This document shows, one piece after another, positions 1 to 39,094 of a stretch of 39,094 bases of DNA. The position numbers and the translations under genes are program-made. The DNA is taken from positions 1 through 39,094 of the IMG/VR virus record IMGVR_UViG_3300008263_000006. One strand, 5' to 3'. The notes beneath the pieces were generated by a model that saw only the letters and a program-made list of their open reading frames with translations, had not been told where the DNA came from and searched no databases. How positions within the stretch are numbered: the stretch's first letter is position 1; each line of letters opens with the position of its first letter. Source of the DNA: a virus.

Positions 1-504
1 GAAATGCACGTGGACAAGCATGTTGTCAAGATGATTCTTGAGTATTCGCAACTGCTTTCCACGGCGCATCGTGTGCTAGACGGACAACAGTATGTTGATG
101 ATTCCAGCGGACGACGTATCAAACGCTGGAAACTCAACAACAGTTTCGCTGGTGACAAACTGCTTTACAAAGCCACTCATATCAATCATCCTTCCGCTAT
201 CTGGGCGCGAGAGAGCAAAGCCAACTATCAGTGGCTCGCTTATCTACTCCAAGAGTTGTGTAAGGAATACACGCATCGCTATGGTAAGATACACAAGTCC
301 GAGGAAATCGGTCTTGTCAAGTGGCTTGTAAACTGCATCCCCGAAAACATTTCTAACAAGCCATTCACTCAACCAACACCTGCTATGCCAGACAAATACA
401 AAGTCAAAGGTGACTCTGTGAAATCTTATCGCAACTATTACATCGGTGATAAACAGCGCATGGCTAGTTGGAAGAAACGACAAGTGCCAGTGTGGTGGGC
501 ATGA
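1..504 (+). CDS. Conserved T4-like phage protein of unknown function, 5'-truncated
   Basis: The reading frame is open from base 1 and stops at 502-504. The first ATG (position 4) lies inside a well-conserved motif (HVDKHVVKMILEYSQLLSTAH). In related phage proteins, as I remember them, this motif is preceded by about 15-20 residues, so the true start is probably upstream of the window. Later conserved pieces are a HINHPSAIWAR motif and a W-rich C-terminus. I recognise this as a family common in T4-like phages but know of no established function. The His/Asp/Lys-rich motif may point to an enzyme, which is only inference. The stop overlaps the gp59 start (ATGA), so the two are translationally coupled and belong to the replication block. 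Confidence 0.7.
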   Translation, partial: EMHVDKHVVKMILEYSQLLSTAHRVLDGQQYVDDSSGRRIKRWKLNNSFAGDKLLYKATHINHPSAIWARESKANYQWLAYLLQELCKEYTHRYGKIHKSEEIGLVKWLVNCIPENISNKPFTQPTPAMPDKYKVKGDSVKSYRNYYIGDKQRMASWKKRQVPVWWA

Positions 505-1088
505 GAGTGACACCGTTTGAATGTTACAGCACCTATCTAGCACTCAAGACTCATTTCTCTTCGCCGAGTTATGACTATCACCGCTATGGTGGTAAAATGA
601 ATGTGAAGGAAGACACTTTCGAGGTTCGCCGAGATAAGTATTTCTTCATGAAACTTTCCAAGAAACCAGAGCCGTTCGAGTATTTGTTGGCAAACATTTC
701 CTCTCGCGGTACTAAAGCATGGATCGGTGACATCATCGATTCATCTGGCGAGGAAACATATCTGGCATGGAAGAAGCGGAAAGAATCACTTTCGTACAAC
801 TTCAAGTCAGAGTTGTCCAATTTGAAAGATGAGTTGGATGACAACCTAGTTATGGATGGTGGCAATCATCCGTATCTACTCAGGCTGTATCTCCTAAAAG
901 AGTTTAGCTTGGATTCTCTTTGTATTATGAATGCTGTACTCAACTTTGTTCCCTACTGGGATAAAAACATCAGCGAGTATGACCCAACGTGGAAAGAAAC
1001 CAAACTTCTCATCAAGAAGTACACACCGTTCTTAGAATTCGACAAAGCTAAGATGAAAGAGATAATTGATAGTCGATTTGACGTATAA
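501..1088 (+). CDS. 59: gp59-like loader of the replicative helicase
   Basis: In T4, gp59 loads the gp41 helicase onto forked DNA covered with gp32. The 195-residue product has T4 gp59 features: an RRDKYFFMKLSKK segment near residue 45 (T4: RRDKYFFQKLSEK), then AWIGDI near residue 75, a lysine-rich helical middle and a mostly helical C-terminal half. Length is close to T4 gp59 (217 residues). I chose the ATG at 501, which overlaps the upstream stop as ATGA, over an in-frame start at 468 that would add residues without similarity to the family. Gene 32 follows directly, as in T4 (59-32), which supports the call. Confidence 0.88.
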   Translation: MRVTPFECYSTYLALKTHFSSPSYDYHRYGGKMNVKEDTFEVRRDKYFFMKLSKKPEPFEYLLANISSRGTKAWIGDIIDSSGEETYLAWKKRKESLSYNFKSELSNLKDELDDNLVMDGGNHPYLLRLYLLKEFSLDSLCIMNAVLNFVPYWDKNISEYDPTWKETKLLIKKYTPFLEFDKAKMKEIIDSRFDV

Positions 1089-1091
1089 ATA
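1084..1091 (+). promoter_or_regulatory. T4-type late promoter upstream of gene 32
   Basis: There is an exact TATAAATA octamer, the T4 late -10 element recognised by gp55/gp33-type factors. It overlaps the gp59 stop codon. With the usual spacing, transcription would start near 1097 and give a leader of about 55 bases before gp32. The leader is AT-rich and shows no strong hairpin, with AAGGAA as the probable ribosome-binding site close to the start. In T4 the gene 32 leader is the site of translational autoregulation; a low-structure A/T leader is compatible with that, but I see no clear pseudoknot. Confidence 0.6.
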
Positions 1092-1151
1092 GTCAACTAT
1101 ATTATGAACATGTGAAATCGTTAATACACCGTCAATACAAGGAACATACTT

Positions 1152-2063
1152 ATGACACAATCGTTCGAACAATTAAAGCGCAGCCGTCAAGACTCATTCA
1201 GCAAGCTGACTGAACAACTTGAAAAACTCAATGATAAGAAATCCTATGCCAAGGATGACTCTAATTATTGGAAACCAGAGGTAGATAAAGCAGGTAATGG
1301 ATTTGCTGTAATCCGCTTTCTACCAGCCCCACAGGGCGAAGATGTACCTTTCGTACAAATGTTTGACCATGGCTTCCAAGGTCCAACTGGTAAATGGTAT
1401 ATCGAAAACTCTCTTACCACCATCGGTGGCAAAGACCCAGTAAGCGAACTCAACTCGCAACTCTGGAATTCAACTAAGGATGACGACCATCCTAATCGCC
1501 AACAAGCTCGCAAGCAAAAGCGTCGCCTTTCCTACATCGCAAACGTCTACGTTGTAAAAGATCCAGCCCATCCTGAAAACGAGGGCAAGGTATTCTTGTA
1601 CAAGTTTGGCAAGAAGATCTGGGATAAGATTCAGGCTGTAATGTATCCTGAATTTGAAGGAGACGAAGCAGTCAATCCGTTTGACTTGTGGGAAGGTGCT
1701 AACTTCCGTCTGAAGATTCGCCAAGTCGCTGGCTATCGCAACTACGACCAATCGCAGTTCGATCCTAAGACTCCGCTTCTTGATGACGACGCTAAGTTAG
1801 AATCAGTCTGGGCTTCTGAGCACAGCCTGAAGAAGATCGTCGATCCGTCGAACTTCAAGTCGTACGATGAATTGAAAACTCATCTTGACCGTGTTCTAGG
1901 TGCTGGTGGCGTTGCTGGTGCAACTGCTGCTGATACTGATGAAGAAGTCGCTGAGTACGTTCCTCGCGCGAAAGCAGCTGAAGCGCAATCTGCTCCAGTA
2001 GCAGATACTCCTGCTTCAGATGAAGATGATGATTTGGATTTCTTCCGAAAATTAGCTGGTTAA
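1152..2063 (+). CDS. 32: gp32 single-stranded DNA-binding protein
   Basis: This is the replication and recombination scaffold that coats ssDNA and recruits gp59. Its 303 residues match T4 gp32 in order. An N-terminal basic cooperativity segment (LKRSRQDS) comes first, then the core OB region with AGNGFAVIRFLP (about 47-58) and DHGF...GKWYIE (72-85). KDPAHPENEGKVF and YKFGKKIWDKI follow, then WEGANFRLKIRQVAGY. The acidic tail ends DEDDDLDFFRKLAG and is the usual protein-interaction arm. The T4 zinc ligands C77, C87 and C90 are absent (S, V and L by my alignment), although the equivalent of H64 is kept (H73). So the core seems to fold without that zinc site. It has its own late-type promoter and a strong terminator. 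Confidence 0.95.
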   Translation: MTQSFEQLKRSRQDSFSKLTEQLEKLNDKKSYAKDDSNYWKPEVDKAGNGFAVIRFLPAPQGEDVPFVQMFDHGFQGPTGKWYIENSLTTIGGKDPVSELNSQLWNSTKDDDHPNRQQARKQKRRLSYIANVYVVKDPAHPENEGKVFLYKFGKKIWDKIQAVMYPEFEGDEAVNPFDLWEGANFRLKIRQVAGYRNYDQSQFDPKTPLLDDDAKLESVWASEHSLKKIVDPSNFKSYDELKTHLDRVLGAGGVAGATAADTDEEVAEYVPRAKAAEAQSAPVADTPASDEDDDLDFFRKLAG

Positions 2064-2068
2064 AAAAG

Positions 2069-2095
2069 AAAGGGAGCTCCGGCTCCCTTTTCTTT
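2069..2095. terminator. Bidirectional intrinsic terminator between convergent genes
   Basis: A 9-bp perfect stem, AAAGGGAGC (2069-2077) with GCTCCCTTT (2082-2090), encloses a TCCG tetraloop. It is followed by a T-rich tract on the plus strand. Read on the minus strand, the same stem is followed by TTTCTTTTTT. It sits exactly between the ends of gp32 (+) and the leftward operon (-), so it can stop both. Confidence 0.92.
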
Positions 2096-3527
2096 ATCTT
2101 ACTTTCTTTGCTATTCCCATATCAGTCCCAGCATTCGGCGGTGGCTGAATGACTTCCACACGAGAGGGGTGGACAGTAGTAGATCCACCAACAACAACAT
2201 TACTAACATCTCCGCCCTTTGGCTGTTGTGTTCTTTGCCTGACTTCTTCTGTGCTCTGTCTGGCCATATCTAAATTACTTTTTAGTTGAGCAGCAGAAGG
2301 AGTCGCCCCGAAATTATTTCTGTCTTGTACCATCGCAGGACCAGTTATCCCTGCCATGTCAGTTCCAAACAGTGCCGCGTCTGCTGCGAAACCTAATCCC
2401 GTACCGATGAAAGGAACTGACCCAGCGATACCACTGCCTAGCTCTAGTGCCGCACCAGCATAATCACCTTCTAAAGCACGTTGCCCAGCAAATACAGCGC
2501 CAAATCCCGCTCCGAGTAATGGAATCTTTTTGAGTACGCTCTTTAATCCAAACTTTTTTGCTGCTTTCTCTGCGGCTTCGCGCTCTGCTGGAGTCTTTGT
2601 TGCGAGGTCATAGGCTTTATTACCAGCCAAAGCAGCACCACCAACCATACTAGTACCTTTTATTAATCCTTTAGCAAGTCCTCTTTCTGTGAGGGTAGAT
2701 CCGATTTGATCTGTTCCCGTAGTATTTTCGCCAGCAGCTCTAGCCTTTTCCTCTGTCGTCATAAGAGGTTCAATATCGACTCCAGGTATTTTATTTAATA
2801 CTGAGATAATTGGGTTTATTACGAATCCTATGAACGCGTCTTTTATGGCTGTGAATAAACTGTTGAAAAGATTTGTTATGGCATTTGATATTATTTCGAC
2901 CAGTTTATCAAACATAAGTGAAGCCAACTCAGACAAACTTCCTCCAGCAGCGAAGAAGCCAATAAAGAATCCTAATAAAGGTGTAATCAATTTCATTAAG
3001 CCATCTTTAATAGTTCCAATTATGCCGCCAGAAGCTGCTGCCAATAAATTACTAGCTCCAGGTTTTTTGAAAGATGATTCTATATCTTTTTCTTTCAGAG
3101 ATAGAGCATCTTTTTTGCTGAATTTTTCTTCTGCTTTCTGATCTTTTTCTACTGTTTTTCCAAAACTATCTGGTAAAGCTCTTATTGCTTCCAAAGTAAG
3201 AAAACTGACTGCTACCAAAGTTTCCAGTGTGGTAAACAGTTTATCTTTATCACTAGTATCAGATTGTTCTGGTTTTATTTCTTCGGCAACAAGAACATTG
3301 TCAAACATCTGAGTAAATCGTGAACTCATTTCAGATAATCCTATGCTAATCTCATTTAGACTATTTGATATACTTTGCATAGTATTCATGAATTCTTCAA
3401 AGCCAGGAACCATTTGTTGGTTGTCAGCAATAGCGTCCACGATTTCGCCTACTAGCACATTGTTGTCTAGTACCATCATTTCGTTTCTACCATATTCTGG
3501 TTTTGGTAATGCTGGCAACTCTGCCAT
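2094..3527 (-). CDS. Candidate tail tape-measure or hub-core protein
   Basis: The 477-residue product has no family that I recognise by sequence. The N-terminal ~120 residues look helical and coiled-coil-like (repeated SxSLNEISxGLSEM pattern). Residues about 160-250 hold a long hydrophobic stretch rich in Gly, Ala, Leu and Phe, and two more small-residue hydrophobic segments lie near 290-310 and 345-390. The C-terminus is hydrophilic with Gln and Pro. Helical N-terminus plus internal hydrophobic segments is typical of tape-measure proteins. Position supports this: it starts 2 bases after the stop of the gp26 frameshift extension, with an AGGAG ribosome site inside that extension. It is shorter than T4 gp29 (590 residues). 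An alternative is another hub protein. Confidence 0.5.
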   Translation of the reverse strand: MAELPALPKPEYGRNEMMVLDNNVLVGEIVDAIADNQQMVPGFEEFMNTMQSISNSLNEISIGLSEMSSRFTQMFDNVLVAEEIKPEQSDTSDKDKLFTTLETLVAVSFLTLEAIRALPDSFGKTVEKDQKAEEKFSKKDALSLKEKDIESSFKKPGASNLLAAASGGIIGTIKDGLMKLITPLLGFFIGFFAAGGSLSELASLMFDKLVEIISNAITNLFNSLFTAIKDAFIGFVINPIISVLNKIPGVDIEPLMTTEEKARAAGENTTGTDQIGSTLTERGLAKGLIKGTSMVGGAALAGNKAYDLATKTPAEREAAEKAAKKFGLKSVLKKIPLLGAGFGAVFAGQRALEGDYAGAALELGSGIAGSVPFIGTGLGFAADAALFGTDMAGITGPAMVQDRNNFGATPSAAQLKSNLDMARQSTEEVRQRTQQPKGGDVSNVVVGGSTTVHPSRVEVIQPPPNAGTDMGIAKKVR

Positions 3528-3529
3528 GT

Positions 3530-3733
3530 TTATCTCCTAGCTTTTCTTTGTTGTTCTTCCATTTTTTCTTTTTCTTCTTTTAGGTGTTCTATTAGCATAT
3601 GCACATAGATATCTCTTTCGAATGGTATCCAACCTTCAATATCTGACATCGCATAATTATGGTGTTGCATCAAAGCAAAATTTGTTCTGTACCAGTTCGA
3701 CAGACTATTGTAGCCTGTCGTTACCCGAAAAAA
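3530..3733 (-). CDS. Frameshift extension of gp26 (GT-type tail chaperone tail)
   Basis: This stretch has no plausible independent start at its 5' end. However, a -1 shift at the end of gp26 opens 67 sense codons that stop with TAA at 3530-3532, two bases before the next gene. The encoded piece includes NWYRTNFALMQHHNYAMSD, then IEGWIPFERDIYVHMLIEHL and a charged Lys/Glu coiled tail. An aromatic FERDIYV-type segment followed by a charged helix is what T domains of tail chaperones often look like. The full fusion would run from 4425 to 3530, about 300 residues. Whether it is made by frameshifting is inference; the open frame and slippery site are seen directly. Confidence 0.7.
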   Translation of the reverse strand, partial: FFRVTTGYNSLSNWYRTNFALMQHHNYAMSDIEGWIPFERDIYVHMLIEHLKEEKEKMEEQQRKARR

Positions 3734-4425
3734 CTTTGAATACCCTCTAGGGTCAATTCCCTAATGCTTCCATCTTTTCTCTTGTACGAAATGCTTGCTG
3801 TTATTTTTGGCAATCCTACGAAGAACTCCTGCATTTTTGCTAAGTCTTTTGTTCCTAAACTCATCAACCAATCATCTAATTCCATTTTTGAGTATTCGGC
3901 AACGTCATATGCAGTTTCACCATCAAAGATTTGATCAATACTATCACGAATCATCATTAGAACAGTTTCTGCGCCGTTCATTTTGTTTTCGGCAATCAAA
4001 GAAAGAACTTCGTACGAAGGATATTTTAATACAACAGAAATAGGATCTGTCAATTTAATAAAACTACCGACTTTTGGTTCAGACACAGATATATCTTTTT
4101 CCAAATCTAATTTTATTTTATATGTTTGATTATCTTGATCGTCTTCAACTGTTAGTTCCAGTACATTAGATACAGACTTAGCTCTTAACATCAGAAAAAT
4201 ATACTCTAAGTCAAAGTATGCTAGTTTATCAACATCTTTAATATCCAGAACACAGTTATTGATAATTTGTTTGTAGACATTGATAATGTCTTTCACTTCA
4301 TTACTTTCTCTGGCTATTAAAACCAGTTTCTCTTCAGAAACGGTATATGGTCTGTAGCGGACAACTTCTTTAGTAGAAGGAATAGTCAGTTCGAAAATAG
4401 GTTGTTTAATTTTAGGTAAAGCCAT
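3721..4425 (-). CDS. 26: gp26 baseplate hub / tail chaperone protein
   Basis: This belongs to the T4 baseplate protein family (Pfam T4_baseplate, gp26). The start MALPKIKQPIFELTIPST followed by VRYRPYTVSEEKLVLIA, and later FDLEYIFLMLRAKSVSN (about 75-95), are hallmarks of that family. At 234 residues it is near the family length (T4: 208). I chose the ATG at 4425 because GGAGA stands seven bases ahead of it; a TTG start at 4437 would include the ribosome site. T4 gp26 acts in assembly of the central hub. Here the gene's position before a tape-measure-like protein, and its frameshift signal, suggest the role played by gpG/gpGT in lambda. That part is inference. Confidence 0.85.
   Translation of the reverse strand: MALPKIKQPIFELTIPSTKEVVRYRPYTVSEEKLVLIARESNEVKDIINVYKQIINNCVLDIKDVDKLAYFDLEYIFLMLRAKSVSNVLELTVEDDQDNQTYKIKLDLEKDISVSEPKVGSFIKLTDPISVVLKYPSYEVLSLIAENKMNGAETVLMMIRDSIDQIFDGETAYDVAEYSKMELDDWLMSLGTKDLAKMQEFFVGLPKITASISYKRKDGSIRELTLEGIQSFFG
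3727..3733 (-). promoter_or_regulatory. Putative -1 ribosomal frameshift slippery site
   Basis: On the minus strand the heptamer T TTT TTC is positioned exactly in the gp26 zero frame (codons AGT TTT TTC GGG TAA). Both tRNAs can re-pair after a -1 slip. It lies two codons before the gp26 stop, so ribosomes that slip bypass the stop and read the downstream extension. Confidence 0.68.
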
Positions 4426-4449
4426 TTTAATCTCCAATCATTAATCATT

Positions 4450-5571
4450 TTATGGGAAAGTTTTGGTAATACTCTTAATTAGATTCTTACCGTTGATAAT
4501 AGTAGTATTTAGATTTCTTAGGGAAGATACTGCTGCTGAGTTGTTTCTGTCTGCTCCAACTATTCCTAGCAGAGCATCTAGTCTTCCTTGAGTTGAACCA
4601 GCATTTCTTAATAATCTAAAATTCGTTTGGAATTGCTTAATTCCTCTTAGTGTAGAATATGCGCTATCGAGACCAGTTGTTACAGAGTTTACTAGATCTG
4701 ATAATGTTCTACCAAAAGAAGCTTCTGTTTCCTGTGATGCGGTTTCATATGCAGATTTAGCATAATAATGTTTTCCAAATTCATATTGATAGTCACCAAA
4801 TGTATATTCGGCAGTTCTAAATGCCATTCTAACAGTGCATTTTGCAATCTGATCATCGTCTGCCCAATCTAATTGAATCTGCCCGACCTCTATTGGAAAT
4901 GCACCAAATAATTCACACTGAACAAGCGCATAACTATTTCCTGAAATGTTACGATCTGGTGCTGTTGGCGCGCCGATTGCTTTGGTTAATTCTCCACCTA
5001 TACCACTTTCTTGTTGAATGTCCGCTTCATTTATAGAAGCAAATTGTGTGTATGGATCAGCCATGCCTGGATATTTTGATATCATAAAAATATTAAAGCT
5101 CGTTGCAATATAACTATTTTTGTATCTAGATACAGACGCGATATCTGGAAACCTATTACTATTAACAAAAATATAGTTTATCCACCTGTGAAATAATTCT
5201 AAAGAACTAGCGCGATCAGCATCAACATAAAATGTTAATTCTATATCATCAAATACTGAATCATATGGAGTTTTTATAGTTGGTCCATAACCGTGTGGTT
5301 TTGATTCTAGTGTGGTTAATCTTCTTCCTGGCATTTGTGCAGCACTACAGAGATATGCAACTTCTTGATATCTCTCAATTGATAAATCACCAGGAGGAGT
5401 TAAAGACACAACAAAATTAGAAGTTCTTGCTAAATCGACTGATAAGAACTTTTGAGAAAAGAAATCTACACTAAATCTATTAGTCGGAGCTGGAATTGTA
5501 TCTCGCGTAACTTGTCCTCGTACTTTCACTTCATCGAGTACTTTGGGGGTTTGTGTTGCATCAGTAGCCAT
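4450..5571 (-). CDS. 54: gp54-like tail-tube initiator (gp19 tail-tube fold)
   Basis: T4 gp54 sits on top of the gp48 ring and starts tail-tube polymerisation. The 373-residue product shows tail-tube-like order. SNFVVSLTPPGDL (about 51-63) comes first, then the loop and strand AAQMPGRRLTTLESKPHGYG and the characteristic DDIELTFYVDADRASSLEL followed by FHRWINYIF (about 108-135). CTVRMAFRTAEY (about 244-255) follows later. T4 gp54 has the equivalent DPLVISFRMDSE...WVNSV segment. The C-terminal ~100 residues are helical. The start overlaps the upstream stop (TAATG), with AGGAG a little upstream. A gp19 paralogue is an alternative, but gp19 is much shorter (163 residues) and lies elsewhere in T4. 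Confidence 0.72.
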   Translation of the reverse strand: MATDATQTPKVLDEVKVRGQVTRDTIPAPTNRFSVDFFSQKFLSVDLARTSNFVVSLTPPGDLSIERYQEVAYLCSAAQMPGRRLTTLESKPHGYGPTIKTPYDSVFDDIELTFYVDADRASSLELFHRWINYIFVNSNRFPDIASVSRYKNSYIATSFNIFMISKYPGMADPYTQFASINEADIQQESGIGGELTKAIGAPTAPDRNISGNSYALVQCELFGAFPIEVGQIQLDWADDDQIAKCTVRMAFRTAEYTFGDYQYEFGKHYYAKSAYETASQETEASFGRTLSDLVNSVTTGLDSAYSTLRGIKQFQTNFRLLRNAGSTQGRLDALLGIVGADRNNSAAVSSLRNLNTTIINGKNLIKSITKTFP

Positions 5572-6170
5572 TAGATTTTGCTCCTACTGTCTTTCCAGAC
5601 TGTATCTTTGCTTGCTTTCTTAAATTGTTCTGTCGGTAGAAATACTGTCATATCCCATTCTTCTGGCGGAACATAGATAAACTTAGATCTCATATGCTTA
5701 AACAAATAATGTTTGAAGCAAGGTTTGAAGAAGCGAAACCTAGCTGCAGAACTTAACAACTGATATGTAATTTTCATTCTGGTGGTTTCGTTTCCAACTA
5801 CACCGTTTACTTGAGTATCATATAGAGAATCCAATAATTTAGCGCGCAGGGTTGGAGGCAAATAATGCAAGTTAAGACCATAGAATCCGCCCTCTGCTGG
5901 CTGTACATAAAATACTAGAGGAAATCTATCATAGAATGGTAGAGTCTCTTTTCCTTTCGGATCGTACACAAACATATACATACGACCAATTTTGCCAATA
6001 TTTCTTTTTCTTTCGGCTTCATTGATAAAGAGATTAGTTCTTACACTAGCTTTTGATATTTCGTTGTATCTTGCTCTCAACCAATCAATAGATTTTTTAG
6101 ATCTGTTGATTACGTCGATGCTAGCTTTAGAAGCATCTTTGACTAGTCTATTGTAAATTGATGCAGGCAT
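5571..6170 (-). CDS. Conserved T4-like structural-type protein, function unassigned
   Basis: The product has 199 residues and no secretion signal or membrane segment. It is basic with helical N-terminal ~60 residues, then aromatic and proline-rich core motifs: FYDRFPLVFYV (about 79-89), GGFYGLNLHYLPP (about 94-106), RAKLLDSLYD, and FKPCFKHYLFKHM plus EEWDMTVFLP near the C-terminus. I recall similar proteins beside gene 4 in other T4-like marine phages, without a secure function. Its place between gp4 and the gp54-like gene fits head completion, DNA-end protection (a T4 gp2 role) or the baseplate hub. Start and stop overlap both neighbours by the TAATG pattern, implying co-translation. Confidence 0.6.
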   Translation of the reverse strand: MPASIYNRLVKDASKASIDVINRSKKSIDWLRARYNEISKASVRTNLFINEAERKRNIGKIGRMYMFVYDPKGKETLPFYDRFPLVFYVQPAEGGFYGLNLHYLPPTLRAKLLDSLYDTQVNGVVGNETTRMKITYQLLSSAARFRFFKPCFKHYLFKHMRSKFIYVPPEEWDMTVFLPTEQFKKASKDTVWKDSRSKI

Positions 6171-6604
6171 TAGCCGTTTAATTCCTTCTCTGTTATAATT
6201 TGAAACTTCCAGCCACGATCTTTACAATATTCTTCGGCAGCTTTCCATTTCGATTGATTCTTACCCCAAGTCATCACTTCGTTGATATAGCGTCTAGTTC
6301 TTCGTTGCTGTTTCTTAGGTTCGCGAGTTTGAGCTAGTGGCTTAATCTCAACGAGGATACTTTCTATTTTACCATCTGGTGTTCTTTTCTTAAACCAGAA
6401 GTCTACGAAGTATCGGTGTAGCTTGTTATCTGTGACACAACGATATGGCACTACAACTTCTTCGGAGTTCCATTCAAGAACATCAGAATGCGTGTCAAGA
6501 AAGTTCATAAACTTCAGTTCCAAACTTGACCTATAAATAACCTTGGTCGGGTCACCCTTATATTTAGCTGGGTTCTTGACCGCGTATCTTCCTTTCCATG
6601 CCAT
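6170..6604 (-). CDS. 4: gp4 head completion protein (TnsA/PD-(D/E)xK-like fold)
   Basis: This is homologous to T4 gp4 (also called gp50), needed to finish DNA-filled heads so tails can attach. At 144 residues it matches the usual ~150. A possible nuclease core is visible: E29 in SSLELKFMNFLD, D68 in HRYFVDFWF, and E86/K88 in ILVEIKP, the pattern of PD-(D/E)xK folds such as TnsA. A basic KKQQRRTRRY run follows. Whether it cuts DNA is not shown; in T4 gp4 the role is structural and possibly end-trimming. It is the first gene of the leftward block, behind a minus-strand late promoter at 6638-6645. Confidence 0.85.
   Translation of the reverse strand: MAWKGRYAVKNPAKYKGDPTKVIYRSSLELKFMNFLDTHSDVLEWNSEEVVVPYRCVTDNKLHRYFVDFWFKKRTPDGKIESILVEIKPLAQTREPKKQQRRTRRYINEVMTWGKNQSKWKAAEEYCKDRGWKFQIITEKELNG
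6532..6539 (+). promoter_or_regulatory. T4-type late promoter, rightward, inside gene 4
   Basis: This is an exact TATAAATA on the plus strand within the 5' end of the opposite-strand gp4 gene. The expected transcription start is near 6545, about 100 bases before gp48, the first gene of the rightward baseplate block. A weaker CCTAAATA lies at 6612-6619. Chance matches to an 8-mer are possible in AT-rich DNA, but position before an operon supports function. Confidence 0.5.
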
Positions 6605-6637
6605 TTTATCGCCTAAATAAAGATATAATCAACAAGG

Positions 6638-6645
6638 TATTTATA
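6638..6645 (-). promoter_or_regulatory. T4-type late promoter, leftward, for the gp4 operon
   Basis: The plus strand reads TATTTATA, so the minus strand carries an exact TATAAATA. The expected start near 6632 leaves a ~28-base leader before the gp4 ATG at 6604. It overlaps the first base of the gp48 start codon on the other strand, making this a compact two-way control region. Confidence 0.62.
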
Positions 6646-8201
6646 TGTCAGAAACAACTCCATCGCCTGAATCTAGTTTAGCTGAACGTGCTGCGGCGGT
6701 CGCTCCATTAAACAAAAAACCTGCAGCCACAATATTAAATATGGTTGGAAAATCGAGCGGCGACGAACCCATTGGTTTTGCTCTTCTTATGAGTCCATAT
6801 AAAGCTAAGTTATTAGATTTAGAAGCTGTAACTGCTAGTTTTCTAAAAAGAACAGAGGAAATAACACAGGGACAAAGTACATCACAAAGTACTGAACAAT
6901 TCATAGAAAAATTGTCTAAAGGTTTGTCTGCTGAAGATCTTAAATTTCAAGGGACTTTATATTCAACTCAAGAAATACTTGAGAAAGATGCACCGAGAAT
7001 TATATTTCCTCTGCCCATAGACATTAGAGATCAGCTGATGGTCAACTATCAAACTTCTGATATGGCATCTGCTGGCGCGTTTGCTTCTTTCGGTTCTGAC
7101 TTAGCGAGAAATATAAAGCAAGGTAAAGGTTTAGATATGGGAGCTGACAGTTATAATTCTGCTTTAGCTGCTGGTTTATTGAGTCTCGCCCCAACACCTG
7201 TAAGTGTCCTCGCTGGCCAATATCTGGGCGCAGTAGTAAATCCATTTACTGTTACAGCGTTTAGAAACGTAGAGCCACGTGCGTTTAATTTTGAATTTAG
7301 AATAACTCCTGAAAGCATAGAACAATCTGAGACTCTTCAAGAGTGTATCAATACGTTGAGATATTGTGCACTGCCAGAACCAACTTCTGCTGGATTGACT
7401 TTGGCGTTTCCTTACAGATTTAAGTTAGCTTGGCTAGGGGCTTTGAAAATGTTTGATTTTTCTGAAGCAGTTTTAACACAAATACAAGTCAATTATTCTG
7501 CAGGAGGTTCGCCTGCATTTTTTGAGTATACAGCAGAGCCAAGGGTTGGTGGTTCAAGTCCAGGATTTCATCCTGTTACTGTAACTATAATTTTAGAGTT
7601 CAAAGAGTTATTTCCTCTTACGAAAGAAACCATTATGCCAACGGGCAAATCAACTTCAAATTATAAAGGTGAAATGACACCAAGATTGTTAAATGCATTT
7701 GATATTGAAGATAACCTACCGCCATCTTCTCCTGAGACAAAAGGCGGTGCTACCACAACTGATCCAGCTGAGAACCAGACAGGCGCAGGAGACGACGCTC
7801 TTAATACGCCAGACGCAGATGATAGAGCAATAGTAGAACAAGCACAATCTGGGTTTAATGATTCGGTAAATAAAATGGAATCGTCTAGTAGAGAATTAAA
7901 AAATGAAGGCGAAGGTGGATTTGATGCATTTAGAGCACAACAAGGGTTGATTCCTGCATCAGAAGTATATCTTGCGGTGAACCGTCATGATGCTGCAGTA
8001 GACTCATTCAACAATGCACGTGATGTATTGCAAGCCAATCCGCTTTCCAGCAAATATGTACAAGATATTCCTCAAGCATCTACTTGGTTTCAAAAAGTAC
8101 AAGCTGGCACGAGCGGAAGTAGAAGCGGAATTAGTGTTTGGCAGACCCAGTACGATAAAGGTAAAGCTGACTGGAATAAAACATCAGGTGGAGGAGGTTA
8201 A
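6645..8201 (+). CDS. 48: gp48-like baseplate tail-tube cap, C-terminally extended
   Basis: T4 gp48 caps the hub and gives the first ring for the tail tube. The 518-residue product has the gp48-type core at about residues 185-345. The pieces are GAVVNPFTVTAFRNVEPRAF, FNFEFRITPESIEQSETLQ, a short aromatic region, QVNYSAGGSPAFFEY, and TVTIILEFKELFPLTKE. In T4 and relatives this region reads NP...F..V.FR.F.F.F...P.S..E. T4 gp48 is 364 residues; the extra ~170 C-terminal residues here are acidic, Gly/Ser/Thr-rich and then helical, with no family I recognise. The ribosome site is AAGG. The last codons (GGTGGAGGAGG) double as the ribosome site of the next gene. Confidence 0.75.
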   Translation: MSETTPSPESSLAERAAAVAPLNKKPAATILNMVGKSSGDEPIGFALLMSPYKAKLLDLEAVTASFLKRTEEITQGQSTSQSTEQFIEKLSKGLSAEDLKFQGTLYSTQEILEKDAPRIIFPLPIDIRDQLMVNYQTSDMASAGAFASFGSDLARNIKQGKGLDMGADSYNSALAAGLLSLAPTPVSVLAGQYLGAVVNPFTVTAFRNVEPRAFNFEFRITPESIEQSETLQECINTLRYCALPEPTSAGLTLAFPYRFKLAWLGALKMFDFSEAVLTQIQVNYSAGGSPAFFEYTAEPRVGGSSPGFHPVTVTIILEFKELFPLTKETIMPTGKSTSNYKGEMTPRLLNAFDIEDNLPPSSPETKGGATTTDPAENQTGAGDDALNTPDADDRAIVEQAQSGFNDSVNKMESSSRELKNEGEGGFDAFRAQQGLIPASEVYLAVNRHDAAVDSFNNARDVLQANPLSSKYVQDIPQASTWFQKVQAGTSGSRSGISVWQTQYDKGKADWNKTSGGGG

Positions 8202-8207
8202 TAACTA

Positions 8208-8732
8208 ATGGCTGTTCAATATTTCAAAAACTTTCCGTTGGTAAATTACAATGATGTTTCTATGAGAAACATCATGTTAAAGGCTTCAATAGATATTAAT
8301 CTATTCTTAAACAATACCAAACTATACACATATCAAATAAAAGATGGTGATAAACCAACAATTGTTGCTGACCAATATTACGGCGACATTAACTATGCTT
8401 GGTTAGTTTTATTGTCTAATAGAATTATAGATCCTTATTTTGAGTGGCCACTAACCAACCAAGAATTAGACGCGCACATAATTAAAAAATATGGATCATT
8501 GGTAACAGCACAATCTACTATTTACGAATACAAAAGCATAATCAATGAAGAAGAAAGAATTACTGTTGAAACATACACTTATGCGTACAACAATAATAAT
8601 CCTATATTCGTGCCTGTTTATGCGTATGATAAAGAATTTGAATTAAACGAACAAAAAAGAAATATTCAATTAATCGATAGAACATATGCTAAACAAATTG
8701 CTAATGGTTTAGAAACTCTTTTTGAGAAATAA
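8208..8732 (+). CDS. 53: gp53 baseplate wedge protein (LysM-like)
   Basis: The product has 174 residues with YQIKDGDKPTIVADQYYGD (about 45-63) followed by INYAWLVLLSNRIIDPYFEW (about 64-83). In T4 gp53 and relatives this is the conserved wedge motif, with a LysM-like segment (GD...IA..YYG) and a WVLL..N...DPY.EWP core. In T4, gp53 joins neighbouring wedges around the hub. The length is close to T4 gp53 (196). GGAGG at the end of gp48 gives a strong ribosome site. It is followed after two bases by the hub gene. Confidence 0.88.
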   Translation: MAVQYFKNFPLVNYNDVSMRNIMLKASIDINLFLNNTKLYTYQIKDGDKPTIVADQYYGDINYAWLVLLSNRIIDPYFEWPLTNQELDAHIIKKYGSLVTAQSTIYEYKSIINEEERITVETYTYAYNNNNPIFVPVYAYDKEFELNEQKRNIQLIDRTYAKQIANGLETLFEK

Positions 8733-8734
8733 AA

Positions 8735-10147
8735 ATGGCTGCTGCTCCTAATTGGGTTACATATAACGAAGGATTACTGGATAAATTCAGTTATCGTATT
8801 TTTCTACAACAATTCGCTGGCAATTCTTTGTCTGGTTCTCAGTTTGTTGGTATTGAATCTATTGTTTCTACGTTATCAATTAAACAAGAATTAATAAGAA
8901 ATAGTATGATTCTTGAAATGAAAGTTTCTGATTCTGCTGGTATTTTAGAAAATGGTATGATTCAAGTTGGATCAATAATCAATATTGAAATCTGCAGAGA
9001 TCCAAACAGTAAAAACGAGGAAGATGCAAAAGTTGCTAAAAAATTATTTGTTGTCACCAGAATTGATGACAACATTCAGAGCGCGCAGCTAAAACAAAGA
9101 GTATTTAACATTACTGCTCATTCATTTGCTGGTGTTTCAAATGTCTGGCCACTTTTATATTCAGAATATTCTGGACCTACCAAACCAACAGACATTATCA
9201 AACAGATTGTAACAAAGAGATTTATACAAAATGGGGCTGGTGAGATTGTGGACAATCTGTCCAAGAAATGGATAAATTGCACAAATGAAATTAAGAATGG
9301 TATATTATTGCATCAAGTAAAACCATTTGACGCGATTTCTCACTTAGTATCAAAATCAGTCTCACCAGATAATAGTGAGTATTTTTTCTATGAAGATTTT
9401 AATGGATTTAATTTGAGAACTTTGAAGTCAATGAAAAATGACTCAAGTGGTAAAGAAAAAACTTTTATCTACTATCAAGATAAAACTCGTAGATTTGGGA
9501 ATAAAGAAAACGAACAAGTTTCAGACTACTTTAGAATTTTGTATTTAACTCAACACAAACAACAAGATTATTTTGAGTTGGTACAAGATGGCGCTGTAAT
9601 AAATCAAGTTTCTGTTTTTGATATTATTAACAAAGAAGTCATAACAAAAGATTTTAGATATAATACATCAGCCAATAGTGCATTTGTTTTAGGAAATAAA
9701 ACAGCATTCCCATCTAATACAGTTTCATTTATAGCATTTACAAATAGTCCTCCGTATAACGAAAAAAAATATCCTTATGACATAGCGCCACATTCTAAGA
9801 TTGCTATCTCAGAAAAGGCTTGGAATAGAGATGACTATTTGTTAGATAACTATAACATTCCAGTTGCACAAAGAACCTTGATGGAACAAAATAAAATAAC
9901 CGTTGAGATTTATGGTAATCCAAATGTATTTCCTGGTGATATTATAAACATGAAAGTTCCAAGCAAATCTGGTATTGATTCTGATCTTGAATCTTTAATT
10001 CGTAGACAAAGCGGTAAGTTTCTGGTCGGCGCGGTCAAACATAATATCTTTGGAACAAAATTTCAAACATTTTTAGATTTATATGTGGATTCGTACGATC
10101 AAGAAGTAACAGAACGAAGTCCAGAAAAATCTAATGAAACCACATAA
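8735..10147 (+). CDS. 27: gp27-like baseplate hub protein
   Basis: The product has 470 residues. The N-terminal half includes LEMKVSDSAGILENGMIQVG followed by SIINIEICRD (about 69-98) and LFVVTRIDDNIQS...RVFNITAHSF. That is the hub fold of T4 gp27 and phage late-control-D-type proteins, in which two tube-like barrels form a pseudo-hexameric ring. The C-terminal part has a VEIYGNPNVFPGDIINMKVP strand followed by a late conserved GKFLVGAVKHNIFG. The next gene carries the gp5-type OB domain that gp27 binds, as in T4. It is longer than T4 gp27 (391). Coupling is tight, with the stop and next start two bases apart. Confidence 0.78.
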   Translation: MAAAPNWVTYNEGLLDKFSYRIFLQQFAGNSLSGSQFVGIESIVSTLSIKQELIRNSMILEMKVSDSAGILENGMIQVGSIINIEICRDPNSKNEEDAKVAKKLFVVTRIDDNIQSAQLKQRVFNITAHSFAGVSNVWPLLYSEYSGPTKPTDIIKQIVTKRFIQNGAGEIVDNLSKKWINCTNEIKNGILLHQVKPFDAISHLVSKSVSPDNSEYFFYEDFNGFNLRTLKSMKNDSSGKEKTFIYYQDKTRRFGNKENEQVSDYFRILYLTQHKQQDYFELVQDGAVINQVSVFDIINKEVITKDFRYNTSANSAFVLGNKTAFPSNTVSFIAFTNSPPYNEKKYPYDIAPHSKIAISEKAWNRDDYLLDNYNIPVAQRTLMEQNKITVEIYGNPNVFPGDIINMKVPSKSGIDSDLESLIRRQSGKFLVGAVKHNIFGTKFQTFLDLYVDSYDQEVTERSPEKSNETT

Positions 10148-10149
10148 AC

Positions 10150-11088
10150 ATGAGAGATTTGACAAATACACCATATAATGAATTCGTCTGGTTCGTCGGA
10201 AGCATAGAAAGCATAGAAGATCCAGATAAACTCGGAAGAGTTAGAGTTCGTGCTTTTGGTTTTCACGATGAGTTGACGCCAATTGATAAACTTCCATTAG
10301 CATTTATACTAGACGGAGCGACTCCGCCTGTTACTGGTGTTCAAACTGCAGTTGGCTTTTTCATGGATGGAAAGTTAGCACAACAACCATTCATTCTTGG
10401 TCTAATGAATAGTACAGTATCATATCCAGGAAGAGTAGATTCTACTCCGACAGGAACAAAACCATCAACGGCTTCTGGAAGAACTAGCCCAAGACCACAA
10501 ACTGTTCCAAGTGATTCACCGCAACCAAACATACCAGAAGGACCAATTATCGTAGAAGATAATAAAGAGTTCTGGACATTGGTTGCCATTTGCGGAACAG
10601 AAGACGGAGATAGACAATCATGGGCAGACGTAGCACAAAGTATTTACAACAGAATGAATGCTGGAGTATTTGGTGGGTCAACTGCTACTGGTGTGATATT
10701 AGCTAGAAACCAATATCAGCCAACATGGCTTCTTCCACAACTTAGATCCCCGAACACTAAGACTCAAGGATCTCCTAATAGAGAATGGACTAACATAAAC
10801 AACATAGCTGATGCAGCACGAGCGACTAATCAATCACAACAATATTTACTTGGTGTGGCTAGAGCGATTAAAGATCAAGGATTACAAAATAATGCTAAAG
10901 CGTTTGTTAAAACCTATACAGATTTTCTTGGAAAATCTCAGGTATCAATATGGTGGAAAACAGATTTTGGTTTTGCACGAAGAAGCCCCAACAATAATAG
11001 ATTCGCATTTCGCAAAGATAGTAGTTATACAGGTGCTGCTGGCCAAGGACCAATTCCTGGTTTTGTAATCGCTGCAGTAATAGAATAA
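10150..11088 (+). CDS. Spike protein A: gp5-type OB domain plus SleB-like hydrolase domain
   Basis: In T4 one gp5 protein has an OB domain, a lysozyme domain and a beta-helix. This 312-residue protein has only the first two kinds of module. Residues 1-95 are the OB part (FVWFVGSIESIEDPDKLGRV, RAFGFH, then GFFMDGKLAQQPFILG). Residues 96-135 are a Pro/Ser/Thr linker. From about 140 comes FWTLVAICGTEDGD...WADVAQSIYNRM, then GGSTATGVILARNQYQP. This resembles cell-wall hydrolases of the SleB / Hydrolase_2 family (putative catalytic Glu151, QYQP near 188). No T4 lysozyme motif is seen. The product likely opens peptidoglycan during injection. The family assignment of the hydrolase is by motif only. 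Confidence 0.72.
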   Translation: MRDLTNTPYNEFVWFVGSIESIEDPDKLGRVRVRAFGFHDELTPIDKLPLAFILDGATPPVTGVQTAVGFFMDGKLAQQPFILGLMNSTVSYPGRVDSTPTGTKPSTASGRTSPRPQTVPSDSPQPNIPEGPIIVEDNKEFWTLVAICGTEDGDRQSWADVAQSIYNRMNAGVFGGSTATGVILARNQYQPTWLLPQLRSPNTKTQGSPNREWTNINNIADAARATNQSQQYLLGVARAIKDQGLQNNAKAFVKTYTDFLGKSQVSIWWKTDFGFARRSPNNNRFAFRKDSSYTGAAGQGPIPGFVIAAVIE

Positions 11089-11096
11089 ATATACTT

Positions 11097-12035
11097 ATGA
11101 GAGACTTAACAAACACACCATACAAACAATTTATCTGGTTTATTGCAGAGATTGTTGAAACTAATACGGATCCAAATAAACTTGGTCGTGTCCGAATTCG
11201 CGTACTCGGGTTTCATTCAGAAGATACTCCCAGAGATAAATTACCTTTGGCTTTAGTAATGAATGGTGGCGCAGCAAGACTAGTAGAAAAACAATGGGTT
11301 GTCGGTTTCTTTTTAGATGGAGCAATGGCACAGCAGCCATTTGTCTTAGGCACTGTCGGTTCTGCTATCGGTAATTCTGCTAAAGTAAACTCGCAAGAAA
11401 ATCCAGGTCCAAATGAAGATAGAACAAAAGGAACTCCGAAGTCTTTGTTGCAGCAGGTTGAAGATGCTAAAGAAAAATTAAGAAGAGCAATAGTTGCAGG
11501 CGGTGATGTCGTAGGTGCTAAGGAAGATCTGGATAAACTGGAAGCTAAACTTAAAGCTGCGGAGGCAGCTGAAGCTGCCAAACAAAGATTAAAAAAAGTC
11601 ACGCCAACAACGCCACCCGCAGCTTTTGGGAACATTGATCCTCGACTAGAGGGTACCAATGGTTACCTTGACGAATCTAAATTAGTTAAAGTATCAAGCA
11701 ATCAGAAATTAGATGCACCTGCTGCTGCAGCTTATCAGAGCATGGTAGCAGCTGCTGAAGCAGATGGAATAAGATGGTCGATAACTGACTCATACCGAAA
11801 TTATGCGCAACAGGTTGATGTTGCTAACAGAAAAGGCTTATATGAAGACGGCGGATTGGCAGCAAGACCTGGCACATCAAGGCACGGATGGGGTAGAGCA
11901 CTGGATCTTGGCGGAGGTGCAGAGAACTTCGGCACACCGCAAAATAACTGGCTTCAACAAAATGCAGGGAAGTTTGGTTTCAAAACGATTGCAGGAGAAC
12001 CTTGGCACTGGCAGTGGGAACCGCCTAAGAACTGA
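11097..12035 (+). CDS. Spike protein B: gp5-type OB domain plus VanY-like D,D-peptidase domain
   Basis: This is a paralogue of the preceding gene in its first ~90 residues: both begin MRDLTNTPY and share DPxKLGRVR and QQPFxLG. It has a different enzyme domain. A helical, Ala/Lys/Glu-rich linker (about 115-168) is followed by a VanY / D-Ala-D-Ala carboxypeptidase-type domain (about 185-312). That domain shows the zinc-ligand motif SRHGWGRALD (261-270; H263, D270) and EPWHW (301-305; H304). ITDSYRNYAQQ (229-239) is the usual R/Q-containing strand. It should cleave peptide cross-links in the wall, complementing the glycan-type activity suggested for protein A. The same length (312) for both paralogues is coincidental or constrained by spike geometry. 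Confidence 0.8.
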   Translation: MRDLTNTPYKQFIWFIAEIVETNTDPNKLGRVRIRVLGFHSEDTPRDKLPLALVMNGGAARLVEKQWVVGFFLDGAMAQQPFVLGTVGSAIGNSAKVNSQENPGPNEDRTKGTPKSLLQQVEDAKEKLRRAIVAGGDVVGAKEDLDKLEAKLKAAEAAEAAKQRLKKVTPTTPPAAFGNIDPRLEGTNGYLDESKLVKVSSNQKLDAPAAAAYQSMVAAAEADGIRWSITDSYRNYAQQVDVANRKGLYEDGGLAARPGTSRHGWGRALDLGGGAENFGTPQNNWLQQNAGKFGFKTIAGEPWHWQWEPPKN

Positions 12036-12056
12036 GTATATAGGATAATTTAATAA

Positions 12057-13124
12057 ATGACAAAGACACCATCACAAATTCTTGACGATATTAAAAATAC
12101 TGCATTAGATTCTACTTCTAAGGTATTTTTAGACACGGGCATTTTTAATGATAAGGAATTATTAAAAGATCCAACCGCAGCGATCGGTATTGTACAATCT
12201 CAAGTAAATGGGCTTTTGAGTAAAGGTGTCTCTATAGAAAATATAGGAATTGTCGGGCTAAACGAAGCATTTCCTGATTTGAATGCAGAACTTGAAGGAT
12301 TATGTGAAACTCTCGGTTGCGCATTCGGTGGTGAATTATCTGGTATTATTCCGGATAATTCATATTTTGCTTCGTTAAATAGAACAATTGATAATGTTGG
12401 TGCAATTAAAAACTCATTAGAATCAGCAGAATTGCCGTCAGATATATTGACAAAGTTATCTGTTCTAAACAAATATACAGCCCCAGTTGATGGCAAAGAG
12501 ACTGAAGATGGTGAACCTCTAATTAAATTTCCTGATACGTTTATTCCGGAAGAAAGACCACAAGGTTCTGGTCGAGGAAAAACACCAATTTCTGATTGGC
12601 GCGATAGAAGCCGTGTGGTTACAGAAACAGCTGGCTCTTCTGGTGCGCAATCCTGGGCTGAGAGCAATAGTCAGTTCGGAGCAATCTATGGTAAGAACAT
12701 TGTTTATAAATCTAACTTTGGTCATTTTATTGAGCTGGATGATTCGGAAGGAGCCGAGCGAGTAAACATATATCACAAAAATGGTACGTTTATTACGTTG
12801 ATGCCAGACCAATCAATTGTTATGCGCGCTCAGGGTGGATTACAACAAGTAACATATGCAAATAATGACATATTTGTAAAAGGAAACATTAACATTACAG
12901 TAATGGGTGACACTAACATTTCTACAAATGGTGACACAAATATTGATACTGTTGGTGATGTAAATTGGAGAGTTGGTGGCGATTTTAATTTAGATGTGAC
13001 TGGCGATACGTTTATGGCTAATCGCGGTGATATTAAAATGACTGCAAGGCAGATTCGTCAGAACGCTGGAGATCCGCGTGTTCTTGATGATGTAAAAGAA
13101 AAAACATACAAATTTGATTCTTAA
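12057..13124 (+). CDS. Separate beta-helix needle protein (gp5 C-terminal equivalent)
   Basis: The product has 355 residues. The C-terminal part (about 215-335) has the gp5C-type pattern: HFIELDDSEG..., NIYHKNGTFITLMPDQS, then short repeated strands NINITVMGDTNISTNGDTNI, DTVGDVNWRVGGDFNLDVTG. Each turn is built from V/I-x-G-D-x-N steps typical of the trimeric beta-helix of T4 gp5 and VgrG-type spikes. There is no hydrolase domain. The N-terminal ~150 residues are helical or mixed and unrecognised, with two Cys at about 83 and 88 (CETLGC); they may attach the needle to the OB-domain proteins. It follows the two OB-hydrolase genes in the same operon. Confidence 0.8.
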   Translation: MTKTPSQILDDIKNTALDSTSKVFLDTGIFNDKELLKDPTAAIGIVQSQVNGLLSKGVSIENIGIVGLNEAFPDLNAELEGLCETLGCAFGGELSGIIPDNSYFASLNRTIDNVGAIKNSLESAELPSDILTKLSVLNKYTAPVDGKETEDGEPLIKFPDTFIPEERPQGSGRGKTPISDWRDRSRVVTETAGSSGAQSWAESNSQFGAIYGKNIVYKSNFGHFIELDDSEGAERVNIYHKNGTFITLMPDQSIVMRAQGGLQQVTYANNDIFVKGNINITVMGDTNISTNGDTNIDTVGDVNWRVGGDFNLDVTGDTFMANRGDIKMTARQIRQNAGDPRVLDDVKEKTYKFDS

Positions 13125-13129
13125 GCACT

Positions 13130-13137
13130 ACTAAATA
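13130..13137 (+). promoter_or_regulatory. Possible variant late promoter (ACTAAATA)
   Basis: ACTAAATA differs from TATAAATA at two positions. It sits between the needle gene and the next start, with an expected transcript start near 13143, 17 bases before an ATG that has GCGGAGAA ahead of it. The spacing suits a promoter, but the match is imperfect. Confidence 0.35.
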
Positions 13138-13159
13138 CACTATACAGCGGAGAATTTAC

Positions 13160-13369
13160 ATGAAAACTCTTAAAGACTTTATGGTTGAATTTACAGTTCC
13201 TGGATTTGAAGGAAAGAGAATCAAAGTCACCAAAAAACCAATTCGCATGATTAATGGAAAGATGGCCAAAGCATTTCCTGGAAGAGGAACTGAGGGCGAT
13301 GGTCCAGATGGTTCAGCCGAAGGCAATGATGGCGGAGATGGTGGAGACGGCGGAGATGGTGGCGAATAA
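13160..13369 (+). CDS. Small Gly/Asp-tailed protein next to the spike genes
   Basis: The product has 69 residues. The N-terminal 43 are basic (MKTLKDFMVEFTVPGFEGKR, then KKPIRMINGKMAKAFPG); the C-terminal ~25 are acidic and end in four DGG or EGG-type steps (DGGDGGDGGDGG). It has an unusual composition compared with neighbours. There is no PAAR motif, so it is not obviously T4 gp5.4, although its place next to the spike needle invites that comparison. The stop overlaps the gp25 start by one base, suggesting co-translation. Function unknown. Confidence 0.6.
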   Translation: MKTLKDFMVEFTVPGFEGKRIKVTKKPIRMINGKMAKAFPGRGTEGDGPDGSAEGNDGGDGGDGGDGGE

Positions 13370-13782
13370 TGGCATTTAGAAAACCAAAACCACTTGGACC
13401 AACAGTCACATATAGCGACTTTACTACTTCTTTTGCTAGAAACGCTGTATCTAACGATGTCATTCGTTTAACAGATATAAACGCAGTAAAACGTTCTATT
13501 AAAAACTTGGTAGTAACTAATAAAAACGAAAGGTTGCTAAATCCAAGAATTGGCGCTGGTTTACTTTCATTGTTGTTCGAACCAATGGGTCCAATCGTCA
13601 CTTTAGATATTAAAGAATCTATTGCAGATACACTACGAGAATTCGAACCAAGAATAGAAAAGTTAAGCATTGATGTTACTCCTGATTATGATAACAACCA
13701 GTACTATGTAACTATCGTATTTACTATGGCAGCAGTGCCAGACACAGGAACAGTAGAGTTTACTCTAAACAGGATTAGATAA
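13369..13782 (+). CDS. 25: gp25 baseplate wedge protein
   Basis: The product has 137 residues and is a member of the gpW/gp25 family. The first third contains the family core DINAVKRSIKNLVVTNKNER (about 39-58), then LLNPRIGAGLLSLLFEPM (about 59-76) and ITxxIxxxI-type helix DIKESIADTLREFEPRI. The C-terminus is a strand pair NQYYVTIVFTM. gp25 is the conserved inner wedge subunit that helps start the sheath. The length matches T4 gp25 (132). gp6 begins directly after the stop. Confidence 0.93.
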   Translation: MAFRKPKPLGPTVTYSDFTTSFARNAVSNDVIRLTDINAVKRSIKNLVVTNKNERLLNPRIGAGLLSLLFEPMGPIVTLDIKESIADTLREFEPRIEKLSIDVTPDYDNNQYYVTIVFTMAAVPDTGTVEFTLNRIR

Positions 13783-15576
13783 ATGGCGACCAACGGATTC
13801 TTAAACAATACTCAATTAGATTTTGCATCATATAAACAAAGTCTAAAAACATATTTAAGTCAACAAACTCAATTTAGAGATTATGACTTTGAAGGTTCTA
13901 ACTTGTCAGTCTTGCTAGACTTACTTGCATATAACACATATCACAACGCCATGTATCTAAACATGATTGGCAGTGAGATGTTCTTAGATACCGCGCAGCT
14001 TCGCGAATCAATTATCTCGCATGCGAAAGAATTAAACTATACTCCACGTTCAAGATCTGCTTCTAGAATAGAAGTAGACATTGTTGCTTCCGTAAATAAT
14101 AGCGTGTCGCCAGATACAATAACACTTCCGAATAATTATAGAATTAGTGGTACTGCGAACAACGGGTTAGTCTATAATTTTTATACTAAAGAACCTGTAA
14201 TATTGGAATCATCTAACAGTTATAGTGTTTCTAATGTTTTCTTTTACGAAGGTTCTTTGAAAACAGAAGCATTCTTAGTATCTTCTGCCAACGCACAATT
14301 TGTAATTAATTCTAGCAATGTTGATACTAGCACAGTTTCTGTAACAGTTCAAAAATCATCAACAGAAGCAGTATTTACAACATGGAATAGAAGCGAAGAA
14401 CTATTTAATCTAAATGCAAATAGCGAAGTATTCTTTGTTCAGGGATACAGAGATTTTCAGTATTCGATTACATTTGGCAATGGTGTCGTTGGTAAACAGC
14501 TAACACCAGGAAACATATTGCTTGTAAGCTACATAGAAACTAATGGCGTGGATGCTAATTACACCTCGACATTTTCTACTGTAGAATCTGTAGATATTTT
14601 CCCAGCTAATACATTTTCGCTAGTGTATTCTGGTTCTTCTTATGGCGGAGCATATGCTGAAGATAATGATTCTATTCGTTATAATGCGATTCGTGGATTT
14701 ACTAATCAAAATCGCGCTATTACTGCAGAAGATACAATATCATTGCTTAAAGCTAATTTCCCGTCTATTGAAACTGTAGTCGCGTATGGCGGAGAAGAAG
14801 CCACACCAAAACGCTATGGTAAAATTGTTATCTCGGCGAAACCAGTTGGATCAGAATTATTATCAGAATCTCTAAAGAACGAGATAGTCGATTTTCTATC
14901 TGATAAAACATCATTATCCGTAGAACCACTAATTGTAAATCCAGAGTATTTTTATCTTGATATTGCCTCTCGCGTCAAATACAACATAAATCAAACCACA
15001 AAAACTTATTCTCAGTTAGTATCAAATGTTGTGACTGCAATTACAGCGTTTAATACCAGTTATCTTTCTGATTTCGGTTCGGATTTAAGATTTTCTAAAC
15101 TTTCTGCTGCAATCGATGCCGCTGATGTTTCGATCATTTCTAATGATACACAAGTTAGAATTAGCAAAAGAATTACACCATCTCCTGGCGTAAGTTATTC
15201 AGAAACATGGAGTTTTGAAAATCAACTACATAGTGAAAATGTCAGATATGTTTTACCAATTGGTCACGAACCAATCGTATCTTCGAGCGCGTTCGTTTAT
15301 GATGGTTATACTGCGTATCTACAAGATAATGGTAATGGAGTTTTGCAAGTTTATACTACGATAAATGGTTTGTCAACGATTCTTGCAACAGTTGGATCAG
15401 TAAACTATGATACAGGTGTTATTTCTATAACAGGATTAAACGTAGATTCTTATTCAACAGATAGCATTAAGATTTATGCAAGAACAGAAAATGCTGATAT
15501 AGATACTTTGACTAATAAAATTCTTCTTATTGATGCAGAAGATATTAGCGTTACAATGACTGGAATTAGAATCTAA
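13783..15576 (+). CDS. 6: gp6 baseplate wedge protein (baseplate J-like)
   Basis: The product has 597 residues (T4 gp6: 660). The start is of the gp6 type: LDFASYKQSLKTYLSQQTQF and DYDFEGSNLSVLLDLLAYNT, then AMYLNMIGSEMFLDTAQLRE followed by ARxLxYTPRS-type AKELNYTPRS. In the middle are RRAITAEDY-like NRAITAEDTISLLKANFPSI and VVAYGGEEATPKRYGKIVIS, the Baseplate_J pattern. gp6 forms the ring of dimers that ties wedges together. The last codon overlaps the next ATG (TAATG). Confidence 0.93.
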   Translation: MATNGFLNNTQLDFASYKQSLKTYLSQQTQFRDYDFEGSNLSVLLDLLAYNTYHNAMYLNMIGSEMFLDTAQLRESIISHAKELNYTPRSRSASRIEVDIVASVNNSVSPDTITLPNNYRISGTANNGLVYNFYTKEPVILESSNSYSVSNVFFYEGSLKTEAFLVSSANAQFVINSSNVDTSTVSVTVQKSSTEAVFTTWNRSEELFNLNANSEVFFVQGYRDFQYSITFGNGVVGKQLTPGNILLVSYIETNGVDANYTSTFSTVESVDIFPANTFSLVYSGSSYGGAYAEDNDSIRYNAIRGFTNQNRAITAEDTISLLKANFPSIETVVAYGGEEATPKRYGKIVISAKPVGSELLSESLKNEIVDFLSDKTSLSVEPLIVNPEYFYLDIASRVKYNINQTTKTYSQLVSNVVTAITAFNTSYLSDFGSDLRFSKLSAAIDAADVSIISNDTQVRISKRITPSPGVSYSETWSFENQLHSENVRYVLPIGHEPIVSSSAFVYDGYTAYLQDNGNGVLQVYTTINGLSTILATVGSVNYDTGVISITGLNVDSYSTDSIKIYARTENADIDTLTNKILLIDAEDISVTMTGIRI

Positions 15577-18500
15577 TGAAAGATATTGAGAAATTAATTT
15601 CTCCCTTAATCGAAAGTCAATTTCCTTCAGTTTATCGTGATGAGGGAGCGACGTTTGTTGCTTTCGTAAAAGCATATTTTGAATGGTTAGAACAAACTAA
15701 TGGAGTTGCATATGATTCTCGCCGACTCCCAGAATATCGCGATATCGATACTACCTTAGATAAATTTGTAGACGAATTTAGAAAAAAATATATGCACGGT
15801 ATCCCAAAAGATATTGCTGCAGATAAACGTCTACTACAAAAACACATTAAAGAATTATATTCTTCCAAAGGAACAGAGCGTGGTTTAGAACTGTTGTTCC
15901 GCATATTGTTTAATGAAGATATTAATGTTTATATTCCTGGAGCTGACGTACTTCGCGCTTCTGACGCGCAGTGGTTAGTTCCAAGATACTTAGAATTAGA
16001 ATACAATGTAAATATCGGTTCGTATGTTGGTAAAACAATCACTGGTCGCATATCTGGTGCGACAGCATTCGTAGACGAATATAAAACATTTGTAACTGGT
16101 AACAAGCGCCACGATATTCTTTATATTACTGATATCGTAGGAACATTTGCTGCAAACGAAGAAATCATAAACACAGACGTTATAGATGATCTGGGTATTG
16201 AAGTCACATCTAGCCCAAGAGTACGTGGTTCTTTAATTGGCATTGATGTGCGCGGTAGTTCTACTGGATTTTCTCTTGGCGAAGTTGTTGATGTTTCTGG
16301 TGTCGGTGAAGATGGTCAAGCGATTGTAACGAGCCTTGAAAGTTTGCAGGGTGTTGTTAGTTTTGATATTATAAATGGCGGAACTGGTTTTACTTTGACA
16401 GCATCTGAAACAATTACACCATCAGGTAATGCGCCATCTATCGCTGCTTCTTTTAATATCGGTTCTCTAAGCAATACAAGTACAATTGATCTAACTTCTA
16501 CACCAATTACTAATGCGCTTAGTATTCAAATTAATGCTCCAGCGCCAGCATATACTGCATTTTCAGCGAACGCAGCTGCCGATTGGCTGACTCCGTTTAA
16601 TGGTATTTTTGTTCTAAACACCTATACATATGGCACAATTGCTACATTGACAGACATTAATCCTGGTAAAGGATATAATGCCAATGTTGCAGTATCTGTT
16701 GTTGATAATTTAATTTATCCACTTCGAATCTCTGATGGCGCTGGTGGATTTCTTGGCTATAACGCAAACATTGCTGGCTTTGCTGGTATCGGAGATGGCG
16801 CAGCCAAAACAGTTGCAATTTATAATTCTGGTTTTGGTTATACTAATAATACGACAGTTTCTTTAACTAGCGTTTCTAATTCTTCTCACGTTGCTACAGG
16901 AACAATTAATGCTGTCGGTCAAGGTAAAGGCGAAGGATACTTCAAATCTACTCGCGGTTTCCTAAACTCTGACAAGTATATTCACGACAATTATTATTAC
17001 CAAGAATATTCCTACGAAGTTCAAGCTGTTACCGCATTTAACAAGTATTCTAGCATTCTTCGTGACTTGTGGCACCCAGCTGGTATGGAGAAATTTGGTA
17101 GAACATTAATTCAATCTGTTCCCGTTTCTCGCGGAACCACCCTAGAAGCTTTAATTGAATACCTAGACACTCAGTATCTAACCTCTACTTCTACAACTCT
17201 TACAACTTCTACTGGTATTACAACAAGCAGATTTACAGAAACTGTTGGCGCGACCACAATTGCGACAGAGTATCTCACCACATCTGCATACGGAACTTCG
17301 TTCATAACTAAGCGCGAAACTGCTATTGATACTACGTTTGAGACAGCCATATCGACCTCGACACTTACTGCGTTCTCAACGTTAATTACTACTGCAACTG
17401 CAATTGACACTGCTGTTGGAACAATCTTTTATACAAATACAACGTATACTGGCCAAGAAACCAGAGCAACTGCTACGACTAAGAGTACAGCTACAGTATA
17501 TGATACCAATAGAACAACTACGTTTGCTACTGCGTATGCGACTGGCACATCTAAAACAACTACAACCAGCTATGCTACTTTAGCAGGTGTTTCTGCTACT
17601 AACTTCCAAACATCTGTTGTAACTAACTTTTTTACAACAACTGTATTTGATACAAGTATAACTGCAGATACAACATATGAAACATTTGCCAGCGCCAGCG
17701 GTTTTGTAAATCAGATTAGAGCCATAGAAGATGCTGAGTCAAAAGGATTTACGATAGAAGATTGTGAATTTCTTAACGACGCTCCTCCTGGTGTATGGAC
17801 TTACTATTGTTCTAAAGAAATTACGATTTCTGAAATTACCAAAGTTGCAACATCTAAAAGCACAGGTATCAACTCAAGTTATTCTACCACATATGATACC
17901 GTTTTCAATACAAGTGGTGGAACTCTGGTCAATACAACAATTGACACGACCACGAAATACAATACTGATACTACAATTGATACAACTCGTACTACGAAGT
18001 TTAATACCAGTCTGTCCACAACAACAACGTACGACACAAATACGTTAGTAGATACAGCCATAACAATTGATACTCTACCAGTAACTGCTATTGTTACCAG
18101 CTACTTTACGAATACGACTACCACGTTCAATACGACGACAGTATTCCAAACATCTTCTGTGTTTAACACAACAACTTCATATCAGACAGACTCTGGAGCA
18201 GGTACACTAATTAATACCTCTAAGACCACAGCGACTGATATTTTAACGAATACTAGTAAAGCAACATCAACGGACAGATCCACTAGAACTTCTGGCGTAA
18301 CAACAACTGTATTCTTAACAGCATACGCGACTGCTGTTGCTACTACAACTGCGTATGTAACTTCAACGACCACCAAATATGATACAACCTACAGTACCAT
18401 ATCTGGAACTGGTATTGGTTCAACAACATTCGAAACCAGCAAAGTAACAGCAACTGCTCCTGATACAACTAAAAATACTGAAAAGTTTACTGCTACTGTT

Positions 18501-21500
18501 TACATGACAAATAGATTAACTACTATTGACACTATAAAAATGTCAGGCGGTACATATTATGAAACCAGTATATTGACGGAATTCGCGACGTATTACAATA
18601 CCAAGTTTAAGGATACTACCCGCGATACAACGTTGAATACGGATGTTACTACAGATGTTACTACCTTAACAAATAAACAAACAAATATTACGACCAAATA
18701 TGTAACTTCTAAAACACGTAATATTCAAACATATTTTACAACTGGCGAAGTACTAACCACAGTTGTAACTTCTTATGCAACTGATAAAGATACTTCTAAG
18801 TCGACGGATACATTTAAACAAACTGCGCTTAGTACAAAATATTCAACTGCAGTTGCAACGGAAACAGGTACTTCGAAGTCTACAGACGCTACAACTGAAT
18901 ACTTGGTTGATACAAATTATAGAACTGCCAAGTACACCGATTCAGCATTCGCCACTAATTTCTTAACAGCGACTGCGTTGTATACTTCTACAACGATTGA
19001 CACTAACAAAGCAACTCAAACGTCAAAATCTACTGCATATGGTACTGGTAAAACGACCACGACTGCATACGATACAACAACGACATTTGTCACTGCAACA
19101 AGTAAATCTACGTCATCAGTTTTTGACACTATAACTGCATACGCTACATCGACTAATAGATCTACAACAAGTACATTTAATACGACGACAGCATATGCAA
19201 CAGCTACCAGTAAATCTACGACTTCGGTATTTAACACTACTACCGTATTTGATACAGCAATCGCGACTTCAACAGTGTTTAATACTGACACAGTAATTAA
19301 CACCGATACGCTTTTATTTACTGATACAAATCGTTCTACTAAGCGTCTAACTAACTCGGTTTACGATACCTCGACAGCGTATGCCACGACAACTTCTTAT
19401 ACTACGAAATATGACACGTTGTTTGATACATTTTTTAGCACCGATACTTCAAAGATCACCGAACGCGATACCTCTACAAGTAGAGAAACTTCTGGTTCGA
19501 CAGCAACTAGCAGGATAACTGTCACTGGTTCTGGATTCTTAACATCAACAACATTTAACACGACTTTTGATACTGCTTATCAGACTATTTTCTCAACACA
19601 AACTTCTGCGTTGACAGCAACTAGTAAGTCAACTGACACTGTCGGTGCGACTTCTAAAGCAACAGCAACTTCAAAATCAACGACCACGTTGTTTAATACA
19701 TCTACAATATACGGAACAACTGTAGGAACTGATACTACTGTTAATACGACAAAAGCTACAAGCACAAATATTCTAACAAGCAAAGCAACCGACACATCTA
19801 AAGAAACTTCAAAATCTACTGATACTACGATCTCTACTGTATTTGATACAACAACGACGTATTTGACTCAGATCGGTACTAACAGATTTACTAGTACGTC
19901 AAAAAGCACAACGACTGCATTTAATACAGCTTATGCGACTACAACTGCATATGATACAACTACGACTTTCATAACTGTGTTTGACACTACTACAACGTTT
20001 AATACTACAACAACGTTTAATACTGCGTATGCTACAACGACGGCATTTAATACAACGTATGCGACATCAACCGTGTTTAACACGACTGGCGCTACAAGCA
20101 AAACCACAGATACCAGCAGATCGACCGTGTTTGGTACAACTACGGTATTTAATACATTGTATGCGACATCAACTGTGTTTAACACGACTGGCGCTACAAG
20201 CAAAACCACAGATACGAGTAGATCTACAATATTCGGTACAACCACAACGTTTAATACGTTGTATGCTACAACCACAACTTTTATTACAGCATTTGCTACG
20301 ACGTCGATATTCAATACTTCGTATGCTACGACAACTAATTTTGATACCACACAAGGTACATCAAAAGCAACAGATACATCTAGAACTACTACGTTTGATA
20401 CAACTGGTTCTACAAGTAAATCCACTGACACCAGCCAATCGACAGTATTTAATACCAATAATAGCACGTCTAGAGCAACAGGAACTTCTGGAGGCACAAC
20501 GACTGCGTTTAATACCACGACAGCGTTTGTAACAACATTTGATACTTCTCAAGGAACTTCAAGAGTAACCGAGACTTCGCGTGGAACAACTACTGTGTTT
20601 GCTACAAGTACTGCGTTTGTTACAATATTTGCGACAACAGGTTCAACTTCTGCAGCAACAGCTACGTCAAAATCAACTTCGACTGTGTATGCAACATTTT
20701 ATCTTACAGAATTTTTAGATGGTAAACAATCAGTTTTTGAAGAAACAAGTAGAGACACATCTGCATCTACATCAACTGTGTATAATACAACCACGATATT
20801 TAATACCTCGGGTGATACTTCACAAGGTACATCACGGAACACTGATACTTCTCGTGGAACTACAACTGGATTTGGCACCACGACCGCATTTAATACAGTG
20901 TTCGCAACTAGTGCGACGACTTCCAGAGCAACAGGTACTTCTAGAGGCACAACGACTGCGTTTGATACTACGACTACTTTTATAACTACATTTGATACTT
21001 CTAAAACAACTACGTTTAGTACAACAACAACATTCAGCACAGTATTTGGTACTTCTAGACCTACCACCTTTAGTACAACTACCGCTTATACGACTGCATT
21101 TAACACAAGCAAAGCTACTGATACAACTGTCAGCACTAGTAGGTCAACCGATACAACACAATCGACTTCTAAAGCTACTGATACAACTGTCAGCACTAGT
21201 AAGTCGACGGACACTAACAGAACTACGACATTCGGCACGACCACAGCGTTCAACACAACGTTTGACACTAACAAAGCAACAGATACAACCGTGTCAACTA
21301 GTAAGTCGACGGATACTTCAAGAGCTACAACGTTTGGTACAACAACTGCGTTTAATACAACGTTTGACACTAACAAAGCAACAGATACCATATTATTGAC
21401 TTTGAAAGCTACTGATACAATAATTTCTACTTCTAAAGCTACGTCAACTTCTAAGGCGACAGAAACAGCAGCGTTTACTTCAAAAGCAACAGGTACCTCT

Positions 21501-22775
21501 AAGTCTACAGATACAGTAATTGGTACTTCTAAATCAACTACCAGCGTATTTGATACATCTACTGCGTTTGAAACAGCTTATGATACTAACAAAGCCACCG
21601 CGACCTCGCGCGCGACCGCATACGCAACGACAACTGGATTTGCCACAATATATGCAACGCTAACGACATATGTTAGTGTGTTTGACACAACGACTGCATT
21701 TAATACAGTTTATGCGACAGGTTCAACTTTTGATACTTCGGCTCTAACTGGAACAAGTAAATCAACTACTTCAGTGTTCGATACCACGACTGCGTTTAAC
21801 ACAACGTTTGCGACATCGACTGTGTTTGATACCACTACTGCGTTCCAAACGAATACTTCAAAAGATACAGCTATCTCGACAACTGGTTCTACTAGCAAAT
21901 CGACTTTGACAGTCTTATCAACAAGTACTCAATTTAATACTTTGACTACATTTGCCACAGTCTATAACACTCAGTCACTTTTCTCTACTACTTTCTTGAC
22001 AACGACGAGCAGAGGCACTACTTTTGAGACCACGAAGGGAACATCAAAAACTACGGACACAACAATAAACACTGCTACTATTGTTCAGACTGATTCTGTT
22101 TTCTCGACCGTTTATGCGACCGCTACTGTTTATGGAACAAGCACTGCATTTGCTACAGCGACCAGTATACTAACCGATACTAAGATTGCTACGAATATAG
22201 CGACTGCAACTTCTAAGTCGACCTCGACTGTATTCAATACAGATACTGCTATTGATACCGCTACAACCAAGTCCACCAGTACGGTGTTTGATACTGATAC
22301 TACCAAAGTTACTGCAACTTCTACATCTACTTCTACAGTATTTAATACCGATACGACTAATTCTACTGCCACAAGTAAATCTACTTCATCAGTATTTGAT
22401 ACCACAGTTACAACTGCATTTAATACCGACACAAGTATTTCAACAACTTATGCTACGCAGACTAAGAGCCTAACCACCATCATAACAACATATGATACTG
22501 CTCTAAATACTACAGTTTCTACTAAAGTTGATACTTTAACAAGTAAAAATACAACGAAGAATACATCGTTCTATACAGATACGCTGTTTAATTTGACTGG
22601 AACTGTGTTGAACGCTACACAATATACAACGGCTCGTTCTACTGACCTTAGCACTCAGAAGTCTACATCAACCGCTATAAATACTTCGTCAGCCACTGCT
22701 TATGTAACAGTTGTTGACACCGATACGATTTTTGACACCGTCTATGACACGGTGGTAAATACCGAACCAACATAA
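15576..22775 (+). CDS. Giant baseplate/fibre protein with ~1870-residue Thr dipeptide repeat
   Basis: The product has 2399 residues. About 1-160 match a conserved protein that follows gp6 in many T4-like marine phages: LIESQFPSVYRDEGATFVAF, then AYFEWLEQ, RKKYMHGIPKDI, LYSSKGTERGLELLFRILFN. It takes the T4 gp7 position. About 255-465 hold Gly-rich GxGY modules. About 465-530 (YYYQEYSYEVQ, WHPAGMEKFG) closes the ordered part. From ~531 to the end the chain alternates residue by residue: one position Thr, Phe/Tyr/Val or Lys/Arg, the other Ser, Asp, Asn, Ala, Gly or Thr. A 55-residue interruption with C730 and C745 lies near 706-760, and a FLDG island near 1700-1732. Codons for Thr and Ser vary widely, so the protein pattern is selected. 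It is likely a long beta-structured fibre; function unknown. Confidence 0.85.
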   Translation: MKDIEKLISPLIESQFPSVYRDEGATFVAFVKAYFEWLEQTNGVAYDSRRLPEYRDIDTTLDKFVDEFRKKYMHGIPKDIAADKRLLQKHIKELYSSKGTERGLELLFRILFNEDINVYIPGADVLRASDAQWLVPRYLELEYNVNIGSYVGKTITGRISGATAFVDEYKTFVTGNKRHDILYITDIVGTFAANEEIINTDVIDDLGIEVTSSPRVRGSLIGIDVRGSSTGFSLGEVVDVSGVGEDGQAIVTSLESLQGVVSFDIINGGTGFTLTASETITPSGNAPSIAASFNIGSLSNTSTIDLTSTPITNALSIQINAPAPAYTAFSANAAADWLTPFNGIFVLNTYTYGTIATLTDINPGKGYNANVAVSVVDNLIYPLRISDGAGGFLGYNANIAGFAGIGDGAAKTVAIYNSGFGYTNNTTVSLTSVSNSSHVATGTINAVGQGKGEGYFKSTRGFLNSDKYIHDNYYYQEYSYEVQAVTAFNKYSSILRDLWHPAGMEKFGRTLIQSVPVSRGTTLEALIEYLDTQYLTSTSTTLTTSTGITTSRFTETVGATTIATEYLTTSAYGTSFITKRETAIDTTFETAISTSTLTAFSTLITTATAIDTAVGTIFYTNTTYTGQETRATATTKSTATVYDTNRTTTFATAYATGTSKTTTTSYATLAGVSATNFQTSVVTNFFTTTVFDTSITADTTYETFASASGFVNQIRAIEDAESKGFTIEDCEFLNDAPPGVWTYYCSKEITISEITKVATSKSTGINSSYSTTYDTVFNTSGGTLVNTTIDTTTKYNTDTTIDTTRTTKFNTSLSTTTTYDTNTLVDTAITIDTLPVTAIVTSYFTNTTTTFNTTTVFQTSSVFNTTTSYQTDSGAGTLINTSKTTATDILTNTSKATSTDRSTRTSGVTTTVFLTAYATAVATTTAYVTSTTTKYDTTYSTISGTGIGSTTFETSKVTATAPDTTKNTEKFTATVYMTNRLTTIDTIKMSGGTYYETSILTEFATYYNTKFKDTTRDTTLNTDVTTDVTTLTNKQTNITTKYVTSKTRNIQTYFTTGEVLTTVVTSYATDKDTSKSTDTFKQTALSTKYSTAVATETGTSKSTDATTEYLVDTNYRTAKYTDSAFATNFLTATALYTSTTIDTNKATQTSKSTAYGTGKTTTTAYDTTTTFVTATSKSTSSVFDTITAYATSTNRSTTSTFNTTTAYATATSKSTTSVFNTTTVFDTAIATSTVFNTDTVINTDTLLFTDTNRSTKRLTNSVYDTSTAYATTTSYTTKYDTLFDTFFSTDTSKITERDTSTSRETSGSTATSRITVTGSGFLTSTTFNTTFDTAYQTIFSTQTSALTATSKSTDTVGATSKATATSKSTTTLFNTSTIYGTTVGTDTTVNTTKATSTNILTSKATDTSKETSKSTDTTISTVFDTTTTYLTQIGTNRFTSTSKSTTTAFNTAYATTTAYDTTTTFITVFDTTTTFNTTTTFNTAYATTTAFNTTYATSTVFNTTGATSKTTDTSRSTVFGTTTVFNTLYATSTVFNTTGATSKTTDTSRSTIFGTTTTFNTLYATTTTFITAFATTSIFNTSYATTTNFDTTQGTSKATDTSRTTTFDTTGSTSKSTDTSQSTVFNTNNSTSRATGTSGGTTTAFNTTTAFVTTFDTSQGTSRVTETSRGTTTVFATSTAFVTIFATTGSTSAATATSKSTSTVYATFYLTEFLDGKQSVFEETSRDTSASTSTVYNTTTIFNTSGDTSQGTSRNTDTSRGTTTGFGTTTAFNTVFATSATTSRATGTSRGTTTAFDTTTTFITTFDTSKTTTFSTTTTFSTVFGTSRPTTFSTTTAYTTAFNTSKATDTTVSTSRSTDTTQSTSKATDTTVSTSKSTDTNRTTTFGTTTAFNTTFDTNKATDTTVSTSKSTDTSRATTFGTTTAFNTTFDTNKATDTILLTLKATDTIISTSKATSTSKATETAAFTSKATGTSKSTDTVIGTSKSTTSVFDTSTAFETAYDTNKATATSRATAYATTTGFATIYATLTTYVSVFDTTTAFNTVYATGSTFDTSALTGTSKSTTSVFDTTTAFNTTFATSTVFDTTTAFQTNTSKDTAISTTGSTSKSTLTVLSTSTQFNTLTTFATVYNTQSLFSTTFLTTTSRGTTFETTKGTSKTTDTTINTATIVQTDSVFSTVYATATVYGTSTAFATATSILTDTKIATNIATATSKSTSTVFNTDTAIDTATTKSTSTVFDTDTTKVTATSTSTSTVFNTDTTNSTATSKSTSSVFDTTVTTAFNTDTSISTTYATQTKSLTTIITTYDTALNTTVSTKVDTLTSKNTTKNTSFYTDTLFNLTGTVLNATQYTTARSTDLSTQKSTSTAINTSSATAYVTVVDTDTIFDTVYDTVVNTEPT
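20058..20261 (+). repeat. Two tandem 102-base repeat units
   Basis: Starting at TATGCGACATCAAC (20058) the sequence repeats from 20160 with a few, mostly silent, changes. The unit is 34 residues (YATSTVFNTTGATSKTTDTS and so on). It indicates recent duplication or gene conversion inside the Thr-rich tract. Confidence 0.85.
20673..20771 (+). repeat. FLDG island motif, copy in the giant protein
   Basis: The non-repeat island reads VYATFYLTEFLDGKQSVFEE followed by TSRDTSAST. It matches four copies in the protein at 33460-35094 (consensus Y-x-T-x-Y-[IVL]-T-x-F-[LF]-D-[GA]-x-Q-[ES]). It links the two repeat proteins. Confidence 0.85.
21111..21434 (+). repeat. Nested 60- and 102-base direct repeats
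   Basis: AAAGCTACTGATACAACTGT recurs at 21111 and 21171 (60-base, 20-residue spacing). A 34-residue unit beginning FGTTTAFNTTFDTNKATDT recurs at 21231 and 21333 (102-base spacing). The 102-base period equals that of the separate pair at 20058. Confidence 0.85.
22676..22683 (+). promoter_or_regulatory. Possible late promoter before gp8
   Basis: This is an exact TATAAATA inside the last codons of the giant repeat gene. The expected transcript start near 22689 is about 95 bases before the gp8 ATG. The sequence also encodes part of AINTS, so a chance match is possible. Confidence 0.4.
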
Positions 22776-22784
22776 GGTACATAA

Positions 22785-24500
22785 ATGAGTAAGCTATTAT
22801 CTAAATTCAAAAGGAATACCATAGACGAGTTTATCAATTCTGTTGATAATCAAAAAGTTTCTGCACTTACAATTAGTGCTGCTGGTACAGGTTATGTTAA
22901 TACCGAAACTGTGAGTTTATTTGGCGGAACAACTTTTACAGTGACAACCGCTACTGGACCTGTAACAGATGTTACTTTAGTCACAAAAGGTGTTTATAAC
23001 AATAATGTTCCTAATTCTGCTATCTACGCGTCTGGCGGAACTGGTACTGGTCTGCGAGTAAATGTATCTTTTGAAAATGAAAATAATTTTTACGTTTTTG
23101 TTGGTAAACAATCTGAATATCCAACGAGCGATGTTGCGGCTGAAGTAGAGTCAGAAACTGATTCCTTCTATAATGTTTGGAATGAAATGATGTTTGGTAA
23201 AAAACCAACATTTAAGCGCATGGTCCCAAAATACACATGGACCACTGCAACAGTCTATACTCAATATGATGACCAAGTTGAATTAAAAGATACTGACTTC
23301 TTTGTTATTACTGATACACGTGATGTGTTTAAATGTATTTCAAACAATGGTGGCGCGAATTCTACTGTAAAACCAACAAAGAGCGCGACTTATATTGGAA
23401 CGCCATTTCAAACTGGTGACAATTATAAATGGTTGTACATGTATACTGTCGCTCAATCTGACAAACTAAAGTTTACAACAAACGAATATATTCCTGTAAC
23501 ACAGGACGCACTTGTTGCCAACGCTGCAGTAAATGGTGGAATATTTCACATAAATGTTGAAGATTCTGGCGTAGATTATCCAAACCATACTGGCACAATT
23601 ACAACGACTGGCAGCGACAGCACAATAATTATTGCAAATACAGCTAACACAACATCAAATTATTATAAAGATAGCGCAATTGCTGTTACAAATACTAGCG
23701 GAAACACATTTGTTCGTAAGATCGGTACATCCAATACAGCATACGGTATTACCATTACTAGCTCATTCCCAGCTGGATTCTTATCAAATACTTGTACCTA
23801 TTCTATTGGTCCATTGTTAACAATTACTTCTAGAACTGGTAGTAATGCTTCTGCATATGCTGTAATGAATTCCACGACTGGTGCGATCACTCGTGTTAAT
23901 ATGGCACAATATGGTACTGGTTACAAAGACGCTACTGTTACTGCAACTGCTGGAACCAATCTTGGAATTGGTGCTGAGTTGAGAGCAATTATCTCTCCAG
24001 ATGGCGGTCACGGCAGTAATGTGTATGACGAATTATACTGCGATGCGCTTGGTGTGCATTGTTTGTTTGACGAATATAACTCAACAACGTTTAATACCGA
24101 TGTGACTTATAGAACTGTTGGATTGTTAAAAAATCCAACATACGTAAACGGAACTTTATATGCTGCAAACACATTTAATCAATTATGCACTATAAATATA
24201 ACAGGTTCTGGAACAGGAACTTATGCGAATGGTGAAGTAGTAACAGGTAGTATTTCTACCGCTTCTGGTCGTTATGCGTTTGCCAATTCTTCTGTGTTGG
24301 TATTAACTGGAGTTAATGGTACATTCCAGTCTGGCGAAGTTTTACAGGGCGCGAATGGCGCACAGAGAATCGCTTCTAGCGGAAACACTGCAGCAAACCT
24401 AGCTATCTATTCTGGTGACATATTATATGTCCAAAACATTCAAGAAGTTTCTCGTTCTACTTCAAATAAAGAACAAGTTAAATTAGTAATAAGATTCTAA
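22785..24500 (+). CDS. 8: gp8-like baseplate wedge protein with Gly-rich insertions
   Basis: The product has 571 residues against 334 in T4 gp8. The family core is NNFYVFVGKQSEYP (about 103-116), then FYNVWNEMMFGKK, KRMVPKYTW, VYTQYD, and FFVITDTRDVFKCISNNGG...TPFQTGDNYKWLYMYT (about 172-218). The C-terminus ends SGDILYVQNIQEVSRS...EQVKLVIRF, typical of gp8 homologues. Extra modules are a GTGY segment at ~30-100, a Thr/Asn/Ser-rich stretch at ~260-350 and another GTGY at ~375-395. In T4, gp8 links outer wedge proteins to gp6 and gp7. The start has AAGG ahead of it and follows the giant gene by nine bases. Confidence 0.82.
   Translation: MSKLLSKFKRNTIDEFINSVDNQKVSALTISAAGTGYVNTETVSLFGGTTFTVTTATGPVTDVTLVTKGVYNNNVPNSAIYASGGTGTGLRVNVSFENENNFYVFVGKQSEYPTSDVAAEVESETDSFYNVWNEMMFGKKPTFKRMVPKYTWTTATVYTQYDDQVELKDTDFFVITDTRDVFKCISNNGGANSTVKPTKSATYIGTPFQTGDNYKWLYMYTVAQSDKLKFTTNEYIPVTQDALVANAAVNGGIFHINVEDSGVDYPNHTGTITTTGSDSTIIIANTANTTSNYYKDSAIAVTNTSGNTFVRKIGTSNTAYGITITSSFPAGFLSNTCTYSIGPLLTITSRTGSNASAYAVMNSTTGAITRVNMAQYGTGYKDATVTATAGTNLGIGAELRAIISPDGGHGSNVYDELYCDALGVHCLFDEYNSTTFNTDVTYRTVGLLKNPTYVNGTLYAANTFNQLCTINITGSGTGTYANGEVVTGSISTASGRYAFANSSVLVLTGVNGTFQSGEVLQGANGAQRIASSGNTAANLAIYSGDILYVQNIQEVSRSTSNKEQVKLVIRF
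24191..24198 (+). promoter_or_regulatory. TATAAATA match inside gp8 (weak candidate)
   Basis: The octamer is exact, but it lies ~300 bases inside gp8 from its end and codes for the strand TINITG. It could serve the next gene (24513), but given the AT-rich composition a chance match is as likely. Confidence 0.2.
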
Positions 24501-24512
24501 CGGAGCAAATTA

Positions 24513-27500
24513 ATGTCAGCTGATATTGCAAATACAACACTAGCGTCGGCACCATACTATGACGACTTTGATGAAACAAAGAAGTTTCATAGAGTACTGT
24601 TTAGACCATCATTCCCAGTTCAGGCTAGAGAATTAACTCAGCTACAGAGTATTCTGCAGAATCAGATCGAACGATTCGGAGATGGTGTATTCAAGCAAGG
24701 TAGTATTATCAAAGGTTGTGCTCCAACCATAATTCCTGACGCTGTGTATGTTGCTGTTCCTGATGCCAATTCTACATTTACTGCTGCGAACACCTCTTAT
24801 GTTGGCGCTATTTTGTATGGCGCTAATTCTGGCGTTCAAGCTAGAATTCTAAAAGGACAAGACGGATTCTCTGCTTCTCCTTCGACGAATCCATCCAAAT
24901 TTTTTGTAAAATATACTTCAACTGGTAAGAATGGTGTTACTGGTTTCCAAGAAGGCGAAACAATAACTGTTTACGGCGAAGATAAATCTTTTCTTGCAAC
25001 ATCAATTGTAACAGTTGCCAATGCCACTAATTTTACTGTTAATAGTCGCGTTAGAGGTGAAACATCAGACGCTCGTGGTCTAATTACAGCTGTAGTTGCC
25101 AATAGTAGCGTAAATGAAATTACTATCACCAACGTAAGAAAAGATTTCTTGGTTGGCGAAACAATTCAGTTGTTATCTAATACTTTAGTAAATACAGCAA
25201 TATCTGACTTAGAACTTAATTTTAACAATACTCTAATAAGCACCACTGTTTTGACAACTCCAGGCGACCAACGCTATACTGCTGTTGGTAATGCTTATGC
25301 TTTAAGTGTTTCAGAAGGTATCGTATATCAAAAAGGTTTCTTCGTAAAAACCGACACACAATTACTAATTCTAAATGATTCTGCAGGTGGTGCTTCTGCT
25401 GCTAATGGTATTATCGTTGGTATGGAAACTACTGAAACTATTGTTGATGAATTTGCTGATTCTTCATTATACGATAATTCTGCAGATTTGAATAATGATG
25501 CAGCTCCTGGTGCGCATCGATTAAAATTACAAACTAATTTTGTTTCTTATGCAAAAACCGCGCTTCCTAATACTGAAGTGTTCTTTGCTGTGGCTGAGTT
25601 TGGTCAAAATAATATTCTAAAGTGGAACAACACTGCACTTGGTGGTGCAGTTGGTCAAGAAATAGCTCAGCGTACTTATGACGAGTCGGGTCACTATACA
25701 TTAAAAGACTTTAGTATTACATCTAAACCATCTGCTAATACTCAAGAATTCTACTATGACATCGGTGCTGGTAAAGCATATGTTCGTGGTAATGCTGTTG
25801 ACTTTAAGTCAAACCAACTATTGACTTCGCGTCGTGGTGTTGACACTGAATCTCCAGTACAACAAATCGTTTCAATGAATTATGGTAGTTACATTAATGT
25901 CGAAGAATTGCGCGGATATTTCCCAGCCGATGAGTCGGCAGATGTAAATCTATATGATTCATTCCAGAATGCTATTACTGCCAGCAAAAATTCAAGTAGT
26001 TCTGCTACTGGTACTGCTATTGGTACAGCTAATATTCGTAATTTGGTTTATGATACTGATAGCGCAGATAAAGGTGCTCCACTAGCACAATACAAAATGT
26101 ATCTATTTAATGTCAAGATGAACGAAAATCAAAACTTTAATAAAGTTCGTTCTATCGTTTATCAAGGCACTGCTAATGCGTTTGCTGACGTTGCTGTTTC
26201 GCAACTCGCTAACTCTGTTTACACTGCTACTATTTCTGCTAATGGTGGTGGCTATGCGAATGGTGAAACTATCACCATTAATGGTGGTCTTGGTGAATCT
26301 GCGACTGCACTTATAACGGTAAACAATGCATCAGGCAATGTCACTTCTATTTCTTTAATTCAGGGTGGTAAATATACTGCCAATCCAACATTGACTGGCG
26401 CTGCTGTTACAGGTGGTTCAGGTACAGGCTTAACTGTAAACTTAACTATCGACGGCTATGTCGATCCTAAGTTAGAAGCTACTGACTACACAGCTCTCGT
26501 ATTTGGTTTAACAAATCGTGCTGTTAGAGATCTTAAAGACGCATCAAATAATTCTAATACTGAGTTCTACTATAATGTTTCTGCCAATGCTTCTCTAGCA
26601 AACAACGGTACTACAACTATTAGCTTAACCGACGGTGGTTCGTTCTTTGGCTTCTCAGATAACACCGATTTTTCTGAAGAAAAAGTAGATATTATTTTGA
26701 CTGGTGCAGCTCTAACAACTGTAGATCTTGATGGTACTGTTTCTGTTGCCAACTCTACAACCACTACGATTACTGGAACTAGCACATTCTTCCAACGTGA
26801 TTTTGTTGTAGGTGAGAAGATTACAGTGGCAGGAAATACTGCAGTAATCGTAAACTCGATCGTAAGCAATACTACGATGACAACAAGAACTGCTCACGGT
26901 GCAGCTGCTGTAGCAAATACCTATGCTCGTTTCCACGAGAAAGGTTCTATTATTAGTTTGGCTACAAGCAACAGAACAATTACACTAAACTCAACTCTAC
27001 AAAGTTTAACTGTTGATCTTGGACCTGACTTTACTGCTTCTGGCGCAACAGCTATTAAAGTTAATGCTTATGCTAGAAAATCTAATGCCAAACCAATAGC
27101 TAAAGAAGTTAAGCGCAATCAGTTAGTTCGTTTTTACAATGGATCCCTAACTGGTACTATTAGCAGTTCTGGAACAACAGTGACTGGTGCTTCTGGAACT
27201 ACATTTAGCACTGACTTTAAGATTGGAAACTATATCCGCGCAAACGGAGAAACAAGAAAAATTGCTTCTACTCCAGGATCGGCTTCTTCATTAGTTGTTG
27301 ATACTGCGTTCTCAACAAATCTATCAGGCGCGACCTATGAGATCGTGCATCCATATGGTTTCAACTTAGGTGTTCCTGACGTATTTAAGATTAATGCGAT
27401 TCGTGAAACTGCTGACGCAGTATCAGATAGCCCACAAGCATTTTCGGATATCAAACAATACTTTACATATGATTTTGGTCAGCGTGATACGCACTATGAC

Positions 27501-29921
27501 CACGCAGTTCTATATCCTAAGTCTACTGCTAATCTTTCAAACTCGTATCTAATCGTTGACTTTGATTGTTTTGCTGCTAATGCTACTCTTGGTAAAGGCT
27601 TTTTCTCAGTAGAATCTTATAACGTAAATGACGCCATCGGCGCAAATACTTCGCAGTATGTAAAAACTTGGGAGATTCCTTCCTACTATTCAGCTACTCG
27701 CGACCGTCGTTTTGATTTGCGCGACTCTATTGACTTCCGTCCATATAGATCCAACACAGCGAACTTAACTTCAAATGCTTCTGCCACAACAATTAATCCT
27801 TCGCCAGGAACAATATTTAATCCTGCTACCACAGATTACAATCCATATCCTGGTCAGAACTTTGAATGTAATTTAACTTATTATCTGCCTCGTCGTGATG
27901 CTGTTGTTCTAACTTCTAAAGGCAATTTTGAGATTGTAGAGGGTGACTCTGCTATTCAGCCAAGAACTCCTAATGCAGAATCTGATGATCAAATGGTAAT
28001 TGCTACTTCTTATATCCCACCATATCCATCATTAACTGTTGCTGAATCTCAATATGTAATGAATGTTCCATATACTATGAACATTTCGCCTATTTCTAAT
28101 AGACGTTATAGAATGAAAGATATTGGTGCACTTGACCAGCGCGTTTCTTCGTTAGAATATTACACAACTCTAACTCGCTTAGAACAAAAAGCAACTCAGC
28201 TGAATATTCCAGACGAAAATGGTGTGGATAGATTTAAGAACGGTTTCTTTGTAGATCCTCTTGATAATCAAAACTTATCAAGATTTAATGACTACGAACA
28301 TACTGTTGTTATCGATCAAACGGAAGGTGTTGCGCGTCCACCTGTATCAGTAGAAACAGTTTCTATTGAAGTAAACAATGCAAATAGCACATCTACTTCG
28401 GTAATTAGAAATACCGCAAACAATATCAGTTATAGCAAAAACTTCATAACTGTTGGATATGATGCAAATACTAAGTTCGCATCTCAAGAATATTCTACAC
28501 GAGAGATATTAATCGATCCTGATGATAAGTATCAAAATGGTAGCGTAGAATTAGATAAAGATAGATTCGCTGATATTGAACAATCAATCGCATATCCGAA
28601 AACATTAAGTGCTAACGAATTAACAAACTACAACAATAGTTATGTTTTCCCAGCCACCAGAACTATTAAATTAATTGCGCGTGGATTAAAACCATTTACT
28701 CGTCACTATATTAGTGTTGATAATGTAGACTATTCTGCGGCTGCGATTCCAGGCGATATCGGATTTGGTGTGCAGAAAATTGCAGCGAATGTTGTAGTTG
28801 ATGGTGTTCAGGGCGAAGAACTATATTCAGATTCAACTGGTGTATTATATGCTATCGCCACGATTCCTGGAAATCTAACGCTAGGAAATCATGTGTTATC
28901 TGTAACTAATGCTGTTGCGCCTTCTGTCTCAGACTCTATCTCAAGCGGAGCATTCGTGGTTGCGTTAGTTGAACAAGTATCTGAGCCACCAGTTGTTGAA
29001 CCACCTCTAGTTCCAAAAACTCCTTTAATTGTTGCTGACTTTGATTATGTTGGTAATTTAGTCGCACAAGAAGGAACTAATCAAATTCTTTCTTTTATTG
29101 ATAGAACAAATCGTGGTGTAGTTGTTCCTGAAGGATCTGAGATTGAGAGACCATCATCTTGGGAATGGACTTTTGTTCAATGTTCAACTGGTTGTGTTGA
29201 GTCGAGTATTGCTACTTCTATCGACCAAAATCCAGAAAATATTACATTTACCTATCCAACTATGATAGAAACAGTTTATGTTAAGCTAAAAGTTACAGGT
29301 ATACATGGTACAGTTTCTGAAGTTGTCAAACCAATACAATTAACAAAATATGAAGAAAAGAGCGATTTAAAATTATCTGTCTATTATCATGTTCCTGGTA
29401 ATAACAATAATTACTATATGTCAAGCGGTTCTACTGCCAAAGTTGTTAAAAATATTACTCTAGATTTTAGAGCAACAATGACAAAAAATAGGGTCTCTGG
29501 TGGTTATGTTACTATTGCAATCGTAGGAAATCAAAGCGGAAGCCTATCAGGAACTAACTTTACAGCTACAAATATAGGAAGCACTGCATCAATTCAAACT
29601 AATTCTGCAATTGGACCACTTGCTAATGCTGATAGAATAGTTGGAATTCGATGGACTAATCCATCAAGCACAACACTAACAATTACAGCAACATATTATA
29701 CTTCTGCTGGTGTTGTGGTAGAATCCGTGCAAAAAACAATTAGCTTTAATAATACTGGTTCTCTTGCTCCCTGCAAGCCATGCGATCCTGCGCAATTATT
29801 TACACCTACTATTGTACAAAATCCTATTAGTGTTTCTACAGGTGTAAGTAATAGCGGTGTCACTTATGTGAGTGCTGATGCTATATTATTTACAGACACT
29901 GCCCGACCACCGTTAAATTAA
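24513..29921 (+). CDS. Large DUF4815-type structural protein with PKD-like domain
   Basis: The product has 1802 residues. The N-terminus (ASAPYYDDFDETKKFHRVLF, then RPSFPVQARELTQLQSILQN) is the hallmark of DUF4815 structural proteins of T4-like phages; these sit where T4 has gp10. Residues about 1000-1250 contain FRPYR-type YSATRDRRFDLRDSIDFRPY, and about 1190-1290 RRYRMKDIGALDQRVSSLEY with a coiled helix after it. A GxGY module lies at ~570-650. About 1500-1615 is a PKD/Ig-like domain (ADFDYVGN...SWEWTF...VYVKLKVTG), and a further beta domain with CKPCDPA near 1750 ends the chain. The likely role is a peripheral baseplate plate or fibre socket. The ribosome site is GGAG. Confidence 0.72.
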   Translation: MSADIANTTLASAPYYDDFDETKKFHRVLFRPSFPVQARELTQLQSILQNQIERFGDGVFKQGSIIKGCAPTIIPDAVYVAVPDANSTFTAANTSYVGAILYGANSGVQARILKGQDGFSASPSTNPSKFFVKYTSTGKNGVTGFQEGETITVYGEDKSFLATSIVTVANATNFTVNSRVRGETSDARGLITAVVANSSVNEITITNVRKDFLVGETIQLLSNTLVNTAISDLELNFNNTLISTTVLTTPGDQRYTAVGNAYALSVSEGIVYQKGFFVKTDTQLLILNDSAGGASAANGIIVGMETTETIVDEFADSSLYDNSADLNNDAAPGAHRLKLQTNFVSYAKTALPNTEVFFAVAEFGQNNILKWNNTALGGAVGQEIAQRTYDESGHYTLKDFSITSKPSANTQEFYYDIGAGKAYVRGNAVDFKSNQLLTSRRGVDTESPVQQIVSMNYGSYINVEELRGYFPADESADVNLYDSFQNAITASKNSSSSATGTAIGTANIRNLVYDTDSADKGAPLAQYKMYLFNVKMNENQNFNKVRSIVYQGTANAFADVAVSQLANSVYTATISANGGGYANGETITINGGLGESATALITVNNASGNVTSISLIQGGKYTANPTLTGAAVTGGSGTGLTVNLTIDGYVDPKLEATDYTALVFGLTNRAVRDLKDASNNSNTEFYYNVSANASLANNGTTTISLTDGGSFFGFSDNTDFSEEKVDIILTGAALTTVDLDGTVSVANSTTTTITGTSTFFQRDFVVGEKITVAGNTAVIVNSIVSNTTMTTRTAHGAAAVANTYARFHEKGSIISLATSNRTITLNSTLQSLTVDLGPDFTASGATAIKVNAYARKSNAKPIAKEVKRNQLVRFYNGSLTGTISSSGTTVTGASGTTFSTDFKIGNYIRANGETRKIASTPGSASSLVVDTAFSTNLSGATYEIVHPYGFNLGVPDVFKINAIRETADAVSDSPQAFSDIKQYFTYDFGQRDTHYDHAVLYPKSTANLSNSYLIVDFDCFAANATLGKGFFSVESYNVNDAIGANTSQYVKTWEIPSYYSATRDRRFDLRDSIDFRPYRSNTANLTSNASATTINPSPGTIFNPATTDYNPYPGQNFECNLTYYLPRRDAVVLTSKGNFEIVEGDSAIQPRTPNAESDDQMVIATSYIPPYPSLTVAESQYVMNVPYTMNISPISNRRYRMKDIGALDQRVSSLEYYTTLTRLEQKATQLNIPDENGVDRFKNGFFVDPLDNQNLSRFNDYEHTVVIDQTEGVARPPVSVETVSIEVNNANSTSTSVIRNTANNISYSKNFITVGYDANTKFASQEYSTREILIDPDDKYQNGSVELDKDRFADIEQSIAYPKTLSANELTNYNNSYVFPATRTIKLIARGLKPFTRHYISVDNVDYSAAAIPGDIGFGVQKIAANVVVDGVQGEELYSDSTGVLYAIATIPGNLTLGNHVLSVTNAVAPSVSDSISSGAFVVALVEQVSEPPVVEPPLVPKTPLIVADFDYVGNLVAQEGTNQILSFIDRTNRGVVVPEGSEIERPSSWEWTFVQCSTGCVESSIATSIDQNPENITFTYPTMIETVYVKLKVTGIHGTVSEVVKPIQLTKYEEKSDLKLSVYYHVPGNNNNYYMSSGSTAKVVKNITLDFRATMTKNRVSGGYVTIAIVGNQSGSLSGTNFTATNIGSTASIQTNSAIGPLANADRIVGIRWTNPSSTTLTITATYYTSAGVVVESVQKTISFNNTGSLAPCKPCDPAQLFTPTIVQNPISVSTGVSNSGVTYVSADAILFTDTARPPLN

Positions 29922-29931
29922 GGAGTTATGA

Positions 29932-31533
29932 ATGCCAACCGCAACAAACAATTCATTAAAATTTCTAGCACAAGCATTTTCTATTGCTAGTCCTGGTGAA
30001 GCCACAGGCATTTATGCTACTAAACTAGATTTATTCTTTAAGAAAAAAGGTTCTACGAGTGTAAAAGTTTTTATGCTAGAAATGAAAGATGGTCTTCCAG
30101 ATAGAAATGCTATACTAGCTGGTTCAACTGTTACTCTGGAAGCTGATTCTATTCAAGTATCTAATACTGGTGCAACTGCGACAACCTTTGAATTTCCAGT
30201 TCCAGTATTTCTAGATGCTTCTAAAAGTTATTGTTTTGCGATACAAGCTCCAAGCTCAGATTTTTCTGTTTGGGGAGCAACACAAGGAGAGCGTGATTTA
30301 ATTACTGATACACTTGTTAATATTAATCCTCTCGTCGAAAAAGCATTTTATTCAGAGCCGAACTCTGAGTATTCTGAGTTATTGAATCAAGACATTAAGT
30401 TTGTGTTATATCGTGCAAAATTTGAGGTCAGTTCTCAAGGAACTGTTACTCTAAGAAATAAAGAGAATCTAGAATACCTAGTTGTTAAAGATATTTCTAG
30501 AATTCAAAATCTAATCCCTTATAGCAGCGATTCCATAGGCACATTTGGTGAAGATTATTCAGAAAAAGCAAAGTTTGTTGATATGTTTAGATTAAATGAC
30601 AGTGCTGATGAAAAGTATGTTATTTTAGTAAACACAAACTCAGGAAATACTTTTACTGTAGCAGAACAAATTCAATTGTACCGCGAAATGATTATAGACG
30701 GCGCAACGCAGCGCGTTGTTCTATTAAATGGCGAAATTGAATCTATTAATAACTACGAGTATCATTCAATTATTCCTAGATTAGATCTAGAAAATAAACC
30801 AACCGCATCACTTTCTTTGCAGGTTAGTGGAACATATGCAGAGGGTTCTTCTTATACTGAAGATCCGAACTATTTTAATATAAATGATTCACAAGAAAAA
30901 ATTCTTGCTGATAAATCAAGATATCTTTTAAGTTATAGTAATGAAAATACTATTTTGGCTTCAAATTCTTCGTTACAATTGCAAGCAATTTTAACTGCTA
31001 CTAATGAGTATATTGCGCCAGTTATTAAATTAGATAGTTCTCAGTTAGTTTTGGTTACAAACCACATTAATGCAAATACTTCTGGAGAGACAGGAAGAGA
31101 CGGCGCAGCTGTTGCGAAGTACGTTTCTCGCATCGTTAGTTTGGCTGACGGTCAAGACGCAGAAGATATTAAAGTTTATGTCGACGCATATAAGCCGAAA
31201 AATACTGGTATGATAGTATATGGAAAGTTTCAGGCTTCTGAAGATTTTACTGACTTCGATAATCTACCATGGATTGAGCTGACTCAAATAACACCATTGG
31301 GTGTTTATTCGGATCCAAAAAATTTGAATGATTTCCGTGAATTTGAATTCCAGATTCCAGAAGAATATAAAAATAACGAAGGATATTTCTCTTATACAGC
31401 TGCGTTACCAGCTGTTGGTGACTTTGTTCGTTTCAAAAAATACAGTATTAAAGTTGTATTAACTGCTGATGCTGGTTATGAATATAACCCACCTAGAATT
31501 ACTGACTTACGAGTTATTGCATTACAAAAATGA
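29932..31533 (+). CDS. Structural partner protein following the DUF4815 gene
   Basis: The product has 533 residues. The start LKFLAQAFSIASPGEATGIY, followed by ATKLDLFFKKK, is beta-rich. Near residues 390-520 come AKYVSRIVSLADGQDAEDIK followed by VYVDAYKP, IVYGKFQASEDFTDFDNLPW and VLTADAGYEYNPPRITDLRV. I recall this C-terminal pattern in large virion proteins downstream of DUF4815 in marine T4-like phages. No enzyme motif is seen. It probably forms an outer baseplate or fibre-attachment part together with its upstream neighbour. AGGAG stands six bases ahead of the chosen ATG; an out-of-frame ATG at 29928 was set aside. Confidence 0.6.
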   Translation: MPTATNNSLKFLAQAFSIASPGEATGIYATKLDLFFKKKGSTSVKVFMLEMKDGLPDRNAILAGSTVTLEADSIQVSNTGATATTFEFPVPVFLDASKSYCFAIQAPSSDFSVWGATQGERDLITDTLVNINPLVEKAFYSEPNSEYSELLNQDIKFVLYRAKFEVSSQGTVTLRNKENLEYLVVKDISRIQNLIPYSSDSIGTFGEDYSEKAKFVDMFRLNDSADEKYVILVNTNSGNTFTVAEQIQLYREMIIDGATQRVVLLNGEIESINNYEYHSIIPRLDLENKPTASLSLQVSGTYAEGSSYTEDPNYFNINDSQEKILADKSRYLLSYSNENTILASNSSLQLQAILTATNEYIAPVIKLDSSQLVLVTNHINANTSGETGRDGAAVAKYVSRIVSLADGQDAEDIKVYVDAYKPKNTGMIVYGKFQASEDFTDFDNLPWIELTQITPLGVYSDPKNLNDFREFEFQIPEEYKNNEGYFSYTAALPAVGDFVRFKKYSIKVVLTADAGYEYNPPRITDLRVIALQK

Positions 31534-31748
31534 ACCAGTACATAAAAATTGAAGATACTCCTGATTTAGTAAAAGATACAAATTCTGGAGCATTACTAAA
31601 TACTAACGTACAAGCTCTTGAGGCATATCGCAAAAGACGCGAGAAGTTTAGTAAGGTCGATGAGTTAGAAAACAAAGTTGTTTCATTAGAACAAAACATA
31701 AATGAGTTAAAATCGCTAATTATAGCGGTTCTGGCGGAGAGAAAATAA
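31530..31748 (+). CDS. Small coiled-coil protein of the tail-fibre region
   Basis: The product has 72 residues. The start overlaps the previous stop (ATGA). After IEDTPDLVKDTNSGALLNTN comes VQALEAYRKRREKF and a leucine/valine heptad-like helix VDELENKVVSLEQNINELKS. Similar short proteins occur beside tail genes in T4-like marine phages. It may be a trimerisation or attachment helix or an assembly factor; the function is unknown. The next gene begins right after the stop. Confidence 0.65.
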   Translation: MNQYIKIEDTPDLVKDTNSGALLNTNVQALEAYRKRREKFSKVDELENKVVSLEQNINELKSLIIAVLAERK

Positions 31749-33458
31749 ATGGCAATTTCATTCACAAACGTCGCGACTACAGACAATTTTTCGACTTGGC
31801 TGACAAGAACCAACCAAATCGCGAATGCGTTCGTTCAGGTCGTTACGGTAGAATCAAATACTGCTTCTGGTAATGCAGCAGTTAGTGGCTACTTCGTGGC
31901 TAACGGTTTCGTCGGAAACAACATTACTGTGACTGGTTCAGCTGGCGGAAACTTAACTGTTTCTTCTGCTAACTTAGTAATTGCTTCAAACTCTATTTTG
32001 TCTGCTGTCGGTTCGCTCGCTGTTAAGGGTGCGATGACTATTGACACTCTAAGCAGTGTCAATACTGGTACTGCGGCAAACGCTACACATTATCTATTGG
32101 CTGCTAATAGCGCCAACGGTAGTAGCTGGTACTATGCAGCTGTTCCAACTTCCTTCTCAGGAAACTCTAACTTTGACTCAGGAACTTTGTTTGTTGATTC
32201 AGTAAACAACAGAGTCGGTGTAAACAATACAACTCCTGATGCTGCTTTGACTGTAACTGGTACTGCTAATATTTCTGGTAACGTTGCTATCGGTGGCGGT
32301 CTAATAACCAGCACAAATAACGCTTTCCAAGCTAACGCTACATTCTCTGATAGAATTACCGTATCTAATTTTGCTACATTCTCAAATAGCATCACAGTTA
32401 CAAACACCGCAACTTTCTCAAATACAATTACTGTTTCTGGTAATGTTATTTTCGGAACCACGAGAATCACTGCTAATGGTGGTGTTGGTACTGCTGGTCA
32501 AGTTCTAACTTCTGGCGCAGGGACTGGAAATGTGTATTGGTCTAGCGCAGCTGCTGGTACTATAACAAACATTGCTTCTGGCGACGGTTTAACTGGCGGA
32601 CCAATTACTTCAACTGGTACTTTATCAGTTCTAGCAGGCTCTGGTATTATTGCTAACTCTAGTGGTTTATTTGTAAATGCGACTGCTATTGCGGTTGGTA
32701 CTTTACCGATCACTCGTGGTGGTACGGGAACTTCTACTGCAACTGGTACTGGTTCAGTAGTTCTTTCTGCTTCTCCTTCGTTTACTGGTTCGATTAATGC
32801 GCAAACTCTAAACGTTGGTAACACTAACATCTCTGGTAATCTAAATCTTGATGGATATGCAAATATCGTATCTACTGCTAACGTCGGTGGTGCTGTAAAT
32901 CTAAGAAGCACACTTGCTGTTAATGGTGCGGTAACAATTGTTAATACCATGGCGGTTGGTAATACAACTTTAACTGGAACACTTAGCGTTTCTGGTAATG
33001 TCGCAACTGGTAATGTTGTTACAACTGGTAATAACACAACGACTGGTACGCTAACAATTGCTAATGGAATTGTATTAACTTCTAATTCTTCTGTTATTGG
33101 TATGGAAGAATCGTTGACTGTTGCGCTTTCAGATGAAACTACTAGTATTACAACTGGTGTTGCAAAAATAACATTAAGAGCGCCTTATGCTTGGACTCTA
33201 ACAAGAATACCTCGCGCTTCTTTATCTTCTGCTTCTGTATCTGGAATCCCGACTGTTGATATTAACGTCAACGGAAATTCTATATTAAGCACTAAACTCA
33301 CCATCGACGAAAACGAAAAGACCAGCACTACTGCAGCTACTGCAGCTGCGCTTTCTTCTACTAGCATTGCCGACGATGCTGAAATTACAATGGACGTCGA
33401 TGTTGCTGGATCTGCCGCAAAAGGGCTAAAAGTAACTCTGTATTACAAACGAGCTTGA
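31749..33458 (+). CDS. Tail-fibre-like structural protein
   Basis: The product has 569 residues. The N-terminus (TDNFSTWLTRTNQIANAF) is followed by Gly/Asn/Thr-rich repeats of the type VTGTANISGNVAIGGG and NRVGVNNTTPDAALTVTG, which are common in phage fibres built from beta-helices. The middle has GDGLTGGPITSTGTLSV and LPITRGGTGTSTATG. The C-terminal ~120 residues form a separate compact domain (MEESLTVALSDETTSITTG, LRAPYAWTLTRIP, VDINVNGNSILSTKLTIDEN, TSIADDAEITMDVDVAGS) seen in many unrelated phage structural proteins. That domain is a candidate for receptor contact or fibre-tip trimerisation. Confidence 0.7.
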   Translation: MAISFTNVATTDNFSTWLTRTNQIANAFVQVVTVESNTASGNAAVSGYFVANGFVGNNITVTGSAGGNLTVSSANLVIASNSILSAVGSLAVKGAMTIDTLSSVNTGTAANATHYLLAANSANGSSWYYAAVPTSFSGNSNFDSGTLFVDSVNNRVGVNNTTPDAALTVTGTANISGNVAIGGGLITSTNNAFQANATFSDRITVSNFATFSNSITVTNTATFSNTITVSGNVIFGTTRITANGGVGTAGQVLTSGAGTGNVYWSSAAAGTITNIASGDGLTGGPITSTGTLSVLAGSGIIANSSGLFVNATAIAVGTLPITRGGTGTSTATGTGSVVLSASPSFTGSINAQTLNVGNTNISGNLNLDGYANIVSTANVGGAVNLRSTLAVNGAVTIVNTMAVGNTTLTGTLSVSGNVATGNVVTTGNNTTTGTLTIANGIVLTSNSSVIGMEESLTVALSDETTSITTGVAKITLRAPYAWTLTRIPRASLSSASVSGIPTVDINVNGNSILSTKLTIDENEKTSTTAATAAALSSTSIADDAEITMDVDVAGSAAKGLKVTLYYKRA

Positions 33459-33459
33459 C

Positions 33460-35094
33460 ATGGGTGGTTTTTTACTCAATTCGTACATAGTTAGAATTGC
33501 TACGAACGAGGAGTCTCGAGATACAACCACGGCATATAATACAGAATTAGTTACATTTTATGTAAGCGGATTTGATACGACGTTTTTAACAAATAATCAA
33601 ACAAGCAAAACAACTACATTTAATACAACATTTAATACAACGTTTGAAACCTCAAACGAAGGTTCTACAACTACAACATACGATACATTCTATATTACAG
33701 CATTCTTAGATGGTGCCCAAGAACAGTATCAAGAAACATCCAAATCAGTAAGTAGAAGCACTTTAAGTGGAACTTCAAGATTAACTGGTACTGTCTCAGA
33801 AACAAACACAATAACAGACACTAGTAAAATTACTTCTAAAAATACAGACACTACTACTACAACATTATTTAATACAATTACCGTGTTTGCTTCAACGTAT
33901 GATACTAGTAGATCTACAAATACCTCTAGAAATACAAATACTGCATACACCACAGTGTTTGATACTTCGACCGCGTTTGCTACTAACACAGCATATTTGA
34001 CGGTATTTAATACTGCATTTCAAACATCGAATGAAGTTTCTACGACAACTTTGTATGACACCATTTATATTACAGCATTCTTAGATGGTGCCCAAGAAAT
34101 CTATCAAGAAACATCCAAATCAGCAAGTAGAAGCACCTTGAGCGGAACTTCAAAAAATACAGCTACTAGCAGAACAACATTGTTTGACACAAATACTGTA
34201 TATGGCACAACAACAACATTTACAACTTATGCCGATACTCTAACTATATTTAATACAAATTTTGCGGTTTCCACAACTACCACGTATGATACGGTTTATG
34301 TTACAGCATTCTTAGATGGCAAGCAAGAAATCTATCAAGACACATCAACAGAAGTCAGTAGAAGTACAGGAACAGGTTCAAGTTTATCGACAAGCGCATC
34401 AACATTAACAGAAAAAGATACTTCTAGGTCTACAGATACTTCTAAGTCGACGGAAACATCCAGAACAACCATATTTGATACAGCTACAGTGTATGCTACA
34501 ACATATGATACTAATAGATCTACTAGTAGTTCTACAAGCAAAACAACAGATACAAGCCAATTAACTGCTACTTCGGTGGCCACTATAAAGTCCACCAGTA
34601 CAGTATTTGACACAACAACCGCATTTCAAACATCGAATGAATTTTCTACGACAACTTTGTATAACAGCGTTTATATTACAGTATTCTTCGATGCTGGCCA
34701 AGAAGAATCTCGAGAAACATTCAAATCAGCAAGTAGAAGCACCCTAACTGGTACTTCAAAATCAACTGGTACTTCTGGGTTGACCTTGACGAGCACTTCA
34801 ACCACATATTCTACATTGTTCGGTACTTCCACTGTTTTTAGCACGTTATTTAATACAACTACGGTGTTTGCTACGAAATTCGATACAAGCAAATCAACCA
34901 CAAACTCCACTTCAAAAACAACAACGTACAATACATCGTATGATACTATTTTTGCAACTGGAGCTAGTTTATCTAAATCAACAATACGCGGAACATCAAA
35001 AACAACGAGCACGCTTTACAACACCATCGTTGGAACTATTGTTACAACAGAAATCGATGGCGACACGCAACAATATACTAGCGAACTTCAATAA
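33460..35094 (+). CDS. Second Thr dipeptide repeat protein with four FLDG islands
   Basis: The product has 544 residues. A short N-terminus (MGGFLLNSYIVRIATNEESR) is followed by the same alternating Thr-x pattern as the C-terminal part of the giant protein (for example TSKTTTFNTTFNTTFETS). Four ~38-residue islands interrupt it, each with Y-x-T-x-Y-[IV]-T-x-F-[LF]-D-[GA]-x-Q-E and then E/D-T-x-x-x-x-SRST. The C-terminus ends GTIVTTEIDGDTQQYTSELQ. It has no family known to me. It lies between fibre-type genes, one base after the preceding stop and with no strong ribosome site, so coupled translation is likely. It may pair with, or be an accessory to, the giant protein. Confidence 0.8.
   Translation: MGGFLLNSYIVRIATNEESRDTTTAYNTELVTFYVSGFDTTFLTNNQTSKTTTFNTTFNTTFETSNEGSTTTTYDTFYITAFLDGAQEQYQETSKSVSRSTLSGTSRLTGTVSETNTITDTSKITSKNTDTTTTTLFNTITVFASTYDTSRSTNTSRNTNTAYTTVFDTSTAFATNTAYLTVFNTAFQTSNEVSTTTLYDTIYITAFLDGAQEIYQETSKSASRSTLSGTSKNTATSRTTLFDTNTVYGTTTTFTTYADTLTIFNTNFAVSTTTTYDTVYVTAFLDGKQEIYQDTSTEVSRSTGTGSSLSTSASTLTEKDTSRSTDTSKSTETSRTTIFDTATVYATTYDTNRSTSSSTSKTTDTSQLTATSVATIKSTSTVFDTTTAFQTSNEFSTTTLYNSVYITVFFDAGQEESRETFKSASRSTLTGTSKSTGTSGLTLTSTSTTYSTLFGTSTVFSTLFNTTTVFATKFDTSKSTTNSTSKTTTYNTSYDTIFATGASLSKSTIRGTSKTTSTLYNTIVGTIVTTEIDGDTQQYTSELQ
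33664..33777 (+). repeat. FLDG island copy 1
   Basis: This 38-codon unit reads TYDTFYITAFLDGAQEQYQE followed by TSKSVSRSTLSGTS. It is nearly identical at the DNA level to copy 2, including ACAGCATTCTTAGATGGTGC. Confidence 0.9.
34039..34152 (+). repeat. FLDG island copy 2
   Basis: This 38-codon unit reads LYDTIYITAFLDGAQEIYQE followed by TSKSASRSTLSGTS. It has the same length as copies 1 and 4 and is the closest match to copy 1. Confidence 0.9.
34270..34380 (+). repeat. FLDG island copy 3
   Basis: This 37-codon unit reads TYDTVYVTAFLDGKQEIYQD followed by TSTEVSRSTGTGS. The DGKQ form is shared with the copy in the giant protein at 20673-20771. Confidence 0.88.
34645..34758 (+). repeat. FLDG island copy 4
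   Basis: This 38-codon unit reads LYNSVYITVFFDAGQEESRE followed by TFKSASRSTLTGTS. It is the most divergent of the four, but its flanks (QTSNEFSTTT) match those of copy 2 (QTSNEVSTTT). Confidence 0.88.
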
Positions 35095-35103
35095 GGCTTA
35101 CTT

Positions 35104-35430
35104 ATGGCAACCAAATTAAATCTATTCATTGACCAAGGCGCTGACTTCTCTACGACTATTGAAGTAGCAGACGAAGCAGGAGCACCACTAAATCTAACGA
35201 CTTACACAGGTCGTTCGCAGATGCGCAAGCACTATACTTCTACAACCTATAATTCATTTAATGTAACAGGCAATGCCAGTGGTGTAATTACTATTTCTAT
35301 GAATGCTGCTACAAGCGCAAATATTGCTAGTGGTCGTTATGTATGGGATCTAGAATTAGTTTCCTCAGGCAATGTCGTCTCGAGAATTGTTGAAGGCATT
35401 GTTACTATTAACCCTGAAGTTACGAGATAA
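35104..35430 (+). CDS. Small conserved tail-fibre-region protein
   Basis: The product has 108 residues and is all-beta in appearance: LNLFIDQGADFSTTIEVADE, then NLTTYTGRSQMRKHYTST, ISMNAATSANIASGRYVWDL and a VEGIVTINPEV end. I recall nearly the same architecture in many aquatic phages next to fibre genes, usually annotated as hypothetical structural proteins. The Ig-like or BppU-like strand order suggests an adaptor in the fibre or baseplate periphery. That role is inference. Confidence 0.65.
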   Translation: MATKLNLFIDQGADFSTTIEVADEAGAPLNLTTYTGRSQMRKHYTSTTYNSFNVTGNASGVITISMNAATSANIASGRYVWDLELVSSGNVVSRIVEGIVTINPEVTR

Positions 35431-35436
35431 CTAAAT

Positions 35437-35679
35437 ATGACTATAACAGTCAAAACAAGTAATCGAACTGCTCTTAGTCTAAAGGTTGTTGAGACAAGCG
35501 GTTTAATTAAACCATCTTTTCAGGCTGACGCTGTTAGTGTTACTTCTGCAGCTGCGAGATTAGATTCATTGGTAGATGTGGTGGAGAGAACTCCTGCAAA
35601 CAATTCCACGTTAGTTTATTATTCTGCGAACGACACTTACGTTGTCGAACAATTAAACTTAGACGGAGGTTCATTCTAA
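35437..35679 (+). CDS. Short fibre-associated protein ending in LDGGSF
   Basis: The product has 80 residues: MTITVKTSNRTALSLKVVET at the start, ARLDSLVDVVERTPANNSTL in the middle, and YSANDTYVVEQLNLDGGSF at the end. The last part is the same module that ends the following fibre gene in a shifted frame (YADLDGGTF), so both likely belong to one fibre complex. The start follows the previous stop by six bases, and the next gene begins two bases after its stop. Confidence 0.6.
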   Translation: MTITVKTSNRTALSLKVVETSGLIKPSFQADAVSVTSAAARLDSLVDVVERTPANNSTLVYYSANDTYVVEQLNLDGGSF

Positions 35680-35680
35680 A

Positions 35681-37192
35681 ATGGCCAATAAAATTCAAAT
35701 TAAACGCAGTACTACCAACGCAGCACCAACAGGTCTTGCTAATGGTGAACTTGCGTATACCTCGAATGGTGAAATACTATTCTTGGGTCACCCAGATGGT
35801 TCTACTGGTAGCATCGCTATCGGTGGTCGTCGTGTTCCTGGTACTCTAACTGCTAACCAAGCTCTTGTTGCCAACGCCACAAGCGGTATTGATAAAGTAA
35901 TCGTCGCTAACTTAGTTCCAACAGCCATCTATGCCAATGGTTCGACTGGTTCTGCTGGCCAAGTTCTTGCTTCTAACGGTACAGTGGCTTACTGGTTGAC
36001 TCCAGATGTTTCAACCACATATGATTTGCTTGTTGTTGCCAATACTGAAGCTAACGCTGGTCGCGTACGACTAGATCCTTCTTCTGGCGCAAACGATGAC
36101 GTATTATTCGTTGGTGCCAACGGTGTTACTGTTTCTTCTAACTCTACCGCAATTTTAATTACTGGTACATCTGGTGATATTACTGCAGTAACATCTGGTG
36201 ACGGTTTAACTGGTGGTGGTACTTCCGGTGACGTAACACTTAACGTTGGTGCTGGTGCAGGTATCTCGGTAGCTGCTGACGCTGTTGCTGTTAATGCTAA
36301 CAACGGTATTATTGCTAACTCTAGCGGTGTATTCGCTGATGCTGCCAATGGTATTTCAGTTGATGCTTCTGGTATTAACGTCCTTCGTGGTGACGGTACT
36401 CTTACTGTAAACGCAACTGGTGTTTATGTTAATACTGCCAATCTATCTGTTGCTACTTCTCAATTATCTGGTGATGTAGCTCTTGGTTCGGGAACTTCTG
36501 GTAACTATGTTGCCACTATTACTGCTGGTGCTGGTATTTCTGGTTCTTCTTCATCTGAGGGCGGCACTCCAACAATCGCTGTTGTAGCAAATAACGGTAT
36601 CGTAGCTAACTCATCTGGTACTTTCGTAAATGCTGGTGACGGTCTTGTTGCTAATGCAACTGGTGTTCATGTTGTTGCTGCCAATGGTATTTCGGTTGCT
36701 GCTGACTCAGTTGGTGTAACTACTGGTTCAACTTTAACTGTAAATGCAACAGGTATTCACGTCAACAGTACTCTATCGCTTACTGATTTGACTCTATCTG
36801 GTAACTTGGATATCAATGGTACGCTAACAACTGTTGATACTACAAACTTATCTGTAACTGATTCTATTATTTCGTTGGCTCGTGGTCAAAATACTGCAAG
36901 CACACTTGACATCGGTTTCTATGGTACATTCGGTAATGCAACTACTACGTCGTATTCTGGTCTATTCCGCGACGCTACTGACAATGTCTATAAACTATTC
37001 TCTGGCGCAATTCCAGAACCGACCACAACAGTTGATACTGCGAACGCAAACTTTGCACTTGCAAATCTAAGCATCAACAGCTTAACGCTAACTAGTGCGT
37101 TGGCAGCCATATATGGTGGTACAGGTCAGTCAACTTATGCAGCTGCAAAGTTCTACAATCTAACGGTACTGCAGTTATCTATGCTGACCTAG
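35681..37192 (+). CDS. Tail-fibre protein with apparent 3' frameshift
   Basis: The product has 503 residues as read. The N-terminus MANKIQIKRSTTNAAPTGLA, then GELAYTSNGEILFLGHPDGS, is a fibre-attachment module shared with the gene at 38727. Repeats of NGI(I/V)ANSSGxFxxAxxG and LxVNATGxxV follow, then DLTLSGNLDINGTLTTVDTT with a carrier domain (SIISLARGQNTAS, DIGFYGTFG) and GGTGQSTYAA. In the reading frame the end is KFYNLTVLQLSMLT. One base back, the sequence reads KVLQSNGTAVIYADLDGGTF and stops at 37207-37209, which is the expected family ending. A lost base in the run GCAAAG (about 37145-37150), or -1 slippage there, would restore it. Confidence 0.72.
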   Translation: MANKIQIKRSTTNAAPTGLANGELAYTSNGEILFLGHPDGSTGSIAIGGRRVPGTLTANQALVANATSGIDKVIVANLVPTAIYANGSTGSAGQVLASNGTVAYWLTPDVSTTYDLLVVANTEANAGRVRLDPSSGANDDVLFVGANGVTVSSNSTAILITGTSGDITAVTSGDGLTGGGTSGDVTLNVGAGAGISVAADAVAVNANNGIIANSSGVFADAANGISVDASGINVLRGDGTLTVNATGVYVNTANLSVATSQLSGDVALGSGTSGNYVATITAGAGISGSSSSEGGTPTIAVVANNGIVANSSGTFVNAGDGLVANATGVHVVAANGISVAADSVGVTTGSTLTVNATGIHVNSTLSLTDLTLSGNLDINGTLTTVDTTNLSVTDSIISLARGQNTASTLDIGFYGTFGNATTTSYSGLFRDATDNVYKLFSGAIPEPTTTVDTANANFALANLSINSLTLTSALAAIYGGTGQSTYAAAKFYNLTVLQLSMLT

Positions 37193-37226
37193 ATGGCGGT
37201 ACATTCTAAAATAAAACGGAGTTATT

Positions 37227-37403
37227 ATGAGTGAAGCAATATTTGTAAATGTGTATATTGAAAACATGAAAACGGCTCTTTTTGATGAGATTAGCAAACA
37301 TCTAATCACTAAGAGCCAACTTGATGTAATGTCAAAACAATTAGAAGAATTGACTGCGAAGTTGCAAAAGCTGGAAGCTAAGAATAAGAAAGTCGCAGAA
37401 TAA
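37227..37403 (+). CDS. Small coiled-coil protein (58 residues)
   Basis: ATG at 37227 and TAA at 37401-37403. The product starts MSEAIFVNVYIENMKTALFD and ends with a charged heptad helix (QLEELTAKLQKLEAKNKKVA). AACGGAG stands about seven bases ahead. Short proteins with an aromatic/Ile-rich head and a coiled tail are common beside T4-like fibre genes. It may be a fibre assembly helper or attachment peptide; unproven. A terminator follows directly. Confidence 0.7.
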   Translation: MSEAIFVNVYIENMKTALFDEISKHLITKSQLDVMSKQLEELTAKLQKLEAKNKKVAE

Positions 37404-37407
37404 CTTA

Positions 37408-37433
37408 AAGCCACCTTCGGGTGGCTTCTTTTT
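37408..37433 (+). terminator. Intrinsic terminator after the small coiled-coil gene
   Basis: An 8-bp perfect stem, AAGCCACC (37408-37415) with GGTGGCTT (37420-37427), has a TTCG tetraloop, and CTTTTT follows. It separates two fibre transcription units. Confidence 0.93.
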
Positions 37434-37437
37434 AGAG

Positions 37438-37445
37438 TATAAATA
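37438..37445 (+). promoter_or_regulatory. T4-type late promoter directly before a fibre gene
   Basis: An exact TATAAATA lies five bases after the terminator T-tract. With standard spacing (-13 to -6) the transcript would begin at about 37451, the A of the next start codon, so the message may be leaderless or nearly so. Confidence 0.7.
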
Positions 37446-37450
37446 ATCAT

Positions 37451-38665
37451 ATGGCTACTAATATCAAGAAAACATCTGTTGCTAATCGTGTTCCGAACAC
37501 TTTCGTATTAAGTACGGATGGTGATATCGGTGTCAACACGCACGATGGTAAAATGTACATTTCAAATTCAAGCAATGTGTTTGAAGTTGGTGCCAACATT
37601 TCTGGAAATGTTACTATTGGTGGCAACGTATCGATTGGTAATGAAATTACTAGTGTTAGAGGAATTAGATTTGACAGATATAATCCTGTCGTAGATCCTT
37701 TTATTCCAACCCCGCAAGAAGGATTACTGACATGGAATCCAGCAGAACAATGTTTGGATATTCATCAAAACGAAACCACGCTTCAAGTTGGTTTAGAACA
37801 CATGACATTAGTAAGAAATGAGACTGGTTTTGCTATACAACAAGGATCAGTTGTTGAATTTATTGGAGCAAATGGCGATGGTAATTATTTGTGTAGACCA
37901 TTTACCGCAAATTCTTCGGCTGATACAAGGCATGTAATTGGCGTTTCTACAGAACTAATTGAAGATGGTTCTCTTGGTCGTGCAACTAAATTTGGTAAGG
38001 TTAGATTTTTAGATACCAGCGGTACACCATATGGACAAACTTGGGTAGTTGGTGATGAATTGTATGCTTCGCCTACTATTGCTGGTGGATTAACAAAACT
38101 AAAACCTTCTCCACCAAACGCTGCTGTTATGATCGGAGTTGTAACTCAAGTTAGTTCATCTAATGGCATCATAATTGTAAATACACCAACTGTAGATAGA
38201 TTAAGATATGGTTCTTTTACAAGCAACGCTACACAGAATGCTGCAAGTTCAAATACCGCAACACCAATAACCTACACAACAAACGAAGGTTCAGTTGGTC
38301 ACTCTATTGTAACATATAATGGCGTCACAAATAGTGCGATTCAATGCGACCAGTCTGGTTTGTATAACTATCAATTTTCTTTACAGTTACAATCTAGTTC
38401 AGCTTCTAAAACTGATGTTTGGATTTGGTTTAGAAAAAATGGTACAAATATTGCTGATTCAGGTTCTGTAGTTTCTATTGAAAGTAATGGCGGCAAGGCA
38501 GTAGCAGCATGGAATATTATTGTTTCTATGGATCTCGGCGATAAGTTTCAAATAATGTGGGCTACTGATGACCATACAAAAGTAAACGTACCAGCTTTTC
38601 CTATTGGTACATTTCATCCTTCTATTCCATCTGTAATTTTAACTGTAACACAAGCAACCGTATAA
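37451..38665 (+). CDS. Fibre-type protein with C-terminal beta-sandwich domain
   Basis: The product has 404 residues. The N-terminus KTSVANRVPNTFVLSTDGDI, then GVNTHDGKMYISNSSNVFEV, is a short fibre-base module related in style to those of the neighbouring fibre genes. About 85-255 have LVRNETGFAIQQGSVVEFIG, HVIGVSTELIEDGSLGRATK, TWVVGDELYASPTIAGGLTK, a fold often seen in phage virion proteins. About 265-404 look like a jelly-roll (C1q/TNF-like) end: IQCDQSGLYNYQFSLQLQSS, DVWIWFRKNGTNIADSG, PSVILTVTQ. No clear ribosome site precedes the ATG, only AGAG about 13 bases away. Confidence 0.68.
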   Translation: MATNIKKTSVANRVPNTFVLSTDGDIGVNTHDGKMYISNSSNVFEVGANISGNVTIGGNVSIGNEITSVRGIRFDRYNPVVDPFIPTPQEGLLTWNPAEQCLDIHQNETTLQVGLEHMTLVRNETGFAIQQGSVVEFIGANGDGNYLCRPFTANSSADTRHVIGVSTELIEDGSLGRATKFGKVRFLDTSGTPYGQTWVVGDELYASPTIAGGLTKLKPSPPNAAVMIGVVTQVSSSNGIIIVNTPTVDRLRYGSFTSNATQNAASSNTATPITYTTNEGSVGHSIVTYNGVTNSAIQCDQSGLYNYQFSLQLQSSSASKTDVWIWFRKNGTNIADSGSVVSIESNGGKAVAAWNIIVSMDLGDKFQIMWATDDHTKVNVPAFPIGTFHPSIPSVILTVTQATV

Positions 38666-38668
38666 ATA
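38661..38668 (+). promoter_or_regulatory. T4-type late promoter overlapping the previous stop codon
   Basis: An exact TATAAATA includes the TAA stop of the upstream gene. The transcript would start near 38674, giving a ~50-base leader for the last fibre gene. Confidence 0.65.
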
Positions 38669-38671
38669 GAC

Positions 38672-38710
38672 CTGAGTAAATACTCAGATAATCCGTCAGT
38701 AGATACTGAC
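38672..38710 (+). promoter_or_regulatory. Tandem small hairpins in the leader of the last fibre gene
   Basis: There are two inverted repeats: CTGAGT-AAAT-ACTCAG (38672-38687) and GTCAGT-AGAT-ACTGAC (38695-38710). Both have 6-bp stems, 4-base loops and similar sequence. They lie just after the late promoter and before ACGGAGA, the ribosome site. Neither has a T-tract, so terminators are unlikely; mRNA stability or translation control is possible. Confidence 0.55.
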
Positions 38711-38726
38711 AAACGGAGATAGGCGA

Positions 38727-39094
38727 ATGCCAAATAAAATTCAAATTAAACGAACTACTACCTCTGGCTTACTACCAAACGTAAGCAACTCATCTAACAC
38801 CTCGTACATCGCCGCAGGTGAATTAGCAATCAACCTTACCGACAGGAAACTATTGTCTTCCAATGGTTCAGCGACATTTGAAGTTGGCGCGAACCTTGCA
38901 AGCATGGTTGTCGGAACTGGCTTTACGCTAACGAGTGGTAATGCAAACTTTGACAGTGGTGTTCTATTTGTTGATGGCACTAATAATAGAGTTGGTATTA
39001 ATACTGCAACTCCAACATCAGCGTTAGATGCCAATGGAAACATAAGAACGTCAGCGGGTTCTGGCGGCACGATTACAGCATTTGATAACAATTC
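38727..39094 (+). CDS. Tail-fibre-like protein, 3'-truncated by the window
   Basis: The frame is open from ATG at 38727 to the window end (about 122 codons). It begins MPNKIQIKRTTTSGLLPNVS, then YIAAGELAINLTDRKLLSSN, a fibre-attachment module paralogous to the start of the gene at 35681. It continues with NRVGINTATPTSALDANGNI, a repeat typical of beta-helical fibres and also present at 31749-33458. A good ribosome site (ACGGAGA) is seen. The missing part probably holds the shaft and tip. Confidence 0.75.
   Translation, partial: MPNKIQIKRTTTSGLLPNVSNSSNTSYIAAGELAINLTDRKLLSSNGSATFEVGANLASMVVGTGFTLTSGNANFDSGVLFVDGTNNRVGINTATPTSALDANGNIRTSAGSGGTITAFDNN

What the first reader, a model, noticed from the sequence alone, without database searches (positions are those of the whole stretch)
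33460..35094. A second, separate Thr-dipeptide protein 11 kb away
The 544-residue product uses the same alternating vocabulary (SK-ST, DT, NT, VF, TF) but lacks the baseplate N-terminus, and it starts one base after a fibre gene. Two unlinked genes with the same rare pattern suggest a two-component fibre system or a spare cassette for recombination.
Basis: partly seen in the sequence, partly recalled or inferred. Interest (0 to 1): 0.78.

Follow-up and report, generated by a model that had tools for sequence, protein, structure and literature searches.

The report
Threonine-patterned fibre-tip gene sharing cassettes
A freshwater T4-like phage carries a short gene, directly behind a tail-fibre gene, made of the same threonine-alternating sequence that forms most of its giant baseplate protein; in related phages pieces of this sequence have moved between unlinked genes, so it looks like an interchangeable building material for the phage's attachment parts.

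Summary
Window 33460-35094 encodes a 544-aa protein, 30% Thr, with a real two-residue register, starting one base after a 569-aa fibre gene and lacking the baseplate N-terminus of the 2399-aa gene (BIG). The gene (SMALL) is real: it sits in the same position in 11 IMG/VR records (4 alleles: 544, 520, 314, 289 aa), and aligned alleles give dN/dS 0.11-0.42.

A fixed BIG-SMALL partnership is not supported. SMALL tracks the fibre gene: three records with BIG lack fibre and SMALL together, and in a fourth the same slot, one base after a diverged fibre, holds an unrelated 166-aa protein. The recombination idea is supported in relatives. Window SMALL shares 450-560-nt tracts (76-80% DNA identity) with BIG genes of two other phages. 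Fourfold sites there are 65-79% identical against 34-47% in core baseplate genes of the more distant one. The tracts beat all 200 synonymous-codon permutations. Window SMALL and window BIG show no such recent exchange. A third Thr-dipeptide gene behind another fibre joins the exchange.

Best reading: SMALL is a replaceable fibre-tip or extension protein built from a cassette pool shared with the baseplate protein. Structure is unresolved (AlphaFold2 pLDDT 26).

The parts
33460..35094 (+). SMALL: 544-aa Thr-dipeptide protein (the finding)
   Evidence: ORF and translation; conserved slot in 11 records; dN/dS 0.11-0.42 in aligned relatives
33460..33495 (+). invariant N-terminal cap MGGFLLNSYIVR
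   Evidence: identical in all four SMALL alleles
35020..35091 (+). near-invariant C-terminal cap NTIVGTIVTTEIDGDTQQYTSELQ
   Evidence: conserved in all four alleles; 93% DNA identity to G001 over 72 nt
33609..34162 (+). cassette tract shared with the BIG gene of G005 (77% DNA identity over 561 nt)
34042..34499 (+). cassette tract shared with the BIG gene of G006 (76% over 462 nt)
34472..34923 (+). cassette tract shared with the BIG gene of G005 (80% over 456 nt)
31749..33458 (+). fibre gene (569 aa), partner of SMALL by synteny
   Evidence: always 1 nt upstream of SMALL; 88-92% aa identity between relatives while SMALL interior is replaced
35104..35430 (+). 108-aa protein, PHROG 3304 'L-shaped tail fiber protein assembly' / phrog_1084, 9 nt downstream of SMALL
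15576..22775 (+). BIG: 2399-aa gp7-like baseplate wedge protein; aa 1-530 baseplate domain, the rest Thr-dipeptide
   Evidence: Pfam PF23786, phrog_17744; translation
20027..21413 (+). replaced centre of BIG, flanked on both sides by segments conserved at 77-85% DNA identity
20027..20577 (+). part of the BIG centre shared with the THIRD gene of G022 (86.8% DNA identity over 551 nt)
24513..29921 (+). VrlC-like protein (DUF4815), boundary of the host recognition cluster known in related T4-like phages
   Evidence: PMC7029224

Best explanation
SMALL is a translated virion-type protein that occupies a replaceable fibre-tip or fibre-extension slot: it is made with, and probably assembled onto, the end of the fibre encoded one base upstream. 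Its short invariant N- and C-terminal caps would fix it in place, and the variable Thr-dipeptide interior would form a beta-structured shaft or receptor-contacting surface. Its interior belongs to a pool of cassettes shared with the Thr-dipeptide part of the gp7-like baseplate wedge protein (BIG) and with a third gene (THIRD) behind another fibre. Recombination between phages, and sometimes within one phage, moves 0.1-0.55-kb blocks among these loci. Shown: gene reality, slot conservation, replacement of the interior, ectopic sharing of DNA tracts. Inferred: location at the fibre tip, beta structure, a role in host attachment.
For: Slot: in 11 records SMALL starts exactly 1 nt after the fibre stop and, in the ten where its end is present, ends 9 nt before the 108-aa gene. 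Fibre and SMALL are lost together in G022, G021 and G026, and G019 has another gene at the same 1-nt position behind a diverged fibre. Replacement: SMALL window versus G001 is 43-52% identical with fourfold sites at chance (35%), while the fibre is 92% and gp8 91% with fourfold sites at 73-75%. Ectopic exchange: fourfold identity in shared tracts is 69-79% for window SMALL versus G005 BIG, against 34-47% in gp6, gp8 and the BIG N-terminus of the same two phages (59% in the VrlC-like gene). Observed scores exceed all 200 synonymous-codon permutations for window SMALL-G005 BIG (418 vs 245), window SMALL-G006 BIG (318 vs 186), G006 SMALL-own BIG (329 vs 215), window BIG-G022 THIRD (665 vs 377) and G019 BIG-own THIRD (405 vs 184). 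Translation: dN/dS 0.11-0.42. Not an assembly accident: the 520-aa allele is identical in 4 records, the 289-aa allele is 99.4% or more identical in 4 records (a fifth is truncated), and window BIG is 99.94% identical in G008. Adhesin analogy: THIRD has an N-domain that in isolates often follows tail-fibre genes and carries Gly-rich, Ig-like or Thr-dipeptide C-terminal parts.
Against: No structural support: AlphaFold2 mean pLDDT is 25.6 and there is no PDB or Pfam match. No proteomics shows SMALL in virions. Slot logic is synteny, not proof of contact with the fibre. Within the window itself SMALL and BIG share no recent DNA. Only four SMALL alleles are known. The 166-aa alternative occupant in G019 has no significant family or fold match.
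Confidence: 0.55

Rival explanations
1. SMALL and BIG are two interacting components of one fibre or baseplate appendage, sharing the repeat so that they can co-fold or pack.
For: Same register and vocabulary. Wherever SMALL is seen and the contig reaches BIG, BIG is present (8 of 8 records).
Against: BIG occurs without SMALL in G022, G021, G026 and G019. SMALL co-varies with the fibre gene instead.
Confidence: 0.12
2. SMALL is mainly a donor cassette (reservoir) for diversifying the baseplate protein by gene conversion, its own product being secondary.
For: Tracts shared with BIG in other phages and, in G006, within the same genome. The centre of BIG is where orthologues are replaced.
Against: Constraint on its own product (dN/dS 0.11-0.42), invariant caps, fixed position and spacing behind a fibre. 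No window-internal exchange. Direction of transfer is unknown.
Confidence: 0.12
3. SMALL is an intrinsically disordered, Ser/Thr-rich, possibly glycosylated tether (mucin-like), where only composition and register matter.
For: AlphaFold2 gives no structure. Ser+Thr 44%. Vibrio versions were annotated as 'cell wall mannoprotein' by depositors.
Against: Alternation with regularly placed aromatic or Lys/Arg residues suggests beta strands. Conserved caps and conserved DGxQE-type modules.
Confidence: 0.16
4. A fast-evolving non-functional repeat, or an assembly artefact.
For: Low complexity; some related BIG genes have broken frames.
Against: Same alleles in independent records, purifying selection, invariant ends.
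Confidence: 0.05

Closest known systems
T2-type gp38 tail-fibre tip adhesin (PP01, S16)
   Same: Small gene tied to a fibre gene; conserved N-terminal attachment and variable receptor part; mosaic variation; gp38 sits at the tip of gp37 (PMC12892980). That gene 38 lies directly downstream of gene 37 is from my own knowledge.
   Different: gp38 has poly-glycine II helices; SMALL is a Thr-dipeptide protein with no sequence match and no known receptor.
Host recognition cluster between VrlC and gp14 in pelagimyophages and cyanomyophages (PMC7029224)
   Same: Same genome position: fibre genes downstream of VrlC, highly variable, host-recognition role proposed.
   Different: Here the variable material is also shared with the baseplate wedge gene outside the cluster.
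Baseplate wedge protein of Stenotrophomonas phage DLP_6 (AMQ65900.1)
   Same: gp7-like N-terminus followed by a Thr-dipeptide C-terminal part with the same register.
   Different: Only this gene was examined there; no short stand-alone copy established.
phrog_30374 (unknown function), e.g. Vibrio phage 6E35.1a QZI87587.1
   Same: Matches the THIRD gene, including its Thr-dipeptide tail.
   Different: Carries an N-domain that SMALL lacks.

Membership tests
gp38-type fibre-tip adhesin | gene placed directly behind a fibre gene | tested here: met
   1-nt spacing in 11 records
gp38-type fibre-tip adhesin | conserved end(s) with hypervariable interior | tested here: met
   caps invariant, interior replaced
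gp38-type fibre-tip adhesin | Gly-rich PGII sandwich domain | tested here: not met
   sequence is Thr/Ser-rich, Gly 4%; no PDB match
gp38-type fibre-tip adhesin | binding to fibre tip and receptor | not testable with these tools
   needs virion biochemistry
gp7-like baseplate wedge protein (PF23786 / phrog_17744) | baseplate N-terminal domain | tested here: not met
   SMALL has no hit, BIG does
Inter-locus cassette exchange system | DNA tracts shared between non-orthologous loci above a synonymous-codon null | tested here: met
Inter-locus cassette exchange system | exchange between SMALL and BIG of the same genome | tested here: inconclusive
   yes in G006, marginal in G001, no in window and G015
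Inter-locus cassette exchange system | dedicated recombinase or reverse transcriptase (as in DGR) | not tested
   no such search was made; only a 39-kb fragment is held

The most novel reading that the evidence does not exclude
A phage lineage keeps one protein 'alphabet', the Thr-dipeptide repeat, in three unlinked virion genes (baseplate wedge, fibre tip, second fibre tip) and diversifies all three by ectopic gene conversion from this distributed pool, with the short stand-alone gene acting as an expressed reservoir.
Probability: 0.2. Interest if true: 0.75.

Novelty: new variant of a known kind. Interest (0 to 1): 0.52.

Why it matters
Mosaic exchange of fibre-tip genes is well known, but here the exchanged material also sits inside a baseplate wedge protein 10 kb away, so baseplate and fibre could draw variation from one pool. 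It also gives a testable function to a class of uncharacterised Thr-patterned phage proteins found in isolates (Stenotrophomonas DLP_6, large Vibrio T4-like phages) and metagenomes.

Tried and rejected
AlphaFold2 of SMALL with four aligned alleles gave pLDDT 25.6, unusable. The single-sequence model of the G019 slot protein (all-beta, pLDDT 54) found no significant fold match. No relative of SMALL in the phage collection or in GTDB genomes. PDB searches gave nothing meaningful. Literature searches found no description of this repeat. A search for a contig continuing past the window's right end found none, so the THIRD gene of this very phage was not seen. Rejected: chance or composition as source of the pattern; protein-level similarity alone as source of the shared tracts; assembly artefact.

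Full report
What is there. The window is a fragment of a T4-like phage (IMG/VR record, 39,094 nt) with the order gp25, gp6, a gp7-like wedge gene, gp8, a VrlC-like gene (DUF4815), a 533-aa gene, a 569-aa fibre, the 544-aa gene of the finding, a 108-aa gene and further fibre-like genes. I call the 2399-aa wedge gene BIG and the 544-aa gene SMALL. BIG has a baseplate domain (aa 1-530; PF23786, phrog_17744) followed by about 1870 aa of Thr-dipeptide sequence. SMALL consists of this sequence alone.

Is the pattern real? Yes. In SMALL, Thr-Thr pairs at even spacing outnumber odd spacing 1.84-fold; 200 shuffles gave a mean of 1.00 and a maximum of 1.12. BIG gives 1.67, and the SMALL alleles of relatives 1.49-1.58. 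The register slips at a few places. SMALL and BIG of the window also align better than block-shuffled controls (739 against at most 597), which suggests old common descent of the material. At DNA level they show no recent exchange: 51 bits, null maximum 64.

Is SMALL a gene? In 11 records it starts exactly one base after the stop of the fibre gene, and in the ten with its 3' end it finishes nine bases before the 108-aa gene. There are four alleles of 544, 520, 314 and 289 aa. The 520-aa allele is identical in four records, and the 289-aa allele is at least 99.4% identical in four. dN/dS in alignable stretches is 0.11-0.42. The first 12 residues and the last ~25 are nearly invariant while the interior varies in length and sequence.

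The interior is replaced, not merely diverged. Window against G001: fibre 92% and gp8 91% identical with fourfold sites at 73-75%, but SMALL has fourfold sites at 35%, the chance level for its codon usage. BIG shows the same in its centre (window 20027-21413): the Thr regions on both sides are 77-85% identical in DNA to G006 or G001, while the centre aligns poorly with G006 (36% fourfold identity) and partly with G001 (55%).

Where do the replacements come from? Window SMALL shares 561 nt (77%) and 456 nt (80%) with the BIG gene of G005, and 462 nt (76%) with the BIG gene of G006. In the G005 tracts 69-79% of fourfold sites are identical, whereas gp8, gp6 and the BIG N-terminus of the same two phages show 34-47% (the VrlC-like gene 59%). 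Permuting synonymous codons in the subject (200 times) never reached the observed score (418 against 245; 318 against 186). Similar tracts link window BIG with a third Thr gene of G022 (551 nt, 86.8%), and join loci inside one record: G006 SMALL-BIG (549 nt, 74%) and G019 BIG-THIRD (408 nt, 82%). Tracts tested for the window's own pair, for window SMALL against BIG of G001 and G015, and for the G015 SMALL-BIG pair were at null level. Exchange between loci is therefore shown for the lineage; direction, timing and mechanism are not. One caution: the G022 contig ends exactly where the G009 contig (window-type BIG) ends, so this junction deserves long reads.

The third gene. THIRD (128 aa in G001, 1202 aa in G015 and G012, 1115 aa in G019) has an N-domain MPLxxSGTISL...YYRGG. 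It follows an S74-chaperone fibre gene two bases downstream in G015. In isolates this N-domain often follows tail-fibre genes and is continued by Gly-rich (Ochrobactrum OC, Burkholderia JC1, Itty13, ST4), Ig-like-looking (DLP_6, X1, ANB28) or Thr-dipeptide (Vibrio 6E35.1a, F86, QD01) sequence. The Vibrio genes are not next to a fibre gene. The nature of the Gly-rich and Ig-like parts is judged by eye.

Which partner does SMALL have? In G022, G021 and G026, which have a shorter 997-aa BIG, the fibre and SMALL are both missing between the 534-aa and the 108-aa gene. In G019 a diverged fibre (35% identity) is followed, again after one base, by an unrelated 166-aa protein. So SMALL follows the fibre, and the slot is replaceable. 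This contradicts a fixed BIG-SMALL pair.

Most likely working. By position, replaceability and variability, SMALL resembles the T2-type gp38 tip adhesin (PMC12892980) and lies in the region that related T4-like phages use as host recognition cluster, between VrlC and gp14 (PMC7029224). It is not a member of the gp38 family by sequence. I infer that it extends or caps the fibre and contributes to attachment, with the Thr-dipeptide part as an interchangeable shaft or contact surface. Structure prediction failed, so a disordered or glycosylated tether remains possible.

Novelty. Recombining tip genes are known. The sharing of one repeat material between the baseplate wedge gene and two fibre-associated genes was not found in the papers searched, a limited open-access library. 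I rate it a new variant of a known kind.

Noticed in passing
L212, L213, L227, L232, L240 upstream of the 108-aa homologue: In other phages the slot before the 108-aa gene holds one or two adjacent genes with a different repetitive vocabulary (QQPY / ARQP / AQxPF repeats), a possible parallel to the Thr-dipeptide design.
   Followed up: no
window 17680-17900; L009:8180-8300; L046:6380-6470; L061:12120-12330: BIG frame breaks at or near a Cys-containing insert domain in three records: a short tandem duplication in G005, an 88-nt deletion in G007 against the otherwise 98-100% identical window, and a shift in G019. Natural inactivation or assembly error is undecided.
   Followed up: partly
L121:2384-5992 (G015 THIRD) and L041:7995-11861 (DLP_6): Globular-looking domains are inserted into the Thr-dipeptide stretches, as if the repeat were a shaft carrying binding domains.
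   Followed up: no
G022 (L128:1-1822) and G009 (L125:1-5002) contig ends: Two records from different metagenomes end at the same sequence inside the shared cassette, suggesting an assembly-graph junction at a tract present in several genes.
   Followed up: partly
L147:6178-7638 (G019 fibre): The diverged fibre that precedes the alternative slot protein ends in Pfam PF24243 (Phage tail tip domain); the window fibre has no Pfam match.
   Followed up: partly
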